Source: Roseovarius spongiae (GTDB lineage Bacteria; Pseudomonadota; Alphaproteobacteria; Rhodobacterales; Rhodobacteraceae). From it: a stretch of 64,000 nucleotides of DNA. A program made the position numbers and the translations under genes. This document shows, piece by piece, positions 1 to 64,000 of the stretch (position 1 is its first letter; each line of letters begins with the position of its first letter). Below the pieces are notes generated by a model, which saw only the letters and a program-made list of their open reading frames with translations, made no database searches and was not told the DNA's origin. The DNA lies in the NCBI RefSeq assembly GCF_003651245.1, contig NZ_RAPE01000005.1, positions 62,001 through 126,000 on the forward strand, in the 5' to 3' direction.

Positions 1-556
1 CGGCGTAGTCCGCCACGCCCCCGGGGCGCCCGTGCCGCGCGATGTAGTCCGCGCTCGCGAACAGCGCGACGCGCTGGGTATGGAGCGGCTGGACCACGTT
101 GTCGGGCTGATCGGGCGCGCTGCCGGCGCGGATCGCGACATGCGCCTCGCCGTATTCCAGCCGGAAGAGCCGCTCGTCCGTCAGGTAGCGCACGACGATG
201 CCGGGATGCGCCCGGCGGAACGCGGTCAGCACGGGAACCAGCAGATAGCTCAGCGCGCCGAGCGAGGTGACAACCAGTTCGCCGCTCACCGCTTCGCCCC
301 GCCCCCGGATGCGTCCGGCGAGCTGGGCGAATTGTTCGTCCGTGGCGGTCGCCACGCGTAACAGGTCCGCGCCCGCCTCGGTCGGGGTGTAGCCGCGCGC
401 GTGCCGCTGGAAAAGCCGCACGCCCAGCCGCGCCTCAAGCGCGTCGACATGGCGGATGACGGTCGCGTGATGCACGCCCAGCGCCTCGGCCGCGCCGGAA
501 ACGGTGCCGACGCGCGCCACGTGGTAGGCTGTCCTGACTTCGTCCCAGCTGTCCAT
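1..556 (-). CDS. LysR family transcriptional regulator (partial)
   Basis: Reads leftward and is cut by the window start; 185 codons are visible from ATG at 556. The N-terminal winged helix-turn-helix is clear (SGAAEALGVHHATVIRHVD near residues 19-37, then LEARLGVRLFQR and TEAG), which is the LysR pattern. The start of the substrate-binding half follows (GELVVTSLGALSYLLVP). LysR proteins are typically about 300 residues, so the effector-binding end is missing. The target and effector cannot be told from this fragment. It is divergent from ffh across about 300 bases. Confident on family, not on function. Confidence 0.85.
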   Translation of the reverse strand, partial: MDSWDEVRTAYHVARVGTVSGAAEALGVHHATVIRHVDALEARLGVRLFQRHARGYTPTEAGADLLRVATATDEQFAQLAGRIRGRGEAVSGELVVTSLGALSYLLVPVLTAFRRAHPGIVVRYLTDERLFRLEYGEAHVAIRAGSAPDQPDNVVQPLHTQRVALFASADYIARHGRPGGVADYA

Positions 557-852
557 CGCTGACCTTGTGCAAATATCGACGACCCCGCCCCTTAAACCGC
601 CAACCGGTGCGTGGATGCAAGGACGGAACGCGCCCGCGCGCTCGCGCGCGCAGGTGCTTGACTCGGCCGCGCGCGCCCCTTAGAAGCCGCCCAATTCCGG
701 GAGTCCGTCATGCTTCCGGTCCCTTGGCCAATGGGCCGGGATCGCCCTCCGTCAGCGCGTTGCGCCCACGGGGGAGATTGGCATTTGAACCGGCCCTTCC
801 TACGTTCGGATGGGTCAGACCCTGAACGCGGCGACAAGAGGAGCCCTTCGAG
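557..852. other. Intergenic region between lysR and ffh
   Basis: About 296 bases without a convincing gene. It holds the candidate ffh promoter listed separately and, at 803-828, a nested inverted repeat (CGTTC, then GGGTC-A-GACCC, then GAACG) that could fold in the ffh leader just ahead of the ribosome site AAGAGGAG. I looked for an SRP RNA (conserved GGAAG-type apical loop) next to its GTPase gene and did not see one. Confidence 0.5.
658..686 (+). promoter_or_regulatory. Candidate sigma70 promoter for ffh
   Basis: TTGACT at 658-663 and TAGAAG at 681-686 are separated by 17 bases. The predicted transcript would have a leader of about 160 bases before the ffh start at 853. Match by eye only. 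Confidence 0.4.
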
Positions 853-2361
853 ATGTTTGAAAACCTGTCCGAACGTCTCTCAGGCGTCTTCGACCGACTG
901 ACCAAGCAGGGCGCGCTGTCCGAGGACGACGTCAAGACCGCCCTGCGCGAGGTGCGCGTCGCGCTGCTCGAGGCGGACGTGTCGCTGCCCGTGGCGCGCG
1001 ACTTCGTGAAGGCCGTGCAGGAGAAGGCGACCGGGCAGGCGGTGACCAAATCCATCACGCCGGGCCAGCAGGTCGTCAAGATCGTTCATGATGAACTGGT
1101 GCACGTGCTCACCGGCGAGGACGATCCCGGCAAGCTCAAGATCGACAACGCCCCCGCGCCGATCCTTATGGTCGGGCTGCAGGGGTCGGGCAAGACGACG
1201 ACCACCGGCAAGCTCGCCAAGCGCCTGAAGGAGCGCGAGGGCAAGCGCGTGCTGATGGCCTCGCTCGACGTGAACCGCCCGGCGGCGATGGAGCAGCTCG
1301 CGATCCTCGGCACGCAGATCGGGGTGGATACGCTGCCCATCGTCAAGGGCGAGGATCCGGTGCAGATCGCCAAGCGCGCCCGGACGCAGGCGGGGCTGGG
1401 CGGCTATGACGTCTACATGCTCGACACCGCCGGACGGCTGCATATCGACGCGGAGCTGATCGCCCAGGCGGCGGCGGTGCGCGACGCCGTGAACCCGCGC
1501 GAGACGCTGCTGGTGGTCGATGGCCTGACCGGGCAGGTCGCCGTCGAGGTGGCCGAGGAATTCGACGACAAGATCGGCGTGACCGGCGTGGTGCTCACCC
1601 GGATGGATGGCGACGGGCGCGGCGGCGCGGCGCTTTCGATGCGCGCGGTGACCGGCAAGCCGATCCGCTTCGTCGGCCTGGGCGAGAAAATGGACGCCAT
1701 CGAGACCTTCGAGCCCGAGCGCATCGCGGGCCGCATCCTCGGCATGGGCGACATCGTTTCCCTCGTGGAAAAGGCGCAGGAAACCATCGAGGCCGAACAG
1801 GCCGAACGCATGATGCGCCGTTTCCAGAAGGGTCAGTTCAACATGAACGACCTGCGCATGCAGCTTGAACAGATGCAGAAGATGGGCGGCATGGAGGGCA
1901 TGATGGGAATGATGCCCGGCATGGGCAAGATGGCCAAGCAGGTGCAGGAGGCGGGGTTCGACGACCGAATCATCGTCCAGCAGATCGCGCTCATCCAGTC
2001 GATGACCAAGAAGGAACGCGCCAACCCCAAGCTGTTGCAGGCGTCCCGCAAGAAACGCATCGCGCGCGGCGCCGGGCAGGAAGTCAGCGAGCTCAACAAG
2101 CTTCTGAAGATGCACCGCCAGATGGGCGATATGATGAAGAAGATGGGCAAGATGGGGAAAGGCGGCATGTTGAAACAGGCCATGAAAGGCATGTTCGGCA
2201 AGGGCGGCCCCTCGCCCGAGGAAATGGCCGCCGGAATGGACCCCAAGGCGCTGGAACAGGCCGCCAAGCAGATGGGACAGGGGATGCCCGGCGGCGGCCT
2301 GCCGGGCCTCGACGGCGGCGGGCTGCCCCCCGGCCTCTCGGGCTTTGGCAAGAAGAAATGA
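853..2361 (+). CDS. ffh: Signal recognition particle GTPase Ffh (SRP54)
   Basis: Targets ribosomes carrying inner-membrane or exported proteins to the FtsY receptor, together with SRP RNA. The 502-residue product has the N domain (about 1-85), the GTPase G domain with P-loop GLQGSGKT at 108-115, DTAGRLHID near 190 and TRMDGDGRGG, and a methionine-rich M domain from about 300 (many GMxGMM and MMKKMGKM clusters) that binds RNA and signal peptides. The tail is Gly/Pro-rich and ends in lysines. AAGAGGAG lies shortly upstream of the ATG. It heads the rightward run of translation genes up to rpmE. Length is normal to slightly long for the family. Confidence 0.98.
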   Translation: MFENLSERLSGVFDRLTKQGALSEDDVKTALREVRVALLEADVSLPVARDFVKAVQEKATGQAVTKSITPGQQVVKIVHDELVHVLTGEDDPGKLKIDNAPAPILMVGLQGSGKTTTTGKLAKRLKEREGKRVLMASLDVNRPAAMEQLAILGTQIGVDTLPIVKGEDPVQIAKRARTQAGLGGYDVYMLDTAGRLHIDAELIAQAAAVRDAVNPRETLLVVDGLTGQVAVEVAEEFDDKIGVTGVVLTRMDGDGRGGAALSMRAVTGKPIRFVGLGEKMDAIETFEPERIAGRILGMGDIVSLVEKAQETIEAEQAERMMRRFQKGQFNMNDLRMQLEQMQKMGGMEGMMGMMPGMGKMAKQVQEAGFDDRIIVQQIALIQSMTKKERANPKLLQASRKKRIARGAGQEVSELNKLLKMHRQMGDMMKKMGKMGKGGMLKQAMKGMFGKGGPSPEEMAAGMDPKALEQAAKQMGQGMPGGGLPGLDGGGLPPGLSGFGKKK

Positions 2362-2479
2362 GCGTGATGCGACGGGCCTCTTCCCTTCTCACCCAATGCG
2401 CCCTTGTCGGGCGCTTGCGGCCTGCGCGCGCATCCGGGGTGACGCGCCGCGTCTGTCGCGACCTGGGCAGGGTCACGCC

Positions 2480-3013
2480 ATGAGCCTCTCGCTTCCCTCC
2501 CCGCGGCTGACGACCGAGCGGCTGATCCTGCGCGTGCCTGAGGCGCGCGACATCGACGCCTATGTCGCCTTCCTCACCGATCCGGTGCGCGCCGAGGGCT
2601 TCGGCGCAGAGCCCGACCGCCCGAAGGCGTGGCGCTGGTTTGCGATGAATCTCGGCCATTGGGCGCTGCACGGCTACGGCTATTTCACGATGGAGTGGAA
2701 GGAGACCGGGGACGCCTGCGGCATGACCGGCATCTGGAACCCCGAGGGCTGGCCCGAGCCGGAACTCGGTTGGGTGGTCTTCGAGGGCTACGAGGGGCGC
2801 GGCATCGCGCGCGAGGGCGCAGAGCGGGCGCGACGCTGGGCCTACGAGGATCTGGGTCTCGCCACGCTCACCTCGAACATCGTGCCGGATAACGCCCGTT
2901 CCATCGCGCTCGCCGAACGGCTGGGCGCGCGGTACGAGCGCACCTACCGGAACGTTCATATGGGCGAGGACATGCTCTATCGCCACCCGGGGCCGGAGGA
3001 GTGCGGCGCATGA
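2480..3013 (+). CDS. GNAT acetyltransferase, RimJ/RimL type (copy 1)
   Basis: 177 residues from ATG 2480, chosen because the recognisable fold starts there (RLTTERLILRVPEARD) and a GGGCAGGG ribosome site precedes it; the frame is open further upstream but that part looks non-coding. Later blocks (GWPEPELGWVVFEGYEGRGIARE, NARSIALAERLGARYERT by position 95-165) are typical of GNAT proteins that acetylate N-termini of ribosomal proteins or small amines using acetyl-CoA. The stop overlaps the next gene's ATG (ATGA). It is the first of three tandem related acetyltransferases, so the set probably arose by duplication. Substrate unknown. Confidence 0.85.
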   Translation: MSLSLPSPRLTTERLILRVPEARDIDAYVAFLTDPVRAEGFGAEPDRPKAWRWFAMNLGHWALHGYGYFTMEWKETGDACGMTGIWNPEGWPEPELGWVVFEGYEGRGIAREGAERARRWAYEDLGLATLTSNIVPDNARSIALAERLGARYERTYRNVHMGEDMLYRHPGPEECGA

Positions 3014-3534
3014 CCATGCCCCTCGTCGCCATCCCGGTCGTGGAGACACCCGATCTGCTGCTGCGCGGCTACCGCGAAAGCGATTTCGACGCCATCGCCG
3101 ATTTCGGCTGCTCCGAGCGCGCGCGCTTTGTCGGCGGGCCGCATGACCGCTGGGCCTGCTGGCGCGCGTTCCTTGCCGGCATGGGCCATTGGGTGCTGCG
3201 CGGCTACGGCATGTGGGTGGTCGAACACCGCGAAACGGGCCGCGTCGCGGGCCGGGTGGGGATGATCCTCAACGACGGCTGGCACGAGCCCGAGCTTGGC
3301 TGGCACATCTTCGATGGGTTCGAGGGGCAGGGCTACGCCTACCAGGCCGCCTACGCCGCGCGCGCCTACGCCGCGCGTCACCAGGGGCTCGACGGGGTGA
3401 TTTCCTATATCGACGCCGGGAACACGCGCTCGCTCAGGCTCGCCGAACGTCTGGGCGCCAGTTTCGAGCGCGAGGCGACGCTGCTGGGCGCGCCCTGCCG
3501 GATCTACCGGCATCCGACCGTGGGAGGGGCCTGA
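3010..3534 (+). CDS. GNAT acetyltransferase, RimJ/RimL type (copy 2)
   Basis: 174 residues from ATG 3010, which overlaps the previous stop by four bases; GTG at 3001 and ATG at 3016 are alternatives. It shares with its neighbours the opening ETPDLLLRGYRESD, the block MGHWVLRGYGMWVVE, the cofactor region EPELGWHIFDGFEGQGYA and the closing NTRSLRLAERLGASFER. Members of this class transfer acetyl groups from acetyl-CoA to amines, often ribosomal protein N-termini. Translational coupling to copies 1 and 3 suggests they are made together. No substrate can be assigned. Confidence 0.85.
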   Translation: MTMPLVAIPVVETPDLLLRGYRESDFDAIADFGCSERARFVGGPHDRWACWRAFLAGMGHWVLRGYGMWVVEHRETGRVAGRVGMILNDGWHEPELGWHIFDGFEGQGYAYQAAYAARAYAARHQGLDGVISYIDAGNTRSLRLAERLGASFEREATLLGAPCRIYRHPTVGGA

Positions 3535-3535
3535 C

Positions 3536-4141
3536 ATGACGACGCCCGCCATCCCCGTCATCGAGACCCGCCGCCTGGTGCTGCGCGGGCCCGAACCGGA
3601 CGACTACCCCGATTTCAAGGCGACCTTCAGCTCATACCGTTCGCGCTTCATGGGCGGGCCGCTCAACCGATACGAGGCGTGGATGCTCTACGCCGCCGAA
3701 ATCGGGCATTGGGCGATCCGCGGCTACGGCATGTGGATGATCCACGCCCGCGCAGACGGGCGCACGCTCGGCATGGCCGGCGGCTGGTCGCCCGCCGGCT
3801 GGCCCGAGCGCGAGATCGCCTGGATCATCTGGCCGGGCGAGGCCGGGCGCGGTTACGCCCTCGAGGCGACGCATGCGGCGCGTGACTACCTTTACGAGCA
3901 AATGGGCTGGGACGGCGCGGTGAGCTATATCGACCCCCGCCACCTCGACAGCATCCGGCTGGCCGAACGGCTTGGCGCGATCAAGGATCACGACGCCGAC
4001 ACGATCGACGGCCACGACGCGGTCTATCGCCACCCGCCGCCGGAGCGGCTGCGCTCCGGGCAGTTGCGCGACGGGATTGAGCTCGAGATCGGTCATTATT
4101 GCGACCCGCTTTTCCAGGCCGGAGGGATGCCCGTTGACTGA
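3536..4141 (+). CDS. GNAT acetyltransferase, RimJ/RimL type (copy 3)
   Basis: 201 residues, starting one base after the stop of copy 2. It carries the same landmarks (ETRRLVLRGPEPDD, IGHWAIRGYGMWMI, GEAGRGYALEATHAARDY, HLDSIRLAERLGAIKD). The C-terminal ~25 residues after the RHPPPE block extend beyond the other two copies. The last codons run over the TTG start and ribosome site (GGAGGG) of the chorismate mutase gene, so it is coupled to that gene as well. Function beyond acetyl-CoA-dependent acetylation is not known. Confidence 0.82.
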   Translation: MTTPAIPVIETRRLVLRGPEPDDYPDFKATFSSYRSRFMGGPLNRYEAWMLYAAEIGHWAIRGYGMWMIHARADGRTLGMAGGWSPAGWPEREIAWIIWPGEAGRGYALEATHAARDYLYEQMGWDGAVSYIDPRHLDSIRLAERLGAIKDHDADTIDGHDAVYRHPPPERLRSGQLRDGIELEIGHYCDPLFQAGGMPVD

Positions 4142-4430
4142 CAGTTTCAACATCGCCGCGGGCCTTCTCAGGGAGCACCGCGAGAGCATCGACCGCCTCG
4201 ACGCGATCCTTGTCTACACGCTGGGCGAGCGGTTCAAGCACACCCAGGCCGTTGGCAAGCTCAAGGCCGAGCACGACCTTCCCCCGTCCGATCCCGCCCG
4301 CGAAGCGGCGCAGATCGCACGGCTCGAAGACCTGGCGGAGCGGGCCGATCTCGACCCGGAATTCGCCAAGAAGTTCCTGAACTTCATCATCGCCGAAGTC
4401 ATCCGGCACCACCAGAAACACCAATCGTAG
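4134..4430 (+). CDS. Chorismate mutase (AroQ type, small)
   Basis: Converts chorismate to prephenate, the branch to phenylalanine and tyrosine. The 98-residue all-helical product has the family signature: LLREHRESIDRLDAILVYTL at the N-terminus (Arg and Asp of helix 1), ERFKHTQAVGKLKAEH with the active-site Lys, and the C-terminal FLNFIIAEVIRHHQ helix. TTG at 4134 is chosen as the start because GGAGGG lies seven bases ahead and the protein begins exactly with the domain; it overlaps the upstream gene by eight bases. The stop codon TAG lies inside a REP palindrome (4427-4449). Position next to rpsP is common in Rhodobacterales. Confidence 0.88.
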   Translation: MTDSFNIAAGLLREHRESIDRLDAILVYTLGERFKHTQAVGKLKAEHDLPPSDPAREAAQIARLEDLAERADLDPEFAKKFLNFIIAEVIRHHQKHQS

Positions 4431-4449
4431 GGTGGGGTTTCACCCCGCC
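4427..4449 (+). repeat. REP-type palindrome, copy A
   Basis: Begins GTAGGGTGGGGTTTCACCCC and continues GCC; imperfect palindrome able to form a GGGTGGGG/CCCC stem-loop. The first 20 bases are identical to copy C next to the RAYT gene at 8551. It supplies the TAG stop of the chorismate mutase gene and ends about 30 bases before the rpsP start. Confidence 0.8.
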
Positions 4450-4478
4450 ACACCCACGCCATAGACAGGAGAAATCAC

Positions 4479-4877
4479 ATGGCCATGAAAATTCGTCTCG
4501 CCCGCGGCGGCTCCAAGAAGCGCCCGTTCTACCGCATCGTCGCCGCTGATTCGCGCATGCCGCGCGACGGCCGCTTCATCGAGAAGCTGGGCACCTACAA
4601 CCCGCTTCTGCCCAAGGACAGCGAAGAGCGCGTCAAGATGAACCTCGAGCGCATCCAGCACTGGCTTGACCACGGCGCGCAGCCGACCGACCGGATCGCG
4701 CGCATGCTGGAAAACGCCGGCGTCCGCGAAAAGACCGAGCGCAACAACCCCAAGAAGGGTGCGCCCGGCAAGAAGGCCACCGAACGCGCCGAGGAACGCG
4801 CCGCCAAGGCCGCCGCGGCCGAAGAGGCGAAGAACGCCCCGGCCGAGGCCCCCGAAGAGGCCGGCGCCGAGGAATAA
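4479..4877 (+). CDS. rpsP: 30S ribosomal protein S16
   Basis: Small-subunit assembly protein. The first ~80 residues are the S16 fold ([23 protein letters not shown] written in part; [29 protein letters not shown]). Residues ~85-132 form a Lys/Ala/Glu-rich tail ([20 protein letters not shown] and acidic end) longer than in E. coli S16 but usual for alphaproteobacteria. Start ATG 4479 has AGGAG ahead; a second in-frame ATG is two codons later. First of the rpsP-rimM-trmD-rplS group. Confidence 0.97.
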
Positions 4878-4943
4878 GGCTGTGCCCCCGCCCCCGGCAT
4901 GCTTCGGGGGCGAGTCATGCGGCCCAGGCGGAGGGCAAGGACC

Positions 4944-5471
4944 GTGAGCGACGAGTCGACGATCTGCATCGGGGCCATCGCCGGCGCCTTCGGCGTGCAT
5001 GGCGAAGTGCGGCTCAAGAGCTTTGCCGCCACGCCCGAGGATATCGCCGCCTACGGCCCGCTCACCACCGAGGACGGCAGCCGGTCCTTCACCGTCACCC
5101 TCACCGGGCAGGCCAGCAACGGGTTTACTGCGCGCCTGAGCGGGGTCGCCACGAAAGAGGAGGCCGACGCGCTGCGCGGTCTGCGCCTTTATGCCGAGCG
5201 CGCCCGCCTGCCCACGCTGCCGGACGACGAATTCTACCACGCCGACCTGGTCGGGCTCGCGGTCTTCGACACCGGCGGCAGGCCGCTCGGGACCGTGCGC
5301 GCGGTGCTGAACCACGGCGCGTCCGACCTGCTCGAGATCGAGACGCCGGGCGCGGCGGAAACCGCGCTGCTGCCCTTTACCCGCGCCGCCGTGCCAACCG
5401 TCGACCTTCGCGCAGGGCGCATCGTGGCCGACCCGCCCGAGGGCGTCTTTCCCGAGGACGACACGCGCTGA
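4944..5471 (+). CDS. rimM: Ribosome maturation factor RimM
   Basis: Helps 30S head assembly by binding S19. The 175-residue product has the RimM N-domain ([20 protein letters not shown] at about 7-26, [14 protein letters not shown]) and the PRC-barrel half ([35 protein letters not shown]). GTG 4944 is taken as start because GGAGGGCAAGG precedes it and homologous sequence begins there; the open frame extends to 4899. Lies between S16 and TrmD genes as in most bacteria. Confidence 0.95.
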
Positions 5472-5552
5472 GCCGGGAACCCTGGGCCCCTGAACCGCGT
5501 TCGCACTGCAATCCGCGCGCCGGCGCCGGCGCGCCCATTGAAAGGAATTGCT

Positions 5553-5711
5553 ATGCTCGGCTGGATTATCACCCTTCTCGCGATCGCCGCGATCGCGGCG
5601 CTGCTCGGCCTCGGGCGGATTTCGGGGGTCGCGCTCTCGCTGGCGCAGTTGCTGATCGTCGTGGCGCTGGTGGTGCTGCTCCTGATGGCGCTGGGAGTAT
5701 TCGCGCTGTAG
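5553..5711 (+). CDS. DUF1328 family small membrane protein
   Basis: 52 residues, almost entirely hydrophobic, with two predicted membrane helices (about 3-22 and 27-51) joined by GLGRISGVALS. The opening MLGW and the Gly/Ala/Ile pattern match the DUF1328 (YtjA-like) family, whose role is unknown. AAAGGAA lies just ahead of the ATG. It sits in the 285-base space between rimM and trmD, a place where other bacteria have none, so it is an insertion into the operon. Confidence 0.75.
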   Translation: MLGWIITLLAIAAIAALLGLGRISGVALSLAQLLIVVALVVLLLMALGVFAL

Positions 5712-5756
5712 CAAACCGCTTGGCAGGGGCGGCGGTGGGGGGTATTGCCCCCTCGC

Positions 5757-6512
5757 ATGAGCAACGCGCCGCAATCCCACGCAGACCCGCCCGCCCCCGT
5801 CTGGCGGGCGCAGGTCGTGACACTCTTCCCCGAGGCGTTCCCCGGGGTACTGGGTGAGAGCCTGATGGGCCGCGCGCTGAAGGCCGGGCTCTGGAGCCTC
5901 GGCACGACCGATCTGCGCCGGTTCGGCATCGGCAAACACCGCAACGTCGACGACACGCCCGCGGGCGGCGGCGCGGGCATGGTGCTGCGCGCCGACGTGA
6001 TGGGCGCGGCGATCGAGGCGGCGCAGGCGGAGATGCCCGAAGGCGCGCCGCTTATCTGTCTCAGCCCGCGGGGTCGCCGCTTCGATCAGCCCATGGCGCA
6101 GGACCTCGCCGACAAGCCGGGCGTCACACTGATTTGCGGGCGGTTCGAGGGGCTGGACCAGCGGGCCATCGACCATTTCGGCGCAACCGAAGTAAGCCTC
6201 GGCGATTTCGTCATGACCGGCGGCGAGATCGCGGCGCAGGCCATCATCGACGCCGTCGTGCGCCTGCGCCCCGGTGTGCTCGGCAATGAAGCGAGCGCGC
6301 AGGAGGAGAGCCACGCCGACGGGTTGCTCGAACATCCGCACTATACCCGGCCCGCCGAATGGCGGGGCCGCGCCATTCCTCCGGTGCTGCTCTCGGGCAA
6401 TCACGCCGAAATCGCCCGTTGGCGGCAGACCGAGGCCGAGGCGCTTACCCGCGCGCGGCGCCCCGACCTGTGGCGGGCGTGGCGCCGGGCGACGGGGGGC
6501 GCCGAGGACTGA
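5757..6512 (+). CDS. trmD: tRNA (guanine(37)-N1)-methyltransferase TrmD
   Basis: Makes m1G37 next to the anticodon, preventing +1 frameshifting, using S-adenosylmethionine. The 251-residue protein shows the SPOUT trefoil-knot landmarks: PLICLSPRGRRFDQPMAQ, LICGRFEGLDQRAIDHF, SLGDFVMTGGEIAAQAIID, then GNEASAQEESHADGLLEHPHY by position and the C-terminal HAEIARWRQ region. ATG 5757 follows a GGGGGG stretch; a TTG twelve bases earlier is less likely. Third member of the rpsP-rimM-trmD-rplS group. Confidence 0.97.
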   Translation: MSNAPQSHADPPAPVWRAQVVTLFPEAFPGVLGESLMGRALKAGLWSLGTTDLRRFGIGKHRNVDDTPAGGGAGMVLRADVMGAAIEAAQAEMPEGAPLICLSPRGRRFDQPMAQDLADKPGVTLICGRFEGLDQRAIDHFGATEVSLGDFVMTGGEIAAQAIIDAVVRLRPGVLGNEASAQEESHADGLLEHPHYTRPAEWRGRAIPPVLLSGNHAEIARWRQTEAEALTRARRPDLWRAWRRATGGAED

Positions 6513-6798
6513 GCGCGACGGCGACGATGCCCCTTGATTTGCGCGTCCGGTTCTGGTTTACCGCGCGCAGTCCGGGCCGCGCCGGAGCCTGCCGATTCCC
6601 GCCATCTTCGAGCGGAGCGATCAAGGAGCCAGGGCGCGCGGCGGACGGACGCGCCGGAAGGCAGCGAAAAAGGCAACGACGATCCAACCTCTGGCGGGTC
6701 TGTCGCGGAAGCGGCGGGAACCCGGACGAAGGCCGAGAGCTCTGGGAACGCGACAACACTTTGCGGATCGAAACCGCAAGCATTCAAGGAGACTGGCG

Positions 6799-7182
6799 AT
6801 GGACATTATCGCTGAGATCGAAGCGGAACAGATTGCCGAACTCGGCAAGACCGTTCCCGACTTCAAGGCCGGCGACACCCTGCGCGTCGGCTACAAGGTG
6901 ACGGAAGGAACCCGCACCCGCGTTCAGAACTTCGAGGGCGTCTGCATCAGCCGCAAGAACGGCAGCGGAATCGCCGGAACGTTCACCGTGCGCAAGATTT
7001 CCTTCGGCGAGGGCGTCGAGCGCGTCTTCCCGCTCTATGCCACCAATATCGACAGCATCACCGTGGTCCGTCGCGGCCGCGTGCGCCGTGCGAAGCTCTA
7101 CTATCTGCGCACGCGCCGGGGCAAATCTGCCCGGATCGCGGAAGTGGCCAACTACAAGCCCAAGGCGGGCGCGGAAGCATAA
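6799..7182 (+). CDS. rplS: 50S ribosomal protein L19
   Basis: 127 residues with the L19 core ([19 protein letters not shown]-like block, [50 protein letters not shown]). L19 sits at the 30S-50S interface. CAAGGAG precedes the ATG. The 286 bases between trmD and this gene contain no clear gene; just before the ribosome site a stem (CTTTGCGG with CCGCAAG, 6760-6781) could form in the mRNA leader, which may be a control point. Confidence 0.97.
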
Positions 7183-7193
7183 GGAGCGGCGAG

Positions 7194-7415
7194 ATGAAAA
7201 AAGACATCCATCCCGATTACCACATGATCGACGTCAAGATGACCGACGGCACCGTGGTGCAGATGCGCTCGACCTATGGCAGCGAGGGCGACACGCTCTC
7301 GCTCGACGTCGACCCGAGCGTGCACCCGGCCTGGACCGGCGGCAGCAGCCGCCTGATGGACACCGGCGGTCGCGTGTCGAAGTTCAAGAAGAAATACGAA
7401 GGCCTCGGGTTCTGA
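7194..7415 (+). CDS. rpmE: 50S ribosomal protein L31
   Basis: 73 residues, starting [19 protein letters not shown], eleven bases after rplS. It contains no cysteine, so it is the C-minus, zinc-independent form of L31 rather than the zinc-ribbon form. The C-terminal block [20 protein letters not shown] is typical. A strong terminator follows within 30 bases, closing the operon. Confidence 0.95.
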
Positions 7416-7440
7416 ACCCCGGCCACAGGACAGTGAAGCG

Positions 7441-7468
7441 ACGCCGCCCCAATCGGGGCGGCGTTTTT
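7441..7468 (+). terminator. Rho-independent terminator after rpmE
   Basis: Perfect 10-bp stem ACGCCGCCCC / GGGGCGGCGT with a four-base loop and a run of T immediately after. Ends the ffh-to-rpmE transcription region. Confidence 0.9.
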
Positions 7469-7512
7469 CGTTCAGGGACGGCGTGATCCGGGGACGCGGC
7501 CCGTGGCGCATG

Positions 7513-7536
7513 AAAAAGGGGCCCCGGAAGGCCCCT
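7513..7536 (-). terminator. Terminator for the cold-shock gene
   Basis: On the minus strand a 7-bp stem (AGGGGCC / GGCCCCT) is followed by TTTT. It lies about 40 bases past the stop of the leftward csp gene. Confidence 0.75.
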
Positions 7537-7575
7537 GATCCGTGTCATGACTGGGCCGTGCGGCCCGGTGTTGGC

Positions 7576-7782
7576 TTATGCCAGCGCGAGGTTCGTCGCC
7601 GATTCGCGGCCGTCGCGGCCGGCTTCGACGTCGAACGTCACTTTCTGGTCGTCGGCAAGACCGGTGAGGCCTGCACGCTCGACAGCGGAGATGTGGACGA
7701 AAACGTCCTTGCCGCCCGTGTCGGGTGCGATAAAGCCGAAGCCTTTAGTTGCGTTGAACCATTTGACGGTGCCTTGGGCCAT
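7576..7782 (-). CDS. Cold-shock protein (CspA family)
   Basis: 68-residue single-strand RNA/DNA-binding OB-fold protein: MAQGTVKWFNATKGFGFIAP, then GGKDVFVHISAVERAG, giving RNP1 (KGFGFI) and RNP2 (VFVHIS). It melts mRNA structure in the cold or acts as a constitutive RNA chaperone. GAAGGAAGAA precedes the start. A leader of roughly 110 bases is predicted from the candidate promoter at 7901-7930, with a small hairpin (GCTGCC...GGCAGC) inside; long structured leaders are usual for csp genes. Confidence 0.95.
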   Translation of the reverse strand: MAQGTVKWFNATKGFGFIAPDTGGKDVFVHISAVERAGLTGLADDQKVTFDVEAGRDGRESATNLALA

Positions 7783-7900
7783 CCGTTTCTTCCTTCTTCA
7801 AATGCTGCCCGCGGTAGTGCGGCAGCCTGGCTCGTCATAGCAAGATCGATGGACTGAGCCGTAAGGAGCAGATGGTCGATAGCGGTAACGTCGCAACGCC

Positions 7901-7930
7901 CTATATGCGTGGAACGGCACGGTATTGCAA
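7901..7930 (-). promoter_or_regulatory. Candidate promoter of the cold-shock gene
   Basis: On the minus strand TTGCAA (7930-7925) is followed 17-19 bases later by the sequence CATATAGG. Weak match to sigma70; it would give a ~110-base 5' leader. Confidence 0.35.
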
Positions 7931-8008
7931 GGGGTTGCGCAAGGCATGGGCGGATGAACGCCGAGCGCGGGTAATCCTACGTTAACCATATTCGCGTCTG
8001 GTTGCGGC

Positions 8009-8554
8009 ATGTCGGCCTATTTCCGCCCCCGCATGCCCGGCGCGTGCATCTTCTTTACCGTCTGCCTCGCGGCGCGGGGCGACCGGCTTCTGGTCGATGA
8101 GATCGACCGCCTCCGCAGCGCCGTCGGATTGACGCGCCGAGCGCGGCCGTTTCACGTCGATGCGTGGGTCGTGCTGCCGGATCATATGCACGCGGTATGG
8201 ACGCTGCCGGAGGGGGATGCGGATTATTCCGTGCGCTGGGGCGCGATCAAGGCGCGGTTCACCCGCAGTCTGCGGGATGATTGCAGGGCCGGGTTTCATC
8301 CTGAAAACGCGAAACGGACGGGGCATGCGGTGGGGTGGAACCCCACCCTACGCAAGTCGGCCAGCAAGGCGCGGAAGGGAGACGCAGGTATCTGGCAGCG
8401 CAGGTTCTGGGAGCACCACGTGCGTTCCGCGGCGGAATACGAGGCGCTGGTGACGTATTGCTGGCAGAACCCGGTGAAGCACGGCTTCGTCGCGCAGCCC
8501 GAGGATTGGCCGTATTCTTCAATGCACCGCGAAATGCGCCTGCGCCGTGCGTAG
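8009..8554 (+). CDS. REP-associated tyrosine transposase (RAYT, Y1_Tnp)
   Basis: 181 residues of the IS200-like single-tyrosine HUH family that acts on REP palindromes. Visible: opening FFTVCLAARGDRLL, VDAWVVLPDHMHAVWTLPEG with the HxH metal ligands (HMH), GIWQRRFWEHHVRSAAEYE, and the tyrosine motif YCWQNPVKHGFV followed by DWPYSS. Residues ~90-125 are a linker not expected in shorter family members; part of it (around GWNPTLRK) is encoded by a REP palindrome in frame. The TAG stop is also inside a REP. RAYTs are usually domesticated and immobile; no terminal IS ends were seen. Confidence 0.9.
   Translation: MSAYFRPRMPGACIFFTVCLAARGDRLLVDEIDRLRSAVGLTRRARPFHVDAWVVLPDHMHAVWTLPEGDADYSVRWGAIKARFTRSLRDDCRAGFHPENAKRTGHAVGWNPTLRKSASKARKGDAGIWQRRFWEHHVRSAAEYEALVTYCWQNPVKHGFVAQPEDWPYSSMHREMRLRRA
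8329..8351 (-). repeat. REP-type palindrome, copy B (inside the RAYT gene)
   Basis: On the minus strand it reads GTAGGGTGGGGTTCCACCCC then ACC, one base from copies A and C over the first 20. It lies within the RAYT coding frame and is translated. Confidence 0.75.
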
Positions 8555-8575
8555 GGTGGGGTTTCACCCCACCCT
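8551..8575 (+). repeat. REP-type palindrome, copy C
   Basis: GTAGGGTGGGGTTTCACCCC followed by ACCCT; near-perfect palindrome. The TAG at its second base is the RAYT stop codon. It is 26 bases from copy D in opposite orientation, forming a REP pair (BIME-like). Confidence 0.85.
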
Positions 8576-8601
8576 GCCGGACGCGGCGGATCGTCGTCGG
8601 A

Positions 8602-8625
8602 TGGTGGGTTGAAAACCCACCCTAC
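8602..8625 (-). repeat. REP-type palindrome, copy D
   Basis: On the minus strand GTAGGGTGGG then TTTTCAACCCACCA; inverted relative to copy C. It ends four bases before the stop of the convergent ettA gene, so it could also help terminate both transcripts. Confidence 0.8.
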
Positions 8626-8629
8626 ATTC

Positions 8630-10285
8630 TCACCGCGCGAACTTCTTGTGCTTCAACCGCTTCGGCTCGAGCGCGTCGGCCCCCAGCCGCCGTTTCTTGT
8701 CTTCCTCGTAATCCTCGAAATTGCCCTCGAACCACTCGACATGCGCGTCGCCCTCGAAGGCGAGGATATGCGTGCAGATCCGGTCGAGGAAGAACCGGTC
8801 GTGGGAGATGACCACGGCGCAGCCGGCGAAATCCACCAGCGCATCCTCGAGCGCGCGCAGCGTCTCGACGTCGAGGTCGTTGGTCGGTTCGTCAAGCAGC
8901 AGCACGTTGCCACCGGACCGCAGAAGCCGCGCCATGTGGACGCGGTTGCGTTCACCGCCCGAAAGCAGCGACACCTTCTTCTGCTGGTCGCCGCCCTTGA
9001 AGTTGAAGGCGCCGCAATAGGCGCGCGCGTTCACCTCGGCGTCGCCGAGCTTGATGACGTCCTGGCCGTCGGCGATCGCCTCCCACACCGTCTCGTCCGG
9101 TTTGAGGTCGTCGCGGGACTGGTCGACATAGGAAAGATCGACCGTGTCGCCATACTCGATCGTTCCGGCGTCGGGTTTTTCCTGCCCGGTCAGCATCCGG
9201 AAGAGCGTCGACTTGCCCGCGCCGTTGGGGCCGATCACGCCGACGATGCCGCCGGGCGGCAGAGAGAACGACAGATCCTCGATAAGGAGCTTGTCGCCCA
9301 TCGCCTTCTTCAGCCCCTCGACCTCGATCACCTTGGAGCCGAGCCGCGGCCCTGAGGGGATGACGATCTGCGCGCGCGCCAGCTTTTCGCGCTCGGACTG
9401 GCTGGCCATCTCGTTATAGGCCTTGATGCGGGCCTTGGATTTCGCCTGCCGCGCCTTCTGGCCCTGGCGCATCCATTCAAGCTCGCGTTCGAGCGTCTTC
9501 TGCTTGGACTTGTCTTCGCGCGCCTCCTGCGCGAGCCGCTTGGCCTTCTGCTCGAGCCACGAAGAATAGTTGCCCTCGTAGGGGATGCCGCGGCCGCGGT
9601 CGAGCTCGAGGATCCAGCCGGTGATATCGTCGAGGAAATAGCGGTCGTGCGTCACGATCAGGATCGTGCCCTTGTAGTCGATCAGGTGCTGTTGCAGCCA
9701 GGCGATGGTTTCCGCGTCGAGGTGGTTCGTGGGTTCGTCCAGCAGCAGCATGTCGGGCGCCTCGAGCAAAAGCTTGCAGAGCGCGACGCGGCGTTTTTCA
9801 CCGCCCGAGAGGGTGCTCACGTCCGCGTCGTCGGGCGGGCAGCGCAGCGCCTCCATGGAAACGTCGACCTGGCTGTCGAGATCCCAGAGGTTCTCGGAAT
9901 CGATCTCATCCTGGAGCTGCGCCATCTCGTCGGCGGTTTCGTCCGAATAGTTCATCGCCAGTTCGTTGAACCGGTCGAGCTTGGCCTTCTTGGCGGCGAC
10001 GCCCAGCATGACGTTGTCGCGCACGCTGAGCGCGGGGTCGAGCGTGGGCTCCTGCGGCAGATACCCCACCTCGGCCCCCTCGGCGGCCCAGGCCTCGCCG
10101 GTGAAATCGGTGTCGAGGCCGGCCATGATCTTCATCAGCGTGGACTTCCCCGCGCCATTGACGCCGACGACGCCGATCTTGACGCCGGGCAGGAAGCTCA
10201 GGTGAATGTTCTCAAAGCATTTCTTGCCGCCGGGATAGGTCTTGGAGACGCCCTGCATGTGATAGACGTACTGATTGGCTGCCAT
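8630..10285 (-). CDS. ettA: Energy-dependent translational throttle protein EttA (ABC-F)
   Basis: Soluble twin ATPase that binds the ribosomal E site and gates elongation according to ATP/ADP. 551 residues from ATG 10285 (MAANQYVYHMQGVSKTYPGG is the family's usual opening; the frame is open 63 bases further). First ABC domain: Walker A GVNGAGKST near 41-49, signature LSGGEKRRVAL, DEPTNHLDAE. Linker with many basic residues (the tRNA-contacting region). Second domain: GPNGAGKST, LSGGERNRVHMARLL, DEPTNDLD. Length matches EttA (about 555). No membrane domain. Convergent with the RAYT gene. Confidence 0.95.
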   Translation of the reverse strand: MAANQYVYHMQGVSKTYPGGKKCFENIHLSFLPGVKIGVVGVNGAGKSTLMKIMAGLDTDFTGEAWAAEGAEVGYLPQEPTLDPALSVRDNVMLGVAAKKAKLDRFNELAMNYSDETADEMAQLQDEIDSENLWDLDSQVDVSMEALRCPPDDADVSTLSGGEKRRVALCKLLLEAPDMLLLDEPTNHLDAETIAWLQQHLIDYKGTILIVTHDRYFLDDITGWILELDRGRGIPYEGNYSSWLEQKAKRLAQEAREDKSKQKTLERELEWMRQGQKARQAKSKARIKAYNEMASQSEREKLARAQIVIPSGPRLGSKVIEVEGLKKAMGDKLLIEDLSFSLPPGGIVGVIGPNGAGKSTLFRMLTGQEKPDAGTIEYGDTVDLSYVDQSRDDLKPDETVWEAIADGQDVIKLGDAEVNARAYCGAFNFKGGDQQKKVSLLSGGERNRVHMARLLRSGGNVLLLDEPTNDLDVETLRALEDALVDFAGCAVVISHDRFFLDRICTHILAFEGDAHVEWFEGNFEDYEEDKKRRLGADALEPKRLKHKKFAR

Positions 10286-10376
10286 GACGGGATTCCTGAC
10301 TGAAGCGAAGGGTTCCAGCCATGTAACCCCCGGCGCGGGCGAATTCAAACCCGGAGTTGGGGCGCGGCGCAGGGCG

Positions 10377-12242
10377 TCAGCGTTCGGCGCGCTCGCGAGC
10401 CGCGCCCGGCTGCGCGGGCGGCGGGAGGGACGAAAGCGGCGTGTTGGCGCGCAGCCAGCCGATCAGGTCCGAAACGGGCATCGGGCGGGCCAGGACATAG
10501 CCCTGGATGAGCGGACATTTGGCGCGCCGCAGGATATCGGCCTGCGCGCTTGTTTCGACGCCCTCCGCGATCACGTCCATGCCCAGCAGCGCGCAAAGCC
10601 GGATGACCGCGCGCGTGATGACGCGACAGCGGGGATCGTCTGCGAGCCGGTGGATCATCGACTGGTCGAGCTTGATCGCGTCGACCTCGATCGCGGACAT
10701 GTGTGCAAGGCCCGCGTAGCCGGTTCCAAAATCGTCGAGCGCGACGCGCACGCCGAGCTGGCGCAGCCGCGCGACGGCCCGTTGTGCGTCCGCGTCGCGC
10801 CCGTCCACCATGATCGTTTCGAGGATTTCGACGCAGACCGCGTCATGCGGCAGCCCGCGCGATTGCAGCGCCCAGTCGAGCAGGGCGGGATAATTGACAT
10901 CCGCGAGGATCGAGCTGGACACGTTGAGCGACAGCGTCATCTCCGCGAAACCCGCCGCGCGCAGCCGCGCCAGCGCGTCAAGCGCGCGGTTCATCGACAG
11001 GTAGTCGATCTCCGGAAGCAAATGCGCGGCGTCGGCGGCGGTCAGGAATTCGGATGGCGGTAGAAGACCGCGCTCGGGGTGGTCCCAGCGCAGCAGCGCC
11101 TCACAGCCCGTGACGCGGTGGTTGGCAAGATCGAGGATCGGTTGCAGATGCACGGTGAACTGGTCCGTCGCGACGGCTTTGCGCAGATCGCGGTTGAGTT
11201 GCAGGCGCGCCCTGTAGCGACGGCCAAGGCGTTCGCAGTAGAACACCACGCGCCCACGCCCTTCCTCCTTGGCGCTGTAGAGCGCTTGGTCAGCCTGCTG
11301 GATCAGGGTTTCGCCCGCGCCGTTCCGCGCGGCGGCGCCGCGGGGCGGCATGCTGGCGCCGATGGAAATGCCGACATCGATCGCCTGCCCCTTCCAGTTG
11401 AGCGGGCGGGCGATCGCGCGGATCAGCATCTCCGCCCGCGTCCCGAGCGCCTTGGCCGACCCAAGCCCGAGGGCGATCAGCAGGAATTCGTCGCCCCCCG
11501 TGCGGCAGACGAGGTCGCGGGCGCGCGCGACCTTTCGCAACCCCGCCGCGACATGGCGCAGCACCGCGTCGCCGGCTGCGTGGCCAAGCGTGTCGTTCAC
11601 CTCCTTGAACTTGTCGAGGTCGAGTTGCAGCACGCCGATATCGCCCGCGCGGATATGCCGCGCGACCTCCGCGCTGGCGAGGAAGCGCGACAGCCTCTTG
11701 CGGTTGGCGAGCCCGGTCAGGGCGTCGTGATGGGCGGCATGGTCAAGGTCGTCCGTGACCCGTTGCAGCGCCGCCTGCGTCGTGACCTGGTCCGATATGT
11801 CGCGGCAGGTCACGACCACCAGCTTCTGCTCGGGCTCCGGCCCGAGGTCGATCAGCGCATGGTTCTGCTGGTTCCAGAACAGGCTGCCATCCTTGCGCAT
11901 ATGCTGCGTGACGCGATACCGGCCAAAGAGCGAGGCGCAGGGATCGTAGCGGAACGCGGCGATCTCCTCGGGCGAGGGGCGCTGGCCGGGCGGCAGGATC
12001 AACTCCTGCGGGTTGCGACCCCGCGCCTCTTTCAGCGACCAGCCGACATGCCGCTCGCAAGCGGGGTTCATCCACTGCACGCGCCCCCTGAAATCGAGCA
12101 GCGCCACGCCGTCGCGCATATGGTCGAGCACCAGCCGCGGCAGGCCGACACGCTCCATCCCGGCGCTGACCGCCGCGGCGTCCTGTCCGGGGGGATCGTG
12201 AACCTTGCCCAATGTCGCGTCCGCCATTGCATCCGTCATCAC
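10377..12242 (-). CDS. PAS-GGDEF-EAL cyclic-di-GMP signalling protein
   Basis: 621 residues, cytoplasmic (no membrane segment or signal seen). PAS sensor about 35-160; GGDEF domain about 170-335 with intact GGDEF at 249-253 and an inhibitory-site RxxD (RARD) five residues before it; EAL domain from about 360 with EALLRW at 381, NVSS, VEILETI, DDFGTGYAGL, KLDQSMI and AEGVET all present. Both synthesis and hydrolysis of c-di-GMP therefore look possible from the residues. The PAS ligand is unknown. It stands alone, divergent from nadD. Confidence 0.92.
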   Translation of the reverse strand: MMTDAMADATLGKVHDPPGQDAAAVSAGMERVGLPRLVLDHMRDGVALLDFRGRVQWMNPACERHVGWSLKEARGRNPQELILPPGQRPSPEEIAAFRYDPCASLFGRYRVTQHMRKDGSLFWNQQNHALIDLGPEPEQKLVVVTCRDISDQVTTQAALQRVTDDLDHAAHHDALTGLANRKRLSRFLASAEVARHIRAGDIGVLQLDLDKFKEVNDTLGHAAGDAVLRHVAAGLRKVARARDLVCRTGGDEFLLIALGLGSAKALGTRAEMLIRAIARPLNWKGQAIDVGISIGASMPPRGAAARNGAGETLIQQADQALYSAKEEGRGRVVFYCERLGRRYRARLQLNRDLRKAVATDQFTVHLQPILDLANHRVTGCEALLRWDHPERGLLPPSEFLTAADAAHLLPEIDYLSMNRALDALARLRAAGFAEMTLSLNVSSSILADVNYPALLDWALQSRGLPHDAVCVEILETIMVDGRDADAQRAVARLRQLGVRVALDDFGTGYAGLAHMSAIEVDAIKLDQSMIHRLADDPRCRVITRAVIRLCALLGMDVIAEGVETSAQADILRRAKCPLIQGYVLARPMPVSDLIGWLRANTPLSSLPPPAQPGAARERAER

Positions 12243-12330
12243 CGCAAGGCTGGACGGAACGCCTTAATATCGGGTGGCTTTCGACAGGGTATCCGGATAA
12301 AAATCCGTAGAATTTAAGGAGTTTCATCGC

Positions 12331-12960
12331 GTGCCGCACGCCCTCGACCTGCCGCCGGCGCGCCCCGGCCAGACTGTCGGCCTCCTGGGCGGGTCGTTCG
12401 ATCCGCCGCATGCGGGGCACGTCCATATCACGCGCGAGGCGCTGCGTCGCTTCGGGCTCGGCGCGGTCTGGTGGCTGGCCAGCCCGGGCAACCCGCTCAA
12501 GGACCGCGGCCCCGCCCCGATGGCGCGCCGGTTGGCGGCGGCGCGCGCGATCACGCGCCGTCCGGACGTGCATGTAAGCGATGTCGAGGCGCAGATCGGG
12601 TCGCGCCACACCGCGCAGACGCTGCGCGCGCTGCGCGCCGCCTGCCCGCGGGTGCGCTTTGTCTGGCTCATGGGCGCGGACAACATGGCGCAGTTCGACC
12701 AATGGCAGGATTGGCGGCAGATCATGGAGATGGTCCCGATCGGCGTGCTGGCGCGACCGGGCGCGCGGGCGGCGGCGCGGTCCTCGCGCATGGCGCGGCT
12801 TTACGCGGCGCACCGGCTCCCGGCGGCGCAGAGCCGCCGCCTTGCGATGATGGAGCCCCCGGCCTGGTGTTTCATCAACGTGCCGATGCTGGCCATTTCG
12901 TCGACACAGCTGCGCGCCGGCGGAACTTGGCCGGGGCAGGACGACCGCCACAAATCGTGA
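12331..12960 (+). CDS. nadD: Nicotinate-nucleotide adenylyltransferase NadD
   Basis: Adenylates nicotinate mononucleotide to deamido-NAD in NAD synthesis. 209 residues from GTG 12331, which has TAAGGA 10 bases ahead. Nucleotidyltransferase motif GGSFDPPHAGHVHI near residues 20-33, WMGADNMAQF-type block (LMGADNMAQFDQW), and the closing ISSTQLRAGG motif. In many relatives rsfS follows nadD; here a PBP4-type carboxypeptidase gene follows instead. Confidence 0.95.
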   Translation: MPHALDLPPARPGQTVGLLGGSFDPPHAGHVHITREALRRFGLGAVWWLASPGNPLKDRGPAPMARRLAAARAITRRPDVHVSDVEAQIGSRHTAQTLRALRAACPRVRFVWLMGADNMAQFDQWQDWRQIMEMVPIGVLARPGARAAARSSRMARLYAAHRLPAAQSRRLAMMEPPAWCFINVPMLAISSTQLRAGGTWPGQDDRHKS

Positions 12961-13016
12961 TCCTGAACGTTGGTTCGGCAGTTGTCTGTCGCGCCAAGCT
13001 GGGCTTTACTCCGGCC

Positions 13017-14522
13017 ATGTCCAGGGAATTCTCACGCCGCGCCTTTCTGACCACCGCGCTTGCGGGATTCGCCGTCGCCGCAGAGGCCGGCGCGCCCGCG
13101 GTTTCGCTACGCCCGCAATTGCGCCCCGCCGGCCTGCGCAACGCCGCCGCGCGCCCCCCGAGCGCGCCCGATCCGCAGGACCTGATCGATGCGGCCCGGC
13201 TCGGCGGCCGGGTCGGCTATGCCGTCATCGACGAGAAGACCGGCGCGCTGCTCGAGACGCGCAACGCCACCGTGGGATTTCCGCCGGCGAGCGTCACCAA
13301 GATGGTGACCACGCTCTATGCGCTTGACGCACTGGGGCCGGACTACCGGTTCCGCACGCGGCTGATCGCCACCGGCCCGGTCAGGGACGGCGCCATCGAC
13401 GGCGACCTGGTGCTCGCCGGGGGGGGCGATCCCGTGCTCGATACCGATGCGCTGGCGGACATGGCCGCGGACCTCAAGAAGGCCGGCGTTCACGGCGTCA
13501 CCGGCGATTTTCGCGTCTACAGCGGCGCGCTGCCCTATGTGCGCGTCATCGACGAGGGCCAGCCCGACCATGTCGGTTACAACCCGTCGCTGTCCGGCAT
13601 CAACCTGAACTTCAACCGCGTGCATTTCCAATGGGTGCGCGAGGACAACGGTTATACCGTCGACATGGACGCCCGCTCGGCCAAGTATCGCCCCGAGGTG
13701 CGGGTGGCGCGGATGAGCATCGCGAACCGCGCCGCGCCGGTCTATACCTATCGCAACGCGGGCGACCACGACGAATGGACCGTCGCCAGGTCGGCATTGG
13801 GCAAGAGCGGTTCCCGCTGGCTTCCGGTGCGGCATCCGGCCAGCTACGCCGGCGAGGTGTTCGCAACCTTCGCGCGCGCGCACGGGATCAGGCTCGACCC
13901 GCCCAAGGTGCAAAGCACACCGCCCGAAGGCAAGGCGCTGGTCACCCACGAAAGCATCGCCCTGCACGACATCCTGCGCGGCATGCTGAAATACTCCAAC
14001 AACCTGACCGCCGAACTGGTCGGCATGACCGCAACGGTCGCGCGGCGCGGCAAGGTCGGCTCTCTCGCGGCGTCGGGGCGCGAGATGTCGGCCTGGGCGC
14101 AGAGCGAACTGGGCATGAGGGGCGCGAAGCTGGTCGATCACTCGGGCCTTGGCGCGGGCTCGCGGCTGAGCGCCGAGGCGCTGGCGCGGGCAATGGCGCG
14201 GGTGGACCGCGCGCGGGGGCTCGCTCCGCTGCTCAAACCGTTCAAGATGCGCGACGCGAACGGGCGCATCGACCGAAACCACCCGATCGAGGTGCTGGCC
14301 AAGACCGGAACGCTCTACTTCGTCAGCACGCTTTCGGGCTACGCGACCGGCCCCGGCGGGCGGCGGCTGGCTTTCGCGATCCTGACCGGCAACGAGGCGC
14401 AACGCGAGGCGCTGAATGGCGAGGTGTCGGACCGCCCGCCCGGCGCGGCGGCGTGGAACAGGCGATCAAAGCGGCTGCAACAACAGCTGATCGAACGCTG
14501 GGACGCGGTCTACGGAGGATAA
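13017..14522 (+). CDS. dacB: D-alanyl-D-alanine carboxypeptidase/endopeptidase (PBP4/DacB family)
   Basis: Peptidoglycan-trimming serine peptidase of family S13. 501 residues from ATG 13017. The N-terminus SREFSRRAFLTTALAGFAVA is a twin-arginine-type signal, so Tat export is likely. Catalytic motifs are present: SVTK (PPASVTKMVTT) near residue 93, SNN (KYSNNLTAEL) and KTG (VLAKTGTLYFVS). An open frame reaches further upstream through nadD, but the signal peptide fixes the start. After the TAA at 14520 the same frame stays open with coding-like composition to 14636 (see findings). Confidence 0.93.
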   Translation: MSREFSRRAFLTTALAGFAVAAEAGAPAVSLRPQLRPAGLRNAAARPPSAPDPQDLIDAARLGGRVGYAVIDEKTGALLETRNATVGFPPASVTKMVTTLYALDALGPDYRFRTRLIATGPVRDGAIDGDLVLAGGGDPVLDTDALADMAADLKKAGVHGVTGDFRVYSGALPYVRVIDEGQPDHVGYNPSLSGINLNFNRVHFQWVREDNGYTVDMDARSAKYRPEVRVARMSIANRAAPVYTYRNAGDHDEWTVARSALGKSGSRWLPVRHPASYAGEVFATFARAHGIRLDPPKVQSTPPEGKALVTHESIALHDILRGMLKYSNNLTAELVGMTATVARRGKVGSLAASGREMSAWAQSELGMRGAKLVDHSGLGAGSRLSAEALARAMARVDRARGLAPLLKPFKMRDANGRIDRNHPIEVLAKTGTLYFVSTLSGYATGPGGRRLAFAILTGNEAQREALNGEVSDRPPGAAAWNRRSKRLQQQLIERWDAVYGG

Positions 14523-14658
14523 CACGCTTTCGTACTCGGCCCCGGGGACATCGACGAGCCCGCGGATCTCGCGCGGAGCGCACCAGCGCGCGCCGAGCGC
14601 CCGATCCCGCTTGCGCCGGCCAAGGCGATCCGCTAATCCAGCGTGACCACCACCCGGC
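14523..14658. other. Spacer between dacB and tRNA-Cys
   Basis: 136 bases. The dacB frame continues for 37 sense codons past the stop with GC-rich third positions, ending in TAA at 14634-14636; no start codon or ribosome site is evident. Otherwise nothing recognised. Confidence 0.4.
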
Positions 14659-14732
14659 GGCGAGTTGGCGGAGTGGTTACGCAGCGGATTGCAAATCCGT
14701 GTACACCGGTTCGATTCCGGTACTCGCCTCCA
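14659..14732 (+). tRNA. tRNA-Cys (GCA)
   Basis: 74 bases with CCA encoded. Acceptor GGCGAGT pairs with ACTCGCC; anticodon stem-loop GGATTGCAAATCC gives anticodon GCA; T-arm CCGGTTCGATTCCGG is standard. A run of five T follows seven bases later and probably ends transcription. Confidence 0.97.
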
Positions 14733-15196
14733 ATCTTTTTAGTAGCTTAGTGGGCTGGTGGCTTGCCGCATCGGGCGCTGCTGCGCAGCCCGCCACTCTT
14801 TCACGACCCGTTTTGTTTTTTCCTCGTCGCAACCAGATCAGATCTTCGGAAGCAGGGTTTTGGAGCGCCATGCCGGACGACCCGGTCTGACCGGATCGGA
14901 TTCGAATGCGTTATCGAGGCAAGATCGCCAGGTCCGAGCGCGCGAAGTTGCTCATGGCCGAAAAATCTACTCGAATCGTGTCACTGAAATGCAGGCTAGA
15001 GAAGTTTATCGGGACGACGCTTAGGTTTGGAAAGCCCCGGAGACCTCTCTATATAGAACAGTTCGGCTTTCGAGAGACAGCAATCAGGCTGTCCGTTGCA
15101 GAACCTCTGCGGCGCTCGTCGGATCCGGGCTATCGAACCGATGAACCCGCCTTTCTTTCAAGGCGTTTGCGAAAGCTTCAACGTCAAAAGGTGGGA
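14733..15196. other. Gene-poor stretch between two tRNA genes
   Basis: 464 bases of visibly lower GC than the flanks. One frame is open on the plus strand at 14906-15226 (106 codons) but it runs into the tRNA-Ala gene, lacks a ribosome site and shows no family resemblance, so I do not call it. No second copy of either tRNA 3' end was seen that would mark an integrated element. It may be a decayed insertion beside tRNA-Cys. Confidence 0.5.
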
Positions 15197-15272
<76 letters not shown>

Positions 15273-15357
15273 TTTTGTCCGGGCGGCGTCGCCCGGTCGC
15301 CGCTAGTTAGGCAAAGGCGCCGGCGGGTTCAAGCGAAAAATCCCGCCGCGCGCCCGC

Positions 15358-15681
15358 TCAGCTGTCGTCGTCCTCCGACGCAACGTCGGCCAGTTCGTCG
15401 AGCGAGACATCCGCATCGTCGTCATCATCCTCGAGCACGTCGTCGCCGAGGTCGACATTGACGTCTTCATCGTCGTCGTCGATGACCTTGTCGGCGTCCT
15501 TTTCCTTCATCTTCTTGGTCTCGGCGTCCTCGGCGTCTGCCTTGATCGAGCGCGACTTGCCTTTCTCCAGCTCCACCACCTCGCCGGTGTAGGGGCTGAC
15601 GATCGGGTCCTGGTTCAGGTCGTAAAAGCGTTTGCCGGTCGTTGGGCACAGGCGCTTGACGCCCCATTCTTCCTTGGGCAT
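15358..15681 (-). CDS. TIGR02300 family protein
   Basis: 107 residues. The N-terminal ~45 residues (KEEWGVKRLCPTTGKRFYDL, NQDPIVSPYTGEVV) are the TIGR02300 signature found in alphaproteobacteria; the function is unknown. The rest is a low-complexity, strongly acidic tail (runs of D/E, with DVNVDLGDDVLEDDDDD). Only one cysteine is present in the conserved part. Divergent from the YgjP-type peptidase gene. Confidence 0.88.
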   Translation of the reverse strand: MPKEEWGVKRLCPTTGKRFYDLNQDPIVSPYTGEVVELEKGKSRSIKADAEDAETKKMKEKDADKVIDDDDEDVNVDLGDDVLEDDDDDADVSLDELADVASEDDDS

Positions 15682-15798
15682 GGGTGATCCCCTCTGAGTC
15701 TGACATACCTTGCGGGCGATCCGCGTCCCCTGCCATAACGGGCAGGAGGTGTCAAAGGCTTTGCGTCCCTTGCGCGCGGTTCCGTTTCAGGAGGTCAT

Positions 15799-16488
15799 AT
15801 GGGCCAGCATATCCTTCCCGGCAACCCCCCGATCCCGCTTGTCCTGCGTCGCTCCGCACGGGCGCGGCGGATTTCGCTGCGCGTCTCGGCGCTGGACGGG
15901 CGGGTGACGCTGACGCTGCCGCGGGGTTTGCCCGAGCGCGAGGCGCTCGATTTCGCGCGCTCCAAGCAGGGCTGGCTCGAATCGCAGCTCGAGCGGCAGG
16001 AGCCCGAGGTTGTCGTATCCTTAGGCGCGCAGCTTCCGGTCGAGGGCCGGATGCTGACGCTGGCGCCGGGCAATGGGCGGCGCGTGCTGGCGGAGGGCAG
16101 CCGCCTGCTGGTGCCGGGCAACGCGGAGGCGGCGGGCGCGCGGGTGCGGGCGTGGCTCAGGACGCTGGCGCGCGAACGGCTGGCGGAGGCGTCGGACCGC
16201 CACGCCGACGCGCTGGGGCGCGACTATGACCGGATTACGCTGCGCGACACGCGTTCGCGCTGGGGGTCGTGCACGGCGGATGGCGGGCTGATGTATTCCT
16301 GGCGGCTGATCCTCGCCCCGCCCGAAGTGCTTGACTACGTCGCCGCGCACGAGGTTGCGCATCTGCGGCACATGGATCATTCGCCCGCCTTCTGGGGAGC
16401 GGTGGAACGCCTGATGCCCGGATATGCCGAGCCGAGGAAATGGCTGCGCGTCAATGGCGCAGGACTGCACAGGTATCGCTTTGACTGA
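15799..16488 (+). CDS. YgjP/SprT-like zinc metallopeptidase (M48 family, DUF45)
   Basis: 229 residues. The C-terminal half has the zinc motif HEVAHLRHMDHSPAFW (HExxH, then HMDH) near residues 184-199, preceded by SRWGSCTADGGLMYSWRLIL, the family landmark. The N-terminal half begins PLVLRRSARARRISLRVSA. Predicted soluble; substrates of this family are not established. CAGGAGG stands eight bases ahead of the ATG. Alone, between divergent TIGR02300 and downstream GntR genes. Confidence 0.9.
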   Translation: MGQHILPGNPPIPLVLRRSARARRISLRVSALDGRVTLTLPRGLPEREALDFARSKQGWLESQLERQEPEVVVSLGAQLPVEGRMLTLAPGNGRRVLAEGSRLLVPGNAEAAGARVRAWLRTLARERLAEASDRHADALGRDYDRITLRDTRSRWGSCTADGGLMYSWRLILAPPEVLDYVAAHEVAHLRHMDHSPAFWGAVERLMPGYAEPRKWLRVNGAGLHRYRFD

Positions 16489-16521
16489 CGCCGGGCGGTT
16501 TCAGTTGACCGCCGCGCGATT

Positions 16522-16531
16522 TGTGATCACA
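16522..16531. promoter_or_regulatory. Palindrome TGTGATCACA upstream of gntR
   Basis: Perfect 10-base palindrome ending eight bases before the GntR gene start, where an autoregulatory operator would lie. It shares the core TGATCA with sites beside the other GntR gene. Confidence 0.4.
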
Positions 16532-16539
16532 CACCCGTC

Positions 16540-17187
16540 ATGCTGCTGAACCCGCGCCCCGACCCCAGTCCCGCCGCCCATGACCGCGTCTATCGCGGGC
16601 TGCGCACCCGCGTCATGCATGGCGAGATCGCGCCGGGACAGGCGCTGACCCTGCGCGGGATCGGGCGCGAATTCGGCGTCTCCATGACGCCCGCGCGCGA
16701 GGCGCTGCGCCGCCTGGTGGCCGAAGGGGCGCTCACGCTCAGCAGTTCCGGCCGGGTCTCCACGCCCGAGCTCAGTGACGACCGGATCGAGGAACTGGCC
16801 GCCCTGCGCGCGCTGCTCGAGGTCGAACTGGCGAGCCGCGCGCTGCCCCGCGCGCATATCGCGCTGATCGACCGGCTGACCGCCATCAACGCCGGCATCG
16901 CCGATGAAATCGCGCGGCAGGACGCCGTGGGGTATATCCGGCGCAACCTCGAATTTCACCGCACGCTCTACCTGCGCGCGCAGGCGCCGGCGATACTGGC
17001 GATGGCCGAAACCGTATGGCTGCAGCTGGGGCCGACGATGCGCGCGCTCTACGGCCGCCTGCGCCGGCAGGATCCGCCGCATTTCCATCGCCTGATCATC
17101 GCCGCACTGAAAGCGGGGGACGAACCGGGGCTGCGGCTCGCCGTGCGTTCGGATGTGACGCAGGGCTTGCGGATGCTGACGGGCTGA
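16540..17187 (+). CDS. GntR family transcriptional regulator (FadR/FCD type)
   Basis: 215 residues. N-terminal winged helix (DRVYRGLRTRVMHGEIAPGQ, then LRGIGREFGVSMTPAREALR) and a C-terminal FCD effector domain with the expected helical pattern (ELAALRALLEVELASRA, NLEFHRTLYLRA carrying the metal-ligand His). FCD members sense small organic acids or metabolites. No Shine-Dalgarno is seen before the ATG. The neighbours (YgjP, accA on the other strand) do not reveal the target. Confidence 0.9.
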   Translation: MLLNPRPDPSPAAHDRVYRGLRTRVMHGEIAPGQALTLRGIGREFGVSMTPAREALRRLVAEGALTLSSSGRVSTPELSDDRIEELAALRALLEVELASRALPRAHIALIDRLTAINAGIADEIARQDAVGYIRRNLEFHRTLYLRAQAPAILAMAETVWLQLGPTMRALYGRLRRQDPPHFHRLIIAALKAGDEPGLRLAVRSDVTQGLRMLTG

Positions 17188-17208
17188 TACGCCGCGCTCC
17201 GGCGCCGT

Positions 17209-18171
17209 TCAGGCCGCGAGTCCGGTCGTGCCGAGGTCGAGATATTTCTGCCGTCGCTCCTGGATCAGCGTCTTGCCGTCCTTGCCGGTCAGATCGTCGA
17301 GCATCGTCAGGATCGCTTTCCCGACAGAATCGATCGTCACGTCCGGGTCGCGGTGCGCGCCGCCCAGCGGCTCTTCGATGATGCGGTCGGCGACGCCGAG
17401 CTTGCGCAGGTCCTGCGCGGTCAGGCGCAGCGCCTCGGCGGCCTCGCGCATCTTCTCGGAATCTTTCCACAGGATCGACGCGCAGCCTTCGGGAGAGATG
17501 ACGGAATAGACCGAATGTTCCAGCATCGCGACCCGGTTCGCGGTGGCGAAGGCCACCGCCCCGCCCGATCCGCCCTCGCCGATGATGACCGAAACCAGCG
17601 GCACGCCGATCGACAGGCAGGCCTCGGTCGAACGCGCGATCGCCTCGGACTGGCCGCGCTCCTCGGCGCCCTTGCCGGGATAGGCGCCGGGGGTGTCCAC
17701 CAGCGTGATCACCGGCAGGCCGAACTTGCCGGCCATCTCCATCAGGCGGATCGCCTTGCGGTAGCCTTCGGGGCGGGCCATGCCGAAATTGCGCTCGATC
17801 CGGGACTTGGTGTCGTTGCCCTTCTCGTGGCCGATCACCATGACGGGGCGGTCGTCGATGCGCGCCAGCCCGCCCATCACCGCGTGATCGTCGGCAAAGT
17901 TCCGGTCCCCCGCCAGCGGCGTGTATTCGGTGAACAGCCCCTTGATGTAATCCTTGCAATGGGGCCGCTCGGGGTGGCGCGCGACCTGGCATTTGCGCCA
18001 CGGCGTGAGATCCTTGTAGAGATCGCGCAGCATGTTGGCGGCCTTCTTGTCGAGCGCGCCGGCCTCGTCCTCGACATCCACGCCCTCGCCCGCGCGGGCC
18101 ATCGCGCGCAACTCTTCGGCCTTGCCCTCGATCTCGGCGAGCGGCTTTTCGAAGTCGAGGTAGTTGGTCAT
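17209..18171 (-). CDS. accA: Acetyl-CoA carboxylase carboxyltransferase subunit alpha
   Basis: With AccD transfers the carboxyl group from biotin to acetyl-CoA, making malonyl-CoA for fatty acid synthesis. 320 residues, normal length. Begins [20 protein letters not shown]; contains [80 protein letters not shown] and [15 protein letters not shown], all family blocks. accD is not in the window. Confidence 0.97.
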
Positions 18172-18231
18172 CGCGAACTCCGTGGCAAACGTCCGCGATA
18201 TATGCCTATCGCGCAGAGCAAATGCAATCGC

Positions 18232-18846
18232 TCAGCCACCGAGCGCCGCGCGCAATGCAAGTTCCGGCGAAGTCAGCACCGGCACGCCGATCCCGTCCAG
18301 AAACTTCGCCGCATCGGACATCGACGCCTGCGCCAGCACGATGCTGCCGAGATCACGAATGTTCGCGGCCTCCTGCGCGACCGCTTCGGCTATGCGGATA
18401 TGGAACCCGCTGGTGTTTCCCGCCTCGAACAGCGGCCATGCTCCTTCGATCATCAGGGGGCGTGCGACTGCGCCGCTCCCGGCCGAGGATATCGCGGATC
18501 CTAGCAGCGCCAGGCTGGGCTCTCGTGTCGCGTGCAGGCAATAGGCCATGAGTATGGTTCCGCCGCCCTGCGCCGCCGCCTGCATCATCGGCGCGTCGAC
18601 GCGCAGCGCGCCGGTCTTCGCCGCCGCCGGGCCGAGGGTGGTGCAACTGCACAAGACCCGCCCGGGCGCATCCGCGACAGCGCGCGCGATCTCGTCCTCC
18701 AGCGCGACGTCGACGCCGTTTCGCGCGCGGGCCAGCCAGTCGGGGCGAACCAGATGCGACATCTTCGCCCCCGGCGCGATCCTGTCACGCAGCGCGTTGA
18801 ACGTGGCGCGGTGCGTTTCGGCAGTGTGCAAGAGCGTAAGCGTCAT
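18232..18846 (-). CDS. Aspartate/glutamate racemase-family protein
   Basis: 204 residues from ATG 18846, which overlaps the upstream lysE-type stop (ATGA). The fold of the Asp/Glu racemase superfamily is suggested by two conserved cysteine segments, VLCSCTTLGPAA near residue 75 and a C-terminal region without a clear second catalytic Cys, plus ALARASMSD-like block (IVLAQASMSDAA). The second cysteine appears replaced by Ser in QASMSD, so racemase activity is doubtful; arylmalonate decarboxylase-like or other activity is possible. Coupled to an amino-acid exporter gene. Confidence 0.65.
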   Translation of the reverse strand: MTLTLLHTAETHRATFNALRDRIAPGAKMSHLVRPDWLARARNGVDVALEDEIARAVADAPGRVLCSCTTLGPAAAKTGALRVDAPMMQAAAQGGGTILMAYCLHATREPSLALLGSAISSAGSGAVARPLMIEGAWPLFEAGNTSGFHIRIAEAVAQEAANIRDLGSIVLAQASMSDAAKFLDGIGVPVLTSPELALRAALGG

Positions 18847-19460
18847 ACCGGCCCGGGAGAGGACCACAGCACCGGGATCAGCGACGCCACCAACAGCGCG
18901 GCCATCGTCCAGTTGAACGCCCGCAGCCGGGCGCGGGTGGCCAGCCACCGGCGTATCTGCTGGCCCAGCGCGGTCCAGCTCGTGGTGCTGATCGTCGCCA
19001 CCGCGCAATAGGCGGCCGCGATCCAGAGCAGCCCGGCAAAGTCCCGCCCGCCCGCGTAGAGCGTGATCGCCGAAAGCGCCATGAACCACGCCTTGGGGTT
19101 GACCCACTGGAACGCGACAGCCTGAAGGAAGGTCAGCGGCGTGCCCGCCTGCGCCTGCGCGCCCGCCTCGGGCGGCGGGGCGGCGTTGGCGATCTTCCAG
19201 GCGAGCCAAAAGAGGTAAAGCACGCTCACCACCGTGAGGATGTCCTGCACGACGGGCCACAGATCGAAAATGCGCATCACGCCAAGGCCCACCAGGATCA
19301 CCAGCACCGGCATCCCGAGCCCCACGCCCAGCATGTGCGGTACGGTGCGGCGGAACCCGAAATTCGCCCCCGACGCCAGCAGCATCAGGTTGTTGGGGCC
19401 GGGCGTGATGACGCCCACGAAACAGAAGGCGACCAGCGCCGGGAGGATTTCCAGTGACAT
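18843..19460 (-). CDS. LysE/RhtB family translocator
   Basis: 205 residues with six predicted membrane helices. The opening LPALVAFCFVGVITPGPNNL carries the LysE/RhtB signature TPGPNN, and the mid-protein motif FQWVNPKAWFMALS is also typical. These proteins export amino acids or derivatives. Translationally coupled to the racemase-family gene, which suggests the two act on the same amino acid. Substrate not determinable. Confidence 0.9.
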   Translation of the reverse strand: MSLEILPALVAFCFVGVITPGPNNLMLLASGANFGFRRTVPHMLGVGLGMPVLVILVGLGVMRIFDLWPVVQDILTVVSVLYLFWLAWKIANAAPPPEAGAQAQAGTPLTFLQAVAFQWVNPKAWFMALSAITLYAGGRDFAGLLWIAAAYCAVATISTTSWTALGQQIRRWLATRARLRAFNWTMAALLVASLIPVLWSSPGPV

Positions 19461-19604
19461 GCGGGCACATTCCTACAACCCGGAGCGCGATGGAAACACC
19501 TTTTGCGATCTCTCCGCGAATTTTCACGCCGGTCTCGCGCGGCGCCCAAGGCGCTTGCGCCTTGCCGCTTTCCCATCGGCGCGGTGCAGGATATGCGGGG
19601 GCGC

Positions 19605-20663
19605 ATGGAAACGATGCCGCAACTCTATGACCGCCTCGTCGACGAGGGCAGGCTGACCCGCGATCCGGCGCAGGAGGCCGTGATGCCCGAATTCGAGCGC
19701 ATCCGCGCCGCGCTCGCCGCCCCCGCGCGCAAGGGATGGTTTCGCAAGCCGCCCGAGCCGCCCAAGGGGCTTTACCTCTGGGGCGGCGTCGGGCGTGGCA
19801 AGTCCATGCTGATGGACCTTTTCGTCGACTCCATCGACGCGCCCCGCCGCCGGGTGCATTTCCACGCCTTCATGCAGGAAATCCACGCCGGCATGCACGC
19901 CGCGCGCCAGGCCGGACGAGAGGACGCGCTGGCCCCGGTGGCCGAAAAGGTCACGCAGGAGGTGCGCCTGCTCGCCTTCGACGAGATGCAGATCACCGAC
20001 ATCACCGACGCGATGATCGTGGGCCGTCTCTTCGAGGCGCTCTTCGCGGCAGGTGTCGTGGTGGTGTGCACGTCGAACCGCGTGCCGGAAGACCTCTACA
20101 AGGACGGCCTGAACCGGCAACTCTTCCTGCCCTTCATCGATCTCATCCGCGACCGCATGGTCGTGCATGAGCTGGCCTCGCCTACCGATTACCGGCAGGA
20201 CCTGATCGCGGGCAGCCAGACCTATTTCACCCCCGTCAACGCCGAGAGCCGCGCGGCGATCAACGCGATCTGGCAGGACCTGACCGGCGGCGAGGCCGCG
20301 CCGCACACGCTCATCGTGCAAAAACGCGCGGTCGAGATCCCGGCCTTTCACAACGGGGTGGCGCGCGCCTCGTTCTACGATCTCTGCGGCAGGCCGCTCG
20401 GCCCTGCCGACTACCTCGCGCTCGCCGACGCCGCGCGGGTGCTGGTGCTCGACGACATCCCGCAGCTCGGGCGGTCCAACTTCAACGAGGCCAAACGCTT
20501 CGTGACCCTGATCGACGCGCTCTACGAGGCGCGCGTGCAACTGATCTGCTCGGCCGCGGCGCCGCCCGAGTATCTCTATGTCGAGGGCGAGGGCAGTTTC
20601 GAATTCGACCGCACCGCCAGTCGCCTGCGCGAGATGCAGTCCGAGGACTGGGCGACGGGGTGA
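19605..20663 (+). CDS. zapE: Cell division protein ZapE (AFG1-like ATPase)
   Basis: P-loop ATPase associated with FtsZ rings. About 352 residues from ATG 19605; ATG at 19593 and 19614 are in the same frame and the choice rests on a GGGGG stretch just ahead. Walker A GGVGRGKSMLMDLF, Walker B LLAFDEMQITD, sensor region VVVCTSNRVPEDLYKDG, and the C-terminal SAAAPPEYLY block are typical. Family length is about 350-375. Confidence 0.93.
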   Translation: METMPQLYDRLVDEGRLTRDPAQEAVMPEFERIRAALAAPARKGWFRKPPEPPKGLYLWGGVGRGKSMLMDLFVDSIDAPRRRVHFHAFMQEIHAGMHAARQAGREDALAPVAEKVTQEVRLLAFDEMQITDITDAMIVGRLFEALFAAGVVVVCTSNRVPEDLYKDGLNRQLFLPFIDLIRDRMVVHELASPTDYRQDLIAGSQTYFTPVNAESRAAINAIWQDLTGGEAAPHTLIVQKRAVEIPAFHNGVARASFYDLCGRPLGPADYLALADAARVLVLDDIPQLGRSNFNEAKRFVTLIDALYEARVQLICSAAAPPEYLYVEGEGSFEFDRTASRLREMQSEDWATG

Positions 20664-20744
20664 CGCGCGGCAGGACGCCGCCCCCCTTTTCACCCCGTCC
20701 CCCGAGGTTATATAGAGTCGTCAAACCATCGACCCCGAGACTTC

Positions 20745-21080
20745 ATGCACCGACACCCGCATATCCAGTCCAGACCATCGGATGACGACGACACGTCCGT
20801 CGTCGTCGCGACGCGCCCGAAAACCAAGCGGCCGCCGCTTTACAAGGTGCTGTTGCTCAATGACGATTACACGCCGATGGAATTCGTGGTCGCCGTGCTC
20901 GAACGGTTCTTCGGGATGACCCATTCACAGGCCTTCGACATCATGCTCACCGTGCACAAGAAGGGCGTGGCGGTCGTCGGCGTCTTCAGCCACGAGATCG
21001 CCGAGACCAAGGTGGCGCAGGTGATGGATTTCGCCCGTCGGCACCAGCATCCGCTGCAATGCACGATGGAACGGGAATAG
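20745..21080 (+). CDS. clpS: ATP-dependent Clp protease adaptor ClpS
   Basis: Delivers N-end-rule substrates to ClpAP. 111 residues; a disordered Asp-rich N-terminus of about 35 residues precedes the fold ([20 protein letters not shown] with the [10 protein letters not shown] signature; [19 protein letters not shown]). clpA is not adjacent here; an RsmC-like gene follows after seven bases. A TATATAG sequence about 32 bases ahead of the ATG may be the -10 element. Confidence 0.96.
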
Positions 21081-21087
21081 GTCCGGC

Positions 21088-22074
21088 GTGACGCATCCCC
21101 GGCTGTCCCTGGCGCTTTCGGGCGGGTTGGACCTGCCCGAAACGGGCCGAATCGCCGTGCTCGCGCCGCGCGCCGGCGCCGGGCTCGACCCGCTGCCGCG
21201 CGCGCGCTGCCATGTCATCACCGGATTCGCCCCGGACTACGCGCATTTCATCGCATTGGGTTACGACTGCGCGACCGCCCCCGAGGGCGATTACGCCGCG
21301 GCGATGGTCTTCCTCCCCCGCGCGCGAGCCGAAGCGCGCGCGTTGATCGCCGAGGCCGCCGCGCTGACGGACGGGCCGGTGATCGTCGACGGGGCCAAGA
21401 CGGACGGCATCGAATCGGCCCTGAAGGAGTTGCGCCGGCACGTTGCGGTCAACGGCCCGATCAGCAAGGCGCATGGCAAGCTGTTCTGGTTCGCGGGCGG
21501 CGCCGACCTTGGGGGGTGGCTGCCCGACGCGCCCGTGCGGATCGAAGGGCGGTTCACCACCGCGCCGGGCGTCTTTTCCGCCGACGGGATCGACCTCGCC
21601 TCGCGCTACCTGGTCGAACATTTGCCATCGGAAATGGGCGGGCATGTCATCGATCTCGGGGCCGGCTGGGGGTATCTCTCGGCGCGCGCGCTCGAACGCG
21701 ACCGGATCGCGCGGATCGACCTGGTCGAGGCGAGCCACGCCGCGCTCGAATGCGCGCGGATCAACGTGCGCGACGACCGCGCGCATTTCCACTGGGCCGA
21801 CGCGCGCGAGTGGGAACCGGACGCCGCCGCCGACGCCGTCATCATGAACCCGCCCTTTCACACCGGGCGCAGCGCCGATCCCGATCTCGGGCGCGCCTTC
21901 ATCAAGGCCGCCGCCGGAATGCTGAAACCCGCCGGGCAGCTCTGGATGGTGGCCAACCGGCACCTTCCATACGAGCGCACGCTGGCCGGGCTGTTCGGCG
22001 AGGTGGTCGAGGTCGCGGGCGACACGCGGTTCAAGGTTCTCAACGCCCGCCGGCCCGCTCGCCAACGGCGTTGA
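21088..22074 (+). CDS. Class I SAM methyltransferase, RsmC-like (16S rRNA G1207 type)
   Basis: 328 residues from GTG 21088. The N-terminal half resembles the degenerate RsmC domain (KTDGIESALKELRRHV, ISKAHGKLFWF). The C-terminal half is a Rossmann methyltransferase with VIDLGAGWGYLSARAL for SAM binding and the catalytic VIMNPPFHTGR (NPPF, as for N2-guanine methylation). Closest in pattern to RsmC, which modifies G1207 of 16S rRNA; RlmG is the alternative. It lies seven bases after clpS. Confidence 0.85.
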   Translation: MTHPRLSLALSGGLDLPETGRIAVLAPRAGAGLDPLPRARCHVITGFAPDYAHFIALGYDCATAPEGDYAAAMVFLPRARAEARALIAEAAALTDGPVIVDGAKTDGIESALKELRRHVAVNGPISKAHGKLFWFAGGADLGGWLPDAPVRIEGRFTTAPGVFSADGIDLASRYLVEHLPSEMGGHVIDLGAGWGYLSARALERDRIARIDLVEASHAALECARINVRDDRAHFHWADAREWEPDAAADAVIMNPPFHTGRSADPDLGRAFIKAAAGMLKPAGQLWMVANRHLPYERTLAGLFGEVVEVAGDTRFKVLNARRPARQRR

Positions 22075-22120
22075 AACGCATTAGCCTGCTCCACGCGGAA
22101 TCAGCCAGAGGATCTGTCCG

Positions 22121-22921
22121 ATGTCATTCTCCATTTCCGGCAAGACGGCCATCGTCACCGGCGGCGCCAACGGAATCGGCCTCGCCATCGGGCGGCATTT
22201 TGCCGACAAGGGCGCGAACGTCATGTTCGCCGACATGGACGAGGAACGGCTGGTCGCCGAACTGGGCGAACGCAGCGACGACGATGCCGTGCGCTATTTC
22301 GCGGGGGATTTGCGGGAAAAGCTGACGCTCGCAAACCTGCTGTCGGCCACGATCGACGCCTTCGACCGGATCGACATCCTGGTCAACGCTTCGCGCCAGG
22401 TGCTTGTCTCTGACCCGCTCAACCCCGACGACGACGGGGTCGCGACCCTGATCGAGCAGAACCTGATGACGTCGCTGCGCCTCAGCAAGCTGGTGGCGCG
22501 GCGGATGATCAAGCAGGCCGAGGGCCAGGAAGAGGGCAGCGCTGGATCGATCGTCAACCTGTCGTCCATCGCCGGGCAGCGCACGCATCCCGACCTGCTG
22601 GCCTACTCGGTCTCGACCGCGGCGGTGGACCAGCTGACACGCTCCTTCGCCGTGACGCTGGCGCCGCACCGCATCCGCGTGAACGCGCTCGCCTTCGGGT
22701 CGGTGATGAGCGCGTCGCTCAAGAAGACGCTCAAGGAAAACAGCGAGTTCCGCGCCGATATCGAGGCGCACACGCCGCTGGGCCGCGTCGCCTCTCCGTG
22801 GGAGTTGGCCGAGGCGGCGCAATACCTCGCCAGCGATAGCGCGGCCTTCATGACCGGTCAAATCCTGACCGTGGACGGCGGACGCTCGTTGTTCGACCCG
22901 GTCGCGGCGCCCGCGCATTAG
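22121..22921 (+). CDS. SDR family oxidoreductase lacking the catalytic lysine
   Basis: 266 residues with the classical SDR fold: cofactor motif TGGANGIG (13-20), ADMD ending strand 2 (acidic, suggesting NAD preference), NLSS with Ser149, and a C-terminal GQILTVDGG. The active-site motif is altered: YSVST at 162-166 where YxxxK is expected, so Lys is Thr; NNAG is also changed to NASR. Either catalysis is modified or the protein has a non-enzymatic role. The frame is intact and the gene ends 51 bases before hemF. Confidence 0.85.
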   Translation: MSFSISGKTAIVTGGANGIGLAIGRHFADKGANVMFADMDEERLVAELGERSDDDAVRYFAGDLREKLTLANLLSATIDAFDRIDILVNASRQVLVSDPLNPDDDGVATLIEQNLMTSLRLSKLVARRMIKQAEGQEEGSAGSIVNLSSIAGQRTHPDLLAYSVSTAAVDQLTRSFAVTLAPHRIRVNALAFGSVMSASLKKTLKENSEFRADIEAHTPLGRVASPWELAEAAQYLASDSAAFMTGQILTVDGGRSLFDPVAAPAH

Positions 22922-22971
22922 CGCCCGCTCATCCGCCCGGCCGGGTGTCTTCGCATCGAAAGGGAAACCCC

Positions 22972-23856
22972 GTGGATTTCACCGAGGAAAAGCAGCGCGC
23001 AGCCAACTGGTTCCGCGCGCTGCGTGACGAGATCGTTAGCGCCTTCGAGGGGCTGGAGGACAGCCATTCCGAGGGCCCCCTGTCGGACGCCGCGCCGGGG
23101 CGTTTCGAGGTGACCGAGACGCGCCGCGCCTCCGAGGACGGCAGCGACGCGGGCGGCGGGCTGATGAGCGTGATGCGCGGCGGGCGCGTCTTCGAGAAGG
23201 TCGGCGTCAACGTCTCCGAGGTTCACGGCGAGTTGGGCGAGTCCGCGCAGCGCGCGATGGCCGCGCGCGGCGTGCCGGGGATGGAGAGCGACCCGCGCTT
23301 CTGGGCCAGCGGCATCAGCCTTGTCGCGCACATGCAGAACCCGCATTGCCCCGCCGTTCACATGAACACGCGCATGTTCTGGACGCCGCACGCCTGGTGG
23401 TTCGGGGGTGGTTCCGACCTCAACCCCTGCATCGAGTACGCCGGGGACACGGCGCATTTCCACGCCGTCCAGCAACAGTATCTCGACCCGCACGGGACGG
23501 ACATCTACCCCGCGCTCAAGACCTGGGCGGACGAATATTTCTACATCCCCCACCGCGGGCGGGCGCGCGGGGTGGGGGGCATCTTCATGGATGATCGCAA
23601 CAGCGGCGATTGGGCGGCGGATTTCGCGCTGACACAGGATATCGGGCGCGCCTTCCTGCCCGCGTTTCGACCACTGGTCGAGAAACGGCGCGTGCAAGCC
23701 TGGTCCGACGCCGACAAGGACGCACAGTTGATCCATCGCGGGCTCTATGCGGAATATAACCTCGTCTACGACCGCGGGACGAAGTTCGGCCTCGCGACCG
23801 GGCATGACGCGAACGCGGTGCTGATGTCGCTGCCGCCGATGGCCAAGTGGGTCTGA
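22972..23856 (+). CDS. hemF: Coproporphyrinogen III oxidase, oxygen-dependent
   Basis: Oxidatively decarboxylates coproporphyrinogen III in haem and (in phototrophs) bacteriochlorophyll synthesis. 294 residues from GTG 22972 (AAAGGG eight bases ahead). Conserved blocks: HMNTRMFWTPHAWWFGGGSD in part, YKTWADEYFYIPHRGRARGV-type segment, RGVGGIFMDD, YNLVYDRGTKFGLATG. Normal family length. Confidence 0.96.
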   Translation: MDFTEEKQRAANWFRALRDEIVSAFEGLEDSHSEGPLSDAAPGRFEVTETRRASEDGSDAGGGLMSVMRGGRVFEKVGVNVSEVHGELGESAQRAMAARGVPGMESDPRFWASGISLVAHMQNPHCPAVHMNTRMFWTPHAWWFGGGSDLNPCIEYAGDTAHFHAVQQQYLDPHGTDIYPALKTWADEYFYIPHRGRARGVGGIFMDDRNSGDWAADFALTQDIGRAFLPAFRPLVEKRRVQAWSDADKDAQLIHRGLYAEYNLVYDRGTKFGLATGHDANAVLMSLPPMAKWV

Positions 23857-23865
23857 GCCCCGCCG

Positions 23866-24942
23866 TCATTCCCCCATCTCGAGATCGACCCAGACCATGC
23901 GGTGCCGGCTGGCGGCGGCGGCAATCGCGCCTTCCGGCGTATCCCGAGGCGGCCAGTGGACGCCCGACGCGACGACGCGCCAGCCCCGCGAGGGCAGCAC
24001 GTAACTGACCCGAAGCGCGCCCGGCCCCGGCGCGGGCCAGTCCACGGTATCGAGCCGGGCATCGGTCCGGTGATCGGGCTGCACGGGCGCGGCCCCCGCA
24101 CGAATCGGACGCGGATCGCTCACGCGCGGATCGGCCAGCAGCGCGCGGATGCCGTCCTTCAGCCCCTCGCCATCCTGCGGGTCCTGGTTGGCGCTGCCCA
24201 GCAGCACGAACCGCCCCTCGGGCGGCGGGCCGAACGCCCCGTCGAGGTAGAGCCGCCAGAACCGCAGCTGGTCGCGGTTGCGCAGCCCGTTGCGGTCCTC
24301 GGGTCCGTCGAAGACCGGCGCAGTCGCGTGAAAGGCGAGCAGGTCGAACCGCCCCGCCGGATGCGCCACCGGCACCACCCATTGCGCGACGTTCGCCAGG
24401 CGCAGCGCCGCCTGCGCGCCCTCGGACGGGAACGGCGCGTCATCCTTTTGGGGCAGGGTCGCGCCGGGCAGGTCGCGCCAGAGCAGATCGCTGAAATCCC
24501 GCGCCGCGCCCGGGTCGAGCGGAACGCGCGACAGGATCGCCATTCCGCCCTGCCCGGCGAAGCGCCCGAAACCCTGCGCATCCTCGGGCTCGCCCAGCCG
24601 GCCGTCCCCGTCCATGTCGTGCCCGGTCTGCCAGCCGGTATTGGGCCGGCGCGCAAAGCGATGGGGATAGGCCCGCCCCGCCGCCGCCAGCACCCCGGCC
24701 AGCGCGTCGAGCGTACGCGACTCCATGTCGTAATCGACGCCTTGTAGCAGAAGGATGTCCGGGGCGACGGCGCCCACCACCTTGGCGAGCGCCGCGACCT
24801 GTTCATCCTTGCCGCGCAGGATGTCGCGCAGCAGGAGTCCCGGCCCGTCGCGTTCCAGGTCGGCATTGAACGTGGCGATCCGCAGGCTGTCCGCGCGCGC
24901 CAGGCCCGCCAGCAGCAGCGCCGCGAAAACGGTCGCGATCAG
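23866..24942 (-). CDS. Exported endonuclease/exonuclease/phosphatase-fold protein
   Basis: About 358 residues. After a hydrophobic signal (IATVFAALLLAGLARA) the EEP fold begins LRIATFNADLERDGPGLLL, continues APDILLLQGVDYD, QGGMAILSRVP, LGSANQDPQDGEG and ends VLPSRGWRVVASGVHWPP, RHRMVWVDLE. Metal-dependent cleavage of phosphodiester or phosphomonoester bonds outside the cytoplasm is likely; substrate unknown. No ATG, GTG or TTG in frame lies near the signal peptide: the best start is CTG at 24942 overlapping the upstream TGA, otherwise ATT five codons earlier. Start uncertain. Confidence 0.75.
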   Translation of the reverse strand: MIATVFAALLLAGLARADSLRIATFNADLERDGPGLLLRDILRGKDEQVAALAKVVGAVAPDILLLQGVDYDMESRTLDALAGVLAAAGRAYPHRFARRPNTGWQTGHDMDGDGRLGEPEDAQGFGRFAGQGGMAILSRVPLDPGAARDFSDLLWRDLPGATLPQKDDAPFPSEGAQAALRLANVAQWVVPVAHPAGRFDLLAFHATAPVFDGPEDRNGLRNRDQLRFWRLYLDGAFGPPPEGRFVLLGSANQDPQDGEGLKDGIRALLADPRVSDPRPIRAGAAPVQPDHRTDARLDTVDWPAPGPGALRVSYVLPSRGWRVVASGVHWPPRDTPEGAIAAAASRHRMVWVDLEMGE

Positions 24943-25790
24943 ACGGTCTGCAATCCGTCCCTGGCGTCCGCGTCGGCGGCGCGCGCATAGGCGCGGCGCC
25001 GCTTCGCCGTGATCAGCTCGGCGATCCGGTTCACCGCGATGCCGCGCATGATCATGCTTGCGGGAACGAAGGCCCATGCGCAGGTCACCCAAATCAACGT
25101 CTGCGGCCCGATCATGCCGAACTGGTCGAACACCTTCGACGCGAACAGCACGACCGCCGGCAACAGGAATGGCATGAGGAAGCCTAACGAAATGTTAACG
25201 CTGGCCTCGCGGTTCAGCTTTTCCACCACGTCGCCCCCGCCGGTCGGGTCGAACAGCGGCAGGTTGAGCCAGACGTTGAACGCCCCGCGCCGCACCGGCC
25301 AGCCCCAGAGGCGCACCAGCGCCGCGAAACACACGATCATGAGCAGCGACATGCCATAGCACACACCGGCATAGATCCGCAGCAGCTCGGTCGTCTGCGG
25401 GTCGGCCTGCGCGGGCAGGAGATAGAGCACCAGCCGAACCGGCGAATACGGGAAATCGAGCGTCTGCCCGATGCTCTGCCCCACCCGCATGAGCAGCATG
25501 CTCCAGTTTCCCGGATCGTCGAGGTGGCGGGTGACGACCGACATCATCACGATCGTGACCGCCACAAAGCCGAACTTGAGCCGGTTGTAGGGCGGCGCGA
25601 AGCGGAATTCGATGATGCTCGGGCAGCGGCCCTGGTATTCGAAGAACACGAGAAGCGCGGCGAGAAGGGCGAAGATCACGACCATCTGGGAAGTGTCGGA
25701 CGCAACCGATGGCAGCACCAGCGACGGAAACGCCAGCAGCATGGCCGCCATGAAAGCGCGCAGAATCGCGCCCGAGAACTGTGTAATCAC
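24939..25790 (-). CDS. Conserved membrane protein, function unknown
   Basis: 283 residues with about seven predicted membrane helices; the first two (VSGAILRAFMAAMLLAFPSL-like region and MVVIFALLAALLVFFEYQG) are at the N-terminus. The middle stretch (CPSIIEFRFAPPYNRLKF) and the soluble loop DPTGGGDVVEKLNREASVN are not motifs I recognise. It is coupled to the exported EEP-fold gene, so both may act on the cell surface or envelope polymers. Similar proteins appear to occur in Rhodobacteraceae, but I cannot name a family. Confidence 0.7.
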   Translation of the reverse strand: MITQFSGAILRAFMAAMLLAFPSLVLPSVASDTSQMVVIFALLAALLVFFEYQGRCPSIIEFRFAPPYNRLKFGFVAVTIVMMSVVTRHLDDPGNWSMLLMRVGQSIGQTLDFPYSPVRLVLYLLPAQADPQTTELLRIYAGVCYGMSLLMIVCFAALVRLWGWPVRRGAFNVWLNLPLFDPTGGGDVVEKLNREASVNISLGFLMPFLLPAVVLFASKVFDQFGMIGPQTLIWVTCAWAFVPASMIMRGIAVNRIAELITAKRRRAYARAADADARDGLQTV

Positions 25791-26094
25791 TGCCCGATCC
25801 CTTCAACTTGGCCTGTCGCGATACGATGCCGCGACCTTGTCCCAACTTGATCCCGCGTTTGCCGCGGTTTGCCTCAATTCGGTCTCATTCTTGCCTTGAT
25901 TGGTTTCAAGGCTCAAGGAGTTGATGGTGTGGCGGGCGTGTCAAAGCGGTTTTGCCTGCGCAACTGATGCGCGAATACATCAATGCGCGTGTGCGTCCGA
26001 TGCAGGAAAATGGGCGAACACAACATGTTGGTAATCACATTTAAACCATCACAAGAGCCGCAAGCCCCCGTTCCGGGGAACTCGCGACGCAGGA
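25791..26094. other. Intergenic region between leuD and the membrane protein gene
   Basis: 304 bases. It should hold the leftward promoter of the membrane-protein operon at its left side and the end of leuD transcription at its right; a short CCCCG/CGGGG hairpin lies near 26070. A perfect palindrome CAACATGTTG is at 26022-26031. No convincing gene. Confidence 0.4.
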
Positions 26095-26700
26095 TCAGAC
26101 CCAGGGCCGCGCGGCGCTGGCCGCCGCTTCGAACTTGTCGATCGCGGCGACCTTTTCGAAGGTCAGCGCGATGTCGTCCAGCCCTTCCAGCAGGCAGTGC
26201 TTCTTGAACGGGTCGATATCGAAACGGATCACCTCGCCCTCGGACGTGGTCACGGTCTGCGCCTCGAGGTCGATCTCGATACGCGCGTTCGCGCCCTTCT
26301 CGGCCTCGGCCATCAGGATATCGACCTGCTCCTGCGGCAGCGCGATGGGAAGGATGCCGTTCTTGAAACAGTTGTTGTAGAAGATGTCGGCATAGCTCGG
26401 CGCGATCACGCAGCGGATGCCGAAATCCTTGATCGCCCAGGGCGCATGTTCGCGCGAGGAGCCGCAGCCGAAATTCTCACCGGCGACGAGGATCTCGGCG
26501 TTGCGATAAGCCGGCTTGTTCAGCACGAAATCGGGAATCTCGTTCCCGTCGTCGTCATAGCGCATCTCGTCGAACAGGTTCACGCCAAGCCCCGAACGCT
26601 TGATCGTCTTGAGGAACTGCTTGGGGATGATCATGTCGGTATCGACGTTGATGAGCGGCAGGGGCGCGGCGACGCCGCTGAGTTTCTCGAATTTTTCCAT
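26095..26700 (-). CDS. leuD: 3-isopropylmalate dehydratase small subunit
   Basis: With LeuC isomerises 2- to 3-isopropylmalate in leucine synthesis. 201 residues from ATG 26700 (GGAG ahead). Family blocks: [37 protein letters not shown] (20 residues shown), [30 protein letters not shown]. The order on the minus strand is leuC, an HdeD-like gene, leuD; the inserted gene is unusual for a leuCD pair. Confidence 0.97.
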
Positions 26701-26746
26701 TGTTTTCTCCATCGGGGCAGCCCGCCCCGTTATCCGCAACTCGCGC

Positions 26747-27268
26747 TCAGCCGCCCCGGCCGGTGCGCACGAAGAACGCCAGGGCCACCAGCCCGGCGCC
26801 GTTGAACAGCATCTCGATGCCCATCATGATCCCCAGCAGCGTGACCGAAGCCGCCGCGAAGTTGGCGCCGATATAAGCCGCCAGCAGGATCGACAGCGCG
26901 CCCGAGATCAGCATCGGCCAGAACAGCCGCGTGTCGCGCATCCGGCGGGCGACAACCAGGCGCACGACCCCGCTCGCGGCGAAAAGGACCAGCACCAGCA
27001 GCGTGAGTGAGATCATCCCCTCGAGCGGGTTGTAGAGGAACGACCCCCCGAGCAGCACCAGCAGCACGCCGAGTATCACCGAGAACGCCCGGCTCATCGC
27101 GCCGCCGCCGCTTAGCCCCGCGACGATCTGGAACCCGCCGCTGACCAGCATGAGGAAGCCCACGATCGTCGTCACGGCCAGCGTCGCCAGCGCGGCGTTG
27201 CCCAGCACGAACAGGCCGAAGACTATCGACAGCAGGCCAAGCAGCAGCCATTTCAACCAGTCCTTCAC
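26747..27268 (-). CDS. HdeD family membrane protein (DUF308)
   Basis: 173 residues from GTG 27268 (AAGGAG ten bases ahead), six predicted helices in three repeats of about 50 residues, as in HdeD (first: [20 protein letters not shown]). HdeD is an acid-resistance membrane protein in enterics; its biochemical role is unknown. It is placed between leuC and leuD in the same orientation and so is probably co-transcribed with leucine genes, although no functional link is obvious. Confidence 0.85.
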
Positions 27269-27309
27269 GTCAGTCTCCTTTCGAGGGAAATGCCTGGGCG
27301 CGCCCCGGC

Positions 27310-28725
27310 CTAGGCGTCCACCTTCATCAGGTCGCGCACATCCGTGAGCCGACCGGTCACCGCGGCGGCGGCCGCCATCGCGGGGCTCATCAGGTGGGTG
27401 CGCCCGCCCCGGCCCTGCCGGCCCTCGAAGTTGCGGTTGGACGTGGCCGCGCAACGCTCACCGGGCGAGAGCTGATCGGGGTTCATCGCGAGACACATGG
27501 AACAGCCCGCGAGCCGCCAGTCGAACCCGGCCTCCTGGAATATGTCAGCCAGCCCCTCTTCCTCGGCCTGGGCGCGCACGAGGCCCGAGCCGGGCACGAT
27601 CATCGCGCGCAACCCCTCCTTGATCTTGCGTCCCTTGAGGATCGCAGCGGCGGCGCGCAGGTCCTCGATCCGCCCGTTGGTGCAGGATCCGATGAACACC
27701 GTGTCGATCTCGACCTCGTTGAGGGGCGTGCCGGGCGTGAGTCCCATGTATTCGAGCGACCGTTTCGCCGCGCCGACCTTGCCGCCCTCGAAATCCTCGG
27801 GGGCGGGCACCTTCGCGGTGATCGGCAGCACGTCCTCGGGCGAGGTGCCCCAGGTCACGACCGGCGCGATGTCCTCGCCCCGGATGGTGACGACCTTGTC
27901 CCAATGCGCGTCGGCGTCGGATTTCAGCGTCTCCCACCAGGCGAGCGCGGCCTCCCACGCCGCGCCCTTGGGCGCGTGCGGGCGGCCCTTGACGTAGTCA
28001 AAGGTCTTCTCGTCCGGCGCGATAAGGCCGGCGCGCGCGCCGCCCTCGATCGCCATGTTGCAGACGGTCATCCGGCCTTCCATCGAAAGGTCGCGGATCG
28101 CCTCGCCGCAATACTCGATCACGTAGCCGGTGCCGCCCGCCGTTCCGGTTTCGCCGATCACCGACAGCGTGATGTCCTTGGCCGTCACCCCCGGCGCCAG
28201 CTTGCCGGTGATCTCGACCTTCATGTTTTTCGACTTGGACTGGATCAGCGTCTGCGTCGCCAGCACATGCTCGACCTCGGAGGTGCCGATGCCGTGCGCC
28301 AGCGCGCCGAAGGCGCCGTGCGTGGCGGTGTGGCTGTCGCCGCACACGACCGTCATGCCCGGCAGCGTCCAGCCCTGTTCGGGGCCGACGATATGCACGA
28401 TGCCCTGACGGATGTCCGAAACGGGGTAGTAATGGATGCCGAACTCGGCCGCGTTCCTGTCAAGCGCTTCAACCTGGATGCGGCTTTCCTCGTTCTCGAT
28501 GCCCTTGGCCCGGTCGAGCGTGGTGGGCACGTTGTGATCGGGCACGCCGATCGTCTTGTCAGGCGCGCGCACCGTGCGCCCGGCCATGCGCAGCCCCTCG
28601 AAGGCCTGCGGGCTGGTCACCTCATGGACGAGGTGCCGGTCGATATAGAGCAGGGACGTGCCATCCTCGGCCTCATGCACGAGATGCGCATCCCAAATCT
28701 TGTCATAGAGCGTCTTGGGGGACAT
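27310..28725 (-). CDS. leuC: 3-isopropylmalate dehydratase large subunit
   Basis: [4Fe-4S] enzyme of leucine synthesis. 471 residues from ATG 28725 (GGGAG ahead; the frame is open further but homologous sequence starts at [16 protein letters not shown]). The cluster cysteines are in [14 protein letters not shown] and [14 protein letters not shown]; substrate-binding [20 protein letters not shown]-type block is present. Full length for the family. Confidence 0.97.
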
Positions 28726-28956
28726 CGGTCCACTCCCGTTATGCAGATGGAATTCAGGTCGGACGAAACGGCGCGGCTCAGCCGCGCGCCCGGACGTCCC
28801 GGGTCGCACCGAAGAACCGCCACGGCAGGCGCGCGCGATCGTCCATGTCGATAATCCGTCTCATGCAGGATCAGATACTACGCCGGACCGTTCCCCGCAA
28901 GAGCGTGGACGCCGCGCGCCCCTTCGGCGTTCCGGGCTCGCCCGCAAGGACCGGCT

Positions 28957-29658
28957 TCAGTCCGGGGCGAGCATGTAGCCCTCGCCGCGCACCGTCTGGA
29001 GATAGCGCGGCTGTTTCGGGTCCGCCTCGATCTTGCGCCGCAGCCGGGTGATCTGCACGTCGACGGCGCGTTCCTGCGCCTGCCCCCGGTCTCGGCCCAA
29101 TTCCTCGACCAGCCGCGCGCGGCTTACCGGCTCGCCCAGATGCTCGGTGAAGATCCGCATCAGTTGCGTCTCGGTCGCGGTCAAGCGGATGATCTCCTGC
29201 CCGTGAAGCAGTTCGGCGCGCTCCATGTCATAGCGCACCGGCCCCAGTTGCAGCATCTTGGGCAGCGCGCTGTCGGGGTCGGCCTCGGGCATGCGGCGCA
29301 GGATGGCGTTGATCCGCAGCAGCAGCTCCTTGGGCTCGAACGGCTTGGGCAGGTAATCGTCGGCGCCCGCCTCCAGCCCCTTGATGCGGTCCTCGGTCTC
29401 GCCCTTCGCGGTCAGCAGCAGGATCGGCGTCGCGAGGTCCGCGCGGATCGCGCGGGTCAGGCTCACGCCATCCTCGCCCGGCATCATCACGTCAAGCACC
29501 ACGAGGTCGAACTGGAGCCCGGCCAGCAGGCGGCGCGCATGGCCCGCGTCGCGCGCGACCGACACCAGAAACCCGTGCCGCAGCAGGAACTTGCGCAACA
29601 GGCCGCGGATGCGTTCGTCATCGTCGACGATCAGGAGGTGGGGGACGGGTTCGCTCAT
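28957..29658 (-). CDS. petR: OmpR-type response regulator, PetR-like
   Basis: 233 residues. Receiver domain about 8-120 with the phosphoacceptor Asp in VVLDVMMPGEDG and the conserved Lys in LPKPFEPKE; winged-helix output domain from about 135 (LTATETQLMRIFTEHLGEP, VDVQITRLRRKIEADPKQ). It overlaps the stop of the MarR-type gene by four bases, the same arrangement as Rhodobacter capsulatus petP-petR, whose products are needed for cytochrome bc1 formation and growth. No histidine kinase gene is beside it. Name rests on gene order plus family. Confidence 0.85.
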   Translation of the reverse strand: MSEPVPHLLIVDDDERIRGLLRKFLLRHGFLVSVARDAGHARRLLAGLQFDLVVLDVMMPGEDGVSLTRAIRADLATPILLLTAKGETEDRIKGLEAGADDYLPKPFEPKELLLRINAILRRMPEADPDSALPKMLQLGPVRYDMERAELLHGQEIIRLTATETQLMRIFTEHLGEPVSRARLVEELGRDRGQAQERAVDVQITRLRRKIEADPKQPRYLQTVRGEGYMLAPD

Positions 29659-30152
29659 GGCCGCGTCTCGCGCAGCGCGTGGTAGCGGCGGCGCATGTCC
29701 GGGTCCATCATCGCCTCGAGCACCTGGCGGAAGCCCGCGACCGCCTGGGGGCCGGCGGCGCGAAAGGCGGCGCGCATGCGCGCGCGCTGCGCATCGCTCA
29801 GCTCCCGCTCGAGCGCGGCGCCGCTTTCGGTCAGGTAGAGATGCCGCTCGCGCTTGTCCGAAGTTCCGATGCGGCTCTCGACCAGTCCGTCCGCCACCAG
29901 CGTGCGCAGGACGCGGTTCAGCGATTGCTTGGTCACGCCGAGGATGCTCAGCAGGTTGTTGACCGTGGTGCCGGGGCTGCGCGCGATGAAATGGACGGCG
30001 CGGTGATGCGCCCGCCCGTAGGCCATCGTCGCGAGGATGCGGTCTGGATCGGCGGTAAAGCCGCGATAGGCGAAGAACATCGCCTCGATCCCCTGCCGAA
30101 GCTGTTCGTCAGTCAGGAACAGGAGCGTTTCGCCGCCTTGGGTTTCGGACAT
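29655..30152 (-). CDS. petP: MarR family regulator, PetP-like
   Basis: 165 residues from ATG 30152. Winged helix of the MarR family: NNLLSILGVTKQSLNRVLRT as recognition region, LVADGLVESRIGTSDKRERH as wing (DKRER motif). A long open frame continues upstream on this strand but is antisense to ilvE and not used. Translational coupling to petR and divergence from ilvE match the Rhodobacter petPR locus for the first pair. Ligand unknown. Confidence 0.85.
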   Translation of the reverse strand: MSETQGGETLLFLTDEQLRQGIEAMFFAYRGFTADPDRILATMAYGRAHHRAVHFIARSPGTTVNNLLSILGVTKQSLNRVLRTLVADGLVESRIGTSDKRERHLYLTESGAALERELSDAQRARMRAAFRAAGPQAVAGFRQVLEAMMDPDMRRRYHALRETRP

Positions 30153-30311
30153 CTTGGCTTTCCGTTCTGGTCTCGGAGTTGATTTTAAGTCAGCTTTATT
30201 GACATTCCAAGTCTTAACTGGTAGCGAATCCCAGTTTCCACGCAATTTAATGTCCGTTTCGGGCATAAATTCAGCAACAAACCGCAAATCGCGCCCCGAA
30301 GGAGATGGAAC

Positions 30312-31178
30312 ATGGCAGGCTATGACGACCGCGACGGCAAGATCTGGATGGATGGCAAGCTGATCGACTGGCGCGCGGCGAACGTGCATATCCTCTCGCA
30401 TGCGCTGCATTACGCCAGTTCCGTCTTCGAGGGCGAACGCGCCTATAACGGCCGCATCTTCAAGAGCCGCGAACATTCCGAGCGGCTGCATTTCTCCGCC
30501 GGCGAGCTCGATTTCCAGATCCCCTGGACCGTGGACGAGATCGAGGCCGCCAAGCAGGAGGTTCTGACGGCGAACGGCCTGACGGACGGTTATGTCCGCG
30601 CGGTGGCGTGGCGGGGCGCAGGCGAGGACATGGGCGTCGCCTCCGCGCGCAACCCGGTTCACCTGGTGATCGCCGCGTGGGAATGGGGCGCCTATTACGG
30701 CGACGCCAAGACGCGCGGCGCCCGGCTCGACATCAGCAAGTGGAAACGCCCCAGCCCCGAGACGATCCCGGTGCACGCCAAGGCGGCGGGACTTTACATG
30801 ATCTGCACCACTTCGAAACACGTGGCCGAGGCCAAGGGGTGCTCGGACGCGCTCTTCATGGATTACCGCGGCTACGTGGCCGAGGCGACCGGCGCCAACA
30901 TATTCTTCGTCAAGGACGGAGAGGTGCACACCCCCCTGCCCGACTGTTTCCTGAACGGGCTGACGCGGCAGACGGTGATCGGCATGCTGAAGGATCGCCA
31001 GATCAAGGTGCACGAGCGCCACATCATGCCCGAGGAGATGGAAGGCTTTGAACAGTGCTGGCTGACCGGCACCGCCGCGGAAGTGACGCCAGTGGGCCAG
31101 ATCGGCGACTACAATTTCGAGGTCGGCGCGCTCACCCGAGAGATCGCGGAAGGTTACGAGAAGCTGGTGCGAAGCTGA
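30312..31178 (+). CDS. ilvE: Branched-chain amino acid aminotransferase
   Basis: PLP enzyme (fold IV) that interconverts branched-chain 2-oxo acids and leucine, isoleucine and valine. 288 residues; AAGGAG precedes the ATG. Blocks: VHILSHALHYASSVFEGERA (20 residues shown), the catalytic Lys in PVHAKAAGLYMICTTSKHVA, YVAEATGANIFFVKDG, and MPEEMEGFEQCWLTGTAAEV (last 20). Stands divergent from petP, convergent with the importer operon. Confidence 0.93.
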   Translation: MAGYDDRDGKIWMDGKLIDWRAANVHILSHALHYASSVFEGERAYNGRIFKSREHSERLHFSAGELDFQIPWTVDEIEAAKQEVLTANGLTDGYVRAVAWRGAGEDMGVASARNPVHLVIAAWEWGAYYGDAKTRGARLDISKWKRPSPETIPVHAKAAGLYMICTTSKHVAEAKGCSDALFMDYRGYVAEATGANIFFVKDGEVHTPLPDCFLNGLTRQTVIGMLKDRQIKVHERHIMPEEMEGFEQCWLTGTAAEVTPVGQIGDYNFEVGALTREIAEGYEKLVRS

Positions 31179-31232
31179 GCGCGCACCTTTGCCGATACGG
31201 GCGCGGACGTTCGCGCCGCGCCCGTTTCCCCA

Positions 31233-32429
31233 TCACCCCGGCGACATCCCCCTGAGCCGCTCGGAGCGGCGGCGCAGCAGTTCCACCGTGGTCAGGAGCG
31301 CGATCGAGATGCCCACGAGGATCGTCGCCACCGCGAGGATCGTCGGGCTGATCTGTTCGCGCAAGCCCGTGAACATCTGCCACGGCAGCGTCTTCTGCCC
31401 GGCGGAGCCGACGAAGAGCACGACCACCACCTCATCGAAACTGGTGATGAAGGCGAACAGCCCGCCCGAGATCACGCCCGGCAGGATCAGCGGCATCTGC
31501 ACGCGGAAGAAGGTCGTGACCGGGTTCGCCCCCATGTTCGCCGCCGCGCGCGTCAGCGAGCGGTCGAAACCGACCAGCGTGGCGGTGACCGTGATGATGA
31601 CAAACGGAATCCCCAGCACCGCGTGGGCGAGGACCACGCCCCAGTAGGTGCCCTGCAGACCCAGCCGCGAGTAGAAGAAATACATCCCCGCCGCCGAGAT
31701 GATGAGCGGCACGATCATCGGCGAGATCAGGATCGCCATGATCGCCCGGCGGAACGGGACGTGCGGTTGGCTGAGGCCGATTGCGGCGAGCGTGCCGAAG
31801 CTCACCGACAAGATCGTCGCCACCGGCGCGATGCGCACCGAGTTCCACAGCGCCTGCTGCCAGTCCGGGTTGTTGAAGAAATCGCGGTAATGCTTGAACG
31901 AATACCCTTCGGGATCGAAGCGCAGCATTTCCGGCGTGAAGGTAAAGAAATTCTCGGCGTTGAACGACAGCGGCATGACCACCACGATGGGTGCGATCAG
32001 AAAGAAGAAGATCACCCCGCAGATCACGCGGAACGTGTAATACCAGAGCACCTGCCCCGAGGTGAGATAGGGCACCAGTTTCGCCCGGTAGCGATTGAAC
32101 CCGACCCAGTAGGCGAACCAGCCGAAGAACCATCCCGCCAGCCCCCCGACGACGAGGCCCGGCACGCCGCCCAGCAGCATACCCGCGACGGCGAATAACG
32201 CGATCGAGCCCCAGCGCCCCGCCTTCTCCTGCCCGGTTCCCAGGACATCGACCAGCACGAAGGCCAGGACCGCGAGGATGACCGCCCCGCCCAGAAGCCC
32301 CATGAGGGTCGATCCGTTGGCGGCGCCGACGAAGACCCCGAAGAACGCGCCGGCGGCGGCCACCACGGGCACATAGAACCCTGCCGGCTTCCTGCCCGTT
32401 TCGGTGATGACGATATCGCTTGCAACCAT
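31233..32429 (-). CDS. ABC transporter permease, PotC type, with N-terminal membrane extension
   Basis: 398 residues, about 120 more than usual PotC. Residues ~17-108 hold some four extra hydrophobic segments (FYVPVVAAAGAFFGVFVGAA; ILAVLAFVLVDVL; GSIALFAVAGMLLGG) before the ordinary first helix at ~128-153. The binding-protein-dependent permease domain follows, with the EAA loop DRSLTRAAANMGANPVTTFF. Last gene of the leftward importer operon, five bases after the other permease. Polyamine/opine-class substrate is inferred from family only. Confidence 0.88.
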   Translation of the reverse strand: MVASDIVITETGRKPAGFYVPVVAAAGAFFGVFVGAANGSTLMGLLGGAVILAVLAFVLVDVLGTGQEKAGRWGSIALFAVAGMLLGGVPGLVVGGLAGWFFGWFAYWVGFNRYRAKLVPYLTSGQVLWYYTFRVICGVIFFFLIAPIVVVMPLSFNAENFFTFTPEMLRFDPEGYSFKHYRDFFNNPDWQQALWNSVRIAPVATILSVSFGTLAAIGLSQPHVPFRRAIMAILISPMIVPLIISAAGMYFFYSRLGLQGTYWGVVLAHAVLGIPFVIITVTATLVGFDRSLTRAAANMGANPVTTFFRVQMPLILPGVISGGLFAFITSFDEVVVVLFVGSAGQKTLPWQMFTGLREQISPTILAVATILVGISIALLTTVELLRRRSERLRGMSPG

Positions 32430-32434
32430 GAGTC

Positions 32435-34177
32435 CTATCCCAGCTTCACGTTGTCGATGCCCACGATCTTGTCATAGGCCCAGTAGAGGATCAGCACGAC
32501 CGCCAGCAGGATCGTGCCCAGCGCCGCCGCGAGACCCCAGTTGAGCGAGGACGAGATGTGATAGGCGATCCGGTTCGAGATGAACGTGCCGGTGGTGCCG
32601 CCGACGATCTCGGGGGTGATATAGTAGCCGATCGACAGGATGAAGACGAGGATCGACCCCGCCCCGATGCCCGGCACCGATTGCGGGAAATAGACCCGCC
32701 AGAACGCCGTCCAGTTGGTCGCGCCAAGGCTTTTCGCCGCGCGCAGGTAGGAGGGCGGGATGGTCTGCATCACCGAATACATCGGCAGGATCATGAACGG
32801 CAGCAGGATATGCGTCATCGCGACGATGGTGCCGAACTGGTTGTTGATCATGATCAATCGGGCGGAATCGTCCACGAGGCCCAGCCAGACCAACACGTCG
32901 TTTATCACGCCCTGCTGTTGCAGCATCACCTTCCAGGCGCTGGTCCGCACCAGCAGCGATGTCCAGAACGGCAAGAGCACGAGGATCATCAGCAGGTTCG
33001 CCGTGCGCATCGGCAGATTGGCGAGAATCCAGGCCACCGGGTAGCCCAGCAGGATACAGCTTCCGGTGATGACCAGGCTCATGAACAGCGTGCGCTTGAG
33101 CAGAAGCCAGTAGATGCGTTCCTTCTCATCGCGGAACTGCGGGCCGTCGGGCGTCTTTTCCATGTCGACGGCGTTGAGGAAATAGCCGCTGGTATAGCTG
33201 GGGCTGTAGATCTGGATGGTCTGCCAGTTATCCGTGTCGCCCCAATCCTCGTCGATGTCGAGGAAAGCCTGCCGGAAATCGAGCGGCGGCATGTCCGCCA
33301 TCACCGGCTGCGCCGCCCGCAACTCCGCCGCGCCCGGGCCAGAGTAATCTTCCAGCGCGGAGATCGAGTCGGGGTCCCGGAGGTCTTCGCTGAGCGCGAT
33401 CTTGACCGCCTCCCAGGGCTCTTCCTCGGCGACGACATCGCCGTCATCGATGGCGGTAAAGATCGCGAAGGCGGTGTAGGCGCGCGTGGCGCGCGGGAGC
33501 AGCGCGGAGATTGCGGCGGCGGGCGCGAAACCGATATCGCCGGAATAGCTGTGGCCGCTGAGCTCCGCCATCCGCTCGCGCTGCGCGTCAAGCAGCGCGG
33601 CATCCTTCTCCCCGCCCTCCGGGCCGCTCATCAGCGCGAACCAGAACGCCGCGTCCTCCCAGGTCTCGTTCAAATCCTCGAGCGCGTCGATCCGGTCCTC
33701 GCCGATATCATCAAGCTTGCGCCCCGATGAACGGAACAGCGACGAAATGCCGGTTTCCTCGTAGTTGAGCCGGGTGCCGAGCTTGGTGTGCTCCTTGGCC
33801 TCGGCGGCAAGGAACATATCGTAATAGAGCGCCTCGAACACGGTCTCGTCGGGAACCGGATCCTGGCTCGCGTCCCAGTTCCCAAGCGCTGCGGTGGTGC
33901 GCGGCAGCGTGGTCGATACGATCTGGTTCTCGACCGAGCGGAACAGCATGTCCGCGATCGGCGCTATGAAGGTCAGCAGCACGAACAGCAGCAGCGGCGC
34001 GATCAGCAGCAGGGCGCGCATCTTCTGCATCCGCAGCGCCCGGTTCAGGCTGCGCTTGAGCGGGGTGCCATCGGCGGCAAGCACCTTTTCGGGTCTGGCC
34101 GCCTGGTCGGCGGCACGGAGCGCGTTATCCGGTGTCGGGCCCTCGATCTTGTCGGGGTCTGTCGCAGCGTCGCTCAT
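32435..34177 (-). CDS. ABC transporter permease, PotB type, with large extracytoplasmic insert
   Basis: 580 residues, roughly twice E. coli PotB. Helix 1 spans about 54-76, then ~280 hydrophilic, acidic residues (77-358) precede helix 2, and the rest is a normal permease with the EAA loop SYLRAAKSLGATNWTAFWRV. The insert is placed outside the cytoplasm by topology. It shows helical stretches (DDIGEDRIDALEDLNETWED) but no domain I recognise. The insert is in frame, with the same codon use as the rest, so it is not a sequencing fusion. Could bind ligand or the receptor protein. Confidence 0.88.
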   Translation of the reverse strand: MSDAATDPDKIEGPTPDNALRAADQAARPEKVLAADGTPLKRSLNRALRMQKMRALLLIAPLLLFVLLTFIAPIADMLFRSVENQIVSTTLPRTTAALGNWDASQDPVPDETVFEALYYDMFLAAEAKEHTKLGTRLNYEETGISSLFRSSGRKLDDIGEDRIDALEDLNETWEDAAFWFALMSGPEGGEKDAALLDAQRERMAELSGHSYSGDIGFAPAAAISALLPRATRAYTAFAIFTAIDDGDVVAEEEPWEAVKIALSEDLRDPDSISALEDYSGPGAAELRAAQPVMADMPPLDFRQAFLDIDEDWGDTDNWQTIQIYSPSYTSGYFLNAVDMEKTPDGPQFRDEKERIYWLLLKRTLFMSLVITGSCILLGYPVAWILANLPMRTANLLMILVLLPFWTSLLVRTSAWKVMLQQQGVINDVLVWLGLVDDSARLIMINNQFGTIVAMTHILLPFMILPMYSVMQTIPPSYLRAAKSLGATNWTAFWRVYFPQSVPGIGAGSILVFILSIGYYITPEIVGGTTGTFISNRIAYHISSSLNWGLAAALGTILLAVVLILYWAYDKIVGIDNVKLG

Positions 34178-34179
34178 GT

Positions 34180-34467
34180 TCAGGTGCCCTCGACCAGGAT
34201 GATTGTGCTTGTCGCGGTGCGCCGCCTAATGTCGGCCACCTTCTGATATTCGGGGTCGTTATAGGCGGCGCGCGCCGCCTCATAGCTGGGGAATTCGATC
34301 ACGACATGGCGCTCGTTCGTGCTTCCTTCGGCGACCTCGGCCTGCCCGCCGCGCACGACAAAGCGGCCCCCCAGCCCCTCGAGGATCGGCGTGTCCTTTT
34401 CGACGTATTCGCGATACGCCTCCGGATCGTTCACCGTGATATGGCCGATGAGATAGCCCTTGGGCAT
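34180..34467 (-). CDS. DUF1330 family protein
   Basis: 95 residues from ATG 34467 (GGGAGGGAG ahead). Small ferredoxin-like alpha-beta barrel fold: PKGYLIGHITVNDPEAYREY, then RFVVRGGQAEVAEG, ERHVVIEFPSYEAARAAYND, the DUF1330 pattern. No activity is established for the family. It lies between the binding protein and permease genes of an importer operon, which suggests a catabolic role on the imported compound. Confidence 0.88.
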   Translation of the reverse strand: MPKGYLIGHITVNDPEAYREYVEKDTPILEGLGGRFVVRGGQAEVAEGSTNERHVVIEFPSYEAARAAYNDPEYQKVADIRRRTATSTIILVEGT

Positions 34468-34563
34468 GTCGCTCCCTCCCCGTTTCGGGTGGCGCGGCCC
34501 GCCTTGGACGGGCCGCCCCCTGCCATCTGTGTGACCGCGCACGGGGCGCGGTCACCGCCCGTC

Positions 34564-35673
34564 TTACTTGGCGAGCCACGCCTGGAACTTGGCGTCGATG
34601 TCATCGCGGTAATCGGCCCAGAACTCGTAGTTGTAGAGGAACGTGTTCTTGGCGTTCGCCGGATCGGTCGGCATGTGCGGTCCCATCTCGATGCCGAGAT
34701 CGGCATGCTTGCCCACCAACGGGGCCGAAGAGTGCCGCGCCGGACCGTAGCTGATGTATTTCGCCTGATCCGCCAGACGCTGGGTGTCCGTCGCGAACAT
34801 GATGAAGTCAAGCGCGCGCGCCAGGCGATCCTCGGGCAGACCGCTCGGGATGATCCAGCCGTCAAGGTCGAACACCTGCGCGTCCCACATCATCGCGACG
34901 GGCTGTTTCTGCTCTTCGATCACGCTGAACAGACGTCCATTGTAGGTCGAGCCCATGAAGACCTCGCCATCGGCCAGAAGCTGCGGCGTGTCCGCGCCTG
35001 CCGACCACCAGATCACATCGTCCTTGATCGTGTCGAGCTTGGCGAGCGCCCGCTCCTGGCCCTCTTCGGTGCCGAGGACGTCATAGACCTCGTCCTTGGC
35101 GACGCCATCGCAGAGAAGCGCCCATTCCATGTTGTTGATCGGGCGCTTTTCGAGGCTGCGCTTGCCCGGGTAGGTCTCGGTATCGAACACGTCGCAGATA
35201 TCGTCCGGCGCGCCTGCGCCCTCGGGGACCATGTCGGTGCGATAGCCAAAGGTCGTCGAGTAGACGATCTGCGGGATGAAGCAGTCACTGACCAGCAAGT
35301 CGCCGAAGTCGTCCTCGGCGGAAGAACCGTCATCGCCCTCGGCGAGCATCTCGTCGGGGTCGATCTCCATCGCGAGACCTTCGTCGCAGAGGCGGATCGC
35401 GTCGGATGCGACCACGTCGACGACGTCCCACGTGATGTTGCCCGCCTCGTTCATGGCGCGCAGCTTGGCCACCGCCTCGTTCGAGCTCTCGTCCCAGACG
35501 ATCTCGACCTCGGGGTGCATCTCCTTGTAGGGGTCGGCATAGGCCTTGGTCTGGCTGGCCTGGTAGGCGCCGCCCCAGGACACCAGCGTCAGCGAATCCG
35601 CCATTTCGGCATGCGCCATGCCGGCGGCGACCGTGAGGGCCGTCGTGGTCATCAATGTCTTGGTAAGTTTCAT
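34564..35673 (-). CDS. ABC transporter substrate-binding protein, PotD/F type
   Basis: 369 residues from ATG 35673. Signal peptide MKLTKTLMTTTALTVAAGMA with cleavage expected after AHA. The mature protein starts SLTLVSWGGAYQASQTKAYA, typical of the spermidine/putrescine-opine binding family (solute-binding type 8). Contains five or more cysteines or acidic ligand patches that do not identify the ligand. Second gene of the importer operon, after the ATPase. Confidence 0.9.
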   Translation of the reverse strand: MKLTKTLMTTTALTVAAGMAHAEMADSLTLVSWGGAYQASQTKAYADPYKEMHPEVEIVWDESSNEAVAKLRAMNEAGNITWDVVDVVASDAIRLCDEGLAMEIDPDEMLAEGDDGSSAEDDFGDLLVSDCFIPQIVYSTTFGYRTDMVPEGAGAPDDICDVFDTETYPGKRSLEKRPINNMEWALLCDGVAKDEVYDVLGTEEGQERALAKLDTIKDDVIWWSAGADTPQLLADGEVFMGSTYNGRLFSVIEEQKQPVAMMWDAQVFDLDGWIIPSGLPEDRLARALDFIMFATDTQRLADQAKYISYGPARHSSAPLVGKHADLGIEMGPHMPTDPANAKNTFLYNYEFWADYRDDIDAKFQAWLAK

Positions 35674-35784
35674 TACATTCTCCCTAGTTATACCCGTTAA
35701 TTGCGGCGGTGGGTCCAGCCACGGGCAAGACGCGCGGACCCTCGCATTCATCGGGTCCCGAAGGACCGCGACATTCGTATTCCG

Positions 35785-36885
35785 TCATGCGTCAAGCGCG
35801 CGGCAGTCTTCGGGCAGCCAGCCGATCTCGATCTGCTCGCCCGGCTGCATGCGTCGCTGGTCGGGCGCATTCCGGGTCTTGACGATGAAATCGTCGTTAT
35901 CGCCCACCCGCAGCCGCGTGCGAAAGATGTCGCCCATGTAGATGAACTCGAGCACCTCGGCCTTGATCGTATGCGCGCCCGGTTGCAGACGGTTCTTGTC
36001 TACCTCCACCCGCTCGGGGCGGATCGACACGCGGGTGCGCGCCCCGACGTCGCTGACGTTGATCGGCTTGGCGTCGATGACGGCGCCGCCGTCCAGCTCG
36101 ACCAGCGCGACGCTGTCCTTGATCTCCTTGATCGTGCCCAGCATCGTGTTGTTCTCGCCGATGAACTGGGCTACGAAACTGTTTTCGGGCTCTTCATAAA
36201 GCGCGTCGGGCGGCGCGATCTGCTGAATGCGGCCATCGTCGAACACCGCCACGCGATCGGACATGGTGAGCGCCTCGGTCTGGTCATGCGTGACATAGAC
36301 CGTGGTGATCCCGAGGTTATGCGCAAGATCGGTGATCTCGAACTGCATCTTCTCGCGCAGTTGCTTGTCCAGCGCGCCGAGCGGTTCGTCCATCAGCACA
36401 AGCTCGGGCTCGAACACCAGCGCACGCGCCAGCGCGACCCGCTGCTGCTGCCCGCCGGACAGCTGCGCGGGACGGCGGCCGCCGAAATCGCCCATCTCGA
36501 CCATCTCGAGCGCGCGCTTGACCTTCTTCTCGCGGTCCGCCTTGCCGATCTTGCGCACCTCGAGCGGGAAGCTCAGGTTTTCCGCGATCGTCATGTGCGG
36601 AAACAGCGCATAGTTCTGGAACACCATGCCAATGCCGCGCTTGTGGGGGGGGATGTTGTTGATCGACGTCCCGCCCAGGCGGATATCGCCATGCGTGGCC
36701 GTCTCGAACCCGGCGAGCATCATCAGGCAGGTCGTCTTGCCGGATCCCGAGGGGCCGAGCATCGTCAGGAATTCGCCGCGGGGAACAGACAGGTTCAGGT
36801 CTTTGACGACCAATGTTTCCCCGTCATAGCTTTTTTGCACACGTTCAAATTCGACGAACGCGTCATCCGTCTGTTTTTCAGCCAA
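35785..36885 (-). CDS. ABC transporter ATP-binding protein, PotA type
   Basis: 366 residues. Walker A GPSGSGKTTC, Q-loop FQNYALFPHMTIAEN, signature LSGGQQQRVALARAL, Walker B ELVLMDEPLGALD, H-loop YVTHDQTEALTMSD; C-terminal TOBE domain (VSIRPERVEVDK). Powers the importer encoded downstream on the same strand. First gene of the operon; its upstream region carries a striking nested inverted repeat (36952-37027). Confidence 0.93.
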   Translation of the reverse strand: MAEKQTDDAFVEFERVQKSYDGETLVVKDLNLSVPRGEFLTMLGPSGSGKTTCLMMLAGFETATHGDIRLGGTSINNIPPHKRGIGMVFQNYALFPHMTIAENLSFPLEVRKIGKADREKKVKRALEMVEMGDFGGRRPAQLSGGQQQRVALARALVFEPELVLMDEPLGALDKQLREKMQFEITDLAHNLGITTVYVTHDQTEALTMSDRVAVFDDGRIQQIAPPDALYEEPENSFVAQFIGENNTMLGTIKEIKDSVALVELDGGAVIDAKPINVSDVGARTRVSIRPERVEVDKNRLQPGAHTIKAEVLEFIYMGDIFRTRLRVGDNDDFIVKTRNAPDQRRMQPGEQIEIGWLPEDCRALDA

Positions 36886-36951
36886 AGGTGGCTCCCTGTC
36901 TTTTTTTGCTCGCAGTTATTCTGCGTGAGGGGGTTATAAGAACCGCTTAAT

Positions 36952-37027
36952 GAAACCGATGCAAGCGTCCAGCGACATTTTTCGCAATATTTGCGACATT
37001 CAGGCGCGACTCGCCCGCATCGGTTTC
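36952..37027. promoter_or_regulatory. Concentric inverted repeats upstream of the importer operon
   Basis: Outer perfect 11-bp arms GAAACCGATGC (36952-36962) and GCATCGGTTTC (37017-37027) surround an inner palindrome TCGCAA-TAT-TTGCGA at 36982-36996; both have the same centre within one base. The inner site is also flanked by two direct GCGACATT copies. Placement 67-142 bases before the ATPase gene start suggests operator function. Confidence 0.55.
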
Positions 37028-37043
37028 GTATGAGACCCTCCGG

Positions 37044-38414
37044 TCAGCCGAGGATCTTGCCGACTGCGTCGGCCGTTTTCGCGACCACCTCGTCGGCCTC
37101 TTCGCGGGTGAGGCAGAAAGGCGGCGCGAACCCGAGAATGTCGCCCTGCGGCATCGCCCGCCCGATCACGCCCGAATCCGCCAGCGCCCCGGCTACCTGC
37201 GCGCCGATCTTTTCCGAAGCGTCGAACAGGATCCGCCCGTCGCGGTCGCGCACGAATTCGACGGCGCAGAGCATGCCTTCGCCCCGGATGTCCCCGACAT
37301 GCGGGTGGTCACCCAACGCGTCCCGCATCGCCTTGTTGAGATAGGCGCCGGTCTCGCGGTTGTTCTCGATCAGGTTCAGTTCGTCCAGCAACTTGAGATT
37401 GGCCACCCCCGCCGCCGCGCCGATGGGATGCGCGGAGTAGGTCCAGCCGTGCCCGATCACTCCGTTCTCGTCCGTGCCGTCCTCGAGCACCTTCCACATG
37501 CGCTCCGACACGATGCTGCCGGACAGCGGCGCGTAGGCCGAGGTCAACCCCTTGGCGATGGTCATGATGTCCGGCTTCATGCCGTAGTAGTCCGAGCCCA
37601 TCATGCTGCCCAGCCGGCCGAAACCCGTCACCACCTCGTCCGCGATCAAGAGGATGTCGTGCTTGTCCAGCACCTTCTGGATCTCGGTCCAGTAGCCGGC
37701 GGGCGGCGGCACGATTCCCCCGGTGCCGAGCACCGGCTCGCCGATGAAGGCGGCGATGGTGTCCGCGCCCTCGCGCGCGATCAGCTCCTCGAGGCTGGCC
37801 ACGCATTGCGCGACGAACTGCTCCTCGCTCTGGTCCAGATCGTCGCGGCGGAAATAATAGGGCGCGTCCGTGTGCAACACCTGGGCCAGCGGCAGGTCGA
37901 ACTTCTTGTGAAACAGCTCCAACCCGGTCAGCGACCCGGTCACCAGCCCCGAGCCGTGATAGCCGCGCCAGCGCGAGATGATCTTCTTCTTCTCCGGGCG
38001 GCCCAGGATGTTGTTGTAATACCAGACCAGCTTGACGTTGGTTTCGTTCGCGTCCGAACCGCCCAGCCCGAAATAGACCTTCGACATATGGGCCGGAGAG
38101 CGGTCGAGGATCATCTTGGACAGCGTGATGCTCGCCTCGGTCCCGTGGCCCACATAGGCGTGGTAATAGGCCAGTTCATGCGCCTGTTTCGCGATCGCCT
38201 CGGCGATCTCGGTGCGGCCATAGCCGACGTTCACGCAGTAAAGCCCGGCGAACGCGTCGAGATGCTTCTTGCCGTTGCGGTCCTCGATATGGCAGCCCTG
38301 CGCGCCGGTGATGATGCGGCTCTGCTGCTCGCCCCGCGCGAATTGCGCGAGATGCGTGGAGGGATGAAAGAAGTTCTCGCGATCCCATTCGGCGAGTTGA
38401 TCGTTGCGCAGCAT
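37044..38414 (-). CDS. Class III aminotransferase (omega-amino acid/DoeD-like)
   Basis: 456 residues. PLP fold I, subgroup II: FGLGGSDANETNVKLVWYYN, RWRGYHGSGLVTGSLTG, EPVLGTGGIVPPPAGYW, LLIADEVVTGFGRLG, and the Schiff-base Lys in MTIAKGLTSAYAPLSG. Uses pyruvate or 2-oxoglutarate as acceptor for omega-amino donors. Next to an Lrp/AsnC gene and a creatinase-fold hydrolase, it could be the DoeD-type 2,4-diaminobutyrate transaminase of ectoine catabolism; other omega-amines are equally possible. An Lrp-like operator lies 89 bases before the start. Confidence 0.88.
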   Translation of the reverse strand: MLRNDQLAEWDRENFFHPSTHLAQFARGEQQSRIITGAQGCHIEDRNGKKHLDAFAGLYCVNVGYGRTEIAEAIAKQAHELAYYHAYVGHGTEASITLSKMILDRSPAHMSKVYFGLGGSDANETNVKLVWYYNNILGRPEKKKIISRWRGYHGSGLVTGSLTGLELFHKKFDLPLAQVLHTDAPYYFRRDDLDQSEEQFVAQCVASLEELIAREGADTIAAFIGEPVLGTGGIVPPPAGYWTEIQKVLDKHDILLIADEVVTGFGRLGSMMGSDYYGMKPDIMTIAKGLTSAYAPLSGSIVSERMWKVLEDGTDENGVIGHGWTYSAHPIGAAAGVANLKLLDELNLIENNRETGAYLNKAMRDALGDHPHVGDIRGEGMLCAVEFVRDRDGRILFDASEKIGAQVAGALADSGVIGRAMPQGDILGFAPPFCLTREEADEVVAKTADAVGKILG

Positions 38415-38502
38415 TGCGGTGGCTCCTGTGATGAGAGGGATGGATTTGCGCGGACCATGCCGCAGGACATGCAGCGTATGTATCTTAATTCCGCGCCGCT
38501 TC

Positions 38503-38517
38503 CAGAAGAATCTTCTG
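38503..38517 (-). promoter_or_regulatory. Candidate Lrp/AsnC operator
   Basis: Minus strand CAGAAGATTCTTCTG, a perfect 15-base palindrome apart from its central base. It matches the E. coli Lrp consensus YAGHAWATTWTDCTR at 13 of 15 positions. It starts directly after the stop codon of the Lrp/AsnC gene and lies 89 bases upstream of the aminotransferase start. Confidence 0.6.
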
Positions 38518-38997
38518 TCACCGTTCCCCGAGCAGCGCGGCGAAGGGCGGCGCGGCGCTGTGTTTCACTGTCTTGGTCACCACATAGGTGAAATACCGCG
38601 CCAGCCCGATCCGCGCCTCGAGCATCGCGTCGATCAGCGCCTGGTAGCTGTCGATGTCGCGGGTGACGACGTGCAGCAGGTAATCGAACCCGCCGCCCAG
38701 CGCCCAACAGCCCGTCACTTCGTCGTGGCGCGCCATCGCCGCCTCGAAGCCGCGAAAGGCGGCTGCGGTGTGATCGGCAAGCTCGACGGTGACGAAGACC
38801 TCGACATGCGCCCCCAGCTTGCGCAGCGCGATGCGCGCATGCACCCCTTCGATCACGCCCGCGTCGCGCAAACGGCGCACCCGTTCCCAGCACGGGCTGG
38901 CGCTCAGCCCGACCGCATCGGCCAGCGCGGCATTGGTCATCCGCCCGTCCCGGGCGAGCGCGGCAAGGATGGCGATATCGCGGGCGTCGAGCAGCAT
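38518..38997 (-). CDS. Lrp/AsnC family transcriptional regulator
   Basis: 159 residues: N-terminal helix-turn-helix (LDARDIAILAALARDGRMTN, NAALADAVGLSASPCWERVR) and the C-terminal RAM effector domain (HVEVFVTVELADHTAAAFRG, VTRDIDSYQALIDAML by position). Lrp/AsnC proteins are octamer-type feast/famine regulators that bind amino acids. Divergent from the creatinase-fold hydrolase gene and upstream of the aminotransferase gene, an arrangement like doeX in ectoine catabolism clusters. Confidence 0.92.
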   Translation of the reverse strand: MLLDARDIAILAALARDGRMTNAALADAVGLSASPCWERVRRLRDAGVIEGVHARIALRKLGAHVEVFVTVELADHTAAAFRGFEAAMARHDEVTGCWALGGGFDYLLHVVTRDIDSYQALIDAMLEARIGLARYFTYVVTKTVKHSAAPPFAALLGER

Positions 38998-39121
38998 CCG
39001 CGCACTGTCGGGCAGCGCGCACGCGCCGTCAACAGCCCGCGCGCGGTCGCAAACGCACTAGGCAAGCGGCGCGCGGCGGGGCAAGGATGGCGTAACCAAG
39101 AAACGCCGGGACCGCCACGCC

Positions 39122-40300
39122 ATGAAAGACCTGCCCTTTTCGCAATCCGAGTTCGACCGCCGGATCAAACGCACCCGCGCCGCGATGGAGGCGCGCGGGA
39201 TCGAGTTGATGTTCATCACCGATCCGAGCAACCAGCACTGGCTGACCGCCTATGACGGCTGGTCCTTCTACGTCCACCAGGGGGTGCTCTTGTCTCTTGA
39301 CGGCCCGCCTCTCTGGTGGGGGCGCTACATGGACATGCTGGGCGGGCGGCGCACCTGCTGGATGGAAGACGCGCAGATCCTCGGTTACGGCGACCACTAC
39401 GTGCAAAGCACCGAACATCACCCGATGCAGGACCTGGCGGCGCATATCCGCGACATGGGGCTGGGGGCCGCACGGATCGGCGTCGAGATGGAGAATTACT
39501 ATTACTCCGCCAAGGCGCACGCGGTGCTCATCGACGAACTGCCCGACGCGGACATCGTCGACGCGACCGCGCTGGTCAACTGGCAGCGATTGGTGAAATC
39601 GGACGAGGAAATCGCCTTTCTGCGTCGCGCCGCGCGGATCTCCGACAAGGTAGTCCAGACGGCCATCGACCGCGCCGAACCCGGTGTGCGCAAGAACGAT
39701 CTGGTGGCCGATATCCTGCACGCGGGCATCACGGGGGTGGACGAGGATTGGGGCGACTACCCCGCGATCCTGCCGCTGACGCCTTCGGGCGAGGACGCGA
39801 CCGCCGCGCACCTCACCTGGAACGGCAGGCTGATGCAGACCGGCGAGGCGACGTTCTTCGAACTCTCGGGCGTCTTTCGCCGCTATCACGCGCCGCTCTG
39901 CCGGACGGTGTTCCTCGGAACACCGCCCGACGACATGAAGCGCGCGGAGGCGGCGCAGATCGAGGGGATCGAGGCCGGATTGGAGGCCGCGCGCGCCGGC
40001 AACCGCACCTGCGACATCGCCAACGCCTTCATGGAGGTGCTGGGGCGCTACGGGATCGAACGGTCGGGCCGGATGGGCTATTCCATCGGCGTCAGCTACC
40101 CGCCCGACTGGGGCGAACGCACCGCATCGATCCGCAGCGAGGACGAAACCGTGCTCAAGCCGGGAATGGCGTTCCACTTCATGCCCGCGCTCTGGATGGA
40201 GTCCTGGGGACTGGAGACGACCGAGACGATCCTCATCAGGCCGGACGGGCCGGCCGAACCGCTCTGCACCGCGCCGCGCAAGCTCTTCGTGAAAGACTGA
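39122..40300 (+). CDS. M24/creatinase-fold hydrolase, ectoine hydrolase (DoeA/EutD)-like
   Basis: 392 residues with the creatinase N-domain (RIKRTRAAMEARGIELMFIT, DPSNQHWLTAYDGWSFYVHQ) and pita-bread C-domain. The usual M24 metal ligands are not complete, as in creatinase-like members. The TAYDGWSFYVHQ segment and length fit the ectoine hydrolase group that opens the ectoine ring to N-acetyl-diaminobutyrate. The partner deacetylase DoeB is not in the window, so the assignment is tentative; a proline-dipeptidase-like role is the alternative. Followed by a long terminator stem. Confidence 0.75.
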   Translation: MKDLPFSQSEFDRRIKRTRAAMEARGIELMFITDPSNQHWLTAYDGWSFYVHQGVLLSLDGPPLWWGRYMDMLGGRRTCWMEDAQILGYGDHYVQSTEHHPMQDLAAHIRDMGLGAARIGVEMENYYYSAKAHAVLIDELPDADIVDATALVNWQRLVKSDEEIAFLRRAARISDKVVQTAIDRAEPGVRKNDLVADILHAGITGVDEDWGDYPAILPLTPSGEDATAAHLTWNGRLMQTGEATFFELSGVFRRYHAPLCRTVFLGTPPDDMKRAEAAQIEGIEAGLEAARAGNRTCDIANAFMEVLGRYGIERSGRMGYSIGVSYPPDWGERTASIRSEDETVLKPGMAFHFMPALWMESWGLETTETILIRPDGPAEPLCTAPRKLFVKD

Positions 40301-40306
40301 CGCCGC

Positions 40307-40343
40307 AATCGCCAAGGCTTTTCCCTGAAAAGCCTTGGCGATT
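40307..40343. terminator. Bidirectional terminator stem
   Basis: Perfect 16-bp stem AATCGCCAAGGCTTTT / AAAAGCCTTGGCGATT with a five-base loop between convergent genes. A second hairpin ATTCTCTT-CA-AAGAGAAT follows at 40341-40358. Confidence 0.85.
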
Positions 40344-40363
40344 CTCTTCAAAGAGAATTGGCG

Positions 40364-40963
40364 CTATTCGATCGCCGCGTCATAGGCTTCGGGCGGCAGC
40401 AGCCCGCGCTTGCGCTCGAGCACGAGGCGGCGGTCCTCCCAGCCATAGCGCGTGTCGTCGCGCACCGGCATCCAGGTCAGCACCCCGCCCTTGCGCCACG
40501 GATCGAGCACGATCCCGTCGGTGAAATCGTCGCCCCTGGCCGATATGATCGCCGTGCTGTGCTCGAGCCGCCAGTTCTGCGAATTGGCGATGGCGCGGTG
40601 CAGGTCCAGCGTCTGGAACCGCTCCTGCTTCAGCCGCTTCTCCATGTCATGCGCCCAGTGCCAGCACAGGCCGCGCGGCTTGGTCCCCATGTTGACCTTG
40701 GTGTTGTGGATCAGCGGGCCGTCAGTGATCTGGTACTGCTTGGCCAGCGTGAAGGTGTGGCCATAGGCGATGCGCGCGGCGCGCTGCGCCTCTTCGGGGT
40801 CGACCTCGGGACCGAGCCCGCGGATCTCGGCCGCCAGCGCCGCGATCTCGCCCGGCGTCCCGGGTCCGAGGCCCGGCTTGACGCCGTTTTCCGTCGGGGC
40901 CGGGGCGCAGGCCGCCATCAGGGTGAGGATGAGCAAGGCCGAAAGGGTGCGAAGAAATGTCAT
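40364..40963 (-). CDS. Putative lipoprotein, function unknown, possible Cys-His-Asp triad
   Basis: 199 residues. Signal and lipobox LILTLMAACAP place the lipidated Cys at 19, so it is likely anchored to a membrane outside the cytoplasm. No family was recognised. The C-terminal half has conserved-looking segments GLCWHWAHDME (C100), RLEHSTAIISAR (H135) and GIVLDPWRKGG (D154), whose order and setting resemble the catalytic triad of transglutaminase/papain-like folds; this is inference only. It faces the DoeA-like gene across a shared terminator. Confidence 0.7.
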   Translation of the reverse strand: MTFLRTLSALLILTLMAACAPAPTENGVKPGLGPGTPGEIAALAAEIRGLGPEVDPEEAQRAARIAYGHTFTLAKQYQITDGPLIHNTKVNMGTKPRGLCWHWAHDMEKRLKQERFQTLDLHRAIANSQNWRLEHSTAIISARGDDFTDGIVLDPWRKGGVLTWMPVRDDTRYGWEDRRLVLERKRGLLPPEAYDAAIE

Positions 40964-41030
40964 GAAGCCTGTCCTGCACGGGTTTCATGCCGCATACCGC
41001 CCGCGCGGCGGCGTTGTCGAGCGGCCCGCG

Positions 41031-41046
41031 CTCACGCCCGCGTGAG
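41031..41046. terminator. Hairpin after the second aminotransferase gene
   Basis: CTCACG-CCCG-CGTGAG stem-loop about 30 bases past the leftward aminotransferase stop. No T run follows, so a terminator role is weakly supported. Confidence 0.35.
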
Positions 41047-41077
41047 TGTGGCAGGTTTCACGCAAGCCGCAGCCCCG

Positions 41078-42472
41078 TCAGGCGGATTTCATCAGACCGT
41101 CGGCCTTGAGCTTGGCATGCGTGAGATCAAGCGCGGTCCACGCACGTTCGACCAGCGTGTCGATCTCCGCGTCGGTGATGACCAGCGGCGGCGAGATGAT
41201 CATCCGGTCGCCCACATGGCGCATCACCAGCCCGTTCTGGAAACAGTTCTCGCGGCAGATCAGCCCGACATCGCCGGCGTTCCCGGCGAATTTCGCGCGC
41301 GCCGAAGCGTCGGGCGTCAGCGCGATGGTCCCCATCATGCCGATGGTCCGCGCCTCGCCCACGAGCGGGTGATCGGCCAGCCCGGCCCACTTTTCGCCGA
41401 GGTAGGGCGCCGCATGCTCTGCCACGCGGTCAACGATGTTTTCTTCCTCGAGGATGCGCAGGTTTTCCAGCGCGACGGCGGCAGTCACCGGGTGGCCGGA
41501 ATAGGTATAGCCGTGATTGAACTCGCAGGCGTCGATCACCGCGGCCACCTCCTCGCAGACGACGGAGGCGCCGATCGGCGCATAGCCCGAGCTCAGTCCC
41601 TTGGCCAGCGTCATGATATGCGGGCGGATACCGTAGGTCTGGCTGCCGAACCACTTGCCCGTGCGCCCGAAGCCGCAGATCACCTCGTCCGCGATCAGCA
41701 GGATCCCGTATTCGTCGCAGATGCGCTGGATTTCGGGCCAGTAGCTGTCGGGCGGGATGACCACGCCGCCGGCGCCCTGCACCGGCTCGCCGATGAAGGC
41801 GGCGACGCGGTCGGGCCCGAGTTCCTGGATCGCCTTCTCCAATTGCCGCGCGCGTTCAAGCCCGAACTCCTCGCGGCTCATCTCGCCGCCCTCGTCCCAC
41901 CAGTGCGGCTGGTCGATGTGATGCACGTCCGGGATCGGCAGCCCGCCCTGTTCATGCATCGGGGTCATCCCGCCCAGGCTGGCGCTGCCCATGCTCGAGC
42001 CGTGATAGGCGTTCTTGCGCGAGATGATGATGTTCTTCTCGGGCTGACCCTTCTGCGCCCAATAGGTGCGCACCAGCCGGATGTTGGTATCGTTCGCTTC
42101 GGACCCCGACCCGGCAAAGAACACGTGGTTGAGATCGCCCGGCGCCAGCTCCGCCAGCTTCGCCGCCAGCGCGATGCCGGGGACGTGGCTCGTCTGGAAG
42201 AACGTGTTGTAATAAGGCAGCTCGCGCATTTGCCGCGCGGCGACCTCGGCGATTTCGTCCCGGCCATAGCCGATATTGACGCACCAGAGCCCGGCCATCG
42301 CGTCGAGATATTCGTTGCCGTCGCTGTCGGTCAGCGTGACGCCCCTTGCGCGGGTGATGACGCGCGCGCCCTTTTCGGCCAGTTCATCGTTATGCGTGAA
42401 CGGGTGCATGTGATGCGCGGCGTCGAGCGCCTGCAACTCGGCTGTCGGCGGATGATTGGCGATGAGCGTCAT
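41078..42472 (-). CDS. Class III aminotransferase (polyamine/putrescine type)
   Basis: 464 residues from ATG 42472 (GAAAGG ahead). Similar in plan to the 37-kb aminotransferase: FFAGSGSEANDTNIRLVRTY, RKNAYHGSSMGSASLGG, EPVQGAGGVVIPPDSYW, LLIADEVICGFGRTG, Schiff-base Lys in MTLAKGLSSGYAPIGA. This subgroup includes putrescine/polyamine:pyruvate transaminases such as SpuC. It is next to a GntR gene and a PotFGHI-like importer, which supports a polyamine substrate. A TGATCA-core site precedes it. Confidence 0.88.
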   Translation of the reverse strand: MTLIANHPPTAELQALDAAHHMHPFTHNDELAEKGARVITRARGVTLTDSDGNEYLDAMAGLWCVNIGYGRDEIAEVAARQMRELPYYNTFFQTSHVPGIALAAKLAELAPGDLNHVFFAGSGSEANDTNIRLVRTYWAQKGQPEKNIIISRKNAYHGSSMGSASLGGMTPMHEQGGLPIPDVHHIDQPHWWDEGGEMSREEFGLERARQLEKAIQELGPDRVAAFIGEPVQGAGGVVIPPDSYWPEIQRICDEYGILLIADEVICGFGRTGKWFGSQTYGIRPHIMTLAKGLSSGYAPIGASVVCEEVAAVIDACEFNHGYTYSGHPVTAAVALENLRILEEENIVDRVAEHAAPYLGEKWAGLADHPLVGEARTIGMMGTIALTPDASARAKFAGNAGDVGLICRENCFQNGLVMRHVGDRMIISPPLVITDAEIDTLVERAWTALDLTHAKLKADGLMKSA

Positions 42473-42532
42473 GGAAATGCCTTTCAACGGGGTCAGGGGG
42501 CGCATGGCGGTGTACGGTCGATGCGCGCGAAC

Positions 42533-42546
42533 AATATGATCAAATT
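42533..42546. promoter_or_regulatory. Candidate GntR operator 1
   Basis: AATATGATCAAATT, a 14-base near-palindrome centred on TGATCA, 61 bases upstream of the aminotransferase start. Eleven of the bases (WTGATCAAATT) are shared with the site at 43346. Confidence 0.5.
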
Positions 42547-42564
42547 ATGCGGCGGTCAATCGAA

Positions 42565-43260
42565 TCACTCCACTTCTCCGGCGTCCGCCAGCGACGCGCG
42601 CAATTGCTGCATTCCTTGCAGGACGTCGCCCGAAATCGCCGCCGCCGCCGCGTCGGCGTCACCGCGTCCGATCGCGTCCACCGCGGCCTTGTGCATGTCG
42701 GGCAGATTCTGCGTGCCGACCCGCCCGCAGACCACGCGCATCGCCGGCCCGAAGCGGAGCCATAGCCCGTCCGCCATCTCGGACAGGATCGCTGAGTCGG
42801 CCATGTCGTAGATTCGCCGGTGAAACCGGTGGTTCAATTCGAGGTAGCCGCGCAGATCGCCGGCCAGGATCGCATCGTCGAGCGCGCTGTCGATACCCGT
42901 CAGCGCAGTGATGTCCGCCGCCGTGGCGCGGACCGTGGCGCGACGCGTCAGATGCGGCTCAAACCATTTTCGCGCCTGTATAATCTCTTCTATGTGCTCG
43001 ATCTTCAGCCGCGGCACGCTAACCCGCCGGTTGCCGCGAGTCTCAAGCGCGCCGCGGGAGATCAGCCGCCGGATCGCCTCGCGCACCGGGGTCATGCCCG
43101 CGCCGAGTTGCGAAGTCAGCCCCTGGATGGTCACCGCCTGCCCCGGCGCGAGATCGCCGTAAAGCACCATGTCGCGCAGACGTCGATAGATCAGTTCATG
43201 CGCCGGAAGGCGGCTCTGCGCCATGGGCGTCGGTGTCATCTGGCCGGTAGGGTGCTGCAT
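42565..43260 (-). CDS. GntR family transcriptional regulator (FadR/FCD type)
   Basis: 231 residues. Winged helix at about 15-85 (LPAHELIYRRLRDMVLYGDL, LTSQLGAGMTPVREAIRRLI) and an FCD domain (DDAILAGDLRGYLELNHRFH with the metal-site Asp/His). It lies between the leftward aminotransferase and the rightward potF-type gene, and TGATCA-centred palindromes occur in front of both, so it probably controls them. Inducer unknown, likely the imported amine or its product. Confidence 0.92.
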   Translation of the reverse strand: MQHPTGQMTPTPMAQSRLPAHELIYRRLRDMVLYGDLAPGQAVTIQGLTSQLGAGMTPVREAIRRLISRGALETRGNRRVSVPRLKIEHIEEIIQARKWFEPHLTRRATVRATAADITALTGIDSALDDAILAGDLRGYLELNHRFHRRIYDMADSAILSEMADGLWLRFGPAMRVVCGRVGTQNLPDMHKAAVDAIGRGDADAAAAAISGDVLQGMQQLRASLADAGEVE

Positions 43261-43345
43261 TTTACTCTTTCCGATCGGTCGGTTGTCTGCGGTCTTGCGA
43301 GTTTATCGACCGCATGAAACCATTACCATATTGCGCTCAGCGAAA

Positions 43346-43359
43346 AACTTGATCAAATT
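43346..43359. promoter_or_regulatory. Candidate GntR operator 2
   Basis: AACTTGATCAAATT in the divergent gntR-potF promoter region, containing perfect TTGATCAA. A short hairpin GGCAG-CAATA-CTGCC follows at 43370-43384. Confidence 0.5.
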
Positions 43360-43401
43360 CGCGGGCAAGGCAGCAATACTGCCGATCAACGGGAGAAAAA
43401 C

Positions 43402-44487
43402 ATGAAATCCACTATCCTGACCACCACCGCAGCACTGGCGCTGATCGCCACAGCCGCGGCAGCCGAAGAGGTGCGCGTCTATAACTGGTCCGACTACATA
43501 GACGAATCACTGCTCGAGAAGTTCGAGAATGAAACGGGTATCGAACTGACCTATGACGTGTTCGACAGCAACGAGGTGCTGGAAACGAAAATGCTGGCCG
43601 GCGGCTCGGGCTACGACGTCGTGGTGCCCACCGGCACCTTCCTGCAACGCCAGATTTCGGCTGGCGCGTTCCAGAAGCTCGACATGTCGAAGCTGCCCAA
43701 CGAAGAGAACATGTGGGAGCTGATCAAGAAGCGGACCGCGCAATACGATCCCGGCAACGAATACTCGATCAACTACATGTGGGGCACCACCGGGCTCGGC
43801 ATCAACGTGGACAAGGTCCGCGAGGCGCTGGGCGAGGACGCGCCGGTCAACTCGCTCGACCTGATCTTCAAGCCCGAGAACATGGAGAAGCTCGCCGATT
43901 GCGGCGTGCATGTGCTCGACGCGCCCGCCGAGACGATTCCGATGGCGCTGAAGTTCCTCGGCGAGGATCCCGACAGCCATGATCCCGACGTGATCGCCAA
44001 GGTCGAAGACGTCTACGCCGCCGTGCGTCCCTACATCCAGAAGTTCCACAACAGCGAATACATCAACGCGCTGGCCAACGGCGACATCTGCGTCGCGGTC
44101 GGCTGGTCGGGCGACGTTCTCCAGGCGCGCGACCGCGCCGTAGAGGCCGGCAACGGCGTCGAAATCGCCTATTACGCGCCCAAGGAAGGCGCGCAGATGT
44201 GGTTCGACCAGATGGCGATCCCGGTCGACGCGCCAAACCCGGACGCCGCGCACAAGTTCCTGAACTTCATCATGGACCCCGAGAACGCCGCGGCCGCGTC
44301 GAATTACGTCTATTACGCCAACGGCAACAAGGCGAGCCAGGAGTATCTGAACGAGGACGTGATCAACGATCCGGCGATCTACCCGGACGAGGAGACGCTG
44401 AACAATCTCTTCACCACCACACCCTACGAGCCGAAGGTTCAGCGCGTCGTGACCCGGCTCTGGACCAAGATCAAGTCGGGCACCTGA
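43402..44487 (+). CDS. potF: Polyamine-type ABC transporter substrate-binding protein (PotF-like)
   Basis: 361 residues. Signal peptide ending ATAAAAEE; mature start VRVYNWSDYIDESLLEKFEN, the hallmark of PotF/PotD (the NWSDYI segment binds putrescine). Further blocks YDVVVPTGTFLQRQISAGAF and INYMWGTTGLGINV match PotF. GGGAGAAAAAC precedes the ATG. First gene of a rightward importer operon; a terminator hairpin after it should give more binding protein than membrane parts. Confidence 0.92.
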   Translation: MKSTILTTTAALALIATAAAAEEVRVYNWSDYIDESLLEKFENETGIELTYDVFDSNEVLETKMLAGGSGYDVVVPTGTFLQRQISAGAFQKLDMSKLPNEENMWELIKKRTAQYDPGNEYSINYMWGTTGLGINVDKVREALGEDAPVNSLDLIFKPENMEKLADCGVHVLDAPAETIPMALKFLGEDPDSHDPDVIAKVEDVYAAVRPYIQKFHNSEYINALANGDICVAVGWSGDVLQARDRAVEAGNGVEIAYYAPKEGAQMWFDQMAIPVDAPNPDAAHKFLNFIMDPENAAAASNYVYYANGNKASQEYLNEDVINDPAIYPDEETLNNLFTTTPYEPKVQRVVTRLWTKIKSGT

Positions 44488-44504
44488 CGACCCGATGAAA
44501 CCAT

Positions 44505-44536
44505 ACCCGCGCAGCAAACGCTGCGCGGGTTTTTTG
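44505..44536 (+). terminator. Partial terminator inside the importer operon
   Basis: 11-bp stem ACCCGCGCAGC / GCTGCGCGGGT, loop AAAC, then six to seven T. Lies between potF-like and potG-like genes. Confidence 0.85.
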
Positions 44537-44556
44537 ATCGCAGGAGGGGGACCAGC

Positions 44557-45687
44557 GTGGGTCAGACAACATTCGAGCCGTGGAACGACCCAGAGGTCGA
44601 GCCGCTCATTCAATTCAGGAACGTGACCAAGAATTTCGGCGATTTCACCGCCATCGACGATCAGTCCTTCGACATCTACGCCAAGGAATTCTTCGCCCTG
44701 CTGGGGCCCTCGGGCTGCGGCAAGACGACGATGATGCGCATGCTTGCCGGGTTCGAGAGCCCGAGCTCGGGCACCATCCTGCTGGGCGGGCAGGACATCG
44801 CGCCGATCCCGCCGAACAAGCGGGCGGTGAACATGATGTTCCAGTCCTACGCGCTTTTCCCGCATCTGTCCGTCTGGGACAATATCGCCTTTGGCCTGAA
44901 GCGCGACCGCAAACCGGCGGATGAGATCGCCGAACGGGTCGGACAGATGTTGAAGCTGACCCGGCTGGAGAAGTTCGCGAAGCGCAAGCCGCACCAGATC
45001 TCGGGTGGCCAGCGCCAGCGCGTCGCGCTTGCCCGCAGTCTCGCCAAGGCGCCCAAGCTGTTGCTGCTCGACGAACCGCTCGGCGCGCTCGACGCCAAGC
45101 TGCGCCAGGACACCCAGTTCGAGCTGATGGACATCCAGGAAAAGACCGGCACGACCTTCGTGATCGTCACCCACGACCAGGAAGAGGCGATGACCGTGGC
45201 CAGCCGCGTGGCGGTGATGGATCACGGCCGGATCATCCAGGCCGACACGCCCGCGAATATCTACGAGATGCCCAATTCCGTCTATGTCGCGGATTTCATC
45301 GGCGAGGTGACGATCATCGAGGGCCGCGCGACCCGCACCCGCAACGGCGACGCCTATGAGGTCGCCTTCGCCGAGGGCCAGCCGCCCCTGCGCGCGCAAT
45401 CCGACCGCTCCTTCGGCATCGGTCAGGCGTGTCACCTTGCGATTCGCCCCGAGAAGGTGAGGATCACCGCCGAGAAGCCCGAGGACGCCGCCAACGCGGT
45501 GCAGGGCGCGATCCTCGACATCGCTTATCTGGGAAACCTGTCGACCTATATCGTCGAACTTCCCAGCGGGCATCTCATCAAGGCGCAGACCGCCAACACC
45601 CAACGCCTGTCACGGCGCAGCTTCACATGGGAGGACACCGTCTGGCTCAGCTGGACCGAAACGGCCGGCGTCCTGCTGGAGGGCTGA
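44557..45687 (+). CDS. potG: Polyamine-type ABC transporter ATP-binding protein (PotG-like)
   Basis: 376 residues from GTG 44557 with AGGAGGGGG ahead. Walker A GPSGCGKTTMMR, FQSYALFPHLSVWDN, signature ISGGQRQRVALARSL, Walker B LLLLDEPLGALD, TOBE region LAIRPEKVRITAEK. Couples ATP hydrolysis to transport by the two permeases downstream. Three bases separate it from the next gene. Confidence 0.93.
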   Translation: MGQTTFEPWNDPEVEPLIQFRNVTKNFGDFTAIDDQSFDIYAKEFFALLGPSGCGKTTMMRMLAGFESPSSGTILLGGQDIAPIPPNKRAVNMMFQSYALFPHLSVWDNIAFGLKRDRKPADEIAERVGQMLKLTRLEKFAKRKPHQISGGQRQRVALARSLAKAPKLLLLDEPLGALDAKLRQDTQFELMDIQEKTGTTFVIVTHDQEEAMTVASRVAVMDHGRIIQADTPANIYEMPNSVYVADFIGEVTIIEGRATRTRNGDAYEVAFAEGQPPLRAQSDRSFGIGQACHLAIRPEKVRITAEKPEDAANAVQGAILDIAYLGNLSTYIVELPSGHLIKAQTANTQRLSRRSFTWEDTVWLSWTETAGVLLEG

Positions 45688-45690
45688 GCC

Positions 45691-46581
45691 ATGCGTCGTT
45701 TCGCCCTCATCGCCGTTCCCTATCTCTGGCTGCTGGCGCTGTTCCTTGTGCCGTTCCTCATCGTGCTCAAGATCAGCCTGAGCGACATCGCGATGGCGAT
45801 CCCGCCCTATACGCCCACGCTCGACCTGTCGGCCGGCTGGGAGGGGATCAAGAGCTTCTTCGCCGCCCTCGATCTCGAGAATTTCGAATTCCTGACCACC
45901 GACGACCTCTACTGGAAGGCCTATCTGTCCTCGCTTCAGATCGCCTTTATCGCGACCATCGCAACGCTGATCGTCGGCTATCCGATCGCCTACGGCATGG
46001 CCAACGCGCCCGATCACTGGCGCCCCACCCTCATGATGCTGGTGATCCTGCCGTTCTGGACCAGCTTCCTGATCCGGGTCTACGCTTGGGTCGGCATCCT
46101 CAGCAGCGAAGGTTATCTCAACCAGATCCTGCTCTGGTCCGGGGTGATCAATGAGCCGCTGACAATCCTCAACACCAATGTCGCGGTCTATATCGGCATC
46201 GTCTACACCTACCTGCCCTTCATGATCCTGCCGATCTATTCCGCGCTCGAGCGGATGGACGAATCGCTTCTCGAGGCCGCCGAGGACCTCGGGTGCAGCC
46301 GCATCAGCGCCTTCTGGCTGGTGACGATCCCGCTGTCGAAGAACGGCATTATCGCCGGGTGTTTCCTGGTCTTCATCCCCACCATCGGCGAATTCGTCAT
46401 CCCGTCGCTTCTGGGCGGCTCTAAGACGCTGATGATCGGCAAGGTGCTCTGGGAGGAATTCTTCAACAACCGCGACTGGCCGGTGGCGAGCGCGGTGGCG
46501 GTGATCCTGCTGCTGATCCTGATCATTCCGATCATCCTGTTCCAGCGCAACGAGCAGAAACAGCGGGAGGCCGAAGGATGA
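45691..46581 (+). CDS. potH: Polyamine-type ABC transporter permease (PotH-like)
   Basis: 296 residues, six predicted helices, of normal length (unlike the permease at 32435). EAA loop DESLLEAAEDLGCSRISAFW in the cytoplasmic loop that contacts the ATPase. Starts three bases after potG. Its last codons overlap a possible 25-codon reading frame. Confidence 0.92.
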   Translation: MRRFALIAVPYLWLLALFLVPFLIVLKISLSDIAMAIPPYTPTLDLSAGWEGIKSFFAALDLENFEFLTTDDLYWKAYLSSLQIAFIATIATLIVGYPIAYGMANAPDHWRPTLMMLVILPFWTSFLIRVYAWVGILSSEGYLNQILLWSGVINEPLTILNTNVAVYIGIVYTYLPFMILPIYSALERMDESLLEAAEDLGCSRISAFWLVTIPLSKNGIIAGCFLVFIPTIGEFVIPSLLGGSKTLMIGKVLWEEFFNNRDWPVASAVAVILLLILIIPIILFQRNEQKQREAEG

Positions 46582-46655
46582 GCAGCCTGAAAAATTCGCG
46601 AATTTTTTCTATCCTGAGAATTTTCGCGAGAATACCTGGCGACGGAGGGGTGTGA
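46578..46655 (+). CDS. Possible 25-codon coupled mini-ORF between potH and potI
   Basis: ATG 46578 overlaps the potH stop (ATGA), GGGAGG lies seven bases before it, and its TGA ends one base before the potI ATG. The peptide begins MSSLKNSRIFSILRIFARIP, amphipathic and basic. The DNA is far more AT-rich than the surroundings and includes an 18-base palindrome AAAAATTCGCGAATTTTT. It may be a real small protein, a coupling leader, or merely a hairpin spacer. Confidence 0.35.
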   Translation: MSSLKNSRIFSILRIFARIPGDGGV

Positions 46656-46656
46656 C

Positions 46657-47472
46657 ATGAGACGCATGACCTGGTTCAACGCCACTTCCCTCACGCTCGG
46701 CTTTGCGTTCCTTTACCTGCCGATGCTGATCCTCATCATCTACAGCTTCAACGATTCCAAGCTGGTGACGGTCTGGGCCGGGTTCTCGACCCGGTGGTAC
46801 GGCGAATTGTTCCGCAACGAGGCCTTCCTCGACGCCGCATGGGTGACGCTTCGGGTCGCGGTGATCTCGTCCACCATCGCCACGGCGCTTGGTACGATGG
46901 CCGCGCTCGTGCTGGTGCGCGCGGGGCGCTTTGCCGGGAGGACGCTGTTTTCCGGCATGATCTACGCGCCGCTGGTGATGCCCGAGGTGATCACCGGGTT
47001 GTCGCTCCTGCTGCTCTTCATCGGGATCGGGCTGGATCGGGGGATCTTCACGATCATCCTCGCGCATACCACCTTTTCGATGTGCTACGTGTCTGTTGTG
47101 GTGTCCTCGCGGCTGGTGAGTTTCGACCGCTCGCTCGAGGAGGCCGCGCTCGACCTCGGCTGCTCGCCCGCGCAGGCGTTCCGCCTCGTCACGTTGCCGA
47201 TCATCGCGCCGGCGGTGATCTCGGGCTGGCTGCTGGCCTTCACGCTCTCGCTCGACGATCTGGTGATCGCGTCCTTCACCGCCGGGCCGTCCTCGACCAC
47301 GCTGCCGATCAAGATCTGGTCGTCGATCCGCCTTGGTCTCAGTCCCGAGATCAACGCGCTCTCGACGCTGCTCATCTCATTCGTGGCGGTCGGGGTGATC
47401 GCCGCGTCGCTGACCAGCAAGCGCGCCAGCCTCAGGCGGCAGGCGGAAGAACGGGCCGCCGTGGCCGCATGA
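46657..47472 (+). CDS. potI: Polyamine-type ABC transporter permease (PotI-like)
   Basis: 271 residues with six helices; opens SLTLGFAFLYLPMLILIIYS after ten residues. EAA loop DRSLEEAALDLGCSPAQAFR. GGAGGGG precedes the ATG. Overlaps the FAD oxidoreductase gene start (ATGA). Normal length for PotC/PotI. Confidence 0.92.
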   Translation: MRRMTWFNATSLTLGFAFLYLPMLILIIYSFNDSKLVTVWAGFSTRWYGELFRNEAFLDAAWVTLRVAVISSTIATALGTMAALVLVRAGRFAGRTLFSGMIYAPLVMPEVITGLSLLLLFIGIGLDRGIFTIILAHTTFSMCYVSVVVSSRLVSFDRSLEEAALDLGCSPAQAFRLVTLPIIAPAVISGWLLAFTLSLDDLVIASFTAGPSSTTLPIKIWSSIRLGLSPEINALSTLLISFVAVGVIAASLTSKRASLRRQAEERAAVAA

Positions 47473-48794
47473 AACGCGTCTATCCCGCCCACGCCTATTC
47501 CGAGGCGCCGCGCGAGAACTGCTACTGGCCCACCACCCACGACGCGCCGCCCAGCCCACCGGCGCGCGGCACGCTGACGGCGGACGTGGCGGTGATCGGC
47601 GGCGGGTTCACCGGCCTCAGCGCCGCGCTGCACCTCGCCCAGGCGGGGGCGGACGTGATCGTGCTCGAGGCGCAGGATATCGGCTGGGGCGCGTCGGGGC
47701 GCAACGGCGGGTTCTGCTGCCTCGGCGGATCGGCGGCGTCCGACGCGATGCTCACCCGCAGCTTTGGTGAGAACGCGCGGCGCGCTTTCCGCATGTGCGA
47801 ACGCGCCGCGGTGGAACTGGCCGAGGGGCTGATCGATGCGCACGGGATGGAAGTCGACCGCCATTCCGACGGCGAAACGGTGATGGCCCATAGCAAGGCG
47901 GCGGCACAGGGGTTCGAGAAGCAGATCGAGGACATCGAACGCGACTACGGCGTCACCCCGACAATCCATACGCAGCAGGACCTGCGTGACCTTGGCATGA
48001 ACGGCCCGTTCTTCGGGGCGATGACCAAGCCCATCGGTTTCGCGCTCAACCCGCTGAAATACGTCCAGGGCCTCGCGACCGCCGTGCGCGCCGCCGGGGT
48101 GCGCGTCTTCGGGCAGAGCCCGGTGCAGCGCATCGACCACGGCAGCGGCTTTACCCTGCTGACCGCGCAGGCGCGGATCAACGCCCGCCGCATGATCGTG
48201 GCGACCAACGGCTATTCCTCTGACGATCTGCCCGACTGGATGGCGGCGCGCTACCTGCCGACGCAATCCAACGTGATCGTCACCCGCGAGATGACCGAGG
48301 ACGAGATCGCGGCGCAGGGCTGGTCCACGCACCAGGCCTGTTACGACGACCGCTTCTTCCTGCACTACTTCCGCCTGATGCCAAATCGCCGGATGCTCTT
48401 CGGGATGCGGGGCGGGCTGTTCTCGGGCGACTGGGCGGACCGGCGGATGCAGGGCAACATCCGCGGCCATTTCGAGCGCATGTTCCCCGCCTGGAAAGAC
48501 GTCGAAACACCGCATGGCTGGCACGGGCTGCTCAGCATCTCGCGCGACCTCACGCCCTATGTCGGCCCCATCGACACCATGCCGGGCGCGTTCACCGGCC
48601 TCTCCTATCACGGCAACGGCGTCGCGATGGCCAGCTACGCGGGCGCGCTTCTTGCCGATCTGGCGATGGACCGCACGCCCGTCCGCCCCTACCCCGAGAT
48701 CATGCAGCGCCCGCCGAGGAAATGGCCGCTGGGGCGACTGCGCCGGGCATGGTTCTGGCCGATTTACGGCGCGGCCTGGCTCACCGGGCAGTAG
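47469..48794 (+). CDS. FAD-dependent amine/amino acid oxidoreductase (PuuB/DadA type)
   Basis: 441 residues from ATG 47469. N-terminal extension with YPAHAYSEAPRENCYWPT, then the Rossmann FAD motif VAVIGGGFTGLSAALHLA (about 38-55) and GWGASGRNGGFCCLGG, the DAO-family blocks; near the C-terminus GLSYHGNGVAMASYAGAL. The layout and the polyamine importer operon point to gamma-glutamylputrescine oxidase or a related amine oxidase, yielding an aldehyde and ammonia. A glutamylputrescine synthetase gene is not present in the window, so the exact substrate is open. Confidence 0.85.
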   Translation: MKRVYPAHAYSEAPRENCYWPTTHDAPPSPPARGTLTADVAVIGGGFTGLSAALHLAQAGADVIVLEAQDIGWGASGRNGGFCCLGGSAASDAMLTRSFGENARRAFRMCERAAVELAEGLIDAHGMEVDRHSDGETVMAHSKAAAQGFEKQIEDIERDYGVTPTIHTQQDLRDLGMNGPFFGAMTKPIGFALNPLKYVQGLATAVRAAGVRVFGQSPVQRIDHGSGFTLLTAQARINARRMIVATNGYSSDDLPDWMAARYLPTQSNVIVTREMTEDEIAAQGWSTHQACYDDRFFLHYFRLMPNRRMLFGMRGGLFSGDWADRRMQGNIRGHFERMFPAWKDVETPHGWHGLLSISRDLTPYVGPIDTMPGAFTGLSYHGNGVAMASYAGALLADLAMDRTPVRPYPEIMQRPPRKWPLGRLRRAWFWPIYGAAWLTGQ

Positions 48795-48795
48795 C

Positions 48796-49719
48796 TCAGC
48801 CCTGCGGCGTGCGGAACGCGCGCGCCGCGCCGCGCTCAAGGCCGAGCCGGTGTTCACGCACGATGATGACGATCCCCGCCAGCACGATCAGCGCCGCGCC
48901 TCCCAGCATCGGCAGCGTCGGAACCTCGTCGAAGACGGCATAGCCGATGGCCAGCGCAAAGAGGATCGAGGCATAGTCGAAGGGCGCCACCACGCTCGCA
49001 TCCGCGAAACGGAACGCGGAGGTGAGGAATATCTGCGCCGCCCCGCCCAGGAGCCCGGCGAGGATCAGCAGCATCACCGTGAATCCGTCCGGCACGACCC
49101 AGCCGAACGGCAGCGTGATGAGCGATAGCGCCGTCGCGGTCACGGAGAAGTAGAACACGATGGCCGAGGTCTGTTCATACTGCACGAGCTTGCGGATGTA
49201 GATCTGCGCCAGCGCCGCGCACATCGCGCCCATCAGCACCACCATCGCGCCGACCGCCTGCGCGTTCTCCACGACGCCGTCCTCGAACGCAGTAAGCCGC
49301 GGCGCGAGGATGATGAGCACCCCGGCAAAGCCCAGCATCACCGCGCTGATGCGAAAGACGCCGACGCTTTCGCCCAGGAACATCGCGGCGAAGATCACCA
49401 CCAGCAGCGGCGCGGCATAGCTCAGCGCCGTCACCTCGGGCAGGGGCAACAGGCCCAGCCCGGCAAAGCTCAACCCCATCGCGCCGGTCCCCGCGATCCC
49501 CCGCCAGACATGACCCATGACCGACTGCACCCTCAGCCCGGTGCGCAGATCACCCCGCATGATCAGCCAGAGCAGGATAACCGGGATGGCGAAGAACGAT
49601 CGGAAGAACACCGCCTGCCCCGGCGGCACGGTTTCGGAGGCGGCCTTGATGAGCGCGGACATGACGATGAAGAGCATGACCGCGCAGAGCTTGAGTGATA
49701 TTCCCTTGACCGGCTGCAT
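48796..49719 (-). CDS. DMT family transporter (EamA domain)
   Basis: 307 residues with about ten predicted helices in two EamA repeats; first LCAVMLFIVMSALIKAASET, FFRSFFAIPVILLWLIMRGD. Such proteins export or import amino acids, nucleotides or related solutes. Convergent with the oxidoreductase gene with a one-base gap, so it may not belong to that operon. Substrate unknown. Confidence 0.9.
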   Translation of the reverse strand: MQPVKGISLKLCAVMLFIVMSALIKAASETVPPGQAVFFRSFFAIPVILLWLIMRGDLRTGLRVQSVMGHVWRGIAGTGAMGLSFAGLGLLPLPEVTALSYAAPLLVVIFAAMFLGESVGVFRISAVMLGFAGVLIILAPRLTAFEDGVVENAQAVGAMVVLMGAMCAALAQIYIRKLVQYEQTSAIVFYFSVTATALSLITLPFGWVVPDGFTVMLLILAGLLGGAAQIFLTSAFRFADASVVAPFDYASILFALAIGYAVFDEVPTLPMLGGAALIVLAGIVIIVREHRLGLERGAARAFRTPQG

Positions 49720-49782
49720 CGGCGCGCTCCTACCCCGCCATGCTTGGGGCGCGTTCGCGCGAAGGTCAAGCCGGAGCGCGGG

Positions 49783-50289
49783 TCAGGCCGGCGTCTTGGT
49801 CCGGGGCAGCACCCAGTCGGGCCGCGGGAAATGACAGGTATAGCCGTTCGGCACCCGCTCGAGGTAATCCTGATGCTCGGGCTCCGCCTCCCAGAAGTCG
49901 CCGGCGGGCTCCACCTCGGTCACCACCTTGCCGGGCCAGAGGCCGCTCGCCTCCACATCCCGGATGGTGCGCCGCGCCTCGAGCTTCTGGGAGTCGTCTG
50001 TGTAGTAGATGGCCGAACGGTAGCTCAGCCCGATATCGTTGCCCTGTCGGTTGGGCGTCGTGGGATCGTGGATCTGGAAGAAAAGCTCGAGCAGCCGCCG
50101 ATAGCTAAGCTTCTCGGGGTCGAAGACCACCTCGATCGCCTCGGCATGTGTGCCGTGGTCGCGGTAGGTCGCATTCGGCGTGTCGCCCCCGGAATAACCC
50201 ACGCGGGTCGAAATCACGCCGTCCATCTTGCGGATGAGGTCCTGCATACCCCAGAAGCAGCCCCCGGCCAGTATCGCGCGTTCGCTCAT
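49783..50289 (-). CDS. msrA: Peptide methionine sulfoxide reductase MsrA
   Basis: Repairs methionine-S-sulfoxide. 168 residues with the catalytic GCFWG near 10-14 ([15 protein letters not shown]), [30 protein letters not shown] and FFQIHDPTT. No clear C-terminal resolving Cys pair is seen, so recycling may use a single-Cys route. Overlaps the msrB stop by four bases. Confidence 0.95.
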
Positions 50290-50735
50290 CTCACGTCCTC
50301 CACCTGGTCAATGTAGTCGCCATAGCCCTCGGCTTCCATATCGTCGCGATGGATGAACCGCAGGCTGGCGGAATTGATGCAGTAGCGCAGCCCGCCCCTG
50401 TCCTGCGGCCCGTCAGGAAAGACGTGGCCGAGATGGCTGTCGCCATGCGTGCTGCGCACCTCGGTGCGCACCATGCCGAGGCTCTCGTCGCGCAGCTCGG
50501 TCAGATGGGCGGGCTCGATCGGCTTGGTGAAGCTCGGCCAGCCGCAACCGCTTTCGAACTTGTCGGAGGACGCGAAGAGCGGCTCGCCCGAAACGATATC
50601 GACATAGATCCCCGGCTCCTTGTTATCGAGCAGCTTGCCGGTGCCGGGGCGCTCGGTCCCGCTTTGCTGGGTGACGCGGTATTCCTCGGGCGAAAGCCGG
50701 GCGATCGCGTCGGGATCCCTAGTGTAACGTGTCAT
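50286..50735 (-). CDS. msrB: Peptide methionine-(R)-S-oxide reductase MsrB, zinc-less form
   Basis: 149 residues from ATG 50735. Catalytic [11 protein letters not shown] near the C-terminus and SGCGWPSF are present. The two CxxC zinc pairs found in many MsrB proteins are missing: the first site reads [11 protein letters not shown] and the second HVFPDGP. The structure should therefore be metal-free. The pair msrB-msrA is translationally coupled, covering both sulfoxide stereoisomers. Confidence 0.95.
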
Positions 50736-50913
50736 GTGCGGCGTTCCTCGTGGCTCGGTTCCGGCCCAATATCGTAATATGACGCCCCCGGTCGGAACAA
50801 TGCGCAATGCGAAATCAACCGGGCGCAAACACGCATTTGTGAGGTGGGCGTCGTGAAATCATCGCCACCCGGCGTGTCGCGCGCGGATGGCCGAGCCCCT
50901 GCCCCCGAACGAC

Positions 50914-50944
50914 AAAGGCCGCCGGTCCTGCTGAACCGGCGGCC
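50914..50944 (-). terminator. Terminator of the DUF2125 gene
   Basis: Perfect 10-bp stem GGCCGCCGGT / ACCGGCGGCC, eight-base loop, followed on the minus strand by TTTG. About 65 bases past the stop at 51010. Confidence 0.75.
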
Positions 50945-51009
50945 AATCGCATCGTCCCGCGCCGCGTCCGACAGCCACCCGCCGTCCGGAAACGCGCCAC
51001 GAGCATTCG

Positions 51010-52530
51010 TTACTTCAGACGCTGCCCGTTGGCGAGGATCTGGCCCTCTTCCGTGAATTCGATCTTCGATTTCAACGCGTCGTCGCCATCGCCCGGCACC
51101 GCGAAAAGACCCATCATCATCCGCGCGCCCATCGCCTGATCCTGGGGGACGAAGCCCATCTCGACCAGCTTGTCCAGAAGCGCGTTGGCCCCGGTCATGT
51201 TCAGGTTCACGGTTCCGACCGGCTTGGGCAGGCCGTCATAGCTTTCCGTGTCGGAGTTGTCGAAGGTCAGATCGCCGGCGCCGGTCAGTTCCGCGCCGAT
51301 CAGCCGCACGGTCAGATCGTTGAGCGTCATCGTTTCCAGCTCACCCGGCATCTCGCCGCTTTCCTCGGCCGCCTCGATCTGTTCGGGATCGAGCAGGTCG
51401 AGGAACAGCTTGGCCTGTCCCGCCAGGTCGAAGGCGACGGTCGCGGGATCGCGGGGCAGCTTGCCCGCCGGATCGAAGATCCCCCAGATCATGTCGCTCA
51501 TGGTGAAATCGCCAAGCACCAGCTTCAGCCCGAAATCCTGGCTCTCCTCGCTCTCGGCGACGGGCATCGTCAGGTTGAAAACCGCCTCTTTCATCGCCAT
51601 CGCCACCGGGAACGGAATATCTCCGCCCGCGAATTCGACGTTAAGCCCGTTCACCCCGACATTGTAGTCGAGCCCGTCGTCGGCCATCGAGAAGCCGAAC
51701 GCGCCGCCTTCGCTGCTGGTGGCGCCCTGCGTAGTCTTGCCGGCTTCGGTGATCGAGAACTGCGATTCACCGGGGCCGAATTCATAGCCGCCCTCCCCGG
51801 AGAACCCTGCGTCGATCGCTGCGCCCATTTCCTCGAAGTCCATCTCGGGCGGCACTGCGACGGTGGAGTTCATCGCGAGGCTGTCGGTGCGGCCGTTCGC
51901 GACGATCCGCGCCTCGGCGTCGTCCGGGTTCGTGATGTCGACGGAATAGGACACGGGCCCGGAGGTGATCCTCTGCACGATCTTGCGCAGGTTGCCCTGC
52001 GTCACCCGCGACTCCCCCTCGACATCCGTCATCTCGATCCTGGCCTCGCCGATGTCGATCGTCTGGCCCTCGGCCCCGACTCCGGTCAGCTCCATCGCCG
52101 CCGAGTCGGCGGAATATGTATAGACAATATCGTCGGCGTCCCCCGCCGCGACCATGTCCCAGCCGGACGTGACGTAGTCGAGCGTCACCTCGAACGGATC
52201 GGAGCCGGTCGCCGAGATGGACACCGGCAGCGGCGACGGAAACTGGATGGAAACGGCGCCGTCGCCGTTGTCGATGAAGGATATCTCGGACATGGCGATT
52301 TCGACCGTAATGTCGTCCTCGGGGACGGTCATGCTCATCACGATGTCCGACACGGTCAGCCCGTCGCCTCGCGCGCTCTCGGTCGCCGTGACGTCGTAAC
52401 CGAAGCCTTCCATGTAGGCTTCCCAATCGTCCCAGACCTGTTGCGCGCTGACATCGGCCAGGGCCGCGCTGCCGCTAATGGCGATTGCTGCCGCGGCGGC
52501 GAGACCGCCCGCATAGCTCAAGGTGTTCAT
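51010..52530 (-). CDS. DUF2125 domain-containing exported protein
   Basis: 506 residues from ATG 52530 with signal peptide YAGGLAAAAAIAISGSAALA cleaved before DVSAQQVW. Rich in beta-strand patterns and acidic; the recurring pattern of short domains (TLDYVTSGWDMVAAGDADDI; GFSMADDGLDYNVGVNG) matches DUF2125, found in alphaproteobacteria. Role unknown; predicted periplasmic or outer-membrane associated. A long open frame continues upstream but is antisense to the SDR gene. Stands alone, terminated downstream. Confidence 0.8.
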   Translation of the reverse strand: MNTLSYAGGLAAAAAIAISGSAALADVSAQQVWDDWEAYMEGFGYDVTATESARGDGLTVSDIVMSMTVPEDDITVEIAMSEISFIDNGDGAVSIQFPSPLPVSISATGSDPFEVTLDYVTSGWDMVAAGDADDIVYTYSADSAAMELTGVGAEGQTIDIGEARIEMTDVEGESRVTQGNLRKIVQRITSGPVSYSVDITNPDDAEARIVANGRTDSLAMNSTVAVPPEMDFEEMGAAIDAGFSGEGGYEFGPGESQFSITEAGKTTQGATSSEGGAFGFSMADDGLDYNVGVNGLNVEFAGGDIPFPVAMAMKEAVFNLTMPVAESEESQDFGLKLVLGDFTMSDMIWGIFDPAGKLPRDPATVAFDLAGQAKLFLDLLDPEQIEAAEESGEMPGELETMTLNDLTVRLIGAELTGAGDLTFDNSDTESYDGLPKPVGTVNLNMTGANALLDKLVEMGFVPQDQAMGARMMMGLFAVPGDGDDALKSKIEFTEEGQILANGQRLK

Positions 52531-52665
52531 GACAACCCTTTCGTTTGAATGTATCCGCGACAGCTTCTGTGGTTCTCGGGTTCGGGTCAAGTAGGGTTCT
52601 GGCTGGACCGGCGCGGCCCGCGGCGTTACCACCGGGGCGATGCAGACCCAATGGAAAGGCGCGAT

Positions 52666-53424
52666 ATGCAAGCGACGGACATGACCGGTAAAACGGTGCT
52701 CATCACCGGCGCGAGCCGTGGAATCGGGGCCGCGGCAGCGCGGGTTTTCGCCGATGCGGGCGCCTCTCTGCTGCTGGTGGCGCGCAGCGAAGCGTTGCTT
52801 GGGGAGCTCGCCGCGGAGCTCGGCCCCCGGACGCGGGCGCTGGCCTGCGACGTGGCGCGCTTCGATCACATGCAGCGCGCGGTCGACACCGCGCTGGAAG
52901 CGTTCGGCCGGCTCGACGTGCTGATAAACAACGCCGGGGTGATCGAGCCGATCGCGCCACTCGCCGAGTCCGATCCGGACGGCTGGGCGCGCGCCATCGA
53001 TATCAACCTCACCGGCGTCTATAATGGCATGCGCGCGGCGATCCCGGTCATGCAGCAGGCCGGCGGCGGCACGATCCTCAACGTGTCCTCGGGCGCGGCG
53101 CACAACCCGCTTGAAGGCTGGAGCCATTACTGCGCCTCCAAGGCGGGCGCCGCGATGCTGACGAAATGCGCCCACCACGAATGCGCGGCAGGCGGCCTGC
53201 GCGTCATGGGCCTGTCGCCCGGCACGGTCGCCACGCAGATGCAGCACGAGATCAAGTCCAGCGGCGTCAACCCGGTGAGCGCGCTCGACTGGTCCGATCA
53301 CGTTCCGCCTGAATGGCCCGCGCGCGCCCTGCTCTGGATGTGCTCGACCGACGCCGACGACCTCGCCGGCACGGAGATCTCGCTGCGCGACGCCGGGATC
53401 CGCGCGCGGATCGGCCTCGCATGA
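52666..53424 (+). CDS. SDR family oxidoreductase
   Basis: 252 residues from ATG 52666 (AAAGG ahead); ATG at 52651 is the alternative. TGASRGIG cofactor motif near 15-22, NNAG, NVSSGAAHN with the Ser, and intact YCASK. Unlike the SDR beside hemF, all catalytic residues are present. Coupled to an enoyl-CoA hydratase-type gene by ATGA overlap, which suggests a 3-hydroxyacyl or related oxidation step. Substrate unknown. Confidence 0.9.
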   Translation: MQATDMTGKTVLITGASRGIGAAAARVFADAGASLLLVARSEALLGELAAELGPRTRALACDVARFDHMQRAVDTALEAFGRLDVLINNAGVIEPIAPLAESDPDGWARAIDINLTGVYNGMRAAIPVMQQAGGGTILNVSSGAAHNPLEGWSHYCASKAGAAMLTKCAHHECAAGGLRVMGLSPGTVATQMQHEIKSSGVNPVSALDWSDHVPPEWPARALLWMCSTDADDLAGTEISLRDAGIRARIGLA

Positions 53425-54029
53425 TCGGCCTCGACAAGGAGGGCGGCGTCTGGACCGTGCGGATCGACCGCCGCGACAAGGCCAACGCGCTCACCGCCGA
53501 GATGCTGACGCGGCTGGCCGACATCGCCGAGGACGCGGCCGAGGCGCGGGTGCTGATCCTGACCGGGGCGGGCGAGGTGTTCAGCGCCGGCGCCGATCTC
53601 GACGCGGCGCGCGCGGGCCTCGCGACCAGCCCGGACTGGGAGCGCCTGTCAGGCGCCATCGCCGCGCTTCCGGGGCTGAGCATCGCCGCACTCAACGGCC
53701 CGGTGGCCGGCGGCGCGCTCGGCATGGTTCTGGCGTGCGATCTGCGCATCGCAACGTCCGAGACGCGGATTTTCTACCCCGTCATGAAGCTCGGCTTCCT
53801 GCCGCAACCGTCGGACCCGGCCCGCCTTGCCGCGCTGGTCGGCCCGGCCCGCGCCAAGCTGATCCTGATGGCCGGCCAGAAGATCGACGCACACACCGCC
53901 CGGGCATGGGGCCTCGTCAACGCGCTCTGCGCGCGCGATGCGCTCCTGCCCACGGCGCACGCGCTCGCCGCCGATACGCTTCAGGCGGCGCCCGACCACG
54001 CGACCGCGATAAAGTCCATGATTCCCTAA
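53421..54029 (+). CDS. Enoyl-CoA hydratase/isomerase family protein (short)
   Basis: 202 residues, about 50 fewer than usual. Crotonase landmarks are present: VLILTGAGEVFSAGADLDAA, IAALNGPVAGGALGMVLACD (oxyanion-hole region), FYPVMKLGFLPQ. The C-terminal helical part that normally makes trimer contacts is reduced: it ends HATAIKSMIP. No frameshift is apparent at the stop. Activity on an acyl-CoA is likely but not certain; the partner SDR is coupled. Confidence 0.85.
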   Translation: MIGLDKEGGVWTVRIDRRDKANALTAEMLTRLADIAEDAAEARVLILTGAGEVFSAGADLDAARAGLATSPDWERLSGAIAALPGLSIAALNGPVAGGALGMVLACDLRIATSETRIFYPVMKLGFLPQPSDPARLAALVGPARAKLILMAGQKIDAHTARAWGLVNALCARDALLPTAHALAADTLQAAPDHATAIKSMIP

Positions 54030-54097
54030 AGCTTTTCCCCGGTGGAAATGCCTCTCCCCCGGCTGCGTCGGACGTGCGCCGCCGGCTGCGGCGCGCC

Positions 54098-54119
54098 GGT
54101 CTGACCCTTGGGTCAGACC
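54098..54119. terminator. Inverted repeat between convergent genes
   Basis: GGTCTGACCC-TT-GGGTCAGACC, perfect 10-base arms. Lies between the rightward crotonase gene and leftward Trm112-like gene; no clear T run. Confidence 0.5.
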
Positions 54120-54155
54120 CGAAACAACCAGCGCGCCGCAAGGCGCTCATCCGGA

Positions 54156-54347
54156 TCAGTCCAGTTTACGCGCCTCGTCGGCGAGAAGCACCGGGATGCC
54201 GTTGCGGATGGGATAGGCAAGGCCCGTGGGGCGGCTCAGCAGTTCCTGCGCCTCGGCGTCATACTCAAGCCGCTGATGCGTTTCGGGGCATACCAGCGCC
54301 TCGAGCATGCGGCGGTCGAACGCCGGGGTTTGGGGGGTCTCGGTCAT
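54156..54347 (-). CDS. Trm112 family protein
   Basis: 63 residues with the Trm112/YcaR pattern: [39 protein letters not shown] (20), ending DEARKLD. The bacterial family has a short zinc-ribbon-like fold; here only one Cys remains. In eukaryotes and archaea Trm112 activates methyltransferases; the bacterial role is unclear. Overlaps the LON-domain gene by four bases. Confidence 0.9.
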
Positions 54348-54991
54348 TGCATCGTCTCCTCTTCGCCACCGCCGCCGCGCAGAGCGTATTCGATCAGCGT
54401 CACCAGCGTCTCGCGGCGCGTGCTCAGCGACGGCGCCTCGAGCAGCGCCTGCTTGTCCTCGGGCTCGAACCCGAGCAGCATGGACAGCGAATTGATCAGC
54501 AACTCGTCATCGGCCTGTTCAAGGCTCTCCCAGTCCGTGTTCAGATCGCGCGCGGCGAAAAACTGGCGGAGGAGCGACATGAGCCGGGGCCGATCGAACC
54601 CGGGATCGTCCTCGTGCGGGCCGAGATCGCGTTCGAACCCGGTCCAGGAGACCTGCGCGCGGCGGTAGGGGGTGAAACCCTCGATTTCCTCGCCCAAGCG
54701 GAATCGCGATACGCCGGTCAGCGTTATCATGTACCGCCCGTCCTCGGTTTCGGAAAACTGCGTGACGCGGCCCATGCAGCCGATGGCGTGCAAACCGGCG
54801 CCGTCGCGTCCGGGCGTCACGTTCGGCTGGATCATACCGATCGCGCGTTCCGGCGTCTTGAGCGCATCCTCGAGCATCACGAGGTAGCGCGGCTCGAACA
54901 GGTGCAGCGGCAGGCAGGCGCGCGGCAGAAGCAACGCGCCTGGCAACGGAAAGATCGGTATGACCTCGGGAAGGTCGGGGCGTTTGCTCAT
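54344..54991 (-). CDS. LON peptidase substrate-binding domain protein
   Basis: 215 residues comprising only the Lon N-terminal domain: [55 protein letters not shown] (20). No ATPase or protease region follows. The role is unknown, possibly a protein-binding adaptor. Coupled to Trm112-like and preceded closely by the thioredoxin-TPR gene on the same strand. Confidence 0.92.
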
Positions 54992-55018
54992 GCTCCGTAA
55001 TTTAGCCCGCGCGCAGCG

Positions 55019-55939
55019 TCAGGCAAATATCATCGAGCTGAGTTTGCGCCGGCCGCTGAGCACGATCGGATCATTCGGTTTCAGCGCCTCGAAGATGGTG
55101 AAAAGCTGCTGCTTGGCCGCGCCGTCATTCCATTCGCGATCCCGGCGGAAGAGGTCGAGCAACTGATCCACCGCCTCCTGCGTCTGGCCATTGGCCTGCA
55201 ACGCCTGCGCCAGGTCGAACCGCGCCTGCAGATCGTCCGGGTTGGCGTCGACCGCCGCCTGGAGTTCGCCCACCGGGCCAACGCCCGCGGCCTGCCGCAG
55301 AAGCGCGAGTTGCGCGTGCGCCGCCTCGATCTCGGGGGCGGTGCTGATGTCGGCGGGCGCGCCGTTCAGGATCGCCTCGGCCTGATCGGTATCGTCGAGC
55401 GCCATGTAGGCGCGCGCCATGCCGGCATAGGCCCTCGCGCTGGTTGGATCCTCCTGCACGATGGCGGCGAAGGTTTCGGCGGCGTCGGAGGCCGCGCCCT
55501 GGTCGAGCATCTCCTCGGCCGCATCCAGCGCGTCGTCGAGCCCGCCGCCGCCCTCACCGGCCTGACCGCCCGCGGCAGCGACGACGCGGCCAACGAAGGC
55601 GTCGATTTCGGATTGCGGGACCGCGCCCTGGAAGCCGTCGACCGGCTGGCCCTGCCAGAAGGCGTAAACGGTCGGGATCGACTGCACCCGCAGTTGCCCG
55701 GCGATCATCTGGTTCTCGTCCACGTTGACCTTGGCCATGCGCACCGCGCCGTTGGCCTTGGTCACCGCCGCCTCGAGCGCGGGACCGAGCGTCTTGCAGG
55801 GACCGCACCAGGGGGCCCAGAAGTCGACGATCACCGGGACGGTTTGCGACATCTCGACGACCTCCGCCATGAAATCGGCCTCGGTGACGTCCTTGATCAG
55901 GTCCGTCGCAGGGGCGGCTGTTCCTCCAAGTTCAATCAT
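55019..55939 (-). CDS. Thioredoxin-TPR protein (CnoX/YbbN family)
   Basis: 306 residues. Thioredoxin domain about 20-125 with active site WAPWCGPCKTLGP (CGPC intact), then tetratricopeptide-like helices from about 140 (AAEMLDQGAASDAAETF-like; RAYAGMARAYMALDDTDQAE; ARFDLAQALQANGQTQEAVD). CnoX proteins are chaperedoxins linked to GroEL and DnaK. No signal peptide, so cytoplasmic. Intact CGPC suggests redox activity, which E. coli CnoX (SxxC) lacks. Confidence 0.92.
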   Translation of the reverse strand: MIELGGTAAPATDLIKDVTEADFMAEVVEMSQTVPVIVDFWAPWCGPCKTLGPALEAAVTKANGAVRMAKVNVDENQMIAGQLRVQSIPTVYAFWQGQPVDGFQGAVPQSEIDAFVGRVVAAAGGQAGEGGGGLDDALDAAEEMLDQGAASDAAETFAAIVQEDPTSARAYAGMARAYMALDDTDQAEAILNGAPADISTAPEIEAAHAQLALLRQAAGVGPVGELQAAVDANPDDLQARFDLAQALQANGQTQEAVDQLLDLFRRDREWNDGAAKQQLFTIFEALKPNDPIVLSGRRKLSSMIFA

Positions 55940-56033
55940 CTCTCAACATCCAATAAATGCGGTTTCGCGTGTCCCGTTTTACATGGCGCAGCGCGGCCCC
56001 CCTTGCAAGGGGGGGGCGCCGGGCGTCCCTGGG

Positions 56034-57521
56034 TCAGAGCGGGTCGAGGTAGCCGTCCCAGAGCGCGTTGCGGAAGACGAGATCGGGGTCGAGATCGCGC
56101 TTGGCCGCGGCGAAGGGGCGGGCGCGCGGGTAGGCGTCCGAGAACTGTCCGAGGCTCGCATGCGGGCGGTAGGGCAGGTAGTATGCGCCGCTCATTTCCA
56201 TCACGCGGTAGATCAGTTCACGCGTGAGGCGGGCCATGTCGGCCTCGGCCCGGCGGGTCATTTCCTGGCTGAAGGACAGGGCGAGGGCGATGCGGGGTTC
56301 GGGTGCGTAGGTCAGCCAGCTGTCGGAATCGCGCCCCACGTAGCGCAGGGTTGCGTCGAGGCAGGATTGATAGGAGGCCGGGATCACCTCCCGGCAGGCG
56401 GCGAGGAAATCGGCGAGGCGGTCGGGCGGGACGAAATATTCATGCCGGATGTCAGTGCGCATCGGATGGTCCCCGGGGCGCGCGGCGACGGGGGTGTCGA
56501 GCAGGCTGTTGCGCGTCACCCGGCCCGCGCCCAGCGCCGGGGCGAGGCCGGTTTCGGTCCACCAGCGAAACCGCTTCGCCCGCTCATTACCAAGCTGCGC
56601 GCGATAGACGCGACGGGCAAGACGCGCCTCGAGCCCCGGGGCGCGGATCGCGGGCAGGTCATCCTGGTCGCCGGAGGGGCGGTAAGTGACCATGAGGGCG
56701 TGATCGAAGAACGCGGCGCGATCCACGTTGAGGCGGCCATAGGCCATGCTGACGCCGTCATCGGCGATCGCCTGCAGGAAGCGCGGGCCGAATGCGGCGG
56801 CGGGCATTTCCTGATAGGCGGGTTTCAGGCGCTGGTTCGGGGCGATCTCGACCTCAAGCCGGGTGATCGCGCCGGTCAGGCCGTAGCCGCCAATCGTCAT
56901 GCCGAAGAGGTCGACGTTGTGCGCGCGCGAGCATGTGACCAGATCGCCGGAGGGCAGGATCATGTCGAAGGCGCGCACGGTCGCGCCCATCGGCCCCATC
57001 CGCACCGGCCACCCGTGGGCGTTGACGCTGAAACTCGCCGCGACGCCGAAATCGCTGTTGGACTGCATTACCTTGGGACCGTATCCCAGCGGGTCGAGTG
57101 CGGCGATCACCTGGCGCCAGCGGGCGCCGGCATGGACCTGCATGACGCCCGCTCCGGTGTCCGGTTCGATCCAGCCGTTGTCATAGGTGATTGCGTGCCC
57201 CTCGCGCGGGATCGCCTGCCCGCCCATCGAGTGCCGCGCGGCGCCGACATTGACGGGTCGGCCTTCGGCCCGGGCCTCCGTGATCTCGCGACGGAGCGCG
57301 GCGTGCAGCGCCTCCGTCGGGTCGTCGCGCAGCGTGACGTGGCGGAAGATCGGGGTCTCGGCAAGGCGGCTGGCGTCGTTCAGCGTGCGCTCGCCGCGCT
57401 TGGGCGCGAGCGAGGCGGTTCCCTCCATGTTCGGCAGTTTGTCCGCCCAGCGCCGCGTGGCCCATGCGCCGAGCCATGCCCCGGCCCCGAGGAGCGCCGC
57501 GCGTCTCGTGAGTTTGAGCAT
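56034..57521 (-). CDS. Tat-exported FAD-linked oxidase (D-arabinono-1,4-lactone oxidase type)
   Basis: 495 residues from ATG 57521 (GAGGGA ahead). N-terminus MLKLTRRAALLGAGAWLG is a twin-arginine-type signal. FAD-binding 4 domain about 70-240: VNVGAARHSMGGQAIPREGH (His of GAARHS is the usual site of covalent FAD), NSDFGVAASFSVNAHGWPV, MTIGGYGLTGAITRLEVEI; the ALO C-terminal domain follows (GAYYLPYRPHAS). Oxidises an aldonolactone or sugar alcohol outside the cytoplasm by inference. Lies next to xth, apparently not functionally linked. Confidence 0.82.
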   Translation of the reverse strand: MLKLTRRAALLGAGAWLGAWATRRWADKLPNMEGTASLAPKRGERTLNDASRLAETPIFRHVTLRDDPTEALHAALRREITEARAEGRPVNVGAARHSMGGQAIPREGHAITYDNGWIEPDTGAGVMQVHAGARWRQVIAALDPLGYGPKVMQSNSDFGVAASFSVNAHGWPVRMGPMGATVRAFDMILPSGDLVTCSRAHNVDLFGMTIGGYGLTGAITRLEVEIAPNQRLKPAYQEMPAAAFGPRFLQAIADDGVSMAYGRLNVDRAAFFDHALMVTYRPSGDQDDLPAIRAPGLEARLARRVYRAQLGNERAKRFRWWTETGLAPALGAGRVTRNSLLDTPVAARPGDHPMRTDIRHEYFVPPDRLADFLAACREVIPASYQSCLDATLRYVGRDSDSWLTYAPEPRIALALSFSQEMTRRAEADMARLTRELIYRVMEMSGAYYLPYRPHASLGQFSDAYPRARPFAAAKRDLDPDLVFRNALWDGYLDPL

Positions 57522-57644
57522 GGGCGATCCCTCTGCCATTCGCGGCCAATTTCGGAGATTTTCTCTGGAATGCAAAGGTCCCTGGCGCGCGACCGTGGCC
57601 GGGCAGCGAAAAAAGACCCCCGGACCCGGCCCGGCACGGCTGTT

Positions 57645-58433
57645 TCAGAGGTCGAACGTGGCGAAGACCGGGGCGTGGTCGGAGGGTTTCTCCCAGCCGC
57701 GCGCGGGGCGCAGGATGCGGCTGGAATGGGCGGCGGCGGCGATGTCGGGCGAGGCCCAGACGTGATCGAGCCGGCGCCCCTTGTCGGCGGCGTCCCAGTC
57801 GCGGGCGCGATAGGACCACCAGCTGTAGAGCTGCCCGTCGGGAATATCGGCGCGGGTCACGTCGGCCCAACCACCAGCGTCCATCACGTCGCCCAGCGCG
57901 TTCACCTCGACAGGGGTGTGGCTGACGACCTTCAGGAGCTGCTTGTGCGACCAGACGTCATCCTCGCGCGGGGCGATGTTGAGATCGCCGACAAGGATGG
58001 ATTTCTGCGGCTTGTCGCCGTGGAACCAGTCGCGCATCTCTGCGAGGTAGTCGAGCTTCTGGCCGAATTTCACGTTGACCTCGCGATCCGGGACGTCGCC
58101 GCCGGCGGGAACGTAGAAGTTATGGATCACGGTCCCGTTCTCCAGTCGCCCCGCGACGTGGCGGGCGTGGCCGAGCTGGGCGAAATCCTGATCCCCGATA
58201 TCCTCGATCGGCAGCTTGGAGAGGATCGCCACGCCGTTGTAGCCCTTCTGCCCGCGCGCGATCATGTGGGTATAGCCGAGGGCGGTGAAATCCTGCACCG
58301 GAATCTTGTCCACGGGGCTCTTGCATTCCTGGAGACAGAGGATGTCCGGGGCCTCCTCGCTCAGCAAGCGGCACACGAGAGGCGCGCGCAGGCGGACCGA
58401 ATTGATGTTCCAGGTGGCGAGGGTGAAGGACAT
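57645..58433 (-). CDS. xth: Exodeoxyribonuclease III
   Basis: AP endonuclease/3'-5' exonuclease for DNA repair. 262 residues from ATG 58433 (GGAG seven bases ahead; ATG 58448 is the alternative). MSFTLATWNINSVRLRAP, LCLQECKS with the metal Glu, GDLNIAPREDDVWSHK (Asp/Asn pair), RRLDHVWASPD and SDHAPVFATFDL with the catalytic Asp-His are all present. Confidence 0.96.
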   Translation of the reverse strand: MSFTLATWNINSVRLRAPLVCRLLSEEAPDILCLQECKSPVDKIPVQDFTALGYTHMIARGQKGYNGVAILSKLPIEDIGDQDFAQLGHARHVAGRLENGTVIHNFYVPAGGDVPDREVNVKFGQKLDYLAEMRDWFHGDKPQKSILVGDLNIAPREDDVWSHKQLLKVVSHTPVEVNALGDVMDAGGWADVTRADIPDGQLYSWWSYRARDWDAADKGRRLDHVWASPDIAAAAHSSRILRPARGWEKPSDHAPVFATFDL

Positions 58434-58515
58434 GGGCGGCTCCGGCATGTGGGGTCGGGCCTGACATAGCAGACGGGTTCGATGCGGACCAGCGGCGGGA
58501 AAGGTTAACGATCCG

Positions 58516-58578
58516 TTGACAGTGAGACCTATCAAGATATTGATTTTGCTTGATTTTATGATCTCTTTCCCGTATAGG
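58516..58578 (+). promoter_or_regulatory. Candidate promoter region of the GTA cluster
   Basis: Two sigma70-like pairs: TTGACA (58516-58521) with TATTGA 16 bases later, and TTGATT (58550-58555) with TATAGG (58573-58578) 17 bases later. The region is AT-rich beside GC-rich flanks and divergent to xth. By-eye match; known GTA promoters also need activator sites that I cannot identify. Confidence 0.45.
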
Positions 58579-58663
58579 TTGTGACATGCTGGACTCGAAG
58601 GGCACGCGGCCCCCGGGGATGCGGAGGGGCAACGCACCGCAACGGCATGAGGCAACGTCAAGC

Positions 58664-59008
58664 ATGAGCATGATAACCCCCGACGAGGGGCCTACGGACC
58701 TCGGCTTCGCGATCACGTCACTGAAGGAACAACTGGGTGACATGCGCGCGGAGCTCGAGGCGATACAGGCCGGGCTGAGAGCAGGCAAGCATGACCTGGC
58801 GGGCGCGAGCCGGATGAGAAGCGATATCCGGCAGTGGCTGAAACTCGCAATTGATGTGGAGATGGAAATTGAGAAACGCGAAAAGACGGACAAGGGAATC
58901 GTCAACGGATACGCGCTCGACCTCGACGCCGCGCGGACTTCGGTCGGGTGCCGCCTGGATCGCCTCCGAAGGGCCAGATGCCCAAAAGGATTTCCTCGAC
59001 AGCCTTGA
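58664..59008 (+). CDS. GTA g1, small terminase-like protein
   Basis: 114 residues from ATG 58664; ATG 58670 and 58586 are alternatives. Predominantly helical and charged: LGFAITSLKEQLGDMRAELE forms a coiled coil, RSDIRQWLKLAIDVEMEIEK and NGYALDLDAARTSVGCRLDR follow, in keeping with RcGTA gp1, which assists DNA packaging. First structural gene, overlapping or abutting the large terminase. Confidence 0.75.
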   Translation: MSMITPDEGPTDLGFAITSLKEQLGDMRAELEAIQAGLRAGKHDLAGASRMRSDIRQWLKLAIDVEMEIEKREKTDKGIVNGYALDLDAARTSVGCRLDRLRRARCPKGFPRQP

Positions 59009-59018
59009 GGATAGCGAC

Positions 59019-60281
59019 GTGCTGGCGCTTCCCTACCTGTTCGAGTTCTGGGCGCTCGATCACCAGTTGCCGCCCGAGGGCGACTGGCGGGCCTGGGTCA
59101 TCATGGGCGGGCGCGGCGCGGGCAAAACCCGCGCCGGGGCCGAATGGGTGCGCGCGCAGGTCGAGGGCGCGAAGCCCACGGATGCGGGGCGGCGCCGGCG
59201 GATCGCCCTGATCGGCGAAACGGTGGCGCAGGTGCGCGACGTAATGGTGTTCGGCGAGAGCGGCATCCTCGCCTGTTCGCCCCCAGATCGGCGGCCGGTC
59301 TGGGAGGCGACACGCCGCCGCCTGGTCTGGCCCAACGGGGCGGTCGCGCAGGTGTTTTCGGCGCATGACCCCGAGTCCCTGCGCGGGCCGCAGTTCGACG
59401 GGGCGTGGGTCGACGAGCTGGCCAAGTGGAAGAAGGCGCGCGAGACCTGGGATATGCTGCAATTCGGGCTGCGGCTGGGCGAGGCGCCGCAGGTCTGCGT
59501 CACCACGACGCCGCGCAACGTGGGCGTTTTGAAAGACATCCTGAGCGCCGACACCACCGTGGTGACCAGCGCGCCGACCGAGTCCAACCGCGCCTTCCTT
59601 GCCGACAGCTTCCTGCGCGAGGTGCAGGCGCGCTATGCCGGCACGCGGCTGGGGCGGCAGGAGTTGGAAGGCGTGCTGCTGGAGGATGTCGAAGGCGCGC
59701 TCTGGACGCAGGCCGCGCTCGGATCGGCGCGGGTCGAGGAGGCGCCCGAGATGGACCGGATCGTGGTCGCGCTCGACCCGCCGGTAAGCGGAAAGGCCAG
59801 TTCGGACGAATGCGGCATCATCGTCGTCGGCGCCTGCACGCAGGGACCGCCCGAGAACTGGCGGGCCTGCGTGCTGGCCGATGCGAGCGTGAGCGCGTCC
59901 GGCCCGACCGTTTGGGCGCGCGCGGCGGTGCGCGCGATGGAGGTCTGGGGGGCCGACCGGTTGGTCGCGGAGGTCAACCAGGGCGGTGATCTGGTGCGCG
60001 AGGTGCTGCGCCAGGTCGACCCGCTGGTTGCCGTGCGCGCGGTTCACGCCACGCGCGGCAAGGTCGCGCGGGCCGAGCCGGTGGCCGCGCTCTACGAGCA
60101 GGGGCGGGTGCGGCACATGCGGGGGTTGGGCGCGCTCGAGGACCAGATGTGCGCGATGACGACCCAAGGTTTCGAGGGCAAGGGCAGCCCGGACCGCGTC
60201 GATGCGCTGGTCTGGGCGCTGTTCGATCTGATGATCGAACCGGCGGGCAAGTGGCGGACGCCGAGGGTGCGCGCGGTCTGA
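59019..60281 (+). CDS. GTA g2, terminase large subunit
   Basis: Packages host DNA into GTA heads by ATP-driven translocation and cleavage. 420 residues from GTG 59019 (GAGG eight bases ahead). Walker A VIMGGRGAGKTRAGAEWV, Walker B FDGAWVDELAKW, RNase H-type nuclease half starting VVALDPPVSG and ending SPDRVDALVWALFDLM. About 25 family-like residues (AAWIASEGPDAQKDFLDSL) lie in frame ahead of the GTG without an obvious start codon, so the true start may be further upstream (ATG 58854). Confidence 0.92.
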   Translation: MLALPYLFEFWALDHQLPPEGDWRAWVIMGGRGAGKTRAGAEWVRAQVEGAKPTDAGRRRRIALIGETVAQVRDVMVFGESGILACSPPDRRPVWEATRRRLVWPNGAVAQVFSAHDPESLRGPQFDGAWVDELAKWKKARETWDMLQFGLRLGEAPQVCVTTTPRNVGVLKDILSADTTVVTSAPTESNRAFLADSFLREVQARYAGTRLGRQELEGVLLEDVEGALWTQAALGSARVEEAPEMDRIVVALDPPVSGKASSDECGIIVVGACTQGPPENWRACVLADASVSASGPTVWARAAVRAMEVWGADRLVAEVNQGGDLVREVLRQVDPLVAVRAVHATRGKVARAEPVAALYEQGRVRHMRGLGALEDQMCAMTTQGFEGKGSPDRVDALVWALFDLMIEPAGKWRTPRVRAV

Positions 60282-60381
60282 TTCAGTTTTCTTAAACCTT
60301 TCGGTGTCTGATGCACGCAACGGCAAGAAGGCCCGGTTCTGCGGGACGGGCGGCCAGCGGAACAACAAGGAGTGAGGCGCG

Positions 60382-61566
60382 ATGATCATGGATTTCTTTC
60401 GGCAAGGCGGCGCGCAGGCGGCGGCCCCGGCCGAGACCAAGGCGAGCGCGACGGGCCGGGTCATGGCCTGGCACGGGGCGGGCCGGGTGGCGTGGAGCCC
60501 GCGCGACGCGGCGACGCTGACGCGCACGGGCTTTGCCGGCAACCCGGTGGGTTTCCGCTGTGTGAAGATGATCGCGGAGGCCGCGGCGTCCCTGCCGCTC
60601 GTGCTTCAAGACGACCGTCAGCGGTTCGCGACGCACCCCGTGCTCGACCTCATCAAGCGGCCCAATCCGGCGCAGGGCCGAGCGGAGCTGTTCGAGGCGC
60701 TATACGGCCAGCTTCTGTTGACCGGCAACGGCTATATCGAGGCCGTGGGCCACGAGACCGGCGCGCCGGTCGAGCTGCATGTGCTGCGCTCTGATCGGAT
60801 GAACGTAGTGCCGGGCTCGGATGGCTGGCCGGTGGGCTATGAATACGCGGTGGGCGGGCGCAAGCACCGCTTTGACGTGAGTCAGGGCCATCCGGCGGTT
60901 TGTCACGTCAAGAGCTTCCACCCGCAGGACGACCATTACGGGCTGTCGCCCATGCAGGCGGCGGCGCAGGCGGTCGACGTGCACAACGCCGCCTCGCGCT
61001 GGTCCAAGGCGCTCCTCGACAACGCGGCGCGGCCAAGCGGGGCCATCGTCTATCGCGGGGCCGAGGGGCAAGGAATGCTGAGCGGCGAGCAATATAACCG
61101 CCTGGTCGACGAGATGGAGAGCCATCACCAGGGCGCGCGCAACGCCGGGCGGCCGATGCTGCTGGAAGGAGGGCTCGACTGGAAGCCGATGGGCTTCAGC
61201 CCCTCGGACATGGAGTTCCAGAAGACCAAGGAGGCGGCGGCGCGCGAAATCGCGCTGGCCTTCGGGGTGCCGCCGATGCTGCTGGGCGTGCCGGGCGATG
61301 CGACCTACGCCAACTACCAGGAAGCGAACCGCGCGTTCTTTCGCCTGACGGTGCTGCCGCTGGCGACGCGGGTGGCGGCGAGCATCGGCGACTGGCTGAG
61401 CGGGTTCGGGAGCGAGACGCTGGAGCTTTCGCCCGACCTTGACCAGGTCGCGGCGCTGGCGAGCGAGCGGGACGCCCAATGGTCGCGCGTCGCAGGCGTC
61501 GATTTTCTGAGCGTCGCGGAAAAGCGGCGTTTGCTGGGGCTGCCCGCCGAGGCCGGGGATGAATGA
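60382..61566 (+). CDS. GTA g3, portal protein (HK97 family)
   Basis: Forms the dodecameric ring at the head vertex. 394 residues; AAGGAG nine bases before ATG 60382. Family blocks: FAGNPVGFRCVKMIAEAAAS, HPVLDLIKRPNPAQGRAELF, QLLLTGNGYIEAVGHETGAP (20), FGVPPMLLGVPGDATYANYQ (20), EANRAFFRLTVLP. Its stop overlaps g3.5. Confidence 0.95.
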   Translation: MIMDFFRQGGAQAAAPAETKASATGRVMAWHGAGRVAWSPRDAATLTRTGFAGNPVGFRCVKMIAEAAASLPLVLQDDRQRFATHPVLDLIKRPNPAQGRAELFEALYGQLLLTGNGYIEAVGHETGAPVELHVLRSDRMNVVPGSDGWPVGYEYAVGGRKHRFDVSQGHPAVCHVKSFHPQDDHYGLSPMQAAAQAVDVHNAASRWSKALLDNAARPSGAIVYRGAEGQGMLSGEQYNRLVDEMESHHQGARNAGRPMLLEGGLDWKPMGFSPSDMEFQKTKEAAAREIALAFGVPPMLLGVPGDATYANYQEANRAFFRLTVLPLATRVAASIGDWLSGFGSETLELSPDLDQVAALASERDAQWSRVAGVDFLSVAEKRRLLGLPAEAGDE

Positions 61567-61795
61567 GGGGCCGGAGGCGCGCTACGGGTTCGAGGCGTTC
61601 GATTGCGCCCCGGCGCTCAGGCTCCAGGCGAACGAGCGGGTGGCGAACCTGCAGTTCTCGGCGCTGAACGCGCGGATGGCCAAGCTCGAGGCGGCGATGG
61701 AGCGGCTCGAGCGGCGGCTGTGGCTGGCGGTTTACGGCGTGGTCGCGACGATACTGGCGCAGGCGTTTCAGCCGCTTCTGGCGGCGGTTCAATAG
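61559..61795 (+). CDS. GTA g3.5, head formation-type small protein
   Basis: 78 residues, starting within the last codons of the portal gene. Middle part is a coiled coil (LQFSALNARMAKLEAAMERL), the C-terminus a single membrane-like segment (LWLAVYGVVATILAQAFQPL). Size, position and layout match the small gene between portal and protease in RcGTA-like clusters. The exact role is not known. Confidence 0.8.
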   Translation: MNEGPEARYGFEAFDCAPALRLQANERVANLQFSALNARMAKLEAAMERLERRLWLAVYGVVATILAQAFQPLLAAVQ

Positions 61796-61802
61796 GCGGA
61801 GC

Positions 61803-61823
61803 GGCGGGTGGCACCCGCCCTAT
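61803..61823 (-). repeat. Divergent REP-like palindrome, copy E
   Basis: Minus strand ATAGGGCGGGTGCCACCCGC then C. Resembles the RAYT-linked REP core with several changes. Located in the gap between GTA g3.5 and g4. Confidence 0.4.
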
Positions 61824-61841
61824 GGGAAAAGGATGAGGTTG

Positions 61842-62396
61842 ATGGACATGAACACGGGGCTCGAGCGGAAATTCGCGCGGTTGGGCGATGACCTGACGGT
61901 GACGGAGGACGCGGTGATCGAAGGCTACGCGAGCTATTTCGGCGAGGGCGACCAGGGCGGCGACATCGTCGTGAAGGGCGCCTATGCGGCCTCGCTCGCG
62001 CGGCTGGAGCGGGAGGAGCGCAAGGTGCGGATGCTCTGGCAGCACGACCCGGCGCAACCCATCGGCATATGGGACGAGGTGCGCGAGGACGACCGCGGGC
62101 TTTACGTCAAGGGCCGTCTGCTCGACAGCGTGGCGCGCGGGCGCGAGGCGATGGCGCTGATCGGCGCGGGGGCGATCGACGGGCTCAGCATCGGCTACCG
62201 CACGGTGCGAGCCGCGAAGAATGACGAGGGCCGCAGGCTCTTGAGGGAACTGGAGCTGTGGGAGGTGTCGCTGGTGACCTTCCCGATGCTGCCCAGTGCG
62301 CGGGTGGCCGCCAAGGGCGAGAGCCTGGTCGGCGCGGACCTGCGCGAATTGGCGGCGGCCTTCGAGGACGCCCGCCGGGAGTTGGCGCGCATGTAG
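61842..62396 (+). CDS. GTA g4, prohead protease (HK97/U35 family)
   Basis: Serine protease that trims the capsid scaffold domain. 184 residues from ATG 61842 (AAAAGG nine bases ahead; in-frame ATG at 61833 and 61848). Conserved GYASYFGEGDQGGDIVVKGA, catalytic His in RMLWQHDPAQPIG and Ser in GAIDGLSIGYRTV, then LWEVSLVTFPMLPSAR. Confidence 0.93.
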   Translation: MDMNTGLERKFARLGDDLTVTEDAVIEGYASYFGEGDQGGDIVVKGAYAASLARLEREERKVRMLWQHDPAQPIGIWDEVREDDRGLYVKGRLLDSVARGREAMALIGAGAIDGLSIGYRTVRAAKNDEGRRLLRELELWEVSLVTFPMLPSARVAAKGESLVGADLRELAAAFEDARRELARM

Positions 62397-62431
62397 CGTT
62401 CGCCGCCTTTTCACAACCGAAGGACCAAGTG

Positions 62432-63625
62432 ATGACGATACCCGAGGAAAATCCTCGGACCGGGGGAGATCTGTCTGCTGACACGTCTCCGGCGGCCGAG
62501 GTGAAGTCAGCCGTGGCGGGCTTCATGAGCGACTTCAAGGGCTTCCAGGCCGATATCCGCAACCGACTGCAACAACAGGAAGAGAAACTGACCATGTTCG
62601 AACGCAAATCCTTTGCCCCCGCCCGGCCTGCGCTGGCCACGCGCACCGACACCGAAGCGCCACACCAGAAGGCGTTCAACGCCTACCTGCGCTCGGGCGA
62701 CGATGACGGGCTGCGCGGGCTCGAGCTCGAGGGCAAGGCGCTGGGCACCTCCGTCGCCGCCGACGGCGGCTACCTCGTAGATCCGCAGACCGCCGACACG
62801 ATCAAGTCGACACTGTCTTCCACTGCATCGATCCGCGCCATCGCCAATGTCGTGGCGGTCGAGGCGACGAGCTTTGACGTGCTGATCGATCATTCGGACG
62901 TCGGCCACGGCTGGGCCACCGAAAGCGCGGCGGTCACCGAAACCGGAACACCGGCGATCGACCGGATCACCATCCCACTCCATGAGCTGAGCGCACTGCC
63001 CAAGGCAAGCCAGCGCCTGCTGGACGACAGCGCGTTCGATATCGAGACCTGGCTTGCGACCCGCATCGCCGACAAGTTCGCCCGCGCCGAGGCGGCTGCG
63101 TTCGTGTCGGGTGACGGCGTGGACAAGCCGCGCGGGTTCCTAACTCATCCGACCGTCGATAACGACGTCTGGGCCTGGGATAACATCGGCTATGTGCCGA
63201 CCGGCGCCGATGGCGACTTCTCCGGCGCGGATGAGATCATCGACCTCGTCTATGCGCTGGGCGCGCAATACCGCGCCAACGCGTCCTTTGTGATGAATTC
63301 AAAGACCGCCGGCGCGGTGCGCAAGATGAAGGACGCCGATGGCCGGTTCCTGTGGTCGGACGGTCTTGCCGCTGGCGAACCCGCGCGGCTGCTGGGCTAC
63401 CCGGTGCTTATCGCCGAGGACATGCCTGACATCGCAAGCGGGTCGATGTCGATCGCGTTCGGCGATTTCGGCGCGGGTTACACCGTGGCCGAACGGCCCG
63501 ATCTGCGCGTGCTGCGTGACCCGTTCAGCGCCAAGCCGCATGTCCTCTTCTACGCGACCAAGCGCGTGGGCGGCGATGTGAGCGATTTCGCCGCGATCAA
63601 GCTGCTGAAGTTCGCCACCTCCTGA
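62432..63625 (+). CDS. GTA g5, major capsid protein (HK97 fold)
   Basis: 397 residues from ATG 62432 (GAAGGACC ahead). Residues ~1-100 are a charged helical delta domain (FKGFQADIRNRLQQQEEKLT) normally removed by the g4 protease; the shell domain follows (GTSVAADGGYLVDPQTADTI, TETGTPAIDRITIPLHELSA, ADGRFLWSDGLAAGEPARLL, GYPVLIAEDMPDI, LRDPFSAKPHVLFYATKRVG). The frame is open 174 bases upstream, but the ribosome site and homologous content fix this start. Confidence 0.95.
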   Translation: MTIPEENPRTGGDLSADTSPAAEVKSAVAGFMSDFKGFQADIRNRLQQQEEKLTMFERKSFAPARPALATRTDTEAPHQKAFNAYLRSGDDDGLRGLELEGKALGTSVAADGGYLVDPQTADTIKSTLSSTASIRAIANVVAVEATSFDVLIDHSDVGHGWATESAAVTETGTPAIDRITIPLHELSALPKASQRLLDDSAFDIETWLATRIADKFARAEAAAFVSGDGVDKPRGFLTHPTVDNDVWAWDNIGYVPTGADGDFSGADEIIDLVYALGAQYRANASFVMNSKTAGAVRKMKDADGRFLWSDGLAAGEPARLLGYPVLIAEDMPDIASGSMSIAFGDFGAGYTVAERPDLRVLRDPFSAKPHVLFYATKRVGGDVSDFAAIKLLKFATS

Positions 63626-63639
63626 GGTTGCGCGAACGG

Positions 63640-63660
63640 GCGGGGGTGTAACGCCCCCGC
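63640..63660 (+). other. Hairpin downstream of the capsid gene
   Basis: GCGGGGG-TGTAACG-CCCCCGC stem-loop 15 bases after the g5 stop, without a T run. Could stabilise or attenuate transcript between the abundant capsid and lower-need g6. Confidence 0.45.
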
Positions 63661-63774
63661 TCCGGGGCGCGCGCCGCCAATCCAACCGCGTCTTCCAGCT
63701 GCTCCCCCTCCGTGCGGGGCGCGGGGCCGCGCGCGCCTTGACCCCGGAGGGACCGGGAAATTCGGAGTAAATCC

Positions 63775-64000
63775 ATGATCTTGATCGAAGAAACGGCTGT
63801 TCCGCTCTCCGCGTTGCCGGTAAGTGAATTCAAGGCCCACCTGCGGCTCGGCACAGGGTTTTCGGATGACAACATCCAGGACGGCGTGCTCGAGGGGTTC
63901 CTGCGGGCCGCGCTGGCCGCCATCGAGGCGCGCACCGGCAAGGCGCTGATCGCGCGGACGTTCAGCTGGGAGATCCCAGCCTGGCGCGGGGCCCAGGGAC
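63775..64000 (+). CDS. GTA g6, head-tail connector protein (partial)
   Basis: First 75 codons before the window end. Starts ATG 63775 with GGAG seven bases ahead: MILIEETAVPLSALPVSEFK, AHLRLGTGFSDDN, EGFLRAALAAIEARTGKALI (20). This N-terminus fits the gp6-like connector family (DUF/phage_connect_1 pattern), which completes the head after packaging. The rest lies outside the window. Confidence 0.85.
   Translation, partial: MILIEETAVPLSALPVSEFKAHLRLGTGFSDDNIQDGVLEGFLRAALAAIEARTGKALIARTFSWEIPAWRGAQG

What the first reader, a model, noticed from the sequence alone, without database searches (positions are those of the whole stretch)
32435..34177. Importer permease with a ~280-residue extracytoplasmic insert
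The PotB-type permease has helix 1 at about 54-76 and helix 2 only from about 359. The ~280 residues between are acidic and hydrophilic and fall outside the cytoplasm by topology; ordinary PotB/PotH (see the second importer at 45691) has a short loop there. The operon already encodes a separate binding protein, so the insert could be a second ligand or docking domain. I could not match it to a known domain.
Basis: partly seen in the sequence, partly recalled or inferred. Interest (0 to 1): 0.55.

Follow-up and report, generated by a model that had tools for sequence, protein, structure and literature searches.

The report
Helical periplasmic domain in importer permease
A membrane channel protein of a marine bacterial nutrient importer carries a large, apparently well-folded, all-helical domain outside the inner membrane; one part of it is old and widespread, the other is a plug-in module that some relatives have and others lack, and its job is probably to guide or tune the docking of the nutrient-capturing partner.

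Summary
Between TM1 (aa 54-76) and TM2 (from about 359) lie about 280 acidic residues, outside the cytoplasm, without a further membrane helix. Ten other PotB-type permeases of this genome have 25-51 residues there. AlphaFold2 models residues 80-330 as one all-alpha domain (pLDDT 95.7, pTM 0.92). Pfam, NCBIfam, PDB sequence search and Foldseek gave no convincing match.

The insert is two-layered. A base insert (TM1-TM2 spacing 141-155) also occurs in Rhizobium, Vibrio and other proteobacterial relatives. Nested inside it is a block of about 85-160 residues, which a profile search found only in these permeases. Of 149 genera sampled in the family, 126 have a homologue: 55 with the nested block, 71 with the base alone. 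Both forms occur in one genus at the same locus; trees need repeated change, most simply one gain and later losses. The block is under purifying selection, yet its absence leaves almost no trace in binding protein, ATPase or partner permease.

Best reading: the base insert is a docking/coupling platform beside the docked binding protein, an analogue, not a homologue, of the MalF P2 domain; the nested block is an optional tuning module. Docking is inferred, not shown.

The parts
32435..34177 (-). PotB-type permease gene, 580 aa
   Evidence: ORF; PF00528 at aa 378-569, E 2.8e-15; best NCBIfam model PotB, 167 bits against a cut-off of 348
33950..34018 (-). TM1 of the permease (aa 54-76)
   Evidence: hydropathy peak 56-74
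33704..33949 (-). base insert, first part (aa 77-158), the most conserved part of the insert, with the invariant stretch H-T-x-L-G-x-R-L-N-Y-E-x-x-G
   Evidence: invariant columns of A1 and A2; also in short-form homologues
33284..33703 (-). nested block (aa 159-298), absent from base-form homologues
   Evidence: profile A3 found only in these permeases in 289 genomes of the class
33116..33283 (-). base insert, second part (aa 299-354)
32438..33115 (-). membrane core TM2-TM6 (aa 355-580)
   Evidence: PF00528; aligns with E. coli PotB 8y5f_B
31233..32429 (-). partner permease, PotC-type, 398 aa, with about 130 extra N-terminal residues holding at least three hydrophobic helices
34180..34542 (-). 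small DUF1330 protein between binding protein and permease, detected in only part of the related operons
   Evidence: PF07045 E 1e-33; found in 36 of 80 loci L021-L100 at E 1e-15
34564..35751 (-). periplasmic binding protein (start possibly at 35673)
   Evidence: SBP_bac_8 E 2.7e-58; PDB relatives are named for spermidine/putrescine, GABA, polyamine or opines
35785..36885 (-). ATPase, PotA-type
   Evidence: TIGR01187 potA 380.2 bits, cut-off 355.6
37044..38414 (-). class III aminotransferase upstream in the same direction
   Evidence: NF005684, 829.9 bits; synteny in part of the relatives

Best explanation
The insert is a periplasmic all-alpha domain of a type I ABC importer permease, built in two layers. 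The base layer (aa 77-158 plus 299-354) is a regular part of a large PotB-like subfamily. It most likely stands beside the docked binding protein, holds its C-lobe and passes the 'loaded partner present' signal through TM1 and TM2. It would thus work like the MalF P2 domain, from an unrelated fold. The nested block (aa 159-298) is an optional module grown inside a loop of the base domain; it extends or tunes that platform and can be absent without breaking the importer. Shown: position, conservation, purifying selection, two discrete size classes, presence or absence within one genus at one locus. Predicted: the fold. Inferred: contact with the binding protein and the coupling role.
For: Insert alone is modelled at pLDDT 95.7, pTM 0.92, helices only. 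The base layer is more conserved than the nested block: mean share of the commonest residue 0.76 (77-158), 0.56 (159-298), 0.66 (299-355), 0.93 (356-580); median dN/dS 0.08, 0.13, 0.11, 0.05 for TM1 plus first base part, block, second base part, core (23 pairs, 21 usable in two of the regions). TM1-TM2 spacing falls in steps: 25-51 in paralogues, 141-155 base form, 237-304 long form. Four same-genus genomes carry the base form in the same gene order as the long form (L153-L156). The insert's exit (query 355) aligns with PotB L60, reported to touch the PotD C-lobe. [quoted passage not shown]
Against: No co-fold or contact evidence exists. AF2 placed the membrane part poorly (full-length pTM 0.58), so the domain's orientation to the membrane is unknown. 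In nine base-form loci (L153-L161), 2 of 212 conserved columns of the binding-protein fragment differ (one a gap-rich N-terminal column, the other E to D), 0 of 253 in the ATPase and 0 of 188 in the partner permease; five control clades of long forms gave 0-6, 0-4 and 0-13. So the nested block imposes no visible constraint on its partners; the test says nothing on the base layer. E. coli PotB, 285 aa in all, docks PotD without such a domain.
Confidence: 0.5

Rival explanations
1. The insert binds a ligand of its own (the substrate or a regulator) and gates the importer, a second receptor besides the binding protein.
For: Large domain predicted to fold, with its own invariant residues, among them P228, P254, W255, G280; regulatory domains are known on type I importers, usually cytoplasmic (general knowledge).
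Against: No convincing similarity to any known domain or solved fold; the nested block is absent from relatives that keep the same binding protein and, in the four same-genus loci, the aminotransferase. No pocket analysis was possible.
Confidence: 0.12
2. The domain mainly serves assembly or stability: it packs against the partner permease or the lipid surface and has no specific role in docking.
For: The nested block can be absent with almost no imprint on partners; the partner permease also has extra membrane helices in most of the same operons, fitting a general elaboration of the complex.
Against: The base is conserved across much of the phylum; presence of the partner's extra helices does not clearly track the nested block (4 independent pairs on starred branches, median p 1; underpowered).
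Confidence: 0.25
3. The nested block is a near-neutral decoration held only because it folds.
For: Presence changes at least 5 times on the companion tree, 3 forced by starred branches; highest divergence of the regions measured.
Against: Median dN/dS 0.13, maximum 0.32 in 21 usable pairs; 5 invariant columns in 53 sequences; kept in 55 of 126 family genera with a homologue.
Confidence: 0.13

Closest known systems
E. coli PotB of PotD-PotABC (8y5f, 8y5i; PMC11414716, passages seen)
   Same: membrane core alignable over 353-572 with E 1.7e-41; also an importer with ATPase, binding protein and two permeases
   Different: E. coli PotB is 285 aa and aligns from residue 58, so it has no room for such an insert; this protein has about 280 residues there
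MalF P2 domain of the maltose importer MalFGK2 (PMC3150292, passages seen)
   Same: a large periplasmic region in one of the two permeases, in contact with the binding protein; by recalled MalF topology it sits between the helices equivalent to TM1 and TM2
   Different: P2 is described with antiparallel beta-sheets; this domain is predicted all-alpha, so it is not the same domain
Base-form permeases, measured in Rhizobium (L101) and Vibrio (L103) plasmid records; matches to both ends of the protein also in Azospirillum, Bradyrhizobium, Caballeronia and others
   Same: same base insert and membrane core; the Rhizobium gene also lies with an ATPase, a binding protein and a second permease
   Different: no nested block; TM1-TM2 spacing 143 and 145 in the two measured
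Second importer of the window, 43402-47472, ordered binding protein, ATPase, permease, permease by reading of the frames
   Same: permease core similar to this one (35.5% identity)
   Different: spacing 51 and no insert; its gene order, not this operon's, matches R. pomeroyi potFGHI (SPO3469-3466) as tabled in PMC9038784 (passage)

Membership tests
Type I ABC importer permease (BPD_transp_1, PF00528) | score above Pfam's curated cut-off | tested here: met
   57 bits against 26.4, aa 378-569
Type I ABC importer permease (BPD_transp_1, PF00528) | EAA-type coupling loop between TM4 and TM5 (motif recalled) | tested here: inconclusive
   aa 479-507 read R-A-A-x-x-x-G and fit the loop's place, with R in place of E (sequence); no profile of the motif was run
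PotB equivalog (NF007044) | score above NCBI's curated cut-off | tested here: not met
   167.4 bits against 348
MalF P2 domain | beta-sheet-containing fold | tested here: not met
   predicted model of aa 80-330 lists helices and no strand of 3 or more residues; P2 described with antiparallel beta-sheets
MalF P2 domain | contact with the cognate binding protein | not testable with these tools
   no co-folding available; only an indirect argument from PotB L60
Any known domain model (Pfam, NCBIfam, PHROGs) | match to a domain model in the insert | tested here: not met
   Pfam at E 0.1: 0 families for the window; among 80 members five families, the widest in 3 members (best 0.015), the lowest E 0.0041 in 1 member; NCBIfam 0 at E 0.1; PHROGs best 0.029
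Known fold in the PDB | structural match of the insert model | tested here: inconclusive
   Foldseek: 0 matches at E 0.001 or below, best 0.97; VIA-align best Z 3.3 among 996 Foldseek-ranked chains

The most novel reading that the evidence does not exclude
A previously undescribed all-alpha fold serves as a binding-protein clasp on a PotB-like permease, a second, independent invention of what MalF P2 does; marine Rhodobacterales plug in and drop a further module of about 85-160 residues that retunes capture, perhaps at very low substrate concentrations, so that nature has already made the deletion series at one locus in one genus.
Probability: 0.27. Interest if true: 0.6.

Novelty: new variant of a known kind. 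Interest (0 to 1): 0.42.

Why it matters
The one large periplasmic docking domain on a permease of this importer type that I can name is MalF P2 (recall, supported). A second, structurally unrelated one, present in many Proteobacteria and without a domain model in the libraries searched, would show whether such platforms are a general way to tune type I importers. Presence and absence of the nested module within one genus and one operon make its role directly testable by comparing natural pairs. It also shows that the PotB-like label hides at least two size classes with an unannotated domain in 126 of 149 genera of one bacterial family.

Tried and rejected
Sequence search of the insert against the PDB: single sequence best E 0.97, profile best E 0.15; treated as chance. 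Foldseek and VIA rows to 14-3-3, RasGAP and others rejected: query TM-scores of 0.11-0.17 in the 50 rows shown, Z at most 3.3.

Polyamine identity of the substrate: rejected as unproven. R. pomeroyi potFGHI is shown to serve cadaverine, putrescine and spermidine (PMC10130141, passages and table rows), but its gene order fits the other importer of the window; the binding protein here is also related to GABA and opine receptors by name.

Horizontal replacement as the sole cause of base forms: not favoured for seven of them, which form one starred clade (99) inside a starred clade of 11 rows (96) that also holds four long forms, on the permease tree without the block's columns; that tree needs 3 changes, 2 forced by starred branches, which could in principle also be two acquisitions. 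On the companion tree the same seven are not one group. L158 and L161 fall elsewhere on the permease tree, and for them replacement or misplacement stays open (quick method, three long outgroup branches, 66 loci chosen by hand plus the window).

Link between the nested block and the partner permease's extra helices: 85 both, 12 block only, 7 helices only, 10 neither, of 114; no supported correlation.

Literature: three searches for large periplasmic insertions in such permeases gave one irrelevant paper, one irrelevant paper and none. Any statement that this is not in print rests on these three searches of an open-access library. A search by the PDB codes of the nearest binding-protein structure gave only unrelated papers, so its organism and ligand stay unknown to me. 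Papers: PMC10130141, PMC9038784, PMC11075332, PMC11414716, PMC3150292, PMC3328499 and PMC7449393 were seen as passages only; PMC11075332, PMC3328499 and PMC7449393 were not used.

Full report
What is there. The ORF is real and reads on the minus strand (34177 to 32435, 580 aa). Its C-terminal part is a type I importer permease core (PF00528), alignable with E. coli PotB over 353-572. Between TM1 and TM2 lie about 280 residues with no membrane-helix-like window (maximum 1.0; the six peaks taken as spanning helices score 1.71-2.81, and a minor 1.23 peak lies at 417-435, between TM3 and TM4). The insert is acidic, but so is the mature binding protein (pI 4.1 each), so acidity says little about function. 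The operon is aminotransferase, ATPase, binding protein, DUF1330 protein, this permease, PotC-type permease.

Is it unusual? In the own genome ten other PotB-type permeases were measured and have TM1-TM2 spacings of 25-51; the target has 284. Among 152 loci of homologues, some of them the same gene fetched twice, the spacing is either 141-152 or 241-304. In a survey of 149 genomes of the family, the window's included and one per genus, 126 have a homologue at E 1e-80. All 71 base forms have been measured, 69 and two (L158, L159), at 141-155. Of the 55 long forms, 19 were measured at 237-304 and one is cut off by its contig but shows the block; 34 were read from full-length matches, and one is the window itself (counts). 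No value falls between 155 and 237. In a sample of 385 genomes of the class, 87 have a match at E 1e-60; by frame length most are of base-form size and a few of ordinary PotB size. In 398 genomes across the phylum 70 match the insert itself, many only at its two ends.

Two layers. In base-form proteins the match to the insert stops at about residue 158 and resumes at about 299. The shorter version of the block (proteins of spacing about 240) is homologous to the longer one (hhalign probability 98.7, E 2e-16 over 78 columns; 11 sequences against 53). A profile of the block found nothing outside these permeases in 289 genomes of the class: 6 genomes matched, each within the permease frame. So it is not a domain shuffled in from a source that these searches can see.

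Structure. AlphaFold2 on 80 sequences models residues 80-330 with mean pLDDT 95.7 and pTM 0.92, helices and no strand of three or more residues. In the full-length model the same region is confident (ten-residue means 82-97 over residues 91-320) but the membrane part is not, and pTM is 0.58. The full model's leading PDB matches are PotB, PotC and other type I importer permeases. The insert alone matches nothing in the PDB at E 0.001, with VIA Z at most 3.3 among 996 chains. No fold is thereby shown to be new, since libraries of predicted cellular structures were not available.

History. Of 23 other genomes of the genus, 17 carry the full insert, 4 the base form (G002, G003, G009, G014), 1 a partial match in an assembly of 410 contigs and 1 none. 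The four base forms sit in the same neighbourhood as the window: aminotransferase, ATPase, binding protein, permease, permease, then ilvE-like, MarR and response-regulator genes; DUF1330 was detected in three of the four (L153-L156). On a tree of ATPase, binding protein and PotC-type permease (114 rows: 119 loci held all three, 113 were left after removing identical binding proteins, plus the window) the state changes at least 5 times, 3 forced by starred branches. The Rhizobium, Vibrio and Pseudorhodobacter rows and five other early-branching rows are base form, which favours gain within the Rhodobacterales group followed by losses. On the permease's own tree, built without the block's columns, 3 changes suffice, 2 forced by starred branches; seven base forms form one starred clade inside a starred clade that holds four long forms. 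One gain with one or more losses is the simplest reading; transfer of the block, or replacement of the gene, is not excluded, least of all for L158 and L161.

Constraint. Median dN/dS is 0.08 (TM1 and first base part), 0.13 (nested block), 0.11 (second base part) and 0.05 (core), in 23 pairs of close homologues, of which two dropped out in two of the regions for saturated dS. The block is thus kept by selection where present. Yet in nine loci without it, companion proteins show almost no diagnostic change: binding protein 2 of 212 conserved columns, one a gap-rich N-terminal column and the other E to D; ATPase 0 of 253; PotC-type permease 0 of 188; five control clades of long forms show 0-6, 0-4 and 0-13. 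This counts against the nested block being an essential docking surface.

Mechanism. In the PotD-PotABC structures PotD docks on both permeases, and its C-lobe touches PotB L60 among others (PMC11414716, passages). In the alignment, PotB 58 pairs with residue 353 here, so L60 falls on residue 355, where the insert re-enters the membrane. The base domain should therefore stand next to the docked binding protein. The MalF P2 region is the precedent: residues 91-271 of MalF, contacting MalE (PMC3150292, passages). I commit to a docking and coupling platform for the base layer (about 0.5) and an optional tuning module for the nested block. The contact and the coupling are inferences.

Substrate. 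Unknown. The nearest solved relatives of the binding protein are named spermidine/putrescine-binding (E 3.5e-62), a GABA sensor, a binding protein labelled polyamine, and opine receptors; the class III aminotransferase points to an amine or omega-amino acid. This is inference.

Noticed in passing
31233-32429: The PotC-type partner has about 130 extra N-terminal residues with at least three additional hydrophobic helices; present in 92 of 114 operons examined and absent from the Rhizobium, Vibrio and Pseudorhodobacter loci.
   Followed up: partly
L096: A record titled Enemella evansiae, an actinobacterium by taxonomy, holds this operon and its neighbours at 67-86% identity, which suggests a mislabelled or contaminated assembly.
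   Followed up: partly
L074: Maritalea mobilis, of the Hyphomicrobiales, carries the long form at 70% identity, possibly by transfer.
   Followed up: partly
43402-47472: A second importer (binding protein, ATPase, two permeases by reading of the frames), with an oxidoreductase-like frame behind it and an aminotransferase before it, has the gene order tabled for the R. pomeroyi polyamine importer potFGHI.
   Followed up: partly
34180-34542: A DUF1330 gene between binding protein and permease was detected in 36 of 80 related loci (L021-L100) at E 1e-15, so it is unlikely to be a core part of the importer; a short protein may be missed at that cut-off.
   Followed up: partly
39122-40300: Ectoine-hydrolase-like gene (DoeA model 564.7 bits, under its cut-off of 613) next to the operon; a relative lies within the fetched flanks of 19 of 80 loci (L021-L100).
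   Followed up: no
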